This document shows, in pieces, positions 1 to 48,066 of a stretch of DNA of 48,066 bases (position 1 is the first letter of the stretch; every line of letters begins with the position of its first letter). Under the pieces are notes generated by a model, which had not been told where the DNA came from, did not search any database, and saw only the letters and a program-made list of their open reading frames with translations. The DNA lies in assembly GCA_025363475.1 (NCBI GenBank), contig JANYDS010000032.1, forward strand, positions 1 through 48,066, read 5' to 3'. A program made the position numbers and the translations under genes. The stretch comes from Terriglobia bacterium. Its GTDB lineage: Bacteria; Acidobacteriota; Terriglobia; Bryobacterales; Bryobacteraceae.

Positions 1-141
1 GAAATGGTGATGCCTGGTGACAGTGTTCAGCTGGTTGTGGAACTGATTACGCCGGTCGCCATGGATAAAGGTTTGCGCTTCGCGATTCGCGAAGGCGGAC
101 GCACGGTGGGCTCGGGTACCGTGTCCGAGATTCTGAGTTAA
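1..141 (+). CDS. tuf: Elongation factor Tu, C-terminal end (partial)
   Basis: The window opens inside a reading frame whose last 46 residues are the EF-Tu domain 3 end: [19 protein letters not shown], then [19 protein letters not shown] before the stop. EF-Tu is the GTPase that brings aminoacyl-tRNA to the ribosome. Only the tail of the beta-barrel is present; the GTPase domain lies upstream of the window. It sits 7 bases before rpsJ, the usual str-to-S10 junction, so it is probably co-transcribed with the ribosomal genes. Confidence 0.97.
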
Positions 142-148
142 TAACATT

Positions 149-472
149 ATGGCTTTGAAAGACCGCATACGCATTCGGCTGAAAGCATACGATCACCGGG
201 TGCTGGATCAGTCAACGACTGAAATCGTAGATACGGCCAAGCGGACGGGGGCCACAGTTGCCGGCCCCATCCCGCTGCCCACGTCAACCTCACGGACGAC
301 GGTTCTTCGGTCACCGCACGTTGACAAGAAGTCGAGGGAACAGTTCGAAATCCGGACGCACAAGCGTTTGCTCGATATTCTTGAGCCGACGCAACAGACG
401 GTGGATGCGCTGATGAAGCTGGATCTGCCGGCTGGCGTAGACGTGGAAATTAAGGCGTTCGGCAAGGGTTAA
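149..472 (+). CDS. rpsJ: 30S ribosomal protein S10
   Basis: S10 is a head protein of the small subunit and, as NusE, a partner of NusB in antitermination. The 107 residues cover the whole family length. The family signature [20 protein letters not shown], followed by [14 protein letters not shown], lies at about residues 39-72. The ATG follows the tuf stop by 7 bases with no strong Shine-Dalgarno sequence, suggesting coupling to tuf. First gene of the S10 block. Confidence 0.98.
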
Positions 473-537
473 GAGACACAATGGCGCTTTGAGCATGTCG
501 CTCGAATGCAGCCGCTGGTCGTTTTAAGGAATAACAG

Positions 538-1170
538 ATGAGTCCAGGAATACTTGGCAAGAAAATCGGCATGACGCAGCTGTTTCGGGCTGACGGGGTA
601 GTTGTCCCCGTGACACTGCTCAAAGCAGGCCCGTGTTTCGTTGTGCAGCGCAAGACGCCGGCCACCGATGGATACGACGCGGTGCAGTTGGCTCTGAACG
701 AATTCGTGAAGGCGAAGCGGATCAACAAACCTGAAACGGGTCACCTGAAAAAGGCGAACGTAGAGGGCGCGAAGTTCCTCCATGAATTCCGCCTGAAGGG
801 CGGGGAAGGCGACTTGAAGGCCGGTGATAAGGTCCTTGTGAGCGATTTCCAGCCCAGTGAAAAGGTGGATGTGATTGGTACTTCCAAGGGTCGCGGTTTC
901 GCGGGCGTTGTGAAACGTCATCATTTCCGCGGCGGCGAAGGTTCGCACGGTTCGATGCATCACCGGGCTCCCGGTTCCATCGGCGCATCCAGCTTTCCGT
1001 CACGCGTTGTGCCGGGTATGCGGATGGGCGGTCACATGGGCAACGAGCAGGTGACGGTTCGCAACCTCGAAATCATCGAAGTGGATACCGAAGACAACGT
1101 CCTCGTAGTTAAGGGCGCGGTTCCGGGCCCGAACGGTGGATATGTCATGATCCGGAGGTCGAAGCAATAG
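538..1170 (+). CDS. rplC: 50S ribosomal protein L3
   Basis: L3 is an early-assembly protein of the large subunit whose long loop reaches the peptidyl transferase centre. The 210 residues match the family length. The glycine- and histidine-rich extension (GRGFAGVVKRHHFRGG, then SHGSMHHRAPGSIGASS) at residues 120-160 is diagnostic. A 65-base gap separates it from rpsJ, the widest of the first five genes. It is followed at 2 bases by rplD. Confidence 0.98.
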   Translation: MSPGILGKKIGMTQLFRADGVVVPVTLLKAGPCFVVQRKTPATDGYDAVQLALNEFVKAKRINKPETGHLKKANVEGAKFLHEFRLKGGEGDLKAGDKVLVSDFQPSEKVDVIGTSKGRGFAGVVKRHHFRGGEGSHGSMHHRAPGSIGASSFPSRVVPGMRMGGHMGNEQVTVRNLEIIEVDTEDNVLVVKGAVPGPNGGYVMIRRSKQ

Positions 1171-1172
1171 TC

Positions 1173-1829
1173 ATGCCTAAAGTTGACGTACTCGATCTCA
1201 ATAATCTTAAAGTCGGCGAATTGGAACTGGCTGAATCGGTGTTCGGCGCGGAAGTGAATGAAGACTTGCTGTATGAGTCGGTTCGTCACTATCTGGCAGG
1301 GACCCGGGCTGGTACCCACAAGGTCAAGACGCGCCATGAAGTGGCGGGTTCGGGCAAAAAGCTCTGGAAACAAAAGGGTACGGGCCGGGCGCGTATGGGT
1401 TCGGTGCGCTCGCCGATCTGGCGTCATGGTGGTACGGTCCACGGGCCGGTGCCGCGTGACTATAGCTACAAGCTGCCGCGCAAAATGCAGTTGGGCGCTT
1501 TGCGCTCGGCGCTTTCGGCCAAGCTGAAAGATGGCGATCTGAAGATTGTGTCGGCTTTTCAGCTGACTGATCATAAGACCAAAAGCTTTACGCAGACGCT
1601 GAAGAAGTTCGATGCAACCAGGAAAGTGCTGCTGGTGGAGACTGCGGAAAATCGCAATCTGGAACTGAGTGCGCGGAACATTGAGGGAGTGGTTGTTGTG
1701 CTCTCACATGAAGTGCATCCTTACCACCTGCTGGGTTCGACACGGATTCTGCTAACGCAGGCTGCGGCGACCAAGCTGAGCGAAACGCTGGCGAAATCGG
1801 CTCCCAGACATGCGGCGGAGGGCCTCTAA
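1173..1829 (+). CDS. rplD: 50S ribosomal protein L4
   Basis: L4 lines the exit tunnel with L22, and in E. coli also represses its own S10 operon; I see no obvious L4 leader here. The 218 residues carry the tunnel-loop sequence KLWKQKGTGRARMGSVRSP, followed by WRHGGTVHGP, at about residues 64-94, typical of the family. The stop is directly followed by the ATG of rplW with no gap. Confidence 0.98.
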   Translation: MPKVDVLDLNNLKVGELELAESVFGAEVNEDLLYESVRHYLAGTRAGTHKVKTRHEVAGSGKKLWKQKGTGRARMGSVRSPIWRHGGTVHGPVPRDYSYKLPRKMQLGALRSALSAKLKDGDLKIVSAFQLTDHKTKSFTQTLKKFDATRKVLLVETAENRNLELSARNIEGVVVVLSHEVHPYHLLGSTRILLTQAAATKLSETLAKSAPRHAAEGL

Positions 1830-2117
1830 ATGAACATTCATGACGTACTGGTCAGGCCGCTGGTGACCGAAAAAGGTATCACACGCAAGGAAGAAGAGCG
1901 TACGCTTTGCTTCCAGGTGGCGGCGGATGCCAACAAGATCCAGGTCAAGCAGGCCGTGGAGAAGTTGTTTTCGGTGAAAGTGGCGGAAGTTCGCACTGCG
2001 AACTTTGAAGGCAAATTACGGCGGCGCGGACGGTTTACCGGGTATCGCTCCGACTGGAAGAAGGCATACGTGAAACTCGTGGAAGGCCAGAAGGTCCCCG
2101 AGTTCACGGAGATGTAA
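1830..2117 (+). CDS. rplW: 50S ribosomal protein L23
   Basis: L23 sits at the polypeptide exit and docks trigger factor and SRP. The 95 residues begin with the typical [12 protein letters not shown] and contain [18 protein letters not shown] and the basic [19 protein letters not shown] loop. It abuts rplD and is 1 base from rplB, so translation is almost certainly coupled. Confidence 0.98.
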
Positions 2118-2118
2118 G

Positions 2119-2946
2119 ATGGCGATAAAAAAATTCTCACCCACAACCCCGAGTCGTCGTTTCATGACGATTGTGACTCGCGAGAACATCACGAAGCAGA
2201 CGCCCGAAAAGTCACTGGTACAGCCTCGTCCGAAATCGGGCGGCCGTAACAATACTGGCCGGATCACTTCGCGGTTTATTGCGGGCGGTCACAAGCAGGC
2301 ATACCGGATCATCGATTTCAAGCGTGACAAGTTCGGTATTCCGGCTGTTGTCGCGACGATTGAGTACGATCCGAACCGTTCGGCGCGCATTGCGCTGCTG
2401 AATTATGTCGATGGCGAGAAGCGGTATATTATCGCGCCGGAAGGTTTGGTTGTCGGAGCGACGGTTTCGTCGGGTCCGCTGGCCGATATCCTGACGGGTA
2501 ATGCGCTGCAGCTCAAGAACATTCCGTCGGGCACGGTTGTCCACAATATCGAGTTGAAGCCTGGCAAGGGCGCGCAGATGGCGCGTTCGGCCGGGACACA
2601 CGCTCAGCTGGTTTCCCGCGAGGGCGACGTGGCTCTGCTCAAGCTTCCTTCGGGCGAAGTGCGCAAGGTTTCGACTGAGTGCATGGCGACTGTGGGTACG
2701 GTAGGCAATTCGGAACATGAGAATGTTTCGCTCGGTAAGGCGGGACGCAAGCGATGGTTGGGCAAGAGCCCGCACAATCGCGGTGTTTCGATGAACCCTG
2801 TGGATCATCCGCATGGTGGTGGTGAAGGTAAAACCTCGGGCGGCCGGCATCCGGTAACTCCGTGGGGTCAGCCAACGCGCGGCTTCAAGACGCGCAACAA
2901 CAAGCGCACGGATAAATTCATCCTGAATCGCAGAGGTAAGAAATAA
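2119..2946 (+). CDS. rplB: 50S ribosomal protein L2
   Basis: L2 is a conserved primary 23S-binding protein needed for subunit association and peptidyl transfer. The 275 residues are full length. The C-terminal active-region signature [20 protein letters not shown] at about residues 225-244 contains the histidine implicated in peptidyl transfer. [20 protein letters not shown] lies near the N-terminus. It ends immediately before the rpsS ATG. Confidence 0.98.
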
Positions 2947-3234
2947 ATGGGTCGTTCGTTAAAGAAGGGACCGTTCACCGACACACACCTCGAAGAGAGG
3001 ATCGACAAGCTGAACGCGGCGAGCGAAAAGAAAGTGATCCGGACTTGGTCACGCCGCTCGACGATTCTGCCCGAGTTTGTGGGTCATACGATCGCTGTGC
3101 ATAACGGCAGGAAGTTTATCCCGGTCTACATCACCGAGAACATGGTGGGTCACAAAATGGGCGAATTCTCCCCGACCCGCACGTTCAAGACGCATGTGGC
3201 CAAGGCGTCGTCTGAGAAGTCGTCCAAATCGTAG
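2947..3234 (+). CDS. rpsS: 30S ribosomal protein S19
   Basis: S19 forms the head of the small subunit with S13 and contacts the A-site region. The 95 residues start with the canonical [10 protein letters not shown] and contain [20 protein letters not shown] and the [13 protein letters not shown] signature. No spacer separates it from rplB. rplV follows after 20 bases. Confidence 0.98.
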
Positions 3235-3254
3235 GGTAATACCAGGAAACGATC

Positions 3255-3605
3255 ATGCAAGCCGAAAAGATACAAATTAAGGCAGAAGCCAGATACCTGC
3301 GGGTGTCTCCGCAGAAAGCTCGTCTGGTAGTGGATCTGATCCGCGGACGCAAAGCGAATGACGCAATCATCACGCTGCGCTCCGTCAACAAGGGAATTGC
3401 GCCGGCGGTGGAGAAAGTCCTTCACTCGGCAATTGCCAACGCTCAGGATCAGGACGAAAACGTTGACGTGGATCAGTTGTATGTTTCCGAAGCGTATGTG
3501 AACGAGGGACCGCGGCAGAAGCGGGTACGTCCGGCTCCGATGGGTCGCGCCTACCGGTATCAGCGGCGCACATCGCACATTGTTTTGAAAGTGGCGGAGA
3601 AATAA
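3255..3605 (+). CDS. rplV: 50S ribosomal protein L22
   Basis: L22 spans the large subunit and its beta-hairpin lines the exit tunnel, where macrolide resistance changes arise. The 116 residues include AEARYLRVSPQKARLVVDLI at the N-terminus and the hairpin region QKRVRPAPMGRAYRYQRRTS near residue 90. An in-frame reading of the family is intact. rpsC follows after 6 bases. Confidence 0.98.
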   Translation: MQAEKIQIKAEARYLRVSPQKARLVVDLIRGRKANDAIITLRSVNKGIAPAVEKVLHSAIANAQDQDENVDVDQLYVSEAYVNEGPRQKRVRPAPMGRAYRYQRRTSHIVLKVAEK

Positions 3606-3611
3606 CCATTC

Positions 3612-4646
3612 ATGGGACAGAAAGTACATCCATACGGCTTCCGGCTCGGTTTCAATAAGCCCTGGCGCTCGCGGTGGTTTTCCAAGCAGGGCTACGCGGG
3701 CCTGCTGCAGGAAGATCTGGAGCTGAAAGAGGGTCTGCGCAAGCAGCTGAAGTCGGCTGGTGTCAGCTCGATTGAAGTTGACCGTCCGGGCAATAAGCTT
3801 CGGGTTACAATCCGCACATCGCGTCCGGGTATCATTATCGGCCGCAAGGGTGCTGAGATTGAAAAGCTGAAGACGGCGCTGGCGAAGAAGACCAAGCGGG
3901 AAGTCTTTATTGACATTCAGGAAGTTCACAAGCCGGAGCTTGACGCTCAGCTGGTGTCGGAATCGATTGCATTGCAGCTTGAGAAGCGCGTAGCGTTCCG
4001 CCGTGCGATGCGCAAGGCTGTTGATTCGGCGCTGCGGTTTGGTTGCAAGGGAATCAAGGTCCGGGTTTCGGGCCGTTTGAATGGCGCGGAAATCGCGCGT
4101 TCGGAATGGTATCTGCAAGGACAGCTTCCGCTGCACACGCTGCGTGCTGATATCGATTATGGTTTTACGGAAGCGCACACCACTTATGGTGTAATCGGCG
4201 TGAAGGCGTGGTTGTATAAGGGCGAAATTTTGCCGGGTGGCAAGCGTAATCTGCCGCAGGATGGCGAACCGCGCCGCAACGAACGGCCTCGTGGCGACCG
4301 TGATGGTGGCGGGCGTGACGCTGGTCGTGATAATCGCGGTGACCGTCGTGGTCCTCCCCGGGGTGATCGTCCAGCTGGTGGTCCTGGTGGCGGCGCAGGT
4401 GGTGATCGTCCGGCAGCGCTAAGCGTTCCGGCCGAACATTCTGCCCATGCGACACAGGCGGCTCCGGTACAAATTCCGGCGGCTGATAACCGGGCGCCCC
4501 GTACGGGCGGTCCGATCATGCCTCCGCTGATGCCGCCCGCACAGCCGAACTGGAAAGAACCGAAGGCTGATGCCCAAAGTGATGCCAGTGCAGATGTCCA
4601 GACAGAACAGCCCGCGACTGGCGAAACGCCGGCCGCAGCCGAATAG
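3612..4646 (+). CDS. rpsC: 30S ribosomal protein S3 with long low-complexity C-terminal tail
   Basis: S3 lines the mRNA entry channel. Residues 1-215 are the normal protein: [16 protein letters not shown] start, type 2 KH domain with the GRKG loop in [16 protein letters not shown], and the C-terminal [20 protein letters not shown] signature. At 344 residues it is about 100 longer than most bacterial S3 proteins. The extra tail (about 217-344) begins with an Arg/Gly/Asp-rich stretch of RGD, GGRD and DRRG repeats and ends Pro/Ala/Glu-rich. It has no recognisable fold and is probably disordered. The frame is continuous up to the stop, 28 bases before rplP, so the tail is not an annotation artefact. 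Confidence 0.96.
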
Positions 4647-4674
4647 ATTAAGGGATTTTGGGGAGATCTGAATT

Positions 4675-5097
4675 ATGTTGATGCCCAAGAAGGTTAAGTA
4701 CCGCAAGGTACAGCGCGGGCGCATGAAGGGTAAAGCGTGGCGCGGCTCTACGATTGCATTTGGCGAATATGCGCTGAAGGCGATGGAATGCGGCTGGATC
4801 ACGGCGCGGCAGATTGAAGCGGCGCGTATTGCGATGACGCGGTCGATCAAGCGTGGTGGTAAGGTCTGGATCCGGTTATTCCCGGACAAGCCGATTACAA
4901 AGAAGCCCGCTGAAACCCGTATGGGTAAGGGTAAAGGTAATCCGGAAGAGTGGGTGGCAGTCATCCGTCCGGGCAAGATTTTGTTCGAGATGGAAGGCGT
5001 GGATGTGGAAACGGCTCGGGCGGCCATGCGGCTGGCAGCGCACAAGATTCCACTGGCCACTAAATTTCTGGCTCGTGAAGTTCAGGAACAGGCTTAG
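4675..5097 (+). CDS. rplP: 50S ribosomal protein L16
   Basis: L16 helps position A-site tRNA. The 140 residues start [20 protein letters not shown], which supports the first of two possible ATGs. They contain the signature [20 protein letters not shown] at about residue 85. Full family length. It is followed by rpmC after 4 bases. Confidence 0.98.
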
Positions 5098-5101
5098 CAC
5101 G

Positions 5102-5335
5102 ATGAAAAAAGATAATTTGCGGGGTCTCGATCCCGCTGAAATGCAGACGAAACTGGCGGAAATGGCCGAGCAGGGTTTTCGGTTCCGTTTTCAGATGTCG
5201 ATGGGGCAGACCGAGGGGCTGCGGAAACTGCGCGAGATGCGCAAGGACCGGGCTCGTTTGTTGACTTATCTGCGGGAAAAAGAGCTGGGCAAAGTGGTGC
5301 CAGCTCAGGCAACAGGCAAGGCGGGGGTTAAATAA
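5102..5335 (+). CDS. rpmC: 50S ribosomal protein L29
   Basis: L29 is a small two-helix protein at the exit-tunnel rim. The 77 residues start [20 protein letters not shown] and carry the family helix pattern [20 protein letters not shown]. The frame is open well upstream (to 4853) because it overlaps rplP out of frame. The ATG at 5102 is chosen because it falls 4 bases after the rplP stop and gives a normal L29 N-terminus. The TAA shares its last A with the rpsQ ATG (TAATG). Confidence 0.96.
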
Positions 5336-5664
5336 TGGCTGCTGAACAGCAAGTAGTGGCGCCGGTTGTGGTGAGTCAGCACAAAACGGAAAAGGTTGGC
5401 GAAGTGGTGTCGACCAAGATGCAGAAGACTATTGTGGTGCAGGTGAGCCGCAGGGTTCCTCATCCGCTGTATCGCCGTATCGTGATGAAGCACAAGAAAT
5501 TTTATGCTCATGATGAAGAGGGTGTGGCGAATGTGGGCGATGTGGTCCGCATTATCGAATGCCGTCCGATGAGCAAGCTGAAGCGGTGGCGTTTGGGCGA
5601 TGTGATTCGCCGTTCGGCACTGGCCGGCGTTGCCAAGCCGTCAGCACTCGACGTCAAAGTTTAG
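5335..5664 (+). CDS. rpsQ: 30S ribosomal protein S17
   Basis: S17 is an OB-fold primary 16S-binding protein. The core begins at about residue 20 ([20 protein letters not shown]) and contains [17 protein letters not shown] and the C-terminal [18 protein letters not shown]. At 109 residues it has a roughly 18-residue N-terminal extension and a short C-terminal extension relative to the usual 80-90. The ATG overlaps the rpmC stop by one base, which fixes the start. Confidence 0.97.
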
Positions 5665-5729
5665 TTTTTTAAACCGTTCAAGTATCAGTAGTTAAAGTAT
5701 TTAGGGTTAAGGGAGCCAGAGACAAAACC

Positions 5730-6098
5730 ATGATTGGGATGCGGACAATCCTCGAGGTAGCCGATAACAGCGGAGCGCGCAGACTTTCCTGCATTGCGCC
5801 ACGAGGCGGTGACCTCGGGCTCCGGGCCGGACTCGGAGACGTAGTAACGGCGGCGGTGAAGGAATGTACACCGGACTCGTCGATCAAGAAGGGCAAAGTT
5901 GTGCGGTGTGTCATCGTGCGGATGCGCAAAGAAACGCGCCGTAAAGATGGCAGCTATATCCGTTTCGATTCGAATGCGGCTGTGCTGATTAACGAAATCG
6001 GTGAACCGGTTGGCACGCGTGTGTTCGGGCCGGTGGCGCGTGAACTGCGCGACAAGCGGTACATGAAGATCGTCTCACTTGCTCCGGAGGTGATTTAG
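5730..6098 (+). CDS. rplN: 50S ribosomal protein L14
   Basis: L14 lies at the subunit interface. The 122 residues are exactly the family length, beginning [20 protein letters not shown] and ending with [20 protein letters not shown]. The ATG is preceded by GGGAG at a usable distance. The 65-base gap after rpsQ marks the boundary between the S10 and spc parts of the cluster. I see no hairpin in it strong enough to call a terminator. Confidence 0.98.
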
Positions 6099-6100
6099 TC

Positions 6101-6472
6101 ATGTCGGTGGCATTGAAGAAAGATAACCGGGAACCGGTTCGCATTCAGCTGAAGAAGAATGATCAGGTGAAGGTGATTGCCGGGCGTGACAAGGGTAAGA
6201 CGGGCCGCGTTCTCAATGTGGATAAAGAGAAGGGCCGTATCCTTATTGAACATGTCAACATGGTGAAGAAGCATACCAAGAAGAATCCGGCCAAGCAGAT
6301 TGCGGGCGGGATTGCGGAAATGGAGGCTTCGATTGCGGTTTCAAACGCGATGATCGTATGTCCGAAGTGCGGTCCGGTGCGCATTGCGCATCATGTGACT
6401 GAAGTCGCGGGCAAGAGCCACCGCAGCCGGGTTTGCCGCAAATGCGGACAGGCTCTGGATAAAAAGGCTTAA
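6101..6472 (+). CDS. rplX: 50S ribosomal protein L24, with C-terminal Cys4 zinc ribbon
   Basis: L24 initiates large-subunit assembly. The KOW motif region [20 protein letters not shown] lies at residues 23-42, followed by [20 protein letters not shown]. The C-terminus holds paired CPKCG (about residue 87) and CRKCG (about 114) motifs, giving a possible zinc site seen in some bacterial L24 lineages. At 123 residues it is longer than the usual 103-105, the excess lying at both ends. It starts 2 bases after rplN. Confidence 0.97.
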
Positions 6473-6480
6473 GGCAATAT

Positions 6481-7026
6481 ATGGCAGCCAGACTAAGAGA
6501 ACATTATCTGACCCAGGTGGTCCCGGCTCTGACAAAAGAGTTCGGTTACAAGAACGTGATGGCGGTGCCGAAGATCGAGAAGGTTTCGGTCAACATCGGT
6601 TTGGGCGAGGCTACGGGCAACGCGAAACTGATGGATGGCGCGGTCAATGAACTGGGCGCAATTGCCGGGCAGAAGCCGGTAGTGACCAAGGCGAAGAAAT
6701 CAATCGCTGCGTTTAAACTGCGTGAAGGCATGGCGATTGGCACGATGGTTACGCTGCGGGGCGACCGGATGTATGAATTTCTGGACCGCCTGCTGAACGT
6801 GGCGCTGCCGCGAGTCCGCGATTTCCGCGGGGTGTCGCCAAAGAGTTTCGACGGCCGTGGCAATTACACGATGGGTTTGAAAGACCAGCTGATTTTCCCG
6901 GAAATCGACTACTCGAAGATTGAGAAGACGAAGGGTATGAATATCAGCATTACGACCACTGCGAAGACGGATGCCGAAGGTGTGGCGCTGCTGAAGCAGA
7001 TGGGCATGCCGTTCCGCGCGCAGTAA
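6481..7026 (+). CDS. rplE: 50S ribosomal protein L5
   Basis: L5 binds 5S rRNA and contacts P-site tRNA. The 181 residues contain the family signature [13 protein letters not shown] at about residue 35 and [20 protein letters not shown] at about residue 110. The ending, [15 protein letters not shown], is also typical. It lies 8 bases after rplX. Confidence 0.98.
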
Positions 7027-7050
7027 GCCGAGTTGGAGAAAAGATTTTAA

Positions 7051-7236
7051 ATGGCCACAACCGCCAAGATCGCAAAAGACAAGAAGAAGCCGAAGTTCAA
7101 ATGCCGGCACAGAAACCGCTGCTGGCGCTGCGGACGTCCGCGGGCGTTTCTGCGGAAGTACGGAATCTGCCGCTTGTGTTTCCGGCAGCTGGCTTTGAAT
7201 GGTGAAGTTCCCGGCGTCGTCAAGGCGAGCTGGTAA
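7051..7236 (+). CDS. rpsN: 30S ribosomal protein S14, zinc-binding short form (type Z)
   Basis: S14 is a late-assembly head protein. The 61-residue length and the cysteine pairs in [20 protein letters not shown] followed by LCF identify the zinc-containing C+ form rather than the longer zinc-free form. The ending [11 protein letters not shown] is canonical. A purine-rich GTTGGAGAAAAG precedes the ATG. It lies between rplE and rpsH as in most spc operons. Confidence 0.98.
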
Positions 7237-7250
7237 GACGACGACAAGAA

Positions 7251-7258
7251 AAGGAGGT
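7251..7258 (+). promoter_or_regulatory. Strong Shine-Dalgarno sequence of rpsH
   Basis: AAGGAGGT, fully complementary to the 16S 3' end, lies 10 bases before the rpsH ATG at 7269. It is the best ribosome-binding site noticed in the cluster and fixes the rpsH start. Confidence 0.85.
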
Positions 7259-7268
7259 ACGGTAAAAA

Positions 7269-7664
7269 ATGACCAGTGATCCTATCGCCGACATGCTAAC
7301 CCGGGTTCGGAACGCCATTGCGGCGCGCCATCCGAAAGTGGACGTACCGGCATCGAAATTAAAGACGGAAATTGCCCGGATTCTTAAAGAAGAGGGCTAT
7401 ATTGCAAACTTCAAGGTCGCTGAAGAGGGCGTGAAGAAGGTCATCAAGATTTATCTGAAGTACGCGAGCGATAATTCACCTGTGGTGACGGGCATTCAGC
7501 GCATTTCGCGCCCTGGTTGCCGCACATATGTGGGGAAATCGCAGATTCCGCGGGTGCAGGGCGGCCTCGGTATCAGCATCCTGACCACACCGGCTGGTGT
7601 GATGACTGGCCGGACAGCGCACAAACAGGGCGTTGGCGGCGAACTTCTTTGCCGCGTTTGGTAG
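7269..7664 (+). CDS. rpsH: 30S ribosomal protein S8
   Basis: S8 binds the central domain of 16S rRNA and, in E. coli, represses the spc operon by binding mRNA near L5. The 131 residues start DPIADMLTRVRNAIAARHP and end with the conserved GLGISILTTPAGVMTGRTA followed by GGELLCRVW. Full length with its own strong ribosome-binding site. Confidence 0.98.
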   Translation: MTSDPIADMLTRVRNAIAARHPKVDVPASKLKTEIARILKEEGYIANFKVAEEGVKKVIKIYLKYASDNSPVVTGIQRISRPGCRTYVGKSQIPRVQGGLGISILTTPAGVMTGRTAHKQGVGGELLCRVW

Positions 7665-7705
7665 TCCTGTAGTCCAGCAAATCAATAGAGGGTTTTGAAA
7701 AGTTC

Positions 7706-8248
7706 ATGTCCAGAGTAGGAAAAAAGCTGATTCCGGTCCCTTCCTCGGTGAAGATCCAGATTGGCGACCAATTGACGGTGCAGGGTCCGAAGGGAAATCT
7801 GGTAGTTCCGATTCCGACGGGGATACGCGTTCAGCAGAACGGAGCGGTTCTGGAGATTCTCCGGGACTCCGACGCACATGCCGCGCTGCACGGACTGACA
7901 CGGGCACTGGCGGCAAATGCCGTCCAGGGCGTTTCAACCGGGTTTGTTCGCGAGCTGGACATTGTGGGTATCGGATACCGCGCGGATTTGAAAGGCCGGG
8001 TGGCAGTTTTCACCCTGGGCTATTCGCATCCGATAGAAGTGCTGCTGCCTGAGGGCGTTGATCTGAAGATCGACAAGCAGACGCATCTGGTTCTTTCGGG
8101 TTATGACCGGCAGTTGCTCGGTCAGGTGGCCGCGAATATTCGTTCGCTGCGCAAGCCGGATCCGTACAAGAACAAGGGCGTCCGTTACACAGGCGAAATA
8201 TTGAAGAAGAAGGTCGGCAAGTCTGGTGCGACCGGAGGCAAGAAGTAA
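7706..8248 (+). CDS. rplF: 50S ribosomal protein L6
   Basis: L6 sits near the factor-binding site. The 180 residues start [20 protein letters not shown] and contain the two repeated L6 domains. The C-terminal [20 protein letters not shown] is the family signature. The stop is immediately followed by the rplR ATG. Confidence 0.98.
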
Positions 8249-8623
8249 ATGATTCGCAAGATTTCGAAAAACGAGATCCGGGAGCGGATTCACACTCGCA
8301 TCCGGAAAAAGCTCAAAGGTACGACCGAGCGTCCGCGACTCGCGGTATTCCGCAGTGTTGCTCATATCTATGCGCAGGTGATCGACGATACAAAGGGCGT
8401 GACTCTGGTCGCGGCGAATTCGATCGAGAAGAGCCTGGGCGTAGAAGGCAAGAAAGCGACCGGCGGCAACGTCGAAGCTGCGAAAGAAATTGGCAAGCGC
8501 GTGGCCGAGCGTGCAAAAGAGCTTGGCATCAGCAAGGTTGTGTTCGACCGCGGTGGTTACATTTATCACGGGCGCGTAAAGGCGCTCGCGGATGCGGCGC
8601 GGGAAGCGGGACTGGAGTTTTAA
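8249..8623 (+). CDS. rplR: 50S ribosomal protein L18
   Basis: L18 carries 5S rRNA into the large subunit with L5. The 124 residues contain [20 protein letters not shown] and the C-terminal [20 protein letters not shown], both diagnostic. It abuts rplF, and its stop shares a base with the rpsE ATG. Confidence 0.98.
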
Positions 8624-9150
8624 TGGCTATCGTCATCAAGCGGGTCGATCCGGCTGCGCTGAATCTGAAGGAAAATGTGGTCGCGATCAACCGCGTCACG
8701 AAGGTTGTCAAGGGCGGCAAAAACATGAGCTTTTCTGCTCTGGTTGTCGTAGGCGATCCGGCGGCTCGTGTGGTTGGGTTTGGCGTAGGCAAGGCGAAGG
8801 AAGTTCCTTCGGCTATCCGTAAGGGAATTGAAGCGGCGAAAAAGAATTTGCGCCGGGTTCACTTGCTGGATAACACGATTCCGCATCAGGTGCTGGGTAA
8901 GTTTGGCGCAGGTTTGGTCATGCTGAAGCCGGCGCAGGATGGTACGGGCGTGATTGCGGGCGGACCGGTACGCGCCGTGGTTCAGGCGTGCGGAATTCCG
9001 AACGTGCTCACGAAGTCGATTGGCAGCCATAATCCGCACAACGTGGTGAAGGCAACAATCAATGCGCTGGAGCAGCTGCGCGACCGGGCTGCGGTCATGG
9101 AAATGCGCGGACTGTCTCCGGACCGTGCGCACGAAAAGGTGCAGGGTTAA
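8623..9150 (+). CDS. rpsE: 30S ribosomal protein S5
   Basis: S5 contributes to decoding accuracy and lies at the mRNA entry. The 175 residues contain the double-stranded RNA-binding-like N-domain with [20 protein letters not shown] and [20 protein letters not shown]. The C-domain has [20 protein letters not shown]. The ATG overlaps the rplR stop by one base. Confidence 0.98.
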
Positions 9151-9155
9151 TCAAG

Positions 9156-9335
9156 ATGGAAGGCACGATCAAAATCAAGCTCGTCAAGAGCACGATCTGC
9201 ACTCCCGAGAAGCACAAAGTGATTGTGCGCGCTCTGGGATTGAAGAAGATGAACCAGATTGTGGTGCGGCCGGATACGCCGTCGTTTCGCGGGTTTGTGA
9301 AGAAGATCCCGCATCTTCTGGCGCTCGTCGACTAA
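9156..9335 (+). CDS. rpmD: 50S ribosomal protein L30
   Basis: L30 is a small non-essential-type large-subunit protein. Translation from the ATG 5 bases after rpsE gives 59 residues, exactly the family length: KIKLVKSTICTPEKHKVIVR, then LGLKKMNQIVVRPDTPSFRG. It ends in the predicted KKIPHLLALVD. It is easily missed because it is so short. rplO follows after 17 bases. Confidence 0.96.
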   Translation: MEGTIKIKLVKSTICTPEKHKVIVRALGLKKMNQIVVRPDTPSFRGFVKKIPHLLALVD

Positions 9336-9352
9336 CGTAAGAGGACATTCCA

Positions 9353-9838
9353 ATGAATTTAAGTACATTGAGACCGCCCGCCGGGCAGAAGCACCGGAAA
9401 AAGCGTATCGGGCGCGGTATGGGTTCGGGTACGGGTAAAACCTCCGGACGCGGCATGAAGGGTGCACGGTCGATTTCCGGCTATAGCATCATGCGCGGCT
9501 TTGAAGGCGGCCAGATGCCGCTGCATCGTCGTCTGCCGAAGCGCGGCTTTACCAATATTTTCAAGAAACAGTTCGCCATCGTCAACCTCAAAGACCTGGA
9601 AAAGCTGCCGGGTGATGTGTTCAACGTCGACCGTCTGACGGAACTCGGTATCATCAACAAGCTGGGTGATGGTTTGAAGGTTCTGGCATCGGGCGAAATT
9701 ACGCGGGCAATTCAGGTGGAAGCTCATATATTCTCGAAGACCGCAGTTGAGAAGATTGAGAAGGCTGGCGGCACAGTGATTCAGATCGCTGATCCGAAAG
9801 CAAACCGTCCGGCACGATTCGTAAAAAAGCGAGACTAA
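9353..9838 (+). CDS. rplO: 50S ribosomal protein L15
   Basis: L15 is a late-assembly large-subunit protein. The 161 residues begin NLSTLRPPAGQKHRKKRIGR and continue with GMGSGTGKTSGRGMKGARS, the glycine- and arginine-rich N-terminal extension. They contain FEGGQMPLHRRLPKRGF. The usual spc-operon position before secY is kept, 3 bases away. Confidence 0.98.
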   Translation: MNLSTLRPPAGQKHRKKRIGRGMGSGTGKTSGRGMKGARSISGYSIMRGFEGGQMPLHRRLPKRGFTNIFKKQFAIVNLKDLEKLPGDVFNVDRLTELGIINKLGDGLKVLASGEITRAIQVEAHIFSKTAVEKIEKAGGTVIQIADPKANRPARFVKKRD

Positions 9839-9841
9839 CCT

Positions 9842-11242
9842 GTGGGAAAGCTGTTTGAAGCGATAGGCAATATCTTCCGCGTTCCCGACCTCCGCAGGAG
9901 AGTAGGGTTCACCTTTCTCATGCTGGCCGTGTACCGTCTGGGTAGTTTTATCCCGACGCCCGGTATTAACGTGGTGCGGTGGCAAGACTTTTTGACGCGG
10001 CAGTCGGGGTCGATTTTCGGCTTCTTTGATCTGTTTGCGGGCGGTAATATCCGTCGCCTGTCCGTCTTTGCGCTGGGGATCATGCCGTATATCACGGCGT
10101 CGATCATTCTTCAGCTGCTGACGGTGGTTGTCCCGACGCTTGAAAAGCTTCAGAAGGAAGGTGAACTCGGCCGCCGCAAGATCACTCAGTGGACCCGTTA
10201 CCTGACGGTAGGTCTGGGTATCGCGCAGTCGTTTGGCATTTCAGTTGGTCTGCAGGGGATGTCTGACAATATTGTCATTAATCCTGGTGTAGGTTTTATT
10301 CTGCTGACGATTCTTTCGCTGACGACCGGTACGGCGTTCATCATGTGGCTCGGTGAACAGATTACTGAACGCGGCGTAGGTAATGGCATGTCGCTGATCA
10401 TCTTCACCGGCATCGTGGTTGGCGTTCCTTCAGCAATCGGCAACCTTTATACAAACGTTTTTGTGACCCACGAATGGAGCCCGCTGACGCTGGCGGTGGT
10501 CCTTGTGATGATGGTAGGGGTGGTCGCGTTCATCTGTCTGGTGGAAATGGGCGAACGGCGCATTCCGGTGCAGTATGCCAAGCGTGTGATCGGAAGGCGG
10601 GTGATGGGCGGGCAGTCTACGCATATGCCGCTGAAAGTGAACGCCGGCGGTGTGATTCCCGTGATCTTCGCTTCTTCGATTCTGGCGTTTCCGCAGACAG
10701 TGGCGAGCTTCCCTCTGGTTAAGAACAACGCCTGGCTCAGTAACACTTTGGGCGCGATCCGCCACGGTGAGCCGCTCTATGTGCTGCTTTTCGTCACGCT
10801 GATCATTTTCTTCTGTTTCTTTTACGTTTCCATCATTTTCAATCCGAATGAAGCGGCCGACAACATGCGCAAGTATGGTGGGTTTATCCCGGGGATTCGT
10901 CCGGGTCGCTCGACCTCGGATTATATGAACACGATCCTCACGCGGATCACGTTTGTAGGTGCGATTTACCTGTCAATTCTGTGTCTGATTCCGGACATCA
11001 TGATATCGGGAATTCACCTGCAGCATCTTCCTCTGATGGGGAATATGATCGACAAGGTTTTCCCCCGGTTCATTCTGGAGGGGCTCAATGTCCAGTTCTA
11101 CTTTGGTGGTACATCGCTGCTGATCGTGGTTGGTGTGGCGATGGATACGGTCAATCAGATTGAGGCGCAGTTGATTATGCGCCACTACGAAGGGTTTACG
11201 CCGCGGGCAGGCCGGATTCGCGGACGTCGCCGGTCTTTCTAG
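9842..11242 (+). CDS. secY: Protein translocase subunit SecY
   Basis: SecY forms the protein-conducting channel of the Sec translocon in the inner membrane. The 466 residues contain about ten hydrophobic segments. Signatures include SIFGFFDLFAGGNIRRLSVF with GIMPYITASIILQLL in TM2, and the cytoplasmic loop GERRIPVQYAKRVIGRR used by SecA and the ribosome. FNPNEAADNMRKYGGFIPGI lies in the C5 loop region. The start is GTG, 3 bases after rplO. N- and C-termini are normal, so the gene is intact. Confidence 0.98.
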   Translation: MGKLFEAIGNIFRVPDLRRRVGFTFLMLAVYRLGSFIPTPGINVVRWQDFLTRQSGSIFGFFDLFAGGNIRRLSVFALGIMPYITASIILQLLTVVVPTLEKLQKEGELGRRKITQWTRYLTVGLGIAQSFGISVGLQGMSDNIVINPGVGFILLTILSLTTGTAFIMWLGEQITERGVGNGMSLIIFTGIVVGVPSAIGNLYTNVFVTHEWSPLTLAVVLVMMVGVVAFICLVEMGERRIPVQYAKRVIGRRVMGGQSTHMPLKVNAGGVIPVIFASSILAFPQTVASFPLVKNNAWLSNTLGAIRHGEPLYVLLFVTLIIFFCFFYVSIIFNPNEAADNMRKYGGFIPGIRPGRSTSDYMNTILTRITFVGAIYLSILCLIPDIMISGIHLQHLPLMGNMIDKVFPRFILEGLNVQFYFGGTSLLIVVGVAMDTVNQIEAQLIMRHYEGFTPRAGRIRGRRRSF

Positions 11243-11968
11243 TTGGCTTCAAGTTTGGCCGGGCTGAAGAAGCCGGTGGCACTGGTGCTGTTCGGGTCGC
11301 CGGGGTCAGGTAAGGGAACTCAGTCGAAGTATATAGTAGAGTGGCTGGGAATTCCGCAGATTTCAACCGGAGATATTCTTCGGGAGCATATCCGCAAGGG
11401 TGACGCGATTGGGGTTTCGATCGCGGAACTGCTCAGGGCGGGATCGCTGGTTTCGGACGAATTGGTGAATGAACTGGTTCGGGCGAGGATTAGTGAAGAG
11501 GACTGCAGGCGCGGTTTTATCCTGGATGGATATCCAAGGACGACAGCGCAGGCAGAGGAAACGATGCGGCTCCTGGGGTCGGTTGGAGTCGAAGAGGTGG
11601 TAATTCACCTCGTCGTTGACTACAATGTAATTATCTCCCGAATTACGGGGAGACGGGTGTGTCCGAAGTGCGGCACACTGTACAACGCGATTTCCCATCC
11701 CCCAAAAGTTGATGGTATCTGCGATGTGGATGGGGCGGAGCTTGTGATACGGGAAGACGACCGGGAAGATGTGGTCCGGGAGCGGCTGGCGCAGTATGAT
11801 CGTCAGACGCAACCTTTGATCGAATTCTTTGGGAAGAGCGGACACCGGGTGTTTCGGGTGGATGCGAGTACGGCGAAGCCGGAAGCCGTCTTTCGGGAAG
11901 TGCAAGTGAAGCTGGTGGGTTCAGGTTTGGTGGAATCTGGTTTGGTGACGTCGGGTCTGGTCGGGTAA
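11243..11968 (+). CDS. adk: Adenylate kinase, zinc-lid type
   Basis: Converts ATP + AMP to 2 ADP. Seen: the P-loop FGSPGSGKGTQSKYI near residue 17, the AMP-binding STGDILREH, the GFILDGYPRTTAQAE signature and a lid domain with CPKCG...CDVDG. This is a Cys3-Asp zinc site, as in the B. subtilis enzyme. The frame begins with TTG directly after the secY stop. A TTG at 11255 or GTG at 11276 are alternatives, so the first dozen residues are uncertain. At 241 residues it is longer than the usual 214-220, partly from a C-terminal tail with repeated SGLV units. secY-adk-map is the classical order. Confidence 0.96.
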   Translation: MASSLAGLKKPVALVLFGSPGSGKGTQSKYIVEWLGIPQISTGDILREHIRKGDAIGVSIAELLRAGSLVSDELVNELVRARISEEDCRRGFILDGYPRTTAQAEETMRLLGSVGVEEVVIHLVVDYNVIISRITGRRVCPKCGTLYNAISHPPKVDGICDVDGAELVIREDDREDVVRERLAQYDRQTQPLIEFFGKSGHRVFRVDASTAKPEAVFREVQVKLVGSGLVESGLVTSGLVG

Positions 11969-11974
11969 GTCAGC

Positions 11975-12745
11975 ATGATTATTCGTAAGACCCGGGCGGA
12001 ACTGGAAAAGATGCGGCGCAGCGGCCTGCTGGTGTACGAGATACTCCAGGCGCTGGGCAGAATGGTTGAAGAAGGAATTTCAACCTGGGATCTGGAAATT
12101 GCGGCGGTGAAGATGATGGCTGATGCGGGCGCGAAACCGGCGTTCAAAGGCTATTACGTACCGGCTGCGGGTGAGAAGTTCAAGTACGTTCTCTGTACGT
12201 CAGTAAACGAGGAGATCGTGCATGGAATGCCAAACCCGAAAAGAATCGTAAAGAGCGGGGATATCGTCTCGATCGATACAGGAGTTTCGCTGGATGGTTA
12301 TTTTGGCGATTCGGCTCTGACGGTTGGGGTGGGTGAACTGAGCGCGCAGACGAAAAAGCTGCTGAAGGTGACCGAGGAATCGCTGGAACTGGCGATTGAT
12401 AAGGTTCGCGACGGGAACCGGTTGTTCGATATCAGCGAGACAGTTGAGAAACACGTTGTAGGTAACGGGTTTTCGATTGTCAGGGAATATGTGGGACACG
12501 GGATTGGGACGCAGTTGCACGAAGACCCTCAGATTCCCAATTATGTGGACCGGCGGAACGAGAATCCCCGGCTGCGTGAGGGCATGGTCCTTGCGATTGA
12601 GCCGATGGTGAATGCCGGGAAGCCCGAAGCAAAGGTTTTGAAGGATAAGTGGACGGCGGTCGCGAAAGACGGATCGTATTCGGCCCATTTTGAGCATTGC
12701 GTGGCGGTAACGGCAGACGGCCCCTGGGTTTTGACAAGGCCGTAA
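11975..12745 (+). CDS. map: Type I methionine aminopeptidase
   Basis: Removes the initiator methionine from nascent proteins in the cytoplasm. The 256 residues show all metal and substrate landmarks: NEEIVHGMPNPKRIVKSGDI, SIDTGVSLDGYFGDSALTV (both Asp ligands), YVGHGIGTQLHEDPQIPNY (His ligand), LAIEPMV (Glu ligand) and HFEHCVAVT (Glu ligand). It starts 6 bases after adk. Supplying it in the ribosomal cluster matches its role at the exit tunnel. Confidence 0.98.
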   Translation: MIIRKTRAELEKMRRSGLLVYEILQALGRMVEEGISTWDLEIAAVKMMADAGAKPAFKGYYVPAAGEKFKYVLCTSVNEEIVHGMPNPKRIVKSGDIVSIDTGVSLDGYFGDSALTVGVGELSAQTKKLLKVTEESLELAIDKVRDGNRLFDISETVEKHVVGNGFSIVREYVGHGIGTQLHEDPQIPNYVDRRNENPRLREGMVLAIEPMVNAGKPEAKVLKDKWTAVAKDGSYSAHFEHCVAVTADGPWVLTRP

Positions 12746-12765
12746 GAGCAATCCCGGATTTGGGA

Positions 12766-12796
12766 GCGGATAAGCGGATAAGCGGGGAGCGGATAA
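12766..12796 (+). repeat. Short tandem repeat GCGGATAA in the map-infA spacer
   Basis: The 64-base spacer contains three exact copies of the octamer GCGGATAA: 12766-12773, 12774-12781 and 12789-12796. A degenerate unit lies between the second and third. A similar GGATAAGGATAAG lies just before rpsM at about 13138. The last copy is about 14 bases before the infA GTG. It could be simple slippage; the sequence alone shows no function. Confidence 0.7.
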
Positions 12797-12809
12797 GAAT
12801 GACACTACC

Positions 12810-13010
12810 GTGACTGTCGAAGCCGTTGTAGTCGAAGAATTACCCAGCCTGGTGTACCGGGTAGAGTTAAGCAACAAGTCGTTTGTACTGGCCCACGGGG
12901 CTGGGGCGGCGGTAAAAAACTGGGTCCGGCTGCTGCCGGGCGACCGTGTAGAGATCGAGTTCGGTGAACACGATTTGACACGGGGACGGATAGTAAAAAA
13001 GATCGGATAG
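12810..13010 (+). CDS. infA: Translation initiation factor IF-1
   Basis: IF-1 blocks the A site during initiation. The 66-residue product has the S1/OB-fold pattern: [19 protein letters not shown], then [27 protein letters not shown] and the ending RIVKKIG. The start is GTG because the only nearby ATG (12799) runs into a stop after four codons. The N-terminus is a few residues shorter than the usual MAKED-type start. Position before rpmJ is canonical. Confidence 0.95.
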
Positions 13011-13017
13011 CAGACTT

Positions 13018-13131
13018 ATGAAAGTTCGGGCTTCAGTCAAAAAGATTTGCGTCAAGTGCAAGTTGATCCACCGCGAGGGCGTGGTACGGGTCATTTGCTC
13101 CAACCCCAAGCACAAGCAGCGCCAGGGTTAG
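13018..13131 (+). CDS. rpmJ: 50S ribosomal protein L36, zinc-binding form
   Basis: L36 is the smallest ribosomal protein. The ATG at 13018 gives 37 residues: [20 protein letters not shown], then [17 protein letters not shown]. The Cys-x2-Cys...Cys-x4-His zinc site is complete. It lies 7 bases after infA and 22 before rpsM, the usual order. Confidence 0.97.
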
Positions 13132-13153
13132 GGCAGGGGATAAGGATAAGAAA

Positions 13154-13537
13154 ATGGCACGTATCGCTGGTGTTGATCTTCCGCCCAAAAAGCGGGCGGA
13201 AATTGGACTTACTTACATTTACGGTGTGGGCCGGACTCGTTCCAAGAGCCTGCTGTTCCGTGCGGGTATTGACGCGAACAAGAAGATTGGCGACTTGACG
13301 GAAGAAGAAGTCAACAACGTCCGTAATATTCTTGAAGAAGAAGGCGCTGTCGAGGGTGATCTCCGCAAGGAAGTTTCTCTCAACATCCGCCGGCACATTG
13401 AAATGGGCTCCTATCGCGGGCTGCGGCATCGCCGCGGACTGCCGACACGGGGTCAGCGTACGCATACCAATGCTCGTACTCGTAAAGGTCCGCGCAGAGG
13501 TACTGTGGCGGGCAAGAAGAAAGCGACTAAGACCTAA
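13154..13537 (+). CDS. rpsM: 30S ribosomal protein S13
   Basis: S13 lies in the head and contacts P-site tRNA and L5. The 127 residues start [20 protein letters not shown] and contain the helix-two-turn-helix signature. They end with the basic [20 protein letters not shown] followed by RTRKGPRRG. The TAA overlaps the rpsK ATG by one base. Confidence 0.98.
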
Positions 13538-13944
13538 TGGCTAAAGCACCGGCGAAGGGCGCGAAGAAAAAGTCCTTTAAGAAAAAAGAAAAACGCGTTG
13601 TCCATGTGGGTATTGTTCATATCCAGGCGACGTTTAATAACACGATCGTGACGATTGCGGACCCTGAAGGTAATACGGTTTCGTGGTCCAGCGCCGGATC
13701 CCTCGGGTTCCGCGGTTCGCGTAAAGGTACACCGTTTGCAGCCCAGCAGGCTGCTCTGACGGCGGCCAATAAAGCGAACGAAGTGGGTCTGCGTACGGTT
13801 GAAGTGCGGGTGAGCGGGCCGGGTTCGGGCCGTGAATCAGCAGTTCGTGCGCTGGCAACGGCAGGGCTTGATGTGCGTACGATTCGCGATACCACGGCGA
13901 TTCCGCATAACGGTTGCCGTCCGCCCAAAAAGCGCCGCGTTTGA
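13537..13944 (+). CDS. rpsK: 30S ribosomal protein S11
   Basis: S11 forms the platform near the E site with S18 and S21. The 135 residues have a lysine-rich N-terminal extension and the family core [20 protein letters not shown], the [12 protein letters not shown] region and the ending [15 protein letters not shown]. The start is fixed by the TAATG overlap with rpsM. Confidence 0.98.
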
Positions 13945-13993
13945 TCTGACTGTAGTTCAAGCGGGACGAAGATCCTTGAGGGTCGTAAACCGC

Positions 13994-14011
13994 ACGTGCT
14001 ACCAGGCACGT
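13994..14011 (+). promoter_or_regulatory. Small hairpin in the rpsD leader
   Basis: In the 84-base rpsK-rpsD spacer, ACGTGC (13994-13999) pairs with GCACGT (14006-14011) around a six-base loop. It ends 5 bases before the rpsD ribosome-binding site (GAGGAGA, 14016-14022). S4 represses the alpha operon in E. coli through an mRNA structure, so an S4-responsive leader is possible. A six-pair stem is weak evidence, and no T-tract is present. Confidence 0.3.
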
Positions 14012-14028
14012 AATAGAGGAGAAGCAAT

Positions 14029-14664
14029 TTGGCACGTTATAGAGGCCCGGTTTGTCGGCTTTGCCGCCGCGAGGGCATGAAGTTGTTTTTGAAAGGCGAA
14101 CGCTGCCACACCGAAAAGTGTGCGATTGAGCGCCGCAACTACGTTCCAGGCCAGCACGGCAAGGATCGTAAGATCAAAAAGATTGTGGGCTACGGCCTGC
14201 AATTGCGTGAAAAGCAGAAAGTGCGCCGCATCTATGGCGTTCTCGAAGCTCAGTTCCGCAATACCTTTGCCAAGGCTGTAAAGATGAAGGGCATCACGGG
14301 CGAAAACCTGCTTGCCACTCTCGAACGCCGGCTGGACAGTGTAATCTACCGCATGGGTCTTGGTGCCAGCCGTTCACAGGCTCGCCAGATCGTGCGCCAC
14401 GGACATATTCAGGTCAATGGCCGCAAGGTCAACATCCCTTCCTTTATCGTGAAGCCGGGCGAAGAAATCTCGGTTCGCGAATCCAGCAAAAATCATCCCA
14501 CAATTCTTTCCTCCCGCGATGCCACGGCACATGCCCCGGCACCGAGCTGGATGGATGTGGATCGCGAAGCGCTCAAGGGTCGTATCATCAGCACCCCGCG
14601 CCGTGATGAACTCGTACAGATTCCGATCAACGAACAGCTGATCGTAGAACTTTACAGCAAGTAA
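14029..14664 (+). CDS. rpsD: 30S ribosomal protein S4, zinc-containing form
   Basis: S4 is a primary 16S-binding protein and translational repressor. The 211 residues start [24 protein letters not shown] followed by CHTEKC shows the zinc-binding N-terminal form. The S4 RNA-binding fold follows with [20 protein letters not shown] and [17 protein letters not shown]. The start codon is TTG behind GAGGAGAAG. The TTG is supported because the encoded MARYRGP is the invariant S4 N-terminus. Confidence 0.97.
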
Positions 14665-14684
14665 CTGAACTTTACAGCAAATAA
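14647..14684 (+). repeat. Tandem duplication of the rpsD 3' end
   Basis: GAACTTTACAGCAAGTAA, the last five codons and stop of rpsD (14647-14664), is repeated as GAACTTTACAGCAAATAA at 14667-14684. The two copies differ in one base and are offset by 20 bases. It is a small duplication that leaves S4 unchanged and places a second copy of the terminal codons in the rpsD-rpoA spacer. Confidence 0.85.
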
Positions 14685-14753
14685 TCGTTGTTAAGAACCC
14701 CGGCTTGTGCGGATTGAGAAAAAGCCTTGCCGGCATTGAGGTGAATAAAACGT

Positions 14754-15785
14754 ATGTTTAAGGGATTTCAAAAACCCAAACGCCTGGTGGCAAATACTGA
14801 GACTCTGACGGAGCGCTTCGGGCAGTTTACCGCCCAGCCGTTCCAGCGCGGTTTCGGTACCACCATCGGCAATTCGCTCCGCCGCGTGCTGCTTTCCAGC
14901 ATTGAAGGCGCGGCAATCACTGCAGTCCGCATTGAAGGCGTGGATCACGAATTCAGCCCGATCCCCGGTGTTGTGGAAGATGCAACTGACATCATCCTGA
15001 ACCTGAAACAGGTTCCGTTCAAAGTCATGGGCGAGGGTCTGAAAACTGTCCGTCTGGTTGCGAATGAAGCCGGTGAGATTTTCTCCGGCGCCATTCAGAC
15101 CGATGCGGATGTGGAAGTCCTCGACCGCGGTCTGCACATCGCGACCGTGAGCGAAGGCGGCAAGCTCGACATCGAAATGCGCCTTAAAACAGGTCGCGGC
15201 TACGTGAGCGCCGACAAGAACTTTGACGAAGATCTGGCGATTGGTTTTATTCCGATCGATTCGGTTCATTCACCGGTTCGCAAGTGCAACTTCACGGTTG
15301 AAGCGGCGCGTCTCGGTCAGATGACCGACTACGACAAGCTGACGCTCGAAGTCTGGACCAACGGTGCCATTTCTCCGCAGGATTCCATTGGCCACGCAGC
15401 GAAGCTGTTGAAAGATCACATGACGATCTTCATCAACTTCGAGGAAGTGACTGAAGTTTCCGATGAACCGGCGGAACAGAGTCTGGACCGCGTTAGCGAT
15501 CAGCTCAACCGCAGCGTGGAAGAACTGGAACTCTCGGTTCGCTCTTACAACTGCCTCAAGAACGCTGGCATTCAGACGATCGGCGAACTGGTACAGAAAT
15601 CGGAATCAGAGATGTTGCGCACGAAGAATTTCGGTCGCAAGTCACTGAACGAAATCAAAGAAATTCTGACGACTATGGGTCTGGCGCTTGGAATGAAAGC
15701 GGATTCGCATGGACGTCTGGTAGCTCCGCCTCCTCCGGCACCGGGTTCGGTGATGGACGATGAGCTGGGCGACGACGATCTTTAA
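14754..15785 (+). CDS. rpoA: DNA-directed RNA polymerase subunit alpha
   Basis: The alpha dimer is the assembly platform of RNA polymerase, and its C-terminal domain binds UP elements and activators. The 343 residues show the NTD signature [20 protein letters not shown] and a linker. The CTD follows, with [20 protein letters not shown] and [15 protein letters not shown]. The ending is proline-rich then acidic (DDELGDDDL). Full length. It is separated from rpsD by 89 bases, which hold the rpsD 3' duplication and a GAGG-type ribosome-binding site. Confidence 0.98.
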
Positions 15786-15803
15786 GAACAGGTATACGAA
15801 CAA

Positions 15804-16256
15804 ATGAGACATCGGTTTGGCAACGCAAAACTGAAGCGGGACGTTGGAGCGCGCAACAGCCTGTTCAAGAATTTGACTACCAGCATCATTCTGGAAGAAC
15901 GGGTCACGACGACTGTTCCGAAGGCGAAGGCGATTCAGCCGATGGTTGAACATATGATCACGCTGGCGAAGCGCGATACACTGCATGCGCGACGGCAGGC
16001 GGCTGCATTTTTGATGACGCCGAAGTCGGTGCAGAAATTGTTCGATACCCTGGGCGCGCGGTTTGGCCAGCGCACCGGCGGTTACACCCGTATTACGCGA
16101 CTTGGACCCCGCAAGGGCGATGGCGCGGAACTGGCTGTGATTGAACTGGTAGGGTCGGAACTGGTGAAGCGTGCCGAAGAGCGGGCCAAGCGTAAAGAAG
16201 CTCGGCTCAAGGCTCAGCAGGAAGGCGCGGAGCCGGAAGAAAGTACTGAAGAATAG
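15804..16256 (+). CDS. rplQ: 50S ribosomal protein L17
   Basis: L17 lies near the exit-tunnel rim. The 150 residues start MRHRFGNAKLKRDVGARNSL and contain LTTSIILEERVTTTVPKAKA and GGYTRITRLGPRKGDGAELA. A Lys/Glu-rich tail extends beyond the usual 116-130 residues. Last gene of the supercluster; a strong terminator follows. Confidence 0.98.
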   Translation: MRHRFGNAKLKRDVGARNSLFKNLTTSIILEERVTTTVPKAKAIQPMVEHMITLAKRDTLHARRQAAAFLMTPKSVQKLFDTLGARFGQRTGGYTRITRLGPRKGDGAELAVIELVGSELVKRAEERAKRKEARLKAQQEGAEPEESTEE

Positions 16257-16284
16257 TTTTTACGTTCGAGTATTGATTTGAATG

Positions 16285-16324
16285 AAGGCCCCAGCCCGGA
16301 GAGATCCGGGCTGGGGCCTTTTTT
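16285..16324 (+). terminator. Rho-independent terminator of the ribosomal supercluster
   Basis: A perfect 16-bp stem (16285-16300 with 16305-16320, starting AAGGCCCCAGCCCGGA) closes on the tetraloop GAGA and runs into a T-tract ending at 16324. It lies 28 bases after the rplQ stop. It is the only strong terminator recognised in the first 16 kb, which supports one long operon. Confidence 0.95.
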
Positions 16325-16419
16325 GCTGGTTAGCGGTTGTTGGTTCTTTCAATTCCCGGCGGCAGCACTCTTGGTTCGCCAGCAGATCGATAATTGGCTC
16401 CCCATCGTCGATGGGGCAA

Positions 16420-16794
16420 TCATTTCGATACAACATGCTGGCGGAGCCACGCGTCGAGTTCACCAAAACGCATGCGCCCGGTCTCGTAGAGATCCAGCAG
16501 GAAGGTGAATGCGGCGACGTCGTTGAATTCAAGACGGAATCCATTCACGCTCAGGAATGCAGCCGTGACGGTAACCGCGACCCGCTTGTTGCCGTCGATA
16601 AACGGGTGATTCTGCGACAGGCTCTCCCACAGGGCCGCACCCTCTTCGATGAGATCCCGGTAGTATCCGGTTTGAGGGCGTGCCAACGCTGATTCCAGTG
16701 CGCCCATGTCTCGAATGCCGTGTCAGCCGCCAAATCGTTCAATCAGCGACCGGTGAACGGAAAGTACTTCACGCAGCGTCGGATAGGTTGTCAC
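16420..16794 (-). pseudogene. Doc/Fic-family toxin with in-frame stop
   Basis: The downstream 95 residues (from an ATG at 16707) contain the Doc active-site motif SQNHPFIDGNKRVAVTVTAA. Doc inactivates EF-Tu by phosphorylation in the type member. Reading upstream in the same frame to a GTG at 16794 gives the expected N-terminus LREVLSVHRSLIERFGG. This is followed by TGA (codon 24, 16725-16723) and then HGIRDMGALESALARPQTGY, the normal Doc continuation. So one nonsense change splits the gene. The GTG overlaps the antitoxin stop as GTGA. Reinitiation at 16707 would give a truncated protein that keeps the catalytic loop, and I cannot tell whether it is active. Confidence 0.8.
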
Positions 16795-16971
16795 TGCGCA
16801 AGGCGGCGCAAAAGCTCAGGATGCTGTGCTGTGAACTCTTCCACAGCCTCAAGAAAGGGCGTTCGGGCGGGGATGGTCCTCTGCTCCAAATAGTCGATAA
16901 ACCGGACAACCGACGTCTGTTCTTCCGCCGAAAGGGGACGTTACTCTGTCAATCAATTCTTCGGTGGTCAT
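16791..16971 (-). pseudogene. Antitoxin partner of the Doc-like toxin, frameshifted
   Basis: Starts ATG with MTTEELIDRVTS. It then continues in the +1 frame as LSAEEQTSVVRFIDYLEQRT, followed by IPARTPFLEAVEEFTAQHPE and LLRRLAQ to the stop. The break lies at a run of four C on the coding strand (16934-16937 on the plus strand). Removing one base restores a roughly 59-residue protein of the small VapB/DUF2281-like antitoxin type. It overlaps doc by GTGA. The family name is tentative; the coupled position before a Doc toxin is the main argument. Confidence 0.65.
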
Positions 16972-17063
16972 GATAACACTGAGTATAACCCTCCGTGAAG
17001 GCCAGGATCACTCGCGTTTGGGTCAAAGGCTTCGGCAGAGATTTCGTAAAACGCGTCCTTCAA
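16968..17063 (-). pseudogene. 31-codon stub between ParD-like antitoxin and Doc module (possible ParE N-terminus)
   Basis: A TTG overlaps the stop of the ParD-like gene (TTGA) and opens a 31-codon frame, MKDAFYEISAEAFDPNASDP, then GLHGGLYSVLS. Its stop overlaps the ATG of the next antitoxin (ATGA). The first 13 residues resemble the start of ParE/RelE toxins (strand, then S-x-E-A-x-x-D), which is the product expected here. The rest does not. I infer a ParE toxin cut down by deletion; the similarity is short and uncertain. Confidence 0.4.
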
Positions 17064-17332
17064 TGGCCCGTTTCACACAGCCAGTTTGCCTTGCGTCGTG
17101 CCATGTCCGCCTTCGATGCTTCCGGTGAAAAAAACTCGCCCGGCTCGAACTGCGCGAATGCGCGATCAACCTTTTCACTGACAGCCACGCGGTTCGCATC
17201 CAGCCAGTCCTCCTCTGACCGGAGGACCTTCAGCGCATGGTCAATTACCGCGTCGGGATTCTCATATTTGCCCGCCTGAATCGCAGCGGCAATGAGATCA
17301 TCATGCTCCGGACGGATCGTGACTGTCATCAT
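17060..17332 (-). CDS. ParD-family antitoxin, ribbon-helix-helix
   Basis: The 90 residues begin with an RHH DNA-binding strand-helix-helix (MTVTIRPEHDDLIAAAIQAG, then KYENPDAVIDHALKVLRSEE). They continue with an acidic toxin-binding tail (EKVDRAFAQFEPGEFFSPEA). Such antitoxins repress their own operon and neutralise a ParE gyrase toxin. No complete ParE follows; only the 31-codon stub does, so it seems to be an orphan. The ATG is doubled (MM); either may be used. Confidence 0.8.
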   Translation of the reverse strand: MMTVTIRPEHDDLIAAAIQAGKYENPDAVIDHALKVLRSEEDWLDANRVAVSEKVDRAFAQFEPGEFFSPEASKADMARRKANWLCETGH

Positions 17333-17356
17333 GCCATTATCGCAACTTTCTTTCCC

Positions 17357-17656
17357 CTACTCCGAAGCAGCCTCAGCCTCATAAGCCGCAGCCGGACCCG
17401 CCAGTTTCGCCTCACGGATCATATGCGCCGCCCGTCCCAGCAAATACTTCGGAACCTGAACCTGAAACTCAAGGCTCGGCAACACTTGCGGACCCATAAT
17501 CACCGCCGGGATATGGCACGAATCAAGCACCCCTTTAATGGCCATCGCCTCCATCTCGCCATCATGGTCTATTGACCGGAAGACCGGCACGTAGGAATCA
17601 TCAAGCGGCACTTGGTCCCGCGTCGGCTCTTTTTCTGGAAATTCGTCGTTTGGCAT
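17357..17656 (-). CDS. Small DUF2007-like protein
   Basis: The 99-residue product contains SYVPVFRSIDHDGEMEAMAI followed by KGVLDSCHIPAVIMGP. This matches the alpha/beta pattern of DUF2007 'putative signal-transducing' proteins (value, hydrophobic strand, helix, A-x-x-x-G-P). The open frame extends to 17890, but the upstream part runs antisense to the YtxH-like gene and looks like noise, so the ATG at 17656 is preferred. Function unknown. It lies divergent to the YtxH-like gene. Confidence 0.65.
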   Translation of the reverse strand: MPNDEFPEKEPTRDQVPLDDSYVPVFRSIDHDGEMEAMAIKGVLDSCHIPAVIMGPQVLPSLEFQVQVPKYLLGRAAHMIREAKLAGPAAAYEAEAASE

Positions 17657-17714
17657 CTTACGTGTACCACCAGCAATCGATAGCCCATTAGAATAAAAGG
17701 TGAGGAAACACGAT

Positions 17715-17972
17715 ATGAACGACGACAACAATCTCGGATGGTTTCTGGCAGGCGCAGCCGTCGGTGCGGCCCTGGGGATTCTGTTCACCCCGAAATCAGG
17801 CAGCGATACCCGCAAGTATCTGAAAGACACCACGCTCGACAGCCGTGAGGCCATGGAATCCGGCGGCCGCGAACTCATGGACAAAGGCAAAGACCTTTAC
17901 GACCGCGGCCGCAAGATCGCCGAAGACGCCTCCGATCTGTTTGAACGCGGGCGCAAGCTCGTCCAAGGCTAA
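17715..17972 (+). CDS. YtxH-like small membrane-associated protein
   Basis: The 85 residues have one hydrophobic glycine/alanine segment, GWFLAGAAVGAALGILFTPK, followed by the SGSDTRKYL motif. A long charged helix with repeats (GKDLYDRGRKIAEDASDLFE) follows. This is the layout of YtxH/gas-vesicle-like general stress proteins. The ATG at 17715 is chosen over an in-frame GTG at 17700 because AGGTGAGG lies about 9 bases upstream of it. Role probably in envelope or stress; inferred only from family. Confidence 0.75.
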   Translation: MNDDNNLGWFLAGAAVGAALGILFTPKSGSDTRKYLKDTTLDSREAMESGGRELMDKGKDLYDRGRKIAEDASDLFERGRKLVQG

Positions 17973-18001
17973 CAGGCCCGGCCAATGCAGGGTAACGACG
18001 C

Positions 18002-18826
18002 GTGATCCTCGGCGATGTCCGCATTACGCCGGTCCGCGCCGGCAGCTACTGGTGGGACGGCGGTGCGCTCTTCGGCGTAGTGCCAAAGTCCCTCTGGTCG
18101 CGGCATGCCGCGCCGGATGACCAGAACCGCATCGAAGCGGGCTTCAATTGCTTCGTAGTCGAAACAGGTGATCAGAAAATTCTGATCGATACCGGTGGCG
18201 GCGTTCGTCACACGGAGAAAGACAAAGAACGGATGCGTTTGCCCGAGCCGCCCGTGCTCGAAGACGTACTCGCCCACCATGGTTTTGAGGCATCATCCAT
18301 AGACTTGGTCATCAACACGCACCTCCACTGGGACCACTGCTGCGGCAATACCGTTGATGCAGGCTCCGGCGCTCGCGCCGCCTTGCCCAATGCGCGCTAT
18401 GTGACGCAGCGAGGCGAACTGCTGCACGCACGGGAGCAGCATACCCGCGACGCAGTAAGTTACCGTGCCGTGAACTATGAACCGCTGCTCGAAAGCGGCC
18501 AGATGCGTCTGCTCGATGGCGATGGCGAAGTCGCTCCAGGTGTGGAAGTTCGCGTCGCGCCGGGCCATAACCGCGACATGATGATCGTAACTGTGCGTTC
18601 GCGCGGTGAAACCTGGTGTCAGTTGAGTGATCTGGTGCCCTATGCGGCACAGGTCACGCCCACCTGGGTGACCGCCTTCGATCTATACCCGCTCGAAACC
18701 ATCGCGAGCAAAGAAAACATCCTGACTCGCGCAGCCGCTGAGGGCTGGTGGTGCAGTTTCGCCCACGATCCGAAAGTGGACTTCGCGCAGGTGGAATTAA
18801 AAGAGGGCAAATGGCGCACACGCTAA
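18002..18826 (+). CDS. MBL-fold metallo-hydrolase (lactonase-like)
   Basis: The 274 residues contain the zinc motif INTHLHWDHCCGNTV (H-x-H-x-D-H) at about residue 105, and LIDTGGG before it. Downstream come APGHNRDMMIV (third His) and a late His in SFAHDPKVDF. The pattern is that of the AiiA/AttM-like subgroup, which includes acyl-homoserine lactonases, but substrate cannot be read from sequence. GTG start. Its 3' end overlaps the following dehydrogenase by 16 bases, implying co-expression. Confidence 0.85.
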   Translation: MILGDVRITPVRAGSYWWDGGALFGVVPKSLWSRHAAPDDQNRIEAGFNCFVVETGDQKILIDTGGGVRHTEKDKERMRLPEPPVLEDVLAHHGFEASSIDLVINTHLHWDHCCGNTVDAGSGARAALPNARYVTQRGELLHAREQHTRDAVSYRAVNYEPLLESGQMRLLDGDGEVAPGVEVRVAPGHNRDMMIVTVRSRGETWCQLSDLVPYAAQVTPTWVTAFDLYPLETIASKENILTRAAAEGWWCSFAHDPKVDFAQVELKEGKWRTR

Positions 18827-20370
18827 CACCGTTCCGGAACGAAGCATATACAGACTTCACGCAGCCTGACAATCGACGCCTCATGCTGGCCGCACAGGAA
18901 AAAGTGCGTGCGCTGTTGGGCCGCGAGTATGACTTGCTGATCTGCGGCGAGCGTGTGCGCTGCGCCGAAAAGCTGACATCAACCAATCCTTCGCGCTCGA
19001 ATGAAGTGGTGGGCGTCCATCAAAAGGCCACCCCCGAACTGGCTGCGCGGGCAGTAGAACGGGCGCATCAGCATTTTCCCGGCTGGAGTCGCACCCCGGC
19101 AGCCGACCGCGTGGCCATGCTGCTGCGCGTGGCTTCGCTGCTCCGGGAACGCAAGTTCGAGTTCAACGCCTGGCTAACCTTCGAAGCGGGTAAAACGTGG
19201 CCGGAAGCCGAAGCGGAGACAGCCGAAGCCATCGATTTCTGCGAATACTACGCGAGGGAAATGGCACGCCTGGCCGGGCCGCAAACTGTCGTCCAGCTGC
19301 CTGGCGAGCGCGATGAAATGCGTTATCTCGCGCTCGGCGTCGGCATCGTAATCCCCCCGTGGAATTTCCCCCTCGCCATCCTGTGCGGCATGGCCTGCGC
19401 GGCGCTCGTAGCTGGCAATACCGTAGTGATTAAACCCAGCAGCGAGACTCCAACCGTCGGTGCCGTATTTGTCGAACTGCTGCTTGAAGCTGGGTTTCCA
19501 CCAGAGTCGCTCTGTTTTCTGACTGGCAGCGGTGCGGCCATCGGCGATATTCTCGTAGGCCACCCCAAGTCACGGTTTATCTCATTTACAGGGTCACGCG
19601 ATGTAGGTTTGCACATCAACGAACTAGCGGCGAAACCGCAGCCCGGCCAGATTTGGATCAAACGTGTAGTCGCCGAAATGGGCGGTAAAGACGCCATCAT
19701 CGTCGATTCGGAATGCGATCTGGCAGCAGCCGTCGAGGGCGTTGCCCTATCCGCCTTCGGATATTCCGGCCAGAAGTGTTCGGCATGTTCAAGAGCCATC
19801 GTCCACGCCGATGTTTACGATGCCTTCGTCGAAAAACTCACCGTCAGGGTCTCGCGCATGAACGTCGGCGCGGCTGACGATACTGGTTTCTACATGGGCC
19901 CCGTAATCAGCGCGGGCGCAAAGCAGTCCATCGAACGCTATGTCGAAATCGGCAGCAGAGAGGGACGTGTTGTCGCGGGTGGCGGCACAGTGCCCGCGGA
20001 TGGCCACTTCCTGCCACCCACCGTCATTGCCGACGTGGACGCGAAGGCCCGCATTTTCCAGGAAGAGATTTTTGGCCCGGTTCTCTCAATCACGAAGGCC
20101 CGTGATTTTAGTCACGCCCTCGAAATGGCAAACGATTCGGTCTATGGCCTCACCGGCGCTGTGTTTTCCAGCATCCCGGAACACATTGATCGTGCGCGAG
20201 AAGAGTTCTTCACCGGCAATCTCTACATCAACCGCAAATGCACGGGGGCGATGGTCGGCGCACATCCGTTTGGCGGCTTCAATATGTCGGGGACCGATTC
20301 AAAAGCTGGCGGACCAGACTACCTGCTGCTGTTCCTGCAGGCGAAGTCGATTGCTGAGCGGCTGCGGTAA
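18811..20370 (+). CDS. pruA: L-glutamate gamma-semialdehyde (1-pyrroline-5-carboxylate) dehydrogenase
   Basis: Oxidises glutamate semialdehyde from proline breakdown to glutamate with NAD+. The 519 residues from the ATG at 18811 fit the monofunctional P5CDH length. Seen: the LTFEAGKTWPEAEAETAEAI region, IPPWNFPLAI, the NAD-binding FTGSRDVG and the general-base Glu in AEMGGKDAIIVDSE. The catalytic Cys lies in YSGQKCSACSRAIV, and EEIFGPVLS is also present. The frame is open to 18748, but that part overlaps the MBL gene. The start at 18811 gives MAHTLTPFRNEAYTDF, typical of the family. Confidence 0.92.
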   Translation: MAHTLTPFRNEAYTDFTQPDNRRLMLAAQEKVRALLGREYDLLICGERVRCAEKLTSTNPSRSNEVVGVHQKATPELAARAVERAHQHFPGWSRTPAADRVAMLLRVASLLRERKFEFNAWLTFEAGKTWPEAEAETAEAIDFCEYYAREMARLAGPQTVVQLPGERDEMRYLALGVGIVIPPWNFPLAILCGMACAALVAGNTVVIKPSSETPTVGAVFVELLLEAGFPPESLCFLTGSGAAIGDILVGHPKSRFISFTGSRDVGLHINELAAKPQPGQIWIKRVVAEMGGKDAIIVDSECDLAAAVEGVALSAFGYSGQKCSACSRAIVHADVYDAFVEKLTVRVSRMNVGAADDTGFYMGPVISAGAKQSIERYVEIGSREGRVVAGGGTVPADGHFLPPTVIADVDAKARIFQEEIFGPVLSITKARDFSHALEMANDSVYGLTGAVFSSIPEHIDRAREEFFTGNLYINRKCTGAMVGAHPFGGFNMSGTDSKAGGPDYLLLFLQAKSIAERLR

Positions 20371-20490
20371 AGATCCAAGGAGATACGGGCATGATAGGAT
20401 CAAAGAACCCCGACTAGAAGGGGACTAAGAAATAGCAACAATAAGGTCAAACCTGATCGACGCGGCGCGGACCTCAATGTCCGCTCTGTT

Positions 20491-20520
20491 AAACCGGGAT
20501 CTTCGGATCCCGGTTTTTTT
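20491..20520 (+). terminator. Rho-independent terminator
   Basis: AAACCGGGATC (20491-20501), tetraloop TTCG, GATCCCGGTTT (20506-20516), then four more T. An 11-bp perfect stem with the very stable UUCG loop, 120 bases after the dehydrogenase stop. It ends the MBL-dehydrogenase transcription unit. Confidence 0.93.
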
Positions 20521-20574
20521 ATGCCGAATCAGCTTTTGCCGGATTATAACTATTGGTGGGAAATTACAGAAATT

Positions 20575-20650
20575 TGGTGGACGAAATGGGGTTCGAACCC
20601 ACGACCCCCGCATTGCGAACGCGGTGCTCTCCCAACTGAGCTATTCGCCC
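20575..20650 (-). tRNA. tRNA-Ala, anticodon CGC
   Basis: The reverse strand folds as a 76-base tRNA with encoded CCA. The acceptor GGGCGAA pairs with TTCGTCC, including the G3:U70 pair that is the alanine identity element. The D-arm is AGCTCAGTTGGGAGAGC. The anticodon arm is CCGCG-TTCGCAA-TGCGG, giving anticodon CGC. The T-loop contains GGTTCGAACC. It reads GCG codons, frequent in this GC-rich window. Confidence 0.96.
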
Positions 20651-20706
20651 ACTCTCGTGAACCTCTTCAATATAACAGACGCCTTCCGTTGTCAGCCTTG
20701 CTGCCC

Positions 20707-20946
20707 TCAGGCACTGGCTTCTAATGCCCGAGGCGGTTCTCCTCCCCGGCGTTTGGCCCAATAGAGCTTCATCCGTTCGGAGACTTCTTTCCGTCCGCTT
20801 TCGTCCATGAATTTGCGCCCGCGCCGCTTGCCAGTGACAGGCGCAGGAAGTTCCACCCCCAGGGCAAGCACTTCCAGCGATTCGATGATGCGGCCAAGTC
20901 GTTCGCGTTCTTCTCCAAGTTCGTCAATGATCCGGTAAATGTCCAT
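20707..20946 (-). CDS. Small conserved-looking basic protein, function unknown
   Basis: 79 residues. Residues 1-30 form a charged helix (MDIYRIIDELGEERERLGRI). A linker with KRRGRKFMDESGRKEVSERM follows, then KLYWAKRRGGEPPR. The R-G-R-K and S-E-R-M-K-x-Y-W-A-x-R-R pattern recurs, to my memory, in small acidobacterial proteins and suggests nucleic-acid binding, but this is inference. It lies between tatC and tRNA-Ala on the same strand. Confidence 0.6.
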   Translation of the reverse strand: MDIYRIIDELGEERERLGRIIESLEVLALGVELPAPVTGKRRGRKFMDESGRKEVSERMKLYWAKRRGGEPPRALEASA

Positions 20947-20964
20947 AGATATCCGCCGAGTCTC

Positions 20965-20995
20965 CAGGCAGGGCCACTAAATAAGGCCCTGCCTG
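20965..20995 (-). terminator. Hairpin after tatC (possible terminator)
   Basis: CAGGCAGGGCC (20965-20975) and GGCCCTGCCTG (20985-20995) form a perfect 11-bp stem with a nine-base A/T-rich loop. It lies 10 bases beyond the tatC stop on the minus strand. No T-tract follows, so it may act as a 3' stabiliser or a weak terminator. Confidence 0.55.
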
Positions 20996-21005
20996 AAGTA
21001 GCGTA

Positions 21006-22160
21006 TTACCGGGACAAAAACGGCCATTGAAATATCACGTGGTAGCCATAATGTTTCGCGGCCAGCACTGTGATCAATCCAATAACCACCAGAACAATAA
21101 GAAGCCACTTGAAGAATGTGAGCCACGGGAAGCGTCTGTTCTCGCGACGGAGCACAAGAAGGTAGCTGGCAAAAATGCCCACGTAGAACAGAATGATCAT
21201 CGGCGTGGCGAACAGGGCGAGGTTAAAAACGTCGCCGGTGGGTGTCACGATGGCAGCAATAATGACGATTACAAGAATCGCATAACGGCTGTGTTTGACC
21301 AGAAATGCCGGTTTGACCACGTGAATCAGGGTCAGCAGGAAGACCAGGATCGGGATTTCAAAGACCGCCCCGACGCCCAGCATCACGTCCACGAAAAGGT
21401 CAAAATACTCCGTGACGTTTACCGAAGGGTCAATGCCTTTGCCAATTCCGATGCCGAGAAGGAATTCCAACCCGAAGCGGAAGGCAATAAAATAGGCAAA
21501 AAAACCGCCCAGAATGAACAATCCCGCGCTTGAAACAACAAACGGAACCGCCATACGGCGTTCTTTTTTGTATAAACCGGGCGCGATGAAAGCCCACACC
21601 TGGTACAGCACCCACGGCGAAGCCAGAAAAACCGCAAAGATAATGGGGACTTTCATCCACATGATCTGAAAGGCGTCCGTCGGTGAGATTAGCTTCAGAG
21701 TGGGTGGATTTACCTTTAGCGCACGCAGAGCCGCGCCGGCGGGCTCAAAAACGATATCCCAGAGCTGATCACTGAAAAACAGGCAAAGAAAGAACGCAAC
21801 GCCAATACCGCCAATGGCAAGCAAAAGGCGTTTACGCAACTCTTCCAGGTGTTCGAGGAAACTCATCCTGGCCATGCCGTCCTCATCCTCATCTTCAGGT
21901 GGAGGGGGGGGGGGAGGCGGTAGTGTGGGCGGAGGTGGTGGTGGTGGCGGCGGTGCTGCCGGTGGCGATATCCGTGGCGGATACTCGTCCGCAGGGTCCG
22001 GCGACGTCACCGAGAAATCTGGTTCGTCGGTTCTGCCGGCAGACCACGCATCACTGTAAGACGGTGCGCTGTAAGACGGCACCGGTGTTTCTGGCTTTGA
22101 TACCGGCGCAGGGTCACCGGAATGAGCCGGTGGCCCCTGCGTTTCGTCGGGAAATTCCAT
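21006..22160 (-). CDS. tatC: Twin-arginine translocase subunit TatC with proline-rich N-terminal extension
   Basis: TatC recognises twin-arginine signal peptides and forms the Tat receptor with TatB in the inner membrane. The conserved core starts at about residue 98 (MSFLEHLEELRKRLLLAIGG) and holds six hydrophobic segments, with SPTDAFQIMWMKVP and the FELPI-like VFEIPILVFLL in the middle. At 384 residues it is about 100 longer than typical. The extra N-terminus has Ser/Pro/Asp-rich sequence, two runs of eight or nine prolines and an acidic EDEDEDG. It should be cytoplasmic. The proline runs are encoded partly by an 11-base homopolymer. tatA lies 9 bases upstream. Confidence 0.93.
   Translation of the reverse strand: MEFPDETQGPPAHSGDPAPVSKPETPVPSYSAPSYSDAWSAGRTDEPDFSVTSPDPADEYPPRISPPAAPPPPPPPPPTLPPPPPPPPEDEDEDGMARMSFLEHLEELRKRLLLAIGGIGVAFFLCLFFSDQLWDIVFEPAGAALRALKVNPPTLKLISPTDAFQIMWMKVPIIFAVFLASPWVLYQVWAFIAPGLYKKERRMAVPFVVSSAGLFILGGFFAYFIAFRFGLEFLLGIGIGKGIDPSVNVTEYFDLFVDVMLGVGAVFEIPILVFLLTLIHVVKPAFLVKHSRYAILVIVIIAAIVTPTGDVFNLALFATPMIILFYVGIFASYLLVLRRENRRFPWLTFFKWLLIVLVVIGLITVLAAKHYGYHVIFQWPFLSR
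21904..21914 (+). repeat. 11-base G homopolymer inside tatC (C-run on coding strand)
   Basis: Eleven consecutive G on the plus strand, followed by AGGCGG and further GGTGGTGG units up to about 21960. On the coding strand it encodes consecutive prolines before the TatC core. A change of one or two bases would frameshift tatC upstream of all membrane segments. The plus strand is also rich enough in G-runs to form a G-quadruplex. Confidence 0.9.
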
Positions 22161-22169
22161 CGTTATGAG

Positions 22170-22661
22170 TTAGCCGGTAACCGTTTTTTCAGCCGGATGC
22201 TGTTCAGCCATTACAACAGCCGGAGCGGCTACGACAGGTGCCGGTGAGGGCTCCAGATGACCGCTCGCAATGGAGCCGGCCGCCGCTTCGACGTGCAGTG
22301 CTGATGTGGTTCCGGCGCCCAAAATTGCGGATGCGCCTTCTGCCGTGGGGGAAGGTAAGGTTGGGGTGGAATTATAAGACCCGTCGTAGCCCGATTCATA
22401 ATACGTCGGATCGTACGTCGACTGGTCGTAATTGTAGCTGCTCGATTGAAAGCTGGTCGCTGTCAATTCCTTAATGCCCGTTTCCCGTTCCAGGTTTTGC
22501 ATTTCGCGGTCGAACGTGGATTTCAGTTCGGTTTGCGCGCGACGAAACTCAGTCATCGCTTTTCCGATGGTCTTGCCGAGTTCGGGCAGTTTCTTAGGCC
22601 CGAACAGCAGGAGCGCCAGAATAAAGATGAAGACGAGTTCCTGTGTACCCAGGGGACCCAT
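22170..22661 (-). CDS. tatA: Sec-independent translocase TatA/TatB family protein
   Basis: The first 22 residues are the single membrane helix (GTQELVFIFILALLLFGPKK), with the conserved F-G-P-K-K-L-P-E-L-G hinge. An amphipathic helix follows (GKTIGKAMTEFRRAQTELKS). The tail to residue 163 is Tyr/Ser- then Ala/Pro-rich and not conserved. TatA oligomers form the pore and TatB the receptor; this single gene next to tatC could serve either role. Same strand and 9 bases before tatC. Confidence 0.9.
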   Translation of the reverse strand: MGPLGTQELVFIFILALLLFGPKKLPELGKTIGKAMTEFRRAQTELKSTFDREMQNLERETGIKELTATSFQSSSYNYDQSTYDPTYYESGYDGSYNSTPTLPSPTAEGASAILGAGTTSALHVEAAAGSIASGHLEPSPAPVVAAPAVVMAEQHPAEKTVTG

Positions 22662-22695
22662 GTGTAGGAAATGCCTCCATCCTTAGTGTATGTCA

Positions 22696-23841
22696 CTAAC
22701 GTCTACAGCCGCAGAGTGCGGCGTTAGGCTGCGCGGCTGCACGCAGCGCCTCCGCCATACAGGCCAGGGTATTTGTTTTTGTAAAAAAATCACAGCGCTG
22801 ATGGCCGCGTCGGATAAGAATTCGCCTCAAGGCCTCGTCCGACAGAATCCGTCGCAAGCCCGCCGCTATATCATCCACGCTTTCCGGATCCACCAGCACC
22901 GCCGCATCGCCCGCCACTTCCGCCATGCTGCTCCGGTTCGACGTAAGCACCGGACAGTTGAGCGACATCGCTTCCAGTACGGGCAGGCCGAAAGTTTCTT
23001 CCAGCGACGGGAAGGCTGAAGCCCGGGCATTCCGATAGAGCGCGGGAATTGCGGTCTGCGGCACCCGGCCCAAAAACAGGACATCACCCTGCAGGCCGTA
23101 ATTCACCACCGCGTTCTTCAACGCCTTTAAGGCAGTGTCCGAACCGCCCCCTGCCAAAACCAGGGTGTAACCGGGGAAGTCGGGGCGAATCTGCGCGAAG
23201 GCTTCGATCAGCCTGACATGGTTCTTAAAGGGATAAAGCCCCGAAACATAGAGAATGTAGGGCCGCTGAACACCCGTGTCCGTTTCCGCCGGACACGTCA
23301 CATCCACCAGCCGGTTATAGACCACGCGCACCCGCGCATCCGGCAGATTTACATAGCGCAGCAGGGTTCGTTTAGCGTCTTCACACTGCACGCCCAATTG
23401 ATCGGCTTTGCGCGCCGACAATCTCACAATCGCCCGTAACCAGATACGGCGGATCAGCCCGAACGCTTCCGGGTTGGTAAAAAACTGATGAGATTGAATC
23501 AGCAGCAGGCTCCGGCAGCGCAAACGCAGTGGCAGGTAATTGCAGGTGCCCAGCCACAGATCGATATTTTCCCGCGACACAATACCGGGCAGGTGTACCT
23601 GCTCGAACCAAACCCGGCCGGGGCGGGATTTGACAGCGCCCGGACACAGGATGATCTCGACATTGGAATGTCGGATCTCAAACGGTTCGTTCCAGACCGG
23701 AGTAAAAAATTTGAATTGCCAGGCCGGGAAAATCTCCGGCAGCCCCAGCAATAAATCCTGAACGTAAGGCCTCATGCCACCCACCGAGAGAGATGAAGAG
23801 GTAGACATGCCCGGCGTGATGTTGTCTATTCCCACGATCAT
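22696..23841 (-). CDS. Glycosyltransferase, GT4/GT-B family
   Basis: The C-terminal Rossmann domain shows YILYVSGLYPFKNHVRLIEA, DVLFLGRVPQTAIPALYRNA and the E-x7-E donor site PSLEETFGLPVLEAM at about residues 280-294. These are hallmarks of GT4 retaining enzymes that build surface polysaccharides. About 381 residues from the ATG at 23841 (MIVGIDNITPG). An upstream TTG at 23883 would add 14 residues but nearly touches the divergent kinase. Same strand as tatA, 34 bases before it. The sugar substrate is unknown. Confidence 0.88.
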   Translation of the reverse strand: MIVGIDNITPGMSTSSSLSVGGMRPYVQDLLLGLPEIFPAWQFKFFTPVWNEPFEIRHSNVEIILCPGAVKSRPGRVWFEQVHLPGIVSRENIDLWLGTCNYLPLRLRCRSLLLIQSHQFFTNPEAFGLIRRIWLRAIVRLSARKADQLGVQCEDAKRTLLRYVNLPDARVRVVYNRLVDVTCPAETDTGVQRPYILYVSGLYPFKNHVRLIEAFAQIRPDFPGYTLVLAGGGSDTALKALKNAVVNYGLQGDVLFLGRVPQTAIPALYRNARASAFPSLEETFGLPVLEAMSLNCPVLTSNRSSMAEVAGDAAVLVDPESVDDIAAGLRRILSDEALRRILIRRGHQRCDFFTKTNTLACMAEALRAAAQPNAALCGCRR

Positions 23842-23888
23842 GAGAAGAAAGTCGCTGGGGGACACTTTTTTCTCAGTCAACAAAATTC

Positions 23889-24872
23889 ATGATTGTCGTC
23901 CGTGCGCCACTGCGAATTACCCTGGGAGGAGGGGGGACCGATCTCCCTTCCTATTACGAAGAAAACGGTGGCTTTCTCATTTCCGCCGCCATTGACCAGT
24001 ACGTTTACATCACCATCCACGATACTTTTGAGCCTGTTTTTATCATTAAATATTCCCGTATGGAGCGGGTTCCGTTCGTGAGCCTGATCGAACACCCGAT
24101 TGTGCGGGAAGCGTTGCTGATGACAGGCTTTGAAAACGGGCCAGGGCTTGAGATCACATCAATGGCGGATATTCCGTCTGGCACCGGTTTGGGTTCCTCA
24201 GGGAGCTTTACTACCGCCTTGCTGAGGGCTCTGCATACTCACCGGCGCAATCTCATACCCCCGGCCGAACTGGCGGAGCAGGCGTGCAGCATCGAAATCG
24301 ACCGGCTGGGAGAGCCGGTGGGTAAACAGGACCCCTATATCGCCGCACTGGGCGGCATTAACTGCTTCCGGTTTCTGCCCGCTGGCAAGGTTGAGGCTTG
24401 GCCCCTCGGGTTATCCGAGGAAACCCGGTACAACCTCGAAGACAATTTGCTGCTTTTTTTTACCGGATATTCGCGTTCTGCATCGTCCATTCTCAAGGAT
24501 CAGAAAAAACGCACCCAAATGACGGACCCGGCCATGCTGGAAAATCTGAACGCTGTCAAGGAGTTGGCGTTTGAAAGCCAGGCCGCGCTCGAAAGCGGAG
24601 ATCTGCCGGAATTTGCCCGCCTGATGGACGTCCACTGGCGCAACAAGAGGAAACGGTCTCCGGGAATGTCGAACGGCTGCATCGACGCCATGTATAACGC
24701 AGCGATGGAAAACGGGGCGCTGGGAGGAAAACTGATCGGCGCGGGCGGCGGCGGCTTTCTGATGTTTTACGCGGAAGACAAAACCCGGCTGCGCCGCGCC
24801 ATGAGAGAACGGGGCCTGCGGGAAGTCCGGTTCCGATTTGATTTTGAAGGAACGAAGGTGCTGGCCCAGTAG
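23889..24872 (+). CDS. GHMP-family sugar kinase, D-glycero-D-manno-heptose 7-phosphate kinase-like
   Basis: Transfers phosphate from ATP to a sugar or sugar phosphate. Seen in 327 residues: RAPLRITLGGGGTDLPSYY at the N-terminus, the GHMP ATP-binding motif SGTGLGSSGSFTTALLRAL at about residue 98, GEPVGKQDPYIAALGGINCF, and the C-terminal KLIGAGGGGFLMFY. The pattern is closest to HddA (heptose kinase) among GHMP enzymes. It is divergent from the glycosyltransferase with about 47 bases between starts and no clear ribosome-binding site. Together they suggest a surface glycan role. Confidence 0.85.
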   Translation: MIVVRAPLRITLGGGGTDLPSYYEENGGFLISAAIDQYVYITIHDTFEPVFIIKYSRMERVPFVSLIEHPIVREALLMTGFENGPGLEITSMADIPSGTGLGSSGSFTTALLRALHTHRRNLIPPAELAEQACSIEIDRLGEPVGKQDPYIAALGGINCFRFLPAGKVEAWPLGLSEETRYNLEDNLLLFFTGYSRSASSILKDQKKRTQMTDPAMLENLNAVKELAFESQAALESGDLPEFARLMDVHWRNKRKRSPGMSNGCIDAMYNAAMENGALGGKLIGAGGGGFLMFYAEDKTRLRRAMRERGLREVRFRFDFEGTKVLAQ

Positions 24873-24990
24873 CAAAACATATCCAAATTCTCGCCCTTCG
24901 CGCGGAGGAACCGGGAGGGGTTTCTCTGTGGTCGCTGCACCTCCACCGAGAAAGTTTGTCGCCGCAAAATGGCTCGAATAATGAGTGTCT

Positions 24991-25020
24991 CGCAGAGACG
25001 CGGAGACCGCAGAGAAAAAC
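24991..25020 (+). repeat. 'CGCAGAGACGCGGAGA'-type intergenic repeat remnant
   Basis: The purine-rich CGCAGAGACGCGGAGACCGC followed by AGAGAAAAAC lies in the 211-base gap between the kinase and the minus-strand small gene. It resembles the CGCAGAGRCGCAGAGA short dispersed repeats known from intergenic DNA of many environmental bacteria. Only one copy is in the window, so the class is inferred from memory of that motif. Confidence 0.4.
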
Positions 25021-25083
25021 AAAGACAGGACGACGCCAAACGCCCGAGCCAAAGCAAACGGTCGTGTTTTAGTCAAACGCTAA

Positions 25084-25341
25084 CTAATCCTCCGCAGGCA
25101 CGTAGTTGTTGGCAAGCAAAACCTCAACCGCCCGCTCCCGCACATCCGGGCGCACATAAAAAAACGCCCCAATCCGCTTCGTCTTAAATATGATGCCGCC
25201 CAGATACTCCTCCGGCTGAACGGCATATTCAAGCGCCGCATCCGTCAGAATCTTTTCGAGCCGGGTGGCGTCCCGTAGTCGCTTGGCGATGAAGATGAGG
25301 TCAAGTTCTTCATCCCCGAAATAGTCGGCATCTTTTTTCAT
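25084..25341 (-). CDS. Small conserved-looking protein of unknown function
   Basis: 85 residues, ATG start, no signal peptide. Alternating strand/helix pattern: MKKDADYFGDEELDLIFIAK, KRLRDATRLEKILTDAALEY, then an aromatic strand IGAFFYVRPDVRERAVEVLL. The layout (strand, helix with L-x-D-A-x-x-x-Y-x-V) is like DUF2007/PII-like small sensors, similar in outline to the gene at 17.4 kb. Divergent from dprA with 38 bases between starts. No function is assigned. Confidence 0.6.
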   Translation of the reverse strand: MKKDADYFGDEELDLIFIAKRLRDATRLEKILTDAALEYAVQPEEYLGGIIFKTKRIGAFFYVRPDVRERAVEVLLANNYVPAED

Positions 25342-25379
25342 GAGAAAACTGGTGTCTCTAAAAGACTAGCTTAGGGCAA

Positions 25380-26609
25380 ATGCCCTCACTCGCAACCACT
25401 CACCCGCCCGTTCCCCACCGTGATGCTGAAGAAGAACTCTGCTGGCTGGCCCTGCGCCTGGTTCCCGGTCTGGGAACCCGCCGGATTGGCCTGCTCCTCG
25501 AACGGCTGCAATCCCCTAAAGCCATTTTCCGCGCCTCGCCAGCCGAACTGGAAGCAGCCGGACTGTCAGGCGGCCTGGCCCGTTCCGTCGCCAGCGGCTG
25601 CAGTTTCGAGGACGCAGCCACCCAGCAACAAAAGGTGAGGGAAGCCGGAGTTCAAGTCATCACCCTCGGCGACGACGCCTATCCGGAAATGCTGCGCCAG
25701 ATTTTCGACCCCCCGCCCGTCCTGTTCGCTCGTGGCAACGCGGATTTGTTGAAATCAGTTTGCCTCGGTGTAGTAGGCACCCGCTACCCCACCCCCTATG
25801 GAGTAGCCGCGACGGAACGTCTGGCAGGCGATTTGGCGCGCGCCGGGCTCACCATCACCTCAGGCATGGCGCGCGGCATCGATACCATCGCACACAAAGC
25901 CGCCCTCGCAGTCGAAGGTAAAACCATAGCAGTGCTCGGGTGCGGTGTCGATGTTGTTTACCCCTCCGAGAACCGCAAACTCGCCGCCGACATCGTGGCG
26001 AAGGGCCTAATGATTTCCGAGTTCCCCATGGAATCCGTTGCCTTCCCCCAAAACTTTCCCATCCGCAACCGCGTCGTCAGCGGCTTGAGCTACGGAGTGC
26101 TGGTCGTGGAAGGAGCGCAGTACAGCGGTTCCGGCATCACCGCCCGCCTCGCCATGGATCAGGGCAGGGAAGTTTTCTCCGTTCCCGGCAACATCACCTC
26201 AAAAATGAGCTGGGGTCCCAACCTCCTGATCAAACAAGGGGCAAAACTGATACAGGACTGGAATGACGTAGTGGTAGATCTGCCGCAGGCGGCCCAGCGC
26301 CGCCTCATTGACGATGGCCGCGAGCGCATCATGGCTGAAGGGCTGGGACGGGGCGATTCTGGTGGGGCTGAATCCGGCAGTGTTGAATCTTCCGGCAACA
26401 AGGCCGCATCTGACTTAGCCGGACCCCACAATCAGGTGGCGCGTCGGGTGTTGAACCAGTTAAAGCCCGATCAGACCAGTCACCTCGATACCCTCGTAGA
26501 AACCGTCGAAGAAGCCTCACCGTCAGAGATTATCGCCGCCCTGTTTGAGCTTGAGATTCTGGGCCTGGTAAAACAGCTGCCGGGCAGAAATTTTGTTCGG
26601 GTGTGGTAG
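25380..26609 (+). CDS. dprA: DNA-processing protein DprA
   Basis: DprA binds incoming single-stranded DNA and loads RecA during transformation. In 409 residues: an N-terminal helix-hairpin-helix/SAM-like part (RLVPGLGTRRIGLLLERLQS), and the extended Rossmann core VVGTRYPTPYGVAATERLAG. SGMARGIDTIAHKAALAVEG, VLGCGVDVVYPSENRKLA and GALVVEGA-like YGVLVVEGAQYSGSGITARL follow. A C-terminal winged helix ends in LGLVKQLPGRNFVRVW. Full length; adjacent to topA as in many bacteria. Confidence 0.96.
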   Translation: MPSLATTHPPVPHRDAEEELCWLALRLVPGLGTRRIGLLLERLQSPKAIFRASPAELEAAGLSGGLARSVASGCSFEDAATQQQKVREAGVQVITLGDDAYPEMLRQIFDPPPVLFARGNADLLKSVCLGVVGTRYPTPYGVAATERLAGDLARAGLTITSGMARGIDTIAHKAALAVEGKTIAVLGCGVDVVYPSENRKLAADIVAKGLMISEFPMESVAFPQNFPIRNRVVSGLSYGVLVVEGAQYSGSGITARLAMDQGREVFSVPGNITSKMSWGPNLLIKQGAKLIQDWNDVVVDLPQAAQRRLIDDGRERIMAEGLGRGDSGGAESGSVESSGNKAASDLAGPHNQVARRVLNQLKPDQTSHLDTLVETVEEASPSEIIAALFELEILGLVKQLPGRNFVRVW

Positions 26610-26696
26610 TGTGCTGGGTTAGACGCATGCTTGCTCCGCGCCGGAACGGCTCCGGCTGGCGTGGACTGTAGTTTATTCTTGGAGCACAAGTTGAAT

Positions 26697-29138
26697 ATGG
26701 CAAAAGCTTTAGTGATCGTTGAGTCCCCTGCAAAGGCGAAGACCATTAATAAGTACCTCGGCAAAGAGTATGTCGTGATGGCCTCGCTGGGGCACGTCAA
26801 AGACCTGCCGAAGCGCGATCTTGCGGTGGATGTTGAGAACGGCTTCCGGCCGCATTACGAAGTGATTGAAGGCAAGAAGAAGCTCATGCAGGAGCTTCGC
26901 GACGCGGCAAAGAAGTGCGATTCCATCTACCTCGCAGCCGATCCGGATCGCGAGGGCGAAGCCATCTGCTGGCATCTCCAGGAAGAACTCAAAGGCAAGA
27001 AAGGTCCCGATGAGGGCGGCCCGAAGTTTTTCCGCGTGATGTTTAACGAAATCACCAAAAAGTCCATCGAGAAAGCTTTTGAAAAGCCGATGGCCGTGAA
27101 CATCAACCTGGTCGATGCGCAACAGGCACGTCGTGTTCTTGATCGCCTCGTCGGCTACAAAATCTCTCCCCTCCTTTGGGACAAAGTCCGCCGGGGTCTC
27201 TCTGCGGGCCGCGTTCAGACAGTCGCAGTCCGTGTGATTGTGGAACGCGAACGGGAAATCCGTGCGTTCGTCAGCGACGAATACTGGACCCTCGACGCCA
27301 ATCTGGCGGCAAAGAAGACACCTTATTTTGATGCGCGATTCTTCCGCCGCGGCGAAGAAGGTCCGGAAATTAAGGATCAGGCAGCTTCCGATGTTCTGGT
27401 CGCGGACCTCGAAGGCGCGAAGTTCATCGTTAAGACCGTTGGCACGAAGGAAAAGAAACGCAACCCGGTCGCCCCGTTCATCACTTCAACCCTGCAGCAG
27501 GAATCTTCCCGCAAGCTCCGCTTCAGCGTAAAGCGCACCATGGCGCTGGCCCAGCAGCTCTACGAAGGTGTGGAAATTGGCAGTGAAGGCTCCGTCGGTC
27601 TGATTACCTACATGCGTACCGATTCCACGCGTGTTTCAGACGACGCCATCACCGAAGTGCGCGAATATATCGCTGGCCGTTACGGCCCGCAATATGTCCC
27701 GGCCACTCCCAACATATATAAATCCAAGAAAGACGCCCAGGACGCCCACGAAGCGGTGCGCCCCACCGCCGCCATGCGGACTCCGGAAGAGATGTCGGCG
27801 TTTCTGGCCGAAGACCAGCTGAAACTCTACCGTCTGATCTGGATGCGGTTCCTGGCGTCGCAGATGAACCCGGCGAATTTCGACCAGACCACCATCGACG
27901 TCAACGCCGATGGTGTCGGCGGCACCGCTTATACTTTCCGCGCCACCGGTTCCGTCATGAAATTCGACGGCTTTTTGGCTGTATATGAGGAAGGTAAAGA
28001 CCAGAAAGACGAAGAAGACGACGAACTAACGCACAAATTGCCCGCCGTTGTGGCAGGCGAAGAGCTGAAATTGCGCTCGCTGAAACCCGTGCAGCACTTC
28101 ACCGAACCGCCGCCCCGCTATAACGAAGCCACGCTGGTGAAGAAGCTGGAAGCCGATGGCGTGGGCCGTCCTTCCACCTACGCCTCCATCCTTTCCACCA
28201 TCCAGGAGCGGGAGTATGTGAGCAAAGAGGGCGGAAAGTTCAAACCCACCGAACTCGGTATGGTGGTTACAGACCTTCTGCTGGAAAGCTTTAACGACAT
28301 CTTTGACGTTAAATACACCGCACGAATGGAGCAGGATCTCGATTCCATTGAAGAGGGCAAACTCGACTGGCGTGAAGCCATGGGTGAGTTCTATGAACGG
28401 TTCATGAAAGACCTCGAAAACGCAGAGGAACACATGACCAACATCAAGCGGATGGAGAAACCAACCGACTTGACGTGCGATAAATGCGGAAAACCACTCG
28501 TAATCAAGTGGGGAAAGCACGGTAGTTTTCTTGCCTGTACTGGTTATCCGGAGTGCACTTATACCCGGGAACTCACAGTTGATCTCCCGGATCTTGATAA
28601 TGCCGATCTCGGCGAACAGGGGGCTGAGGAGTATTGCGAGAACTGCGGCCGCCCCATGGTGCTCAAAAAAGGCCGCTTTGGAACCTTCTTTGCCTGCAGC
28701 GGATACCCGGAGTGCAAGACTACCAAACAGATTGGCGCAGCCCAGAAAAAGGCCGTCATCCAGCTGGATGAAAAGTGTCCCCAGTGTGACAATAATCTGG
28801 TGCAGAAGTACGGGCGGTTCGGTGAATTTACCGCCTGCGGCAACTACCCCACCTGCAAGTACATCAAGCAGAAAACAATAGGGGTTAAGTGTCCCGAGTG
28901 CACGGAAGGTGAGGTCGTTGAGCGTCGCTCCAAGCGCGGCAAAACCTTCTTCGGCTGCAACCGCTATCCCGACTGCGAATTCGTCGCCTGGTCACGGCCC
29001 GTACCGGAAAAATGTCCCGATTGCGGTGGCGCTTATCTTATTGAAAAGTTCCTGAAATCAGGCAACTTCCTGCAATGCCCTGCCACAGGCTGCAAGTACA
29101 AACGCGAGGTGGCCCTGGCCGAGCTGGCCGCAGTCTAA
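26697..29138 (+). CDS. topA: DNA topoisomerase I
   Basis: Type IA enzyme relaxing negative supercoils. 813 residues from MAKALVIVESPAKAKTINKY (TOPRIM start with catalytic Glu). LAADPDREGEAICWHLQEEL carries the D-x-D-x-E motif, and LITYMRTDSTRVS holds the active-site tyrosine. From about residue 590 there are five cysteine-rich Topo_C zinc modules (CDKCGKPL, CENCGRPM, CPQCDNNL, CPECTEGE, CPDCGGAY). GGAG lies 12 bases before the ATG. A TTG two codons earlier (26691) is an alternative start. Confidence 0.97.
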   Translation: MAKALVIVESPAKAKTINKYLGKEYVVMASLGHVKDLPKRDLAVDVENGFRPHYEVIEGKKKLMQELRDAAKKCDSIYLAADPDREGEAICWHLQEELKGKKGPDEGGPKFFRVMFNEITKKSIEKAFEKPMAVNINLVDAQQARRVLDRLVGYKISPLLWDKVRRGLSAGRVQTVAVRVIVEREREIRAFVSDEYWTLDANLAAKKTPYFDARFFRRGEEGPEIKDQAASDVLVADLEGAKFIVKTVGTKEKKRNPVAPFITSTLQQESSRKLRFSVKRTMALAQQLYEGVEIGSEGSVGLITYMRTDSTRVSDDAITEVREYIAGRYGPQYVPATPNIYKSKKDAQDAHEAVRPTAAMRTPEEMSAFLAEDQLKLYRLIWMRFLASQMNPANFDQTTIDVNADGVGGTAYTFRATGSVMKFDGFLAVYEEGKDQKDEEDDELTHKLPAVVAGEELKLRSLKPVQHFTEPPPRYNEATLVKKLEADGVGRPSTYASILSTIQEREYVSKEGGKFKPTELGMVVTDLLLESFNDIFDVKYTARMEQDLDSIEEGKLDWREAMGEFYERFMKDLENAEEHMTNIKRMEKPTDLTCDKCGKPLVIKWGKHGSFLACTGYPECTYTRELTVDLPDLDNADLGEQGAEEYCENCGRPMVLKKGRFGTFFACSGYPECKTTKQIGAAQKKAVIQLDEKCPQCDNNLVQKYGRFGEFTACGNYPTCKYIKQKTIGVKCPECTEGEVVERRSKRGKTFFGCNRYPDCEFVAWSRPVPEKCPDCGGAYLIEKFLKSGNFLQCPATGCKYKREVALAELAAV

Positions 29139-29167
29139 TCCCTGCTTACTATAAGCAGGCAGGGATT
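29137..29167 (+). terminator. Hairpin at the topA 3' end
   Basis: AATCCCTGC (29137-29145) can pair with GCAGGGATT (29159-29167). Alternatively CCTGCTTA (29141-29148) can pair with TAAGCAGG (29152-29159) around a three-base loop. The stem overlaps the topA stop codon region, and no T-run follows. It is probably a 3'-end structure; a terminator role is uncertain. Confidence 0.45.
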
Positions 29168-29339
29168 CGCCGACTGCCGGGTTCTATCTCAGCTTGATCC
29201 TGAGCGGGCATCCGTAGAATTCCGAAAGAAATATCTATGAGAATTATTGCGTTGTTGATTACCATTAGTTTTGCCATTTAGTTTTCGGCTTTAACGGATT
29301 TTTTAAGCCGATTTGTTTGGAAAAACTGGACGGGTTACA

Positions 29340-30311
29340 ATGCGAGATCAAACGGTAGAGATTCAGGAATCAGCGGGTCGAATTCTTTCGTCGGCGATCT
29401 TCCGGCCGGGTGGCAAGAAACTCCTTGCGAAGGGTCACATTCTCAGGGCTGAGGATATTCGTATTCTTCAGTCCGCAGGTATGGACCAGATCACCGTCGC
29501 GCAAATTGAAGAAGGCGAAGTTGCCGAAGATGAAGCAGTCTGCGCCGTAGCCGGAGAAATGGCCTGTGGAAGCTATGAGATCCAGCTTGCCGCAGGCGGC
29601 CGCGCCAACCTGATCGCAACTGAAAACTGCTGTGTTCTGGTAGACGAGGATCTCCTCCGGCAGGTGAATTGCACCTGCGGAGTGGTAATCGCCACCACAT
29701 TGAACTTCAGTTTTGCGCAGAAAGGTCAGCGGATCGCAACCGTAAAGAGCGCACCTTTCGCCGTTTCCAAGTCCGATTTCGAGGGCCTGATTAACATGCT
29801 GCGGGAGCGCGGCCCTATCATGCAGGCCCGTCCGGCGCGTTCGGCCAGCATTTCCGTCCTGTATTGTGACCCGATTAACGGTGACCGGGCCAGAACTCTC
29901 TTTGAACCCGTCCTGCGGCAGAAGCTGGAACGGTTTGGAATTCACAGCCACGCCAGCATCACCGTGCTTGAAAACAAAGAACATGTGGCGCGCGGCTTGC
30001 AGCATCTGCTGCGAACCAAACCCTCAGTTGTGCTGGTGGCCTCGACTACGGCTCCGGCTGGCCCCTCCGACGTCGTGGGCCAGGCCATGAGCGATATTGG
30101 CTGCCAGATTGAACGCTTTTTGGCACCGGTTGAACCGGGTAATCTGCTTTTAATGAGTTACAAAAACGACATTCCCATCCTGGCTGTACCGGGTTGTTTC
30201 CGTTCCCTGAAGCCAAATGTGATTGATTTAATGCTGCCGCCTCTGCTGGCACAATACCGGGTGTCCACATGGGAAGTGGCTTGCCTCGGGCATGGCGGCC
30301 TTCTCTGCTGA
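29340..30311 (+). CDS. Molybdopterin-binding-domain (MoeA/MogA-like) protein
   Basis: 323 residues from MRDQTVEIQESAGRILSSAI. Residues 1-55 resemble the MoeA-type start (RPGGKKLLAKGHILRAEDIR, then LQSAGMDQITV). A central beta-rich part follows. The C-terminal half has the MoCF Rossmann-like pattern SISVLYCDPINGDRARTLFE with VLVASTTAPAGPSDVVGQAM and GNLLLMSYKNDIPILAVPGC. Family members bind molybdopterin or serve molybdoenzyme maturation. No other molybdenum gene is in the window. A TTG at 29313 would add nine residues. The 200-base upstream gap is A/T-rich and probably carries its promoter. Confidence 0.7.
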   Translation: MRDQTVEIQESAGRILSSAIFRPGGKKLLAKGHILRAEDIRILQSAGMDQITVAQIEEGEVAEDEAVCAVAGEMACGSYEIQLAAGGRANLIATENCCVLVDEDLLRQVNCTCGVVIATTLNFSFAQKGQRIATVKSAPFAVSKSDFEGLINMLRERGPIMQARPARSASISVLYCDPINGDRARTLFEPVLRQKLERFGIHSHASITVLENKEHVARGLQHLLRTKPSVVLVASTTAPAGPSDVVGQAMSDIGCQIERFLAPVEPGNLLLMSYKNDIPILAVPGCFRSLKPNVIDLMLPPLLAQYRVSTWEVACLGHGGLLC

Positions 30312-30312
30312 A

Positions 30313-30918
30313 CTAACGGGTGACGACGCCGCGCCGGTTCAACTCCGCTTCAATCTGAGTGGCGGATTCGAACTGCACGGCGTCTACCCCTTGATTCCGT
30401 GCCCCTTCCACGTATTCCGCCACGTCATCGGTAAAGAAACATTCCTCCGCCTCGCACCCGGCCAGTTCCACCGCCCTCTGATAAATCAGCGGCGACGGTT
30501 TCATCACCCCCACCTCATACGACAGCACAGTTTCCCTGAAATGCCGCAGTAAAGGGTAGGTCCGGCGGATCATTTCGAAGTGAATGGCGTTGGTGTTGGA
30601 AAGCAATATCAAACCATAATGCCGCGAAATGTTCTGAAGCATCTCCTCGCTGATCAGCGTGTCCGGAAAGAAGATCGAACACCAGATCTCACAGAACTGC
30701 TCATACGGAATCGAAACTCCCAGCCGGGCGCAATACTCACGGGCGAATTCAGTGGGAGCGATTTGCCCGGTTTCAAAAACATTCACCAGCTCCGTGGGCC
30801 GCGCCGCGTGAAGTTCAGCGGCAGGTTTTCCACTGATCACCTCCAGCGCCGTGTAAATACGCGAGAAGTCAAAAGGCACGATGACGCGCCCGAGGTCAAA
30901 AATCACGGTCTTGATCAA
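30313..30918 (-). CDS. HAD-superfamily phosphatase (YihX/subfamily IA-like)
   Basis: 201 residues. Motif I is VIFDLGRVIV, with the nucleophilic Asp and the usual second Asp replaced by Gly (as in many DLG-x-V YihX-like members). Motif II is LLSNTNAIHFEMI, and motif III/IV is KPSPLIYQRAVELAG with CFFTDDVAEYVEGARNQGVD. The substrate is a small phosphate ester, not identifiable. The start is TTG (30918) or the GTG at 30906. It converges with the molybdopterin-like gene, their stops almost touching, and is divergent to the oxidoreductase. Confidence 0.85.
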   Translation of the reverse strand: MIKTVIFDLGRVIVPFDFSRIYTALEVISGKPAAELHAARPTELVNVFETGQIAPTEFAREYCARLGVSIPYEQFCEIWCSIFFPDTLISEEMLQNISRHYGLILLSNTNAIHFEMIRRTYPLLRHFRETVLSYEVGVMKPSPLIYQRAVELAGCEAEECFFTDDVAEYVEGARNQGVDAVQFESATQIEAELNRRGVVTR

Positions 30919-30947
30919 AAACTATCTTGATACAGATAATAGGCTCA

Positions 30948-31967
30948 GTGGAAGAAGCGTTAGACGTTTTCGTGATCGGCGGCGGCCCGACAGGGCTGGC
31001 GACTGCCATTGCGGCACGCCTCAAAGGCCTCCGCGTAGTGGTTGCCGATGGCCGCATTCCCCCGCTGGATAAAGCCTGCGGTGAAGGCATGCTTCCCGAT
31101 GGTCTCCCTGCGGCGCACCAACTCGGACTGGAACTGGAAGGCTATCCCATCCGCGGCATTCGCTTCCACGCGGAAAACGCCAGAGTAGCAGCAGAGTTTC
31201 CGCAAGGTCCGGGCCTCGGCGTGCGCCGAATCAAACTTCATGAAGCGATGGTGGCGCGCGCAGAGAGCCTCGGCGTGGAAATGCGCTGGGGCGCACCCGT
31301 GTGTTCCCTCGAAAACATCGACGCCCGCTGGATCGTGGGTGCAGACGGAACGACTTCGCGCGTGAGAACACTCGCCGGCTTGAACGCCACCCGTGGCACC
31401 CTCAATCGTTTCGGCTTCCGCCAGCATTTTCACGTCGCTCCGTGGACGAACTACGTGGAAATCCACTGGGGCCGGAGTTGCCAGATCTATGTCACGCCGG
31501 TGGCGGAAAACGAAGTCGGAATCGCTCTGATCTCCCGTGACCCAAAGCTCCGCGTCGCTCAGGCGCTGGCCCAATTCCCAGAATTGCAGGCACGCCTCGC
31601 CGGGGCCGAACCAGCTTCACGCGAGCGCGGCGCAATTACCGGCAACCGGCGGCTGCGGCGTGTCGCCCACGGCAACATAGCGCTGGTGGGTGATGCTTCC
31701 GGCATGGTGGATGCCATCACCGGTGAGGGGCTGGGCCTCGGCTTCCATCAGGCCCTCGCCCTGGCGGACGCGCTGGAACAAGGCGATCTCTCGCACTACC
31801 AGCGTGTGCACACCACACTCTCCAGACGTCCCCGTCTCATGGCGCAATTGCTGCTAACGCTCGACCGCTGGCCCTCGCTCAGAAAAATCGCCATACCGGC
31901 AATGGCTTCCCATCCTCAGGTTTTTAAAGGGCTGCTGGCAGTCCACGTCGGCGCAACTACCAGTTAA
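30948..31967 (+). CDS. FAD-dependent oxidoreductase (geranylgeranyl-reductase-like)
   Basis: 339 residues. The Rossmann FAD site is VFVIGGGPTGLATAIAARLK with the adenine-binding Asp in VVVADGR. The ACGEGMLPDG motif follows, as in the geranylgeranyl reductase/monooxygenase branch. WIVGADGTTSRVRTLAG and LVGDASGMVDAITGEGLGLG are the second FAD motifs. It probably reduces or hydroxylates an isoprenoid or aromatic substrate; the neighbours do not tell which. GTG at 30948 is chosen because TTG at 30927 lies 9 bases from the divergent HAD start. Confidence 0.85.
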   Translation: MEEALDVFVIGGGPTGLATAIAARLKGLRVVVADGRIPPLDKACGEGMLPDGLPAAHQLGLELEGYPIRGIRFHAENARVAAEFPQGPGLGVRRIKLHEAMVARAESLGVEMRWGAPVCSLENIDARWIVGADGTTSRVRTLAGLNATRGTLNRFGFRQHFHVAPWTNYVEIHWGRSCQIYVTPVAENEVGIALISRDPKLRVAQALAQFPELQARLAGAEPASRERGAITGNRRLRRVAHGNIALVGDASGMVDAITGEGLGLGFHQALALADALEQGDLSHYQRVHTTLSRRPRLMAQLLLTLDRWPSLRKIAIPAMASHPQVFKGLLAVHVGATTS

Positions 31968-32661
31968 CGGCAACGCCAGGAGTCAACTCCCAAACCTTTG
32001 TATTCGGCACCAGCGACTGCAACTCCGCCGGACGCCCGGTGAGCGGCGGAAACGTCCCGAAATGCATCGGGATCACCGTCTTCGATTCCAGCAAACGACA
32101 CGCCACCGCAGCCTCGCGCGGCCCCATCGTAAACAAATCTCCAATCGGGATGATCGCCAGTTCCGGCTGATAAAGCTCAGCAATCAAAGCCATGTCTGAG
32201 AACACATTCGTATCACCTGAAAAATAAAGGGAACGCCCGTCAGCAAATCTGACCACATACCCCGCCGCCTCGCCGCCATAAATAATCGAACCATCGTCGT
32301 CCGTAATGCCGCAGCTGTGAACCGCATGGGTCATGGTCACCGTCACCGCCCCCACCTGCTGCGACCCGCCCTTATTCATCGGCTTACAGGTATCCACGCC
32401 CTTGCGGTTCAGCCAGTTACAAGTCTCATAAATCGCCACCACATTCGACTGGAACTTCTTCGCCAGCGGCACCACATCGTGGATATGGTCGAAATGGCCG
32501 TGCGAAACCAGAATCGTGTCGCAGCGCGTGATGGTGAAGTCTTTTGGATAGGAAGGGTTACCGTCCGTCCACGGGTCAAGAAGCAGGGTTTCGCCGCCGG
32601 GCAGAACCAGATGAAAAGAGCCATGGCCAAGCCACGTAATCGCAACTGCGGAAGAACTCAT
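31957..32661 (-). CDS. UPF0173-type MBL-fold hydrolase
   Basis: 234 residues matching the UPF0173 length. It has ITWLGHGSFHL at the N-terminus, LVSHGHFDHIHDVVPLAKKF (H-x-H-x-D-H), VHSCGI, YFSGDTNVFSDMALI and VIPMHFGTFPPLTG. These proteins are predicted zinc-dependent hydrolases of unknown substrate. The frame is open to 33078, but the ATG at 32661 gives the family start. The extension runs antisense to the protease. Its 3' end overlaps the oxidoreductase tail convergently by 11 bases. Confidence 0.92.
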   Translation of the reverse strand: MSSSAVAITWLGHGSFHLVLPGGETLLLDPWTDGNPSYPKDFTITRCDTILVSHGHFDHIHDVVPLAKKFQSNVVAIYETCNWLNRKGVDTCKPMNKGGSQQVGAVTVTMTHAVHSCGITDDDGSIIYGGEAAGYVVRFADGRSLYFSGDTNVFSDMALIAELYQPELAIIPIGDLFTMGPREAAVACRLLESKTVIPMHFGTFPPLTGRPAELQSLVPNTKVWELTPGVAVNW

Positions 32662-32729
32662 GGCCGCGATTATGACACGCGCGCCAGCCGGATTTTGCGG
32701 CATACAGTATTTCCGCGTTATAACTGGAT

Positions 32730-35700
32730 GTGATCTCGAAATTCCGGCTCTGTTTCCCGTTGTTTCTGTTTCTATTGTGTGCGGGAAACCTGGTTTCCGC
32801 CCAGGACCGGATTGCCGGCACCATTGACCGCACCCGCAGTGTGCGCTTGCGAGGCCGTAGTGCCCCCAGTGTTCTTCCGCGAACCGATCCGGGTGCAGAT
32901 CTGGGCCCCGTAGACCCCACGCTTGCCCTTGACGACCTGACCCTGCTTCTGAACCCCGGCCCTGGCCTCGAAGGTTTCCTCGCCAGCCAGCAGACACCCG
33001 GCTCCCCGCAATATCACCAGTGGCTGACACCCGAACAATTTGCAGACCACTTCGGTGCCAGCACCGGCGATATCGCAAAACTAACCACCTGGCTGCGAGC
33101 CGAAGGTTTCCGCGTGAAAGACGTAGCCCGCGGACGCCACTGGATTTCTTTCAGCGGAAATGCAAAACAGGCCGCTGCGGCCTTTCACACCCAACTCCAC
33201 CACTACCGCGTGAATGGCGCAGTGCACTTCGCCAGTTCAACCGAGCCTCAGGTACCTGCGGCACTGGCCGGAATCGCCGCGGGATTCCTGGGCCTGGACG
33301 ACTTCCTGCCAACGCCGTTCTATACGGAAAAACTTACCGCCGATCCGCTTTTCAACTCCGGAAGTTCCCACTACCTGGCTCCAGGCGACATCGCCACCAT
33401 TTACAACCTGACACCGCTCTATGCCGCAGGCATTGACGGCACCGGCCAGCGCATCGCCGTGATCGGGCGCACGGATATCGTTTTGTCCGATATCCGTGCT
33501 TTCCGTGCCCGCTTTAACCTGCCCCCTTCCGACCCCGAAGTGGTCTTGTTTGGCCCCGATCCGGGTATCAGCAGTGGTGACCTGCCCGAAGCCCATCTCG
33601 ACATTGAATGGACGGGTGCCGTAGCGCCGAAAGCCACCATCGTCTACGTCAACTCGCGTAGCGTAATTACCTCCGCGCAATACGCAATTGATCAGAACCT
33701 GGCACCCGTCATGACCATGAGTTACGGCAGCTGCGAATTGCTCTCAAATCCGGCGCTGCGATCCGTTGCCCAGCAGGGCAGCGCACAGGGCATCACATGG
33801 ATGATTTCTTCCGGCGATTCCGGCGCGGCAGCGTGCGACAGCCGTGCCCCAACCGCACAGGCGTCCAAAGGCAAAACTGTTTCGTTTCCCGCCAGCATCC
33901 CGGAAGTGACCGCAGTGGGCGGCACACAGTTTGATGAAGGGAACGGGAACTATTGGGGCTCATCCAACGGCACCGGCGGAGGCTCCGCGCTGTCATACAT
34001 TCCTGAAGCAGTCTGGAACGGATCCGCCGAGCATTTACTGGTGAATGGCGGCGGCGGTGGCCCCAGCGCCTTGTTTTCAAAACCTCTCTGGCAAACGGGG
34101 CCGGGTGTGCCAGCTGATGGTGTTCGCGACCTGCCCGATGTATCCTTCTCCTCGGCCTCAAGTCATGACGGCTACGAGGTTTATACTTCAGGCGCGATCC
34201 ACATCTATGGTGGAACCTCAGTGGCATCGCCGGTCTTTGCCGGCATCGTGTCACTGCTGAATCAGGCACAGGTGAAAACCGGGCTGGGCAACATCAACCC
34301 TGCCCTTTACCGGCTCGCGCAATCCTCATCCGGCATTTTCCACGACATCATTAAAGGCGATAACGCCGTACCCTGTTCGCAGGGCAGCCCGGACTGCGTC
34401 AACGGTCTGGTGGGTTTCAACGCAGTGCCCGGCTATGATCTGGCCACAGGCCTCGGCTCGCTCGATGCGTTCAAGCTGGTGAACGGCTGGACATCCGGCG
34501 GCAGTACCACCACAACCCTGCTGAGCTCCATACTCCGTGATTCAGTGACTGGCGCGAGCGCGGATGAAGTGCTCCTGAACGTCGCGGTGGCTTCAGCTAC
34601 CGGAACACCAACCGGCACCGTTACCTTCGTCAGCAGCGATCTGGTGTTGGGGACATCAACCCTTTCCGGTGCGGGCACCGCGATTCTCAGCATCAACGGG
34701 GCCAGCGCGTACTCCGGTGACGGAACGATTCGCTCCCTCTACAGCGGCGACGGCAATTTCACAGGGTCGGCCGGCTCCACCGCGGTGTCCCCGAACCCGC
34801 CCGTTGCCGGTTCTCTGGTGATTGCTTCGGTCAATCCGAATCCTGTGGCACAAACGCTATCCGGCTGGCCTTACACGGTTCAGTTGCGGGAAAAGGCCGG
34901 CGTGGCGACGAAGCTGACATCATTCACGGTCAATGGGGCTGCGCAAAATCTCAGCTTCTGGACCAGCACCAGTTTGACGGCGAACGGCACCATCTCAGCC
35001 ACGCTGTTGGGCAATCTGACCGTCGTCCCGGCCAACCGTATATTCGTGTTTTCCGGCGTTGACGATTCCGGCGCAACCTGGACACAACAAATCACCGTTC
35101 CTTTTATCGGAACTCCGTCGCTTCCCACCGGCCCCGGGCTCTCACTTTCGGTCTACCCGTCGTCAGTGCAGAAAGACCCCAATGCCGATGCTTCATGCCA
35201 GTGGCAGCAGGATCTGGTCGTGCATGAGACAGGCGGGTTCGCGGCTCAGCTATCGAGCCTGGCCTCCGGCACCACTACCTTGTCAACCAAAATTTCTTCC
35301 CTGTTCGGCACCAACCGGCTGGCTCCGTTCGGCACGCTGCACGCCACGCTTTGCTGGGCGGGCACTACCGCGACCGGCTCCCGTTCTTACTCGGTGGTTG
35401 CGACTTCGGAAGCAGGCGGCACAGTGAGCGGGACTGCCACAGCCACCCTGCTGGCAGCACCCGCCTCCGCGGCAGCCTTTGGTGCCTCACCGGCGGCAGT
35501 CACGTTTAATGGTAATGGCGGCGCTACCGCGGTCGAACTACAATTCATCAACGGCTCACCCAAATGGACGGCAACCGTGGTCTCGGTCGGTCGTAATGCA
35601 ACCTGGCTGAGCGTCAGTCCGCTCACAGGCACAGGCTCGGCACAATTGACTCTGAGTGCCGCGCCAGAAACACTTTCGAACGGTGCTTACAGCGCGCTAA

Positions 35701-36443
35701 TTCAAGTGCAGGCAGTGGATTCCGCGCCGCAACTGATCACCATTCCCGTGACGCTCACGGTGGGCAACAACCCGCAAATCAGCGTCGGCGGGTTAACCAA
35801 CGGCGCTTCTTACAAATCCGTGTTCGCTCCGGGCATGATCATGAGTGTGTTCGGCACCGGCCTTGCGCCGCTATATGACGTGAATACCCGCTTGCCTCTA
35901 CCGCTAAAGATGGATGGCGTTACTGCGGCGGTGAACGGAATCAGTGCCCCTCTGTATTTCAACTCCACCGGCCAGATGAACGTACAGATTCCCTATGAAG
36001 CAGGTGCCGGTCCAGCCGTACTCGCTGTTAATAACAACGGCGTCGTGTCCTCGTTCAATTTTCAGATCAACCCGACAGCACCGGGAATATTTGCAGCGAC
36101 GGATCTAACGCTGGTGCCCTATGGCACGGGCAAACAGGGCGACATTCTGCTGGCGTTCATCACGGGTGAAGGGGACGTGAGTCCGGGGCAGGTGACAGGG
36201 TCCGCGCCTTCGGCATCAACCCCTATCCCTCAATTGCCCGTACCACGTTTGCCGCTGACTCTGACGGTCGGCGGAGTGCCGGCGGAAATCCTGTTCGGAG
36301 GCATTCCCCCGTTCCTGGTCGGCGTGACCCAGGTCAATTTCAAAGTTCCGCTGACCGTCGAGCCGGGTCCGCAGCCAGTAGTTGTGACGGTGGGCGGTGT
36401 GGCCAGTCCGCCCGTTACTTTGCTGGTAACTGCTGCACCTTAG
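32730..36443 (+). CDS. Secreted sedolisin-type serine-carboxyl protease with Ig-like repeats and Solibacter-type C-terminal domain
   Basis: 1,237 residues. A signal peptide (FRLCFPLFLFLLCAGNLVSA) is followed by a Pro-kumamolisin activation domain (about 45-190, with PGSPQYHQWLTPEQFADHFG). The S53 catalytic domain (about 225-590) holds the catalytic Glu and Asp in EAHLDIEWTGAVAPKATIV. Its oxyanion Asp is in SSGDSGAAAC, and the catalytic Ser in GGTSVASPVFAGIVSLL. A Ca-site-like GYDLATGLGSLDAF follows. A Big_3-type Ig repeat (TGTPTGTVTFVSSDLVLGTS) and further beta-sandwich sequence come next. From about 1,020 there is the TIGR03437-like domain starting GLTNGASYKSVFAPGMIMSV. GTG start. Acid-active endopeptidase by family. 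Confidence 0.92.
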   Translation: MISKFRLCFPLFLFLLCAGNLVSAQDRIAGTIDRTRSVRLRGRSAPSVLPRTDPGADLGPVDPTLALDDLTLLLNPGPGLEGFLASQQTPGSPQYHQWLTPEQFADHFGASTGDIAKLTTWLRAEGFRVKDVARGRHWISFSGNAKQAAAAFHTQLHHYRVNGAVHFASSTEPQVPAALAGIAAGFLGLDDFLPTPFYTEKLTADPLFNSGSSHYLAPGDIATIYNLTPLYAAGIDGTGQRIAVIGRTDIVLSDIRAFRARFNLPPSDPEVVLFGPDPGISSGDLPEAHLDIEWTGAVAPKATIVYVNSRSVITSAQYAIDQNLAPVMTMSYGSCELLSNPALRSVAQQGSAQGITWMISSGDSGAAACDSRAPTAQASKGKTVSFPASIPEVTAVGGTQFDEGNGNYWGSSNGTGGGSALSYIPEAVWNGSAEHLLVNGGGGGPSALFSKPLWQTGPGVPADGVRDLPDVSFSSASSHDGYEVYTSGAIHIYGGTSVASPVFAGIVSLLNQAQVKTGLGNINPALYRLAQSSSGIFHDIIKGDNAVPCSQGSPDCVNGLVGFNAVPGYDLATGLGSLDAFKLVNGWTSGGSTTTTLLSSILRDSVTGASADEVLLNVAVASATGTPTGTVTFVSSDLVLGTSTLSGAGTAILSINGASAYSGDGTIRSLYSGDGNFTGSAGSTAVSPNPPVAGSLVIASVNPNPVAQTLSGWPYTVQLREKAGVATKLTSFTVNGAAQNLSFWTSTSLTANGTISATLLGNLTVVPANRIFVFSGVDDSGATWTQQITVPFIGTPSLPTGPGLSLSVYPSSVQKDPNADASCQWQQDLVVHETGGFAAQLSSLASGTTTLSTKISSLFGTNRLAPFGTLHATLCWAGTTATGSRSYSVVATSEAGGTVSGTATATLLAAPASAAAFGASPAAVTFNGNGGATAVELQFINGSPKWTATVVSVGRNATWLSVSPLTGTGSAQLTLSAAPETLSNGAYSALIQVQAVDSAPQLITIPVTLTVGNNPQISVGGLTNGASYKSVFAPGMIMSVFGTGLAPLYDVNTRLPLPLKMDGVTAAVNGISAPLYFNSTGQMNVQIPYEAGAGPAVLAVNNNGVVSSFNFQINPTAPGIFAATDLTLVPYGTGKQGDILLAFITGEGDVSPGQVTGSAPSASTPIPQLPVPRLPLTLTVGGVPAEILFGGIPPFLVGVTQVNFKVPLTVEPGPQPVVVTVGGVASPPVTLLVTAAP

Positions 36444-36541
36444 TCTGGTTCTCCGCGCCCCTTGATGGTGGACGGTATCTACCTCGATCCCTTGCAGGCA
36501 GGGCGCTAACAGCGTACATTTGAATCGCGTCCGTGATTCCG

Positions 36542-36884
36542 ATGACGGTGCTGGAAACACCCGGCTTTTTGCGGGATGCGGTCGCCGTGATGACGGACGA
36601 GGAGCGCATCGAAGCGATTTAGTTTCTCACTGCAAATCCCGAAGCAGGCGATGTGATGCCAGACACGGGCGGTGGGAGGAAATTTCGCTGGCGAGCGCAA
36701 GGCCGAGGGAAGCGAGGAGGCGTACAGGTCATCTAAATACTTCCACAATGAATCGCTGCCTCTGTTCCTTCTCAGCGTGTTCGCAAAAAACGAAAAGGCC
36801 AATTTGACAAAGGCCGGACGGAACGAGATGAAGAACCTGTTACCCCGTGTGGTGGCGGGCTACCGAAAAAGGATGGGGCCATGA
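36542..36884 (+). pseudogene. RelE/HigB-family toxin, nonsense and frameshift
   Basis: Frame 1 gives MTVLETPGFLRDAVAVMTDE, then ERIEAI, a TAG (36620-36622), FLTANPEAGDVMPDTGG and RGKRGGVQVI. One extra base near 36733-36740 then moves the reading to YFHNESLPLFLLSVFAKNEK, then ANLTKAGRNEMKNLLPRVVA. Joined, these are a full RelE/HigB-like mRNA interferase of about 113 residues with its typical end. The stop overlaps the ATG of the antitoxin relic (ATGA). Two separate lesions make a sequencing error alone less likely. Confidence 0.8.
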
Positions 36885-37103
36885 AAAAGAGTCCCGTTAC
36901 GAAGCAACGGTCACCGGGGGCGGGCAGTCGGATCATCACCAGTCTGAGGGAGGCTGTTGATTGGGTCGAAGGTAAGGACGTCGCAGTCCGCGTCACCACG
37001 TTGAACGTACCCGTGATTGACGTCCGCGCAACCCGTATGAGTCTGGGCCTGAGCCAGGCTGCGTTCGCGGCGAAATTCGGATTCCATCAGGCCACGCTTA
37101 AGC
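36881..37103 (+). pseudogene. HigA-type XRE antitoxin, truncated in the helix-turn-helix
   Basis: ATG overlapping the toxin stop. The product has a basic start (MKKSPVTKQRSPGAGSRIIT), SLREAVDWVEGKDVAVRVTT and then the HTH start MSLGLSQAAFAAKFGFHQAT followed by LK. The expected recognition-helix continuation (N-W-E-Q-G) is missing. After CTTAAG the sequence becomes the 13-base repeat TAATATCGGTAGC (37104) and unrelated DNA. The frame stays open to 37399 only by chance. It was a co-transcribed toxin-first TA pair. Confidence 0.78.
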
Positions 37104-37116
37104 TAATATCGGTAGC
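37104..37116 (+). repeat. 13-base repeat, copy A
   Basis: TAATATCGGTAGC, exact. It directly abuts the broken HigA-type gene on the left (after CTTAAGC). On the right are a hairpin and a tRNA-Ala 3' fragment. Confidence 0.9.
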
Positions 37117-37122
37117 TTCATT

Positions 37123-37146
37123 CCTGCGCGGGCGGTCCCGCGCAGG
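37123..37146 (+). repeat. Perfect 10-bp inverted repeat next to copy A
   Basis: CCTGCGCGGG (37123-37132), loop CGGT, CCCGCGCAGG (37137-37146). It lies 6 bases after repeat copy A, and its right arm doubles as the acceptor/T-arm part of the tRNA-Ala fragment. No T-tract on either side, so a terminator is unlikely. Confidence 0.8.
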
Positions 37147-37187
37147 GACTCGAACCCCGGACCTCCTGCGTGCGAAGCAGACGCTTT
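37136..37187 (-). pseudogene. 3' fragment of a tRNA-Ala gene
   Basis: On the minus strand, GCGTCTGCTTCGCACGCAGG forms an anticodon arm with loop TTCGCAC, anticodon CGC. GGTCCGGGGTTCGAGTCCCT then gives the variable region and T-arm, and CGCGGGA the acceptor 3' strand. The D-arm and 5' acceptor strand are absent and no CCA follows. It differs from the intact tRNA-Ala(CGC) at 20.6 kb. Such 3' fragments are what site-specific integration into tRNA genes leaves behind. Confidence 0.7.
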
Positions 37188-37267
37188 GGCTGTCAAGTAT
37201 AAATATCGCTAGCTGCGTCGGGCTGGCGGGGGTTTGTTCCAGCTCGCGCTGTACTGCAGCGCCATCT

Positions 37268-38614
37268 CTATCGCGCGCCCCGGGCCGGTGCCAGGCGCCG
37301 TGGGACTGCATTCACCCAATGCGGATCGTAGGTTGTGTCCATAATCTCGCCGCCTTTGACCACCATCCGGACGTTCTTCGTTGTCCCGATGTCCGTTAGT
37401 GGGTTTCCTTCAATCACGGTTAGATCAGCGAACTTTCCTGGTTCGACGCTGCCGAGATCCTTATCCTGGCCGAGTACCTCCGCGGCCCAAAGTGTAGCCC
37501 CCTGAATAGCCTTCATTGGCGGGATGCCGAGGTCGGTGAGCATCTGCATTTCGTAGTGCAGGCTAAGTCCGGGAACGATCTGTGCACAGCAGCCGGTATC
37601 CGTGGCAGCCAGCACCTTGCCGCCGGCTTCGGAATACTTTCGCAGAAACTCGGCCACGTGAGCATAGCCCGGCCGCTCGGGACCGGGGGGCGCGACCCAG
37701 GCGGCCTTCGCGTCTGCGGGGACGAAGGCCAGGCCCGGGTCCTTCGCGATTACGGCTGCCTGTGCGGTCCAGTCGTGCCAGCGATCGGTACCGCGCGCCC
37801 ACATCAGGTAAAGCGTGGGATTGACGTAGACACCCTGTGAAACGAGGTACTGGATGAGCGGTGGGAACAGCTTCGGATCGACCATGGCTTCGGGGGTGGT
37901 TCCCTTCGGATGAGGGTCCTGCCCGGTCTGTTCGAGAATCGCCCGCGCCATGGTGTCGATGTGCTCCATATGTTTGAAGCCCATTTCGACTGCCTTCTGA
38001 ATATTCTGCGTGTGGCCGAGGACCCGGAGATGAACGGCGGCGGCTTCTTCGATGACGGCCCGCAACTGGTCGTCGGTGATGGTGAGATCGACCTTGATGT
38101 GATCCACTCCGGCTTCCGCCAGCTGGCGCACGTAGGCGCGAGCTTCTTCGGGCGTGCGGACGTAGCTGCCGTCAGTGGTGGGAGGCCCGAGCGGGCCGGT
38201 GACCCGCGCACCTGAGACGAAGAGGCGCGGTCCTTTCATTTTCCCGGACTTGAGGGCTTCGCGTTCGGCGATGCTCCAGGCAGTGTCGTTGTGAATGTCA
38301 GCAATCGTGGTGACGCCCCAGGGCAAAAACATCGGGACCTGATAGTCGCGGAGGTGCACATGACCGTCGATGAGACCTGGGAGGATCGTGCGGCCGTTGA
38401 GGGAGATTACTTTGGTACCGGCGGGGTAAGAAATCCGCCCTTTTACGCCGACGGCTTTGACTCGGCCGCCTTCGGTGACAATGACGGCGTTGGCGAGGGG
38501 AGGTTTGCCGGTGCCGTCAATGAGCGTGCCACCTTCGAAAACAAGGACGTTACTCTGAGCATAGACGCATGAGAACGCAAGAAACGCCGAGACGAAAATG
38601 ACGGGGAGCCGCAT
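37268..38614 (-). CDS. Secreted amidohydrolase-family protein
   Basis: 448 residues from the ATG at 38614, which has GGTGGG just upstream. A TTG at 38635 would add seven residues. A signal peptide (RLPVIFVSAFLAFSCVYAQS) is followed by the composite beta-barrel start GGTLIDGTGKPPLANAVIVT. The metal site is LPGLIDGHVHLRDY (H-x-H), with further ligands in VLGHTQNIQKAVEMGFKHME and LAATDTGC. The C-terminus is ATLWAAEVLGQDKDLGSVEP, GKFADLTVIEGNP. The family includes imidazolonepropionase-like and peptidase enzymes; the substrate is not evident. Intact cargo between repeat copies A and B. Confidence 0.88.
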   Translation of the reverse strand: MRLPVIFVSAFLAFSCVYAQSNVLVFEGGTLIDGTGKPPLANAVIVTEGGRVKAVGVKGRISYPAGTKVISLNGRTILPGLIDGHVHLRDYQVPMFLPWGVTTIADIHNDTAWSIAEREALKSGKMKGPRLFVSGARVTGPLGPPTTDGSYVRTPEEARAYVRQLAEAGVDHIKVDLTITDDQLRAVIEEAAAVHLRVLGHTQNIQKAVEMGFKHMEHIDTMARAILEQTGQDPHPKGTTPEAMVDPKLFPPLIQYLVSQGVYVNPTLYLMWARGTDRWHDWTAQAAVIAKDPGLAFVPADAKAAWVAPPGPERPGYAHVAEFLRKYSEAGGKVLAATDTGCCAQIVPGLSLHYEMQMLTDLGIPPMKAIQGATLWAAEVLGQDKDLGSVEPGKFADLTVIEGNPLTDIGTTKNVRMVVKGGEIMDTTYDPHWVNAVPRRLAPARGAR

Positions 38615-38821
38615 ACCCACCAAGGATATCTCCAAAATTGCGTGGATGCTATTACGTGACGCCGAGCGGGCGTCAGGAATACGTAGATCACTCGATGTGC
38701 AAATAATCGATATCTCCTTGGCTTGGCCGCTCAGGGAAAGTCGCTTTCCTGCGGTTCCGAGCTTTGGCGACCGAAGGCGTAGATCCTCCGATCCGGCGTA
38801 GCGTTTACGAGCCGCTGACGA

Positions 38822-39820
38822 TTAACGGTACGTGTCCGGCCCAGTTGCCTCGGCTGGCGTTGTTCGCGCCGGCGGGCGCTGAACGAATCGTTTGACTTTC
38901 TTTCGGATCACGCGGTTCCACCACATCGCTGCACCGGTCACGAACATGGCTGCGGGCGCGAGTCCAAAAGTGGCCCAGACAAACTTCGTTGTCGAGTCGC
39001 AGAGTCCAGGACCGCCGCAGGGAATTCCGATGCCGTTAACGCGGCCGAAATGCAGGTACGCAAGCCAGTAGATGACCTGATCGACGGTGCGGGTACCGGC
39101 GTTGGCCGCAGTGGACGGCTCGATTCGGTCGGCGAGGTCCTGAAGCGGCTGCGGGTTGCCGAGATAAGCCCCGCTTATGCCAAACAACAGGAGGAACCCA
39201 AGACTCCAGAAGCCAATCACATTGTGCAGGTCCAGCGTGAAGCGTCGCCACCCTACGCTCCTTTGAACGGTCAGGCTCCGCCGCCAGCTCCTGATCCCCG
39301 GCCACCAAATGACGATTCCCGTCGATGCGAGCAGAATCAGTAAGAGTGCCCCGCCCCCATTGACCGCGCGACCCGTTGACCCGGCGAGCAGATCGTCGTG
39401 GAGTTCCGTGAGTCTCGATACCAGCCGGATGCCCAGCGGCACCGAATCGCCAAGGTCCGCTCCCGTGTACGGATTGAAGAGGCGATTCTTAACCCGCGGA
39501 CCTTCCTTGAGGAAGATGGTGACGGGTTGAACGGGATTCCGCTCCGGACGGATGCTGAAGACCGTGTATCCGGGATACGCGTGTGTTGCTGCGGCCTGCA
39601 ATTGCTGATCGGTTAGCCTTGCGCCCGACTCACTCACCGTGATCGGGTCACGGGTGGCTGCCCTATAGAGCTCATTACTGTAGACGAGAATGCTGCCCGT
39701 CACACTGGCGAGGAGAATGTACAGGCCGATGCCGATGCCGCTCCAGAGGTGAATTTGGAAGATCACTCTGCGCAGCCGGGTGGTCTGCGGTTGCCAGATC
39801 CACCGCTGCGAGTACGTCAT
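38822..39820 (-). CDS. PepSY-domain membrane protein
   Basis: 332 residues from the ATG at 39820, which has AAGGAGG 3 bases upstream. The longer frame to 39952 lacks support. The N-terminal TM pair shows the family motif FQIHLWSGIGIGLYILLASV followed by TGSILVYSNELYR. A periplasmic PepSY-like part follows (GYTVFSIRPERNPVQPVTIF), then LTELHDDLLAGSTGRAVNGG with further TM helices (LLLILLASTGIVIWWPG) and the conserved LDLHNVIGFW. Such proteins often accompany TonB siderophore receptors as ferric reductase-like partners; none is visible here. Confidence 0.85.
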   Translation of the reverse strand: MTYSQRWIWQPQTTRLRRVIFQIHLWSGIGIGLYILLASVTGSILVYSNELYRAATRDPITVSESGARLTDQQLQAAATHAYPGYTVFSIRPERNPVQPVTIFLKEGPRVKNRLFNPYTGADLGDSVPLGIRLVSRLTELHDDLLAGSTGRAVNGGGALLLILLASTGIVIWWPGIRSWRRSLTVQRSVGWRRFTLDLHNVIGFWSLGFLLLFGISGAYLGNPQPLQDLADRIEPSTAANAGTRTVDQVIYWLAYLHFGRVNGIGIPCGGPGLCDSTTKFVWATFGLAPAAMFVTGAAMWWNRVIRKKVKRFVQRPPARTTPAEATGPDTYR

Positions 39821-39823
39821 GAG

Positions 39824-39830
39824 CCTCCTT
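39824..39830 (-). promoter_or_regulatory. Shine-Dalgarno sequence deciding the PepSY gene start
   Basis: AAGGAGG on the minus strand, 3 bases before the ATG at 39820. It selects this start over the in-frame upstream ATG at 39952, which would add 44 unconserved residues. Confidence 0.75.
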
Positions 39831-39925
39831 ACAGGCCGGGCCGGCGGAGTCTGCCCGTGCGAGTGGCGAATGACCGATTCTATCCAAAATTGGAGCCGGT
39901 CCGTTTCCACCGGGACGTTAAGGCC

Positions 39926-39938
39926 TAATATCGGTAGC
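39926..39938 (+). repeat. 13-base repeat, copy B
   Basis: TAATATCGGTAGC, exact, preceded by GTTAAGGCC. It lies in the 322-base gap between the PepSY gene (divergent, start 39820) and the broken gene at 40143. The rest of that gap shows no gene or strong structure. Confidence 0.9.
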
Positions 39939-40142
39939 GACTCGCTCCGCATCGCTGGCGATAAGGGCCGTTATCAACAGGAATCTGCACTGGCTCGGTC
40001 AAGACCTCTTTCCGGGTTGCGCGTTATCCGCCCACGGCATCTCAATTGCACCCGCGGAGACCTCGGTAAACGCACGAAGAGGCCAGCTTTGGGCCGCGTG
40101 TTGGTGTAGGATGTCGTCAGATCGTCCAACTGGAGCAATCGC

Positions 40143-40786
40143 ATGAATATTCGTCACCTCGTGCCGTCCGTGAGCCGCTGGCTCCTGTCCATGGGATCCC
40201 TCATGTTGGCGGTCGGCCACGCGTCAAGCGCAGACCTCTCGAAGTTCAGGCGAATCGAGCCGCAGTTCATCGCGGCGCTGGGAGACCCCGCGGCCACCTC
40301 CGGCAACGGCGCGCAATCATGGGGCTTCTGGAACCAGGACCCGGCCCGCGCGCTTGTAAGCTGGACCACTACCCTCAATTGAAGGCGACCGGCGTGGCAC
40401 CAGCGCAGTGGAAATTCGACGCGTCGGATTGGTGGCTGGAAGAACACGGCTTGATCATGGAGAAGCCGACCTTTCCGCTGCCTGCTGGGAAATACCTCGT
40501 CACGGGTGACCGCGACGTTGCGACCGTGCTGACAGTTCATCCCAAGGACAAGGACGGCAATCAGCGGTGGGAACTCGCCGACGGCGCGACCCTCTGCGAT
40601 GTCACCCATCTCGGGTGCCGTTCCGCACGCTACACGCCGGCGAAGGCTGCCAATGCGTGCTCGCCCGCGAACGCTCCCACCAAGGGTTTTCCTGTGAATC
40701 CGGGGGCGGCCATGCCTGCCGTGAACGGCTGCCACAAGCAGGACTACACGGTTCTGATCGTCGTGGGGCTGCCTGTCACTCACTGA
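40143..40786 (+). pseudogene. Exported unknown protein, split by one frameshift
   Basis: The first frame gives a signal peptide (SRWLLSMGSLMLAVGHASSA) and ALGDPAATSGNGAQSWGFWN, then QDP. The second frame picks up at PRACKLDHYPQLKATGVAPA and continues with QWKFDASDWWLEEHGLIMEK. It ends in CHKQDYTVLIVVGLPVTH. The two join smoothly if one base is added near 40338-40345, giving about 214 residues with conserved-looking cysteines. The family is unknown to me. Only one lesion is seen, so a sequencing indel or a recent mutation are both possible. It is bounded by repeat copies B and C. Confidence 0.7.
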
Positions 40787-40793
40787 TATGCCG

Positions 40794-40806
40794 AAATATC
40801 GGTAGC
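40794..40806 (+). repeat. 13-base repeat, copy C
   Basis: AAATATCGGTAGC, one change from the other three copies. It starts 8 bases after the stop of the frameshifted gene, and its last base is part of the stop codon of a minus-strand gene tail on the other side. Confidence 0.85.
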
Positions 40807-40886
40807 TATTCGCCAGTCTCCAATGCTTCGCGTTCGACCCAGGTCTGTGCTTCTGGATCCCACGCGATCGTGTTTGCCACTGTCAT
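40806..40886 (-). pseudogene. C-terminal tail of an unidentified minus-strand gene
   Basis: A minus-strand frame ends MTVANTIAWDPEAQTWVERE, ALETGE, then a TAG that touches repeat copy C. The W-D-P-E-A-x-T-W-V pattern looks like a real protein end rather than noise (HicB-like proteins have a similar strand). Nothing upstream on this strand looks conserved. The remaining 200 bases to 41100 hold no recognisable gene. Confidence 0.3.
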
Positions 40887-41112
40887 GTCGGCATCAATTA
40901 ATAGCTCGCCAACGGCGAAAAATAAAGAAGACATTAATAAGGGACGGAATGCCGGTCGCTCGGGCGCAATCGGGCAGAACAAACCGCAATCGGTAATTCT
41001 TGGCCCTATTCCCAAGTTCGGGAGATTCGGCTTAGATGATCCCGCATCAGCAGCTTTTCCCCTTCTGCGGCCTGAGTGCGATGTTGCGATCAAGAAGTAG
41101 ACAGGGGTACAG

Positions 41113-41290
41113 ATGCCGCTGTTCAAGACCCGCAGCGCCGCCGTGTTCGGCATCGACGCGCAGCCGGTGGATGTGGAAGTCGATCATTTCCGCGGCGGCG
41201 TGGCGCGGGATTTCATGCGGGTCGGGATGTGGGACGCCTCGGACTCAGTTCAGGCGGTCTTCATGCGGGTATATTCCGGGACGTGCGCTG
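41113..41290 (+). pseudogene. Remnant of a ComM/YifB Mg-chelatase-like gene (N-terminus)
   Basis: Starts MPLFKTRSAAVFGIDAQPVD, then VEVDHFRGG and RDFMRVGMWDASDSVQAVFM. The ComM/YifB N-terminus reads MLFKTRSAAVxGIDAxLVDV, then E-V-D-x-x-x-G and VGLPDxAVxESRERV, so the match is clear for 25 residues and degrades after. ComM is a hexameric helicase for branch migration in transformation. The AAA+ domain is absent. This is a decayed fragment. Confidence 0.65.
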
Positions 41291-41487
41291 GTAGGAGTCA
41301 TTCGAGGGAAGGTCAGGTCCCGCAAACAGAAGAACGCCCCGGCTCGCATGGACGCTGATCGCGGCCAACCCGGATCGTATTCTCCGGGGCGCATTCACGT
41401 ATATTGATTGAAGCCCGCGGTGACCTGCGCTTAACTGCAACCTGGAGACGGGTTAGGCCACCGACGATACCAACGAAGAGGATTCCG

Positions 41488-42690
41488 ATGACTAAAAGAC
41501 TCGCAGTATCGCTTCTGCTGTGCGGCAGTGCGTGCGTCGCGGCCAGCGCTGTTGTCGTGCAGGAAAAAATCGGCGACGTTCGCGCGCTGTACGATGGCAA
41601 GCTTCTGCCGGATTTGCAGGTCAGCACATTCCGGCATGTCGACCGACTCTTCCCGACGCACAAGATCGCGCGCGGCAAGTCCGTGTATCCGCTTCCGGCC
41701 AGCCCTGCGCCGCTCAAGGACCTCGAGTTCACCAGTGGCAACCGGAAGTACGATCTGGCGGAGTTTCTTTCGCTCGGCCGGGTCGCGGGGCTGCTCATTA
41801 TCAAAGACGGAAAGATCGTCCTTGAGGACTATGAACTCGGCAACACGGATAAGTCGCGCTGGGTCTCGTGGTCGATGGCGAAGTCCATTTGTTCGACGCT
41901 GGTGGGTGCAGCGCTAAAGGAAGGGCTCATCGGGAGCCTGGATGATCCGCTGGCCAGGTATCTGCCGGAGTTGGCAGGCGGAGCGTATGGCAAGGCAACG
42001 GTGCGCAATGTTCTCCAGATGTCATCCGGCGTGAAATGGGATGAGACGTATACTGACCCCAACTCCGACCGCCGGAAGATGCTGAACCTGCAAATTCAGC
42101 AGAAGCCGGGCGAGATCATCAGGTTCCTCGGGACGCTCCCCAGGGCGGGCGACCCAGGTACTATCTGGAACTACAGCACGGGCGAGACTCATATGATCGG
42201 CGCGGTGTTGCGCGCCGCGGTCAAGAGGCCGCTGGCTGCTTATTTGTCGGAGAAGATCTGGTCGAAATTCGGCATGGAAGACGATGGCACGTGGTGGCTG
42301 GAGTCACCGGACGGTCTGGAAGTCGGCGGAAGCGGGCTCAGCGCGACGCTGCGCGATTACGGGCGCTTCGGCGAATTTGTCCGCCTCGGCGCAATGACCG
42401 GAAACGAGTCTGTTGTGCCTGACGGCTGGTTCGATGAAGCCGGCAAATCGCACGTCATCGGCGGCAAGCCGGTCGATTACGGTTATATGTGGTGGACCTA
42501 CGGGGCGAACGCTGCGCCGGAGCATGAGGGCGCGTTCCGCGCGACCGGGATTTTCGGGCAGGGGCTGTACATCAACCGGCGGGAGAGGGTGGTGATCGCA
42601 ATGTGGAGTGCGCGTCCGAAGCCTTCGGGCAGAGCGGTCATCAACGAGAACGATTTCTTCGCGGGCGTCGTGGACGCGCTGCGGAAGTAG
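41488..42690 (+). CDS. Serine beta-lactamase-like hydrolase, exported
   Basis: 400 residues from MTKRLAVSLLLCGSACVAAS (signal peptide). The frame is open to 41404, but the ATG at 41488 has AAGAGGA upstream. The S-x-x-K nucleophile is in VSWSMAKSICSTLVGAALKE, the Y-x-x motif in TIWNYSTGETHMIGAVLRAA and the late GIFGQGLYINRRERVVIAMW. This is the class C-like/6-aminohexanoate-dimer hydrolase (NylB) branch of Pfam beta-lactamase. It may cleave small amides or esters; drug resistance is not implied. Intact cargo between repeats C and D. Confidence 0.88.
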   Translation: MTKRLAVSLLLCGSACVAASAVVVQEKIGDVRALYDGKLLPDLQVSTFRHVDRLFPTHKIARGKSVYPLPASPAPLKDLEFTSGNRKYDLAEFLSLGRVAGLLIIKDGKIVLEDYELGNTDKSRWVSWSMAKSICSTLVGAALKEGLIGSLDDPLARYLPELAGGAYGKATVRNVLQMSSGVKWDETYTDPNSDRRKMLNLQIQQKPGEIIRFLGTLPRAGDPGTIWNYSTGETHMIGAVLRAAVKRPLAAYLSEKIWSKFGMEDDGTWWLESPDGLEVGGSGLSATLRDYGRFGEFVRLGAMTGNESVVPDGWFDEAGKSHVIGGKPVDYGYMWWTYGANAAPEHEGAFRATGIFGQGLYINRRERVVIAMWSARPKPSGRAVINENDFFAGVVDALRK

Positions 42691-42886
42691 CCAAAAGAGG
42701 GAACCCATAAGTCGCGCGCCACTAACGGCGCAGAGTCGCTGCAAGCGATTCATTGGAAGGATGTTGTGCCGATAGGGAACGCACCGTCCGGTGTTCGGAA
42801 CTTACTCGCAAACCTTTACATTTCAGGCCGAAGTACTGATCGCTGTGACAGGCTTCTTGAAAATCAGTTTGGCGGGCGTTAACACG

Positions 42887-42899
42887 TAATATCGGTAGC
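42887..42899 (+). repeat. 13-base repeat, copy D
   Basis: TAATATCGGTAGC, exact, preceded by GTTAACACG. It lies in the 333-base gap between the beta-lactamase-like gene and the exported protein at 43024. Nothing else in that gap is recognisable. Confidence 0.9.
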
Positions 42900-43023
42900 T
42901 GTCTTTGTCGATCAGAGGTGATTCACTTGTCGGTGGAACGGGGTTAGCAACCAGGCGGAGGTGCGTTCTCGGTCGTAAACGAAGTGTGATTGGCATATAA
43001 TCGTCAGCGAGGCCCATCTGTTT

Positions 43024-43977
43024 ATGACACTTGGTAATTTGGTCCGCTGGGGCGCCGTTGCCGCCCTTACCCTGCCGGTATTGCTCGCACAGAAACCCGC
43101 CGCCCCGGAGGCTCCGAAACCTGGCGTGATTCCGCGCGCCGCCGACGGGCATCCCGATCTTAGCGGCGTATGGTCCAGCGCGTCCCGCACTCCCTTGGAG
43201 AGACCTGCAGCATTTGCCGGTAAGGCTACGCTGACCGACGAAGAGGCAAAGGCCTGGGAAGGCGGGGAAAACGCGCGATGGGCGGAAGGTTACAACGGGC
43301 CTCGCCCGATAGAAAGCATCCAGGGCGGAGCTTACAATGTGCTCTTTTACGACAACGGCAAGGAACTCGCACGGATCGGCGGAACAAAGCGAACTTCCCT
43401 GGTTGTCGACCCGCCGGATGGCCACGTTCCGGCGATACTGCCGGAGGCAGGCGGCCGGGTCCAGCGTCCGCGTGAGGTCGCGGGCGACTACAGGAGTCTC
43501 TCAAACGATACGCGCTGCCTCGTCGGAAACACGCCCGCGGTTCCGCTCGTGCCGGCGGCCTACAACAACAACTACGAGATTGTGCAATCGGCGGACTCCA
43601 TCCTGATCGAACTCGAGATGGTCCACGAGGCGCGGGTGGTTCATTTGAACTCAAAGCACCAGCCGGCCGGTCTCCGCTTCTGGGGAGGGGACTCAATCGG
43701 TCATTGGGAAGGCGATACACTGGTCGTGGAGACCACCAACCTGACGGACAAGACTCACTACCGCGGCTCTTCCGGGGCAATGAAAGTCACGGAACGCTTC
43801 ACACGGGTGAGCGACAGATCAATCGAGTACCGCGCGACGATGGACGACCCGACTACTTGGGCGAAGTCATGGACCATCGAAGAGCAGTTGGTCCTTCAGG
43901 CGGACCCGCTGCTGGAATACGCCTGCCACGAAGGCAACTATGCCATGAAGGGGATTCTGGACTCGAAGGAACGCTGA
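43024..43977 (+). CDS. Exported protein of unknown function
   Basis: 317 residues with a signal peptide (LVRWGAVAALTLPVLLAQKP) and a short Pro/Ala linker. Then comes GVIPRAADGHPDLSGVWSSA, a start common in large acidobacterial families of secreted proteins. Later motifs are CLVGNTPAVPLVPAAYNNNY, GHWEGDTLVVETTNLTDKTH and EYACHEGNYAMKGILDSKER. No catalytic motif is known to me. Similar proteins are often near amidohydrolases and beta-lactamase-like hydrolases in these genomes (recalled, not checked). Confidence 0.75.
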   Translation: MTLGNLVRWGAVAALTLPVLLAQKPAAPEAPKPGVIPRAADGHPDLSGVWSSASRTPLERPAAFAGKATLTDEEAKAWEGGENARWAEGYNGPRPIESIQGGAYNVLFYDNGKELARIGGTKRTSLVVDPPDGHVPAILPEAGGRVQRPREVAGDYRSLSNDTRCLVGNTPAVPLVPAAYNNNYEIVQSADSILIELEMVHEARVVHLNSKHQPAGLRFWGGDSIGHWEGDTLVVETTNLTDKTHYRGSSGAMKVTERFTRVSDRSIEYRATMDDPTTWAKSWTIEEQLVLQADPLLEYACHEGNYAMKGILDSKER

Positions 43978-44092
43978 GTCACCTTCCGGCCTCGCCTGCG
44001 TTGTGCGCGTCAAGTGAGCAAAGGGCGAATAGGGCGACGGGTTTTAGAAATCGCCGTCCACTTGATCGGTAGCCTCTCCCTGCTCAGCTGGC

Positions 44093-44218
44093 GTTTTTAA
44101 GACCGGAGAGCATCATATCGAGGCTTCGGACAACAGTCTGCTGGTGATGCTCCGGCAGGGTTTCGATGAGTTCGAGCCGCAGCACCGTGAACCCTTGTTC
44201 CGGAACGACTCTAACTCA
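44093..44218 (-). pseudogene. Short tail of an unidentified minus-strand gene
   Basis: In the 288-base gap, the minus strand encodes VVPEQGFTVLRLELIETLPE, then HHQQTVVRSLDMMLSGLKNA and a stop. An in-frame stop lies just upstream. It looks like the helical end of a gene and has no start of its own. GATCGGTAGC just beyond it (near 44063) matches nine bases of the 13-base repeat and may be a worn copy. Confidence 0.3.
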
Positions 44219-44265
44219 AGAACAAGAGTTTGCAGCTTCGGACGACGCGTATTACCATTGTGGTC

Positions 44266-44508
44266 ATGCGAACGATCTCGCTCAAATTGCCTGACGAAAT
44301 TCTGGAGGAACTAGTCAGGCAGGCTAAGGCCAGACGGGTAACAAAGTCGTGGCTCGTACGGGAGAGCTTGGTAAAGGCCCTGGTCGGACATCCGCCATCC
44401 GGGGCAGTATCCTGTTATCACGTTGCCCGCGACCTTGCCGGAACGGTCAAGGGACTACCAGAAGATCTTGCGCACGATCCGAGGTATATGGAAGGATTTG
44501 GCCATTGA
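44266..44508 (+). CDS. VapB-type antitoxin, ribbon-helix-helix
   Basis: 80 residues from MRTISLKLPDEILEELVRQA, then KARRVTKSWLVRESLVKAL. This is a CopG/RHH DNA-binding start typical of antitoxins that autoregulate their operon. The C-terminus (DLAGTVKGLPEDLAHDPRYM) is the likely toxin-binding tail. The frame is open to 44230, but this ATG gives the RHH start. Its TGA overlaps the toxin's TTG. Confidence 0.82.
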   Translation: MRTISLKLPDEILEELVRQAKARRVTKSWLVRESLVKALVGHPPSGAVSCYHVARDLAGTVKGLPEDLAHDPRYMEGFGH

Positions 44509-44924
44509 AGAAGGGCATGGCCCTGATCGATACAGGTCCCCTGGTTAGTTTTCTGGCCGCCGGAGTAAAGTATCATTCGTGGACCTGCGAACAGTGGAAG
44601 TTATTGCGCCCTCCGCTGCTGACGTGCGAGCCAGTCCTTACGGCGGCAGCGTTTCTTTTGAAACGGGATGGCCACGATGCGGACCCGCTGTTCGCCCTGC
44701 TGGACCGGGGCGTGATCCGAATTGCGCTCAACATACAGGAGGAACAGACAGATCTGCGGGCGCTCATGAATCGCTATCGCAACAGGCCGATGTCTCTGGC
44801 GGATGCCTGTTTGGTCCGGCTCTCCGAACTCCATGCGGACGCCGAAGTTTTCACACTGGACTCCGATTTTCGCATCTACCGTCGCCACGGGAACAAAGTG
44901 ATCCCTGTCTTGATGCCTGATTGA
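44505..44924 (+). CDS. VapC-type PIN-domain toxin
   Basis: 139 residues. The PIN acidic residues are all present: Asp in MALIDTGPLVSFLAA, Glu in CEPVLTAAAFLLKR, Asp in MSLADACLVRLSE and Asp in VFTLDSDFRIYRR. This predicts a functional metal-dependent RNase, usually cleaving tRNA or rRNA. The TTG at 44505 overlaps the antitoxin stop and has AAGGA 8 bases upstream. The ATG at 44517 is an alternative. The only TA pair in the window that looks fully intact as a classical module. Confidence 0.85.
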   Translation: MKKGMALIDTGPLVSFLAAGVKYHSWTCEQWKLLRPPLLTCEPVLTAAAFLLKRDGHDADPLFALLDRGVIRIALNIQEEQTDLRALMNRYRNRPMSLADACLVRLSELHADAEVFTLDSDFRIYRRHGNKVIPVLMPD

Positions 44925-44968
44925 ACAATCGACTGCAAGCCTGGCAGCTTCGAAACGTTCCTCTTGCC

Positions 44969-45066
44969 GGCTCCCTGTCGTGGACGCGTTTAGAACCTTT
45001 GCGGCCTTCCCGCCTCCGGCTATGCGAATGGCCTTCCTGCAGATTCAAGCACTTTCGGCCGCGTGA
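44969..45066 (+). repeat. Degenerate repeat encoding LPVVDAFRTF, copy 1
   Basis: Just after vapC the plus strand encodes LPVVDAFRTFAAFPPPAMRM, then AFLQIQALSAA and a stop. The same peptide in changed form, LPIVDTFRTF...P-E-V-R-V-I-F-Q-Q-I, recurs at about 45829-45930. DNA similarity is visible around GTGGACGCGTTTAGAACC. Both look like ends of the same decayed gene family, which I do not recognise. Confidence 0.55.
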
Positions 45067-45127
45067 TTCGAATGCTGGACGGGCGCGGAGGAGTCCGGTG
45101 TTAAACTGCCCAGAGAGGGTTCCTAAA

Positions 45128-45349
45128 GTGCTTCAGACGGTAGAGGCCATGATCGACGAGGCGGGAAATGTTCGCCTCTTGGAACCGTTGCATCTTTCCT
45201 CGGTGCACAGGGCTTTGGTCACAATTCTCGATGATTCGCACCCCACTGCGGGTGCGGAACCCGCGTTCCTCAGCGAACCCGCGCTTCCCGCCGACTGGAA
45301 TCGCCCCGAGGAGGACGCAGCGTGGTCCCACTTGCAGCGGGTGTCGTAG
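45128..45349 (+). CDS. Antitoxin of a MazF-type pair
   Basis: 73 residues from GTG: LQTVEAMIDEAGNVRLLEPL, then HLSSVHRALVTILDD and the acidic tail LPADWNRPEEDAAWSHLQRV. The A-x-x-D-E-x-G-N-V-R-L-L-E-P start is common in small MazE-like antitoxins of actinobacteria, cyanobacteria and acidobacteria. The frame is open to 44921, but the upstream part overlaps the LPVVDAFRTF relic. GAGAGG lies about 9 bases before the GTG. It overlaps the toxin start. Confidence 0.75.
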   Translation: MLQTVEAMIDEAGNVRLLEPLHLSSVHRALVTILDDSHPTAGAEPAFLSEPALPADWNRPEEDAAWSHLQRVS

Positions 45350-45661
45350 TCCTCGTCCGTTTTCCTTTTTCCGACTTATCCCAAACCAAACTGCGTCCGG
45401 CTGTTGTGCTGGCCAGTGCCGGTCGCGGAGAACTGGATTTTGTGCCAGGTGACCAGCAAACCCTATGCCGATAGCGCAGCCATTGTCTTGGACCCGGGTG
45501 ATTTTCAACGAGGTTCGTTACGGGTCACTAGCGATGCCCGGCCAGGCAAACTCTTCACCGCGAGCGACGATTTGGTGCACAGCGTAACAGGTGTATTGCA
45601 ACCGGACTCGCTCCGCAAAGTGATCATTGCGGTGCTGACGATCCTCGGTGGTTCGCACTGA
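45322..45661 (+). pseudogene. MazF-family toxin, frameshifted
   Basis: GTG start with GAGGAGG upstream, overlapping the antitoxin. The first frame gives LAAGVVVLVRFPFSDLSQTK, then LRPAVVLASAGRGE. After an extra A near 45430-45433 the second frame gives WILCQVTSKPYADSAAIVLD, then PGDFQRGSLRVTSDARPGKL and FTASDDLVHSVTGVL. Joined, they form a normal MazF/PemK-type mRNA interferase of about 112 residues. As read, the product stops early at residue 50. A single-base sequencing error would also explain this. Confidence 0.75.
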
Positions 45662-45717
45662 CTTGGAGTTAACATCCCGCACTTTCTCTGTCTGAACTAC
45701 TTGGATTTCAATGCCAC

Positions 45718-45835
45718 AGTTCGAATCCACGTTGGGGCCGAAGAAAAAGGCACCAAAACAGGCGAGCATCGCTCAAGTTCTCCTAATAAAATCATCGAGA
45801 TAGCGCCGAGTTCGACAATTGATAAACGGCTTCCC
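45718..45835 (+). repeat. 118-bp diverged direct repeat, copy 1
   Basis: Begins AGTTCGAATCCACGTTGGGG. Its first 28 bases differ in one position from copy 2 at 47031, and similarity continues to about 45835 with scattered changes. Copy 1 runs on into the second LPIVDTFRTF relic. The two copies flank the nucleotidyltransferase two-gene module. Confidence 0.75.
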
Positions 45836-45930
45836 ATCGTGGACACGTTTCGAACTTTTGTCGACTGCCCACAGCCGGAGGTTCGAGTGATCTTTCAACA
45901 GATTCGACAACATTCGGTTGCGTGTTCTCT
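45829..45930 (+). repeat. Degenerate repeat encoding LPIVDTFRTF, copy 2
   Basis: Continues directly from the 118-bp repeat and encodes LPIVDTFRTFVDCPQPEVRV, then IFQQIRQHSVA. It matches copy 1 at 44969. The remaining 200 bases to 46127 have no gene I can support. Confidence 0.55.
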
Positions 45931-46127
45931 ATGGAGGGCACATCTTCGCCGCAGGTCACTTCCGGATGAGCGGTCATCTGGCCACGATTGGTTCCGGGTT
46001 CGCTACGGCCAGGCAGGACGTCGCTGTCGATCAGGAAACTTATGCAGCCCCGGAAAACTTGGCACCGGCAACGCTGTCGGGGATTCCTGTCACCTGGCTC
46101 TTACCGTGGTAATCTTCAACTACCAAT

Positions 46128-46409
46128 ATGCCCCAAACGGCAAAACATGCCGATGCCGATTTCGTCCGCGACACGAGCCCGGAAGCCTTGAAGGTGTTCT
46201 ATGGCATCCAGCGGCGACGCACCGGAGAGCAGAAACTGGCCGATGCCTTCGACCTCAGTGAGGGAGTCTTCGAGATGGCAAAGCAGGGAGTGCGAATGCG
46301 GTATCCGGATGCTCAGGAACGGGAAGTATTCCTCAGGGCGGTAGCTACGCGTTTGCCTCCCGAATTGATGATCCGGGCTTACGGCTGGGATCCTCTGGCG
46401 CATGGCTAG
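46128..46409 (+). CDS. Small helical partner of the nucleotidyltransferase (antitoxin-like)
   Basis: 93 residues, mostly helical and charged: VRDTSPEALKVFYGIQRRRT, then GEQKLADAFDLSEGVFEMAK and GVRMRYPDAQEREVFLRAVA, ending near PPELMIRAYGWDPLAHG. The stop overlaps the start of the next gene by 8 bases, so the two are translated together. Small helical proteins encoded just before an MNT/AbiEii-type nucleotidyltransferase are often antitoxins; that role is inferred. I cannot name the family with confidence. Confidence 0.65.
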   Translation: MPQTAKHADADFVRDTSPEALKVFYGIQRRRTGEQKLADAFDLSEGVFEMAKQGVRMRYPDAQEREVFLRAVATRLPPELMIRAYGWDPLAHG

Positions 46410-46974
46410 CCTGCGCGATGCCGCTTTGCAATTGTTCACGACGCTTGACCGGCTTGGCATCCGGTACGCGGTTGGCGGCAGTTTCGCCGGTTCGTTTCAT
46501 GGCATAGCCCGGGCCACTCAGGATCTTGACGTGGTGGTCGAACTCCAGGAAATTGTGGCAAAGGAGTTGTACCTTGCAGTGTCGTCAGATTTTTATGCCG
46601 ATGAAGAAATGATCCTTGATGCGATTCGCCGCGGTCTGTCCTTCAATCTGATCCACCTCGAGTCCGGCTATAAATTCGACCTGTTTGTCGCCGGCCGCCA
46701 TCCGCTGGGCGACGAACAACTGAGCCACCGGAAAGTCGTGAAGACGGCCATATTGGGTGGCGATCCGCTCGATGTCCCTCTTGTCTCTGCAGAGGACATT
46801 GTCCTGGTGAAACTGCTTTGGTATCGCGACGGCGGCGAAGTCTCTGAGCGCCAGTGGAATGATCTGGCCAATCTCGCGGAGGTCCAAAGAGACAGGGCCG
46901 ATTACCAGTATCTGAAAACTCAGGCCTCCCGGCTTGGCGTCGCCGGCTTGCTCAGCCGTCTGTGGGGCGACTGA
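46402..46974 (+). CDS. Nucleotidyltransferase-fold protein (AbiEii/MNT-like)
   Basis: 190 residues. The Pol-beta-type core is RYAVGGSFAGSFHGIARATQ followed by DLDVVVEL, giving the G-G-S helix and D-x-D metal site at about residues 24-50. A later acidic/basic region is FNLIHLESGYKFDLFVAGRH, and VSAEDIVLVKLLWYRDGGE lies in the helical C-terminal part. Such proteins include AbiEii and MenT toxins, which add nucleotides to tRNA or proteins, and antibiotic nucleotidyltransferases. Paired with an overlapping small upstream gene, a toxin-antitoxin or phage-defence role is likely but inferred. Confidence 0.8.
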   Translation: MASLRDAALQLFTTLDRLGIRYAVGGSFAGSFHGIARATQDLDVVVELQEIVAKELYLAVSSDFYADEEMILDAIRRGLSFNLIHLESGYKFDLFVAGRHPLGDEQLSHRKVVKTAILGGDPLDVPLVSAEDIVLVKLLWYRDGGEVSERQWNDLANLAEVQRDRADYQYLKTQASRLGVAGLLSRLWGD

Positions 46975-47030
46975 GAACCTGGCGAAGGTCGCCGCCGGTC
47001 GCGCCCCCATCAACCCCAAGCCCCTCCATT

Positions 47031-47148
47031 AGTTCGAATCCACGTTGGGGTCGAAGAATAAAGGCACAAAGCCCGCGAAAATCGTTTGAGCACTCTTAAT
47101 GGAATCAACGCGATAGCAGCAATTTCGAGAATCGATAACTGCCTCCCC
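47031..47148 (+). repeat. 118-bp diverged direct repeat, copy 2
   Basis: Partner of the copy at 45718. Similarity ends at 47148, where the sequence changes to AAACCCCG-type DNA leading to the mobile-element end. This suggests the element inserted at, or truncated, this repeat. Confidence 0.75.
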
Positions 47149-47163
47149 GAAAAACCCGGTATT

Positions 47164-47183
47164 AAACCCCGTAGACGGGGTTT
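47164..47183 (+). repeat. Short hairpin before the recombinase remnant
   Basis: AAACCCCG (47164-47171), loop TAGA, CGGGGTTT (47176-47183). A perfect 8-bp stem with no useful T-tract beyond three T. It lies just outside the inverted repeat of the element end. Confidence 0.7.
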
Positions 47184-47189
47184 GATACC

Positions 47190-47283
47190 TAATGCCGAGT
47201 TCCGGATAATCCCGAGTAAACAGGCTGGCCGTTTTTCGGAGCCAACGGCAGAGCGACTTCGACGCTTTGGCGACTCGGCATTA
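47190..47283 (+). mobile_element. Inverted-repeat end of a truncated mobile element
   Basis: TAATGCCGAGT (47190-47200) is exactly inverted at 47273-47283 (ACTCGGCATTA). CGGATAAT near 47203 is mirrored by ATTATCCG at about 47280. Nested inverted copies of this kind, next to a tyrosine recombinase start, look like a recombinase binding/terminal region. Only this end is in the window. Confidence 0.6.
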
Positions 47284-47340
47284 TCCGCATCGACCTGAGA
47301 CCTTTACCCTACCGGCCAACTGGGCCGGCAGGAGAAGGAC

Positions 47341-47520
47341 TTGATCGAAAACTATTTCACGGCACCCCGTGTTCTGGACCGGATGCGCTCCGGTCCGATG
47401 GCGGACTACCTCGGCCCGATGGCCGCCGAACTTCAGTCGCAAGACTACACGCGCAAGAGCATCCGACGTCAGATCCGCAACGCCGATTCGTTCGGCTGGT
47501 GCCAGCAAAGAGGGTCTGAA
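47341..47520 (+). pseudogene. N-terminal fragment of a tyrosine recombinase/integrase
   Basis: A TTG behind GGAGAAGGA starts MIENYFTAPRVLDRMRSGPM, then ADYLGPMAAELQSQDYTRKS and IRRQIRNADSFGWC. This is the SAM-like core-binding start of tyrosine recombinases found on IS-like and triplet (RIT) elements. After about 55 residues the sequence (CQQRGSEPNRDPAS...) no longer resembles the family, and the catalytic R...H-x-x-R...Y domain is missing. The gene is therefore truncated. The following 280 bases to 47806 contain no recognised gene. Confidence 0.65.
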
Positions 47521-47806
47521 CCGAACCGCGACCCGGCTTCGCCTTGCCTCCGGAATTGTGTTCGACTTCGTCGGAATTGCCATCTGGCCGCTGGAAGTCC
47601 CCTGGGAGTCCCTTCAATCCCCGCAACCTCCCCTGATAGACTGCCAATATAAAACAACAACATCCGGCGCGATTCAAAACAAATGTTTTGAAATAACACG
47701 ACAAGGGGAATTTTGGATGGTTTGCCTATGACTCAACCGATGGCAAACCGCAAGAGTATTGCCCGAGTTTGAACAACGCCTGAAATCCTCACCGGAAAAC
47801 CCAGCA

Positions 47807-48066
47807 ATGGCAACACAAGAACGCCAACTTGAAGAACAGTTCATAGCGAAGCTCAGCGGCCTCAAATACGAATACCGTGAGGACATTCGCGACCGCGCAG
47901 CGCTGGAGCAGAACTTCCGCGCCAGGTTCGAGGCCTTGAACCGCGTCACGCTCACACCCGGTGAATTTTCCCGTCTCCTCGAAGAAATCACTACCCCTGA
48001 CGTCTTCACCGCCGCCCGCACGCTGCGCGAGCGCAACAGCTTCACCCGCGACGACGGCACACCGCT
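47807..48066 (+). CDS. hsdR: Type I restriction endonuclease subunit R, N-terminus (partial)
   Basis: The frame opens with MATQERQLEEQFIAKLSGLK, then YEYREDIRDRAALEQNFRAR, FEALNRVTLTPGEFSRLLEE and VFTAARTLRERNSFTRDDGT. It runs off the end of the window. This is the characteristic beginning of HsdR, the ATP-dependent motor/nuclease subunit of type I restriction systems. The frame is unbroken in the 86 codons visible. hsdM/hsdS are not in the window and may lie on either side beyond it. Confidence 0.88.
   Translation, partial: MATQERQLEEQFIAKLSGLKYEYREDIRDRAALEQNFRARFEALNRVTLTPGEFSRLLEEITTPDVFTAARTLRERNSFTRDDGTP

Follow-up and report, generated by a model that had tools for sequence, protein, structure and literature searches.

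Judged by sequence comparison, the 13-base repeat TAATATCGGTAGC belongs to a recombination site found at the borders of exchangeable gene blocks in soil acidobacteria; each site also contains a six-base tag which, in relatives with better-preserved copies, seems to determine the position of the block. The repeat is made up of two bases of spacer followed by the right arm, in a core of the tyrosine-recombinase type that is located at block boundaries. We consider it probable that this 28-bp, dif-like core is the substrate of a XerC-like integrase of the Bryobacterales, and that the blocks form an integron-like cassette array in which the spacers are slot addresses.

The repeat and the gene blocks of the window

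The window (the whole stretch of 48,066 nucleotides that was analysed) carries TAATATCGGTAGC on the + strand in four places, exactly at 37104, 39926 and 42887 and with a single mismatch at 40794, as stated in the preliminary description. When up to 2 mismatches were allowed, 6 matches were found against a shuffle mean of 0.35, including a degenerate copy at 37201, AAATATCGCTAGC, that had been overlooked; the sixth match, at 10045, is isolated. The background rate was checked over the 4.16-Mb host genome, where the exact word is restricted to the cluster. The 11-mer ATATCGGTAGC has 5 matches there, 4 of them within the cluster (reversed control 2), and WAATATCGSTAGC without mismatches is confined to the five places of the cluster, its one-mismatch matches elsewhere being at control level (11, and 13 in the reversed control). 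Similarity between the copies is limited to the two arms, in agreement with the earlier remark that the flanks are not shared. In two of the copies, 39926 and 42887, the TTAA reported in front falls within the left arm; the one at 37104 does not keep this register and is sequence of the truncated nadS gene. The features of the cluster are as follows.

36881..37102, + strand: truncated nadS/higA-type antitoxin gene, distal half replaced by the array (NadS NF041265, 27.9 bits, below the cut-off of 60)
37089..37116, + strand: hybrid site 1, left half nadS-derived, spacer AAGCTA (37100-37105), right arm 37106-37116
37143..37198, - strand: fragment resembling a tRNA (anticodon arm and T arm), within a block of roughly 80 bp (RF00005, 22.6 bits, gathering score 29)
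37186..37213, + strand: degenerate site 2, spacer GTATAA, right arm ATATCGCTAGC, site-model score 16.4
37268..38635, - strand: cargo, exported amidohydrolase (PF01979)
38822..39952, - strand: cargo, PepSY-TM protein (PF03929), limits from the ORF list
39911..39938, + strand: site 3, spacer GGCCTA (39922-39927), site-model score 26.9
39954..39981, - strand: near-palindromic site in reverse orientation, spacer CGGCCC, score 21.8
40011..40786, + strand: cargo, decayed exported-protein gene, similar to G223 (L216; 87-91%) and G008 (L133; 76%)
40779..40806, + strand: site 4, spacer GCCGAA (40790-40795), site-model score 29.9
41404..42690, + strand: cargo, beta-lactamase-fold serine hydrolase (PF00144), ORF as listed, whose start may lie further in
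42872..42899, + strand: site 5, spacer CACGTA (42883-42888), score 30.3, the best preserved in the window

The window holds a small, partly decayed remnant of an array that lacks an integrase and that has one of its ends inside the nadS antitoxin gene; no such XerC-like integrase was found in its own genome at E<=1e-20. The gene at this end, formerly described as a broken HigA gene, is indeed truncated and matches NadS, below the cut-off. With the own genome counted, 29 of 151 genomes contain nadS homologues at E<=1e-8, and the homology to the genes of seven relatives stops, when read by eye, inside the spacer of site 1; a simple motif search recognised no distal half up to 46000. Site 1 fails the site model (score -3.4) because its left arm is missing. 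Site 5 alone among the window sites fits the stringent pattern given below, and its spacer recurs in G210:C215 and G211:C91.

Concerning the cargo, Pfam confirms the amidohydrolase, the PepSY protein and the hydrolase (a beta-lactamase-family serine hydrolase) that had been named before, and the proposed ComM relic has no Pfam or NCBIfam match. The best match of the amidohydrolase outside its own genome, among 101 genomes, has 47% identity and comes from another family. The PepSY-TM ORF as listed overruns a site, and a start near 39820, chosen by eye, is more likely. The match of the exported-protein gene ends at 40786, which is its stop codon, overlapping the left arm of site 4. The tRNA-like scrap, for which ARAGORN made no call, and a tRNA-Pro beside a site of G007 had given rise to the idea of tRNA genes as integration targets. 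This candidate was rejected: a tRNA was called in 4 of the 38 scanned loci, and only the one of G007 stood at a site.

Sites, spacers and cargo in related genomes

Sites, spacing and arrays are directly supported. The core is 28 bp long and dif-like, with the layout 11-6-11, GNGCG(T/A)TA(T/A)-N6-ATATCGGTAGC, in which ATATCGGTAGC is the right arm. Within the family, the stringent core gave 63 matches in 21 of 237-257 genomes and none in the reversed control, and the pattern TA-N7-ATATCGGTAGC was found in 40 of 237 genomes (171 matches as a table sum, 5 in the reversed control); with N6 in place of N7 it was found in 0 of 19 genomes. Same-orientation sites partition the arrays into gene blocks of 0.1-10 kb, in runs that reach 7 sites in one orientation, with at most 7 different spacers per array and about a dozen within one genome. 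A site with a TGGG spacer comes first in 13 of the 14 multi-site runs that contain it. The full-size cargo genes include KdpA, MacB-type permeases, kinases, glycosidases and others (Pfam was run on 30 of the 79 module proteins of at least 230 aa and 23 of the 30 matched), and the 139 heuristic ORFs between sites lie 77 in the direction of the sites and 62 against it. Alignment A2 is without L273.

Within genomes, where order and uniqueness of the spacers are seen directly, 71 order comparisons agree and none disagrees, against a mean of 0.50 and a largest value of 0.75 in 2000 shuffles; these comparisons share arrays and are non-independent, and 5 of the 71 come from contigs retrieved after the rule had been stated. 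Such an order could also be due to descent, if an ancestral array was duplicated and passed its sites on in order, while cargo changed through homologous recombination between terminal stretches that the arrays share, or in some other way; the sites would then be cassette boundaries or relics and the spacer no address. We regard this explanation as unlikely in view of the cargo, since none of the 26 same-slot block pairs shows protein homology (12 of the 614 other pairs do) and the exact 6-nt spacers are retained despite full cargo turnover. It gains from the stretches near module ends that blastn found to be shared by 10 of these same 26 pairs and that homologous recombination could use (module intervals of 17 contigs in 5 genomes, those of >13 kb dropped), as well as from the spacer order between genomes, which is weak: 10 comparisons agree and 1 disagrees or, when the first five spacer bases are compared and the head site is left out, 6 versus 2 (p 0.15). 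Direct same-spacer pairs on one contig are depleted, with a single case (G009:C68) versus 17.1 expected and a smallest value of 7 in 2000 shuffles, which argues against descent, although duplicated arrays of unique spacers would look alike. Inverted same-spacer pairs number 5.

The comparison of flanks and homologous loci proposed in the preliminary description had, in relatives, the outcome named there for a cassette or recombination site: one flank was found joined to different blocks with the break at the core. Breaks at the core were observed in one chimera (G189), in one inversion (G117) and in the window, where the nadS gene is cut inside the spacer, and the first two also stand against descent. 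This evidence is comparative and comes from metagenome-assembled contigs, in which misjoins are possible; junctions and same-left pairs were compared with sites near contig ends left out. No relative was found in which the blocks of the window follow each other with no site in between. Recombination at the sites is suggested by these comparisons. A requirement for spacer identity would be consistent with the chimera, the inversion and the pair counts, but only 8 of the 17 pairs with the same left and a different right flank have identical spacers.

The associated integrase

The association between integrase and site is likewise observed directly. The integrase gene lies at the head of the array, is transcribed away and has a site of its own in its leader: an arm is found 19-33 nt upstream of the start codon in 15 of 19 close loci and is missed in the other 4, 2 of the 15 being accepted with 3 mismatches only, a level reached by 9% of shuffles. 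The sister integrase subfamily was rejected as partner, having no tie to the arm (0 of 11). Some of its genes have other palindromes at the corresponding place. Another integrase type, beside a G016 site, was first taken as the partner and was dropped; the partner was found at TGGGC sites. Bare co-occurrence at E<=1e-20 (35 of 40 site-bearing versus 91 of 197 other genomes) is a weak test, the matches including the sister subfamily and weaker relatives.

The protein contains a tyrosine recombinase catalytic domain (PF00589, E 5e-23), and R154, K181, H251, R254, H277 and Y286, which we take to be the catalytic R-K-H-R-H-Y, are invariant in 15 sequences. One integrase of this kind, P0001 (G116:C19), is identical to the protein encoded in PMYB01000015.1. 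The protein stays under the cut-off of the chromosomal XerC equivalog (122.3 bits, 335.15 needed). The integron integrase is described as having an integron-specific insertion in its fold (PMC8138268); in the AlphaFold2 model of our integrase (pLDDT 86, pTM 0.62) no extra helix was seen by eye, and the top Foldseek match was archaeal Xer, closely followed by Cre, XerA and integron integrase 2a3v. Phage records gave no match at E<=1e-30.

The position of the integrase-proximal site within that gene's leader could also mean that the site is the operator of a regulator, and the palindromes of the sister subfamily are what autoregulation would give. We hold this explanation, as a substitute for recombination, to be the least probable of all: the 6-nt spacer varies yet is ordered and unique within arrays, junctions break at the core, and the genes between sites face both ways, and for these reasons the regulator-binding site among the functions first proposed is disfavoured. 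The recombination or insertion core and the cassette boundary, proposed as separate options, hold jointly. A regulatory side role of the integrase-adjacent site is possible because it lies in the integrase-gene leader.

Comparison with known systems and proposed mechanism

Integrons have a head integrase gene with its own site, a unidirectional cassette array and integrase-less forms, all of which have counterparts here. A classical integron or a CALIN (cassette array without integrase) with unusual attC sites would explain why the integrase gene lies at the head and is transcribed away from an array whose sites share one orientation, and the left arm GCGTTA is similar to the attC core, which is GTTRRRY. 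Such a system is nevertheless very improbable, there being no surplus of partner arms or folding energy beside the sites: TAACGC occurs 7 times in the 190-nt left flanks against 6.2 in shuffles (165 sites, those near contig ends dropped), and folding energy next to the sites equals that of shuffles (60 of the 165). A few sites looked hairpin-like (e.g., L066, L053:2866), and attC hairpins were rejected after a negative test over the flanked sites. The integrase reaches 31.4 bits with the integron integrase model TIGR02249, whose cut-off is 265, in a match limited to residues 218-286; among 19 genomes of the genus, G017 alone has an integron integrase above the cut-off. Integron cassettes have no fixed places, whereas the spacers here keep a fixed order, and the cassettes are large with genes in both directions instead of one gene in the direction of the array.

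In engineered cassette exchange with heterospecific lox sites, which usually employs two site types, spacer mismatch locks neighbours and matching pairs exchange. The same lock is proposed here, in a natural array with up to seven spacers and about a dozen per genome. In Acinetobacter dif modules, XerC/XerD act on pdif sites with a 28-bp 11-6-11 core, and excision and inversion are reported for site pairs whose spacers are identical or nearly so (PMC13141974). The core, the 6-bp spacers differing among sites and the cargo between them are shared with our arrays, but in Acinetobacter successive sites point in opposite directions (C and D modules), whereas those here face one way, have ordered spacers and are associated with a dedicated head integrase. 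The R64 shufflon also has a conserved right arm, a more variable left arm and several sites for one tyrosine recombinase; there Rci inverts segments of one gene at 12-7-12 sfx sites (PMC11852207), whereas our mostly direct sites, with their different 6-bp spacers, enclose whole unrelated genes.

We propose tentatively, with slightly less than even confidence, a natural address-coded platform in which a dedicated Xer-like integrase and mutually incompatible 6-bp spacers would permit slot-by-slot swaps of whole genes between arrays, the order being kept. The integrase gene, whose leader contains one site, heads the array, and further same-orientation sites, each with a different 6-bp spacer, delimit cassettes of about 0.1-10 kb with whole genes. 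If strand exchange requires matching spacers, neighbouring sites would be unable to loop out a cassette and the exchange partner would be a site with that spacer carried by another array or by incoming DNA. The spacer would then act as an address and slot order would be maintained while the cargo changes. What we infer is that this integrase acts on the sites, that spacers have to match, and which way the cassettes move.

The addressing principle is already known from engineered cassette exchange and, in a looser form, from dif modules; the novelty with respect to integrons would be, if the proposal is true, that slot order is kept during cassette swaps. Integrons would then not be the sole dedicated gene-cassette platform in bacteria, and the platform of soil acidobacteria would carry full-size genes with spacer identity as its addressing code, providing a testable route of gene flow that could supply mutually orthogonal sites for one recombinase.

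A dif-like site repeated in the family Bryobacteraceae

The preliminary description had reported four clustered copies of a 13-base repeat in one orientation, all of which were found as described when the window was searched, together with a further degenerate copy at 37201. The clustering, which had been taken as non-random, held genome-wide: in the host genome (4.16 Mb, 96 contigs, 96% complete) exact matches are confined to the window cluster, and the 11 one-mismatch matches elsewhere are at the background level (13 for the reversed control). AATATCGGTAGC was present in 17 of 61 genomes (own and relatives), with many copies in several genomes of the same genus (7 in G016, 6 in G009, 4 in G011) and two cases of neighbouring copies lying in the same orientation 2.5–2.9 kb apart. 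Single copies carry little meaning, since the reversed control also yields scattered single matches.

In the flanks of the copies from relatives, a second arm was seen at a constant distance. The consensus derived from 95 exact sites, GNGCG(T/A)TA(T/A)-N6-ATATCGGTAGC(T/C)A, has a core with a 6-bp spacer between two imperfect inverted 11-bp arms, the same arrangement as in dif. The pattern TA-N7-ATATCGGTAGC was found in 40 of the 237 genomes of the family (171 matches summed, at most 16 per genome; 5 for the reversed control), and the spacing control with N6 instead of N7 gave no match in 19 genomes. GCGTTAW-N6-ATATCGGTAGC gave 63 matches (0 when reversed) among the 257 genomes of the order; the 21 genomes with a match all belong to Bryobacteraceae (237 genomes) and none to the other families (0/20). 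A weight matrix trained on the same loci, themselves picked for holding sites, gave 416 matches at a threshold of 12 versus 3 in the reversed sequence, near-palindromic sites being scored on both strands and merged later. At L174:4245-4275 (G117:C257), the core consists of two right arms flanking TGGGCA and is a perfect palindrome; at L143:297-398 (G007:C67), a site (379-398) follows a tRNA-Pro call (297-370) at a distance of a few bases.

The integrase gene at the head of the arrays

In the loci inspected, sites with a TGGGC spacer adjoin the start of a gene encoding a 307-aa tyrosine recombinase (PF00589/PF02899), transcribed away from the array. This integrase scores 122 bits against the XerC model (cut-off 335) and weakly, 31.4, against the integron integrase model (cut-off 265); Foldseek on its AlphaFold2 model ranked archaeal Xer first and the integron integrase 2a3v within the first five. 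In 15 of 19 close-subfamily loci (73–100% identity), the right arm (at most 3 mismatches) was found 19–33 nt upstream of the start codon; two of these 15 need 3 mismatches, a level reached by 9% of shuffles. By the same criterion, it was found in 0 of 11 sister-subfamily loci. Among the close loci missed, the arm of L203 is at the usual position but with 4 mismatches, in L197 the start is displaced and Ns are present, and no site was seen in L202 and L208. A sigma-70-like candidate promoter recognized by eye (TTGATG, 17 nt, TAATGT) is located on the far side of the site, which would therefore sit in the integrase leader. From this position, we infer that the head integrase acts on the sites.

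Among the best 80 of 374 stretches encoding an integrase relative in named genomes, close-subfamily records come from MAGs of Bryobacterales, Bryobacteraceae, Solibacter and Terriglobia and one labelled Sulfotelmatobacter, and the sister subfamily (about 50–60%) extends to Acidobacteriaceae such as Occallatibacter savannae and Granulicella. Relatives of 45–55% identity were found in seven plasmid records, two of them from Deinococcus, and none in the phage records searched. IMG/VR yielded 27 loci with relatives, two being partial at 89% and 94%; the contigs L376, L382, L395 and L396, which carry these partial close-subfamily integrases or a stringent site, could be host contamination or vehicles. 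A different 11-6-11 palindrome, perhaps the sister integrases' own site, lies directly before the start codon of some sister integrase genes:

L264, L267, L269, L272, L280, L282, L301, L305: palindrome upstream of a sister integrase gene (TTATCG inner arms in L264, L301 and L305)

Another integrase type, distant from the XerC-like P0001, starts about 130 bp after a site at L138:3631-3906 (G016:C639), where the contig end cuts it.

Cassette content, the window array and known systems

The 70 modules delimited on 17 contigs of 5 genomes, intervals above 13 kb being left out, have a median length of 2.1 kb, the smallest measuring 132 bp and the largest 10.1 kb. They hold 139 heuristically chosen ORFs, 77 along the site direction and 62 opposite, counts that concern ORFs inside modules and do not bear on genes crossing sites. 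Pfam matches, obtained for 23 of 30 proteins scanned (from 79 of at least 230 aa), comprise KdpA, MacB/FtsX permeases, DUF3738, Ser/Thr kinases, amidohydrolase, beta-lactamase-fold hydrolase, GH44, GH36, TPP enzyme, LMF1 and others. Protein homology was found in 0 of 26 pairs of modules occupying the same slot in one genome, as against 12 of the 614 other pairs; for 10 of these same-slot pairs, blastn detected shared stretches close to the module ends. A 133-bp module lies between the head site TGGGCC and a site GCGGCA at L149:12675-12813 (G184:C155), and its beginning resembles other integrase-promoter sides.

Of the six sites in the window, five share one orientation and one is reversed; the blocks that they bound comprise a tRNA-like scrap, amidohydrolase/PepSY, a decayed exported-protein gene and a serine hydrolase. 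The left half of the leftmost site is nadS, the antitoxin gene previously called HigA, and for this reason the site scores -3.4 and fails the site model. The match of this nadS to the genes of seven relatives stops, by eye, within the spacer, after GCCACGCTTAAG, and a simple motif search up to 46000 did not find the distal half. The amidohydrolase is matched in 10 of 101 genomes at E<=1e-40, the best outside its own genome being at 47% in another family, with no close relative in the genus among the 101. For the decayed gene, the match to G223 and G008 extends as far as the gene's stop codon at 40786. No integrase match was obtained in the host genome at E<=1e-20; since this genome is without integrase and the sites are degenerate, we read the window array as a remnant, and the integrase could be missing from the data because the genome is incomplete. 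A 119-column direct repeat, 77% identical, occurs at 45718-45835 and 47031-47147.

The array layout matches that of integrons, from which the system differs in the integrase model and hairpin tests. One genome of the same genus encodes an integron integrase that scores above the curated cut-off (G017:C386:1552-2505, L141; TIGR02249, E 2.5e-122). The core format of dif modules is found here, but not their alternating orientation; shufflons (PMC11852207) and recombinase classes (PMC8138268) were also compared. A term search of the Solibacter genome paper (PMC3174227) found neither integron nor cassette. None of the titles and abstract openings listed in searches of an open-access library, which lacks most subscription papers and all preprints, describes the system, and a report may exist.

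Spacer order and proposed exchange between arrays

Sites repeat in one orientation along the arrays. The order in genome G084, in the site direction, is TGGGCA, GTGGTG, TTCGGG, CGCGCC, GACCTG, (CTACCA), GGTTC(G/A), (CCGTTG), TCGCTA, TTGGAA, CACCTC, GTACCA, and its separate arrays each hold a subset of these spacers in the same order. CAGTTA comes after TTCGGG in one array and is the last site of that run, which does not fix its place; a single site in reverse orientation interrupts the C71 array. G117, G184 and G189 have spacer orders of their own. Within genomes, array pairs sharing two spacers agree in 68 comparisons, which are not independent of one another, and disagree in none (54 agreeing and 0 disagreeing once the head site is excluded), versus an average agreement of 0.50, and at most 0.75, in 2000 shuffles. 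Contigs fetched later as a test of the order brought 5 comparisons with a new run and no disagreement (total 71 and 0). Between genomes, 10 comparisons agree and 1 disagrees; the values are 6 and 2 (p 0.15) on the first five spacer bases without the head site, and 21 and 3 with more contigs and the head site included. Of 26 runs, 25 begin with the head spacer and 12 consist of that site alone. One direct same-spacer pair on one contig was found (G009:C68) versus 17.1 expected from within-genome shuffling (smallest value 7 in 2000), and five inverted pairs. Altogether, 60 runs of at least two sites from 20 genomes entered the analysis.

The flank comparison, made on junctions of MAG contigs where misassembly is possible, yielded 12 pairs in which the right flank is shared and the left flank differs, and 12 of the converse. 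Other settings gave 6 same-right and 17 same-left pairs, with identical spacers in 5 and 8 of them, respectively, some same-left pairs being head sites with merely diverged promoter sides. At spacer CCGCCC, a contig of G189 (C150) is a chimera of the C116 left flank (95%) and the C161 right flank (100%). Two contigs of G117 share, at 99% identity, a segment of about 110 bp between inverted CGCGCC sites; the end joined to the common flank in one contig is the opposite of that in the other.

The spacer order could arise from descent of the arrays from one ancestor. We favour spacer-matched exchange by the head integrase as the mechanism. For dif modules, recombination is reported where the spacers of the two sites are identical or nearly so (PMC13141974), and the analogy thus supports a spacer-matching rule. 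With the head integrase carrying out such exchange, neighbouring sites with unlike spacers would be unable to excise each other, and like spacers in different arrays would be able to exchange.
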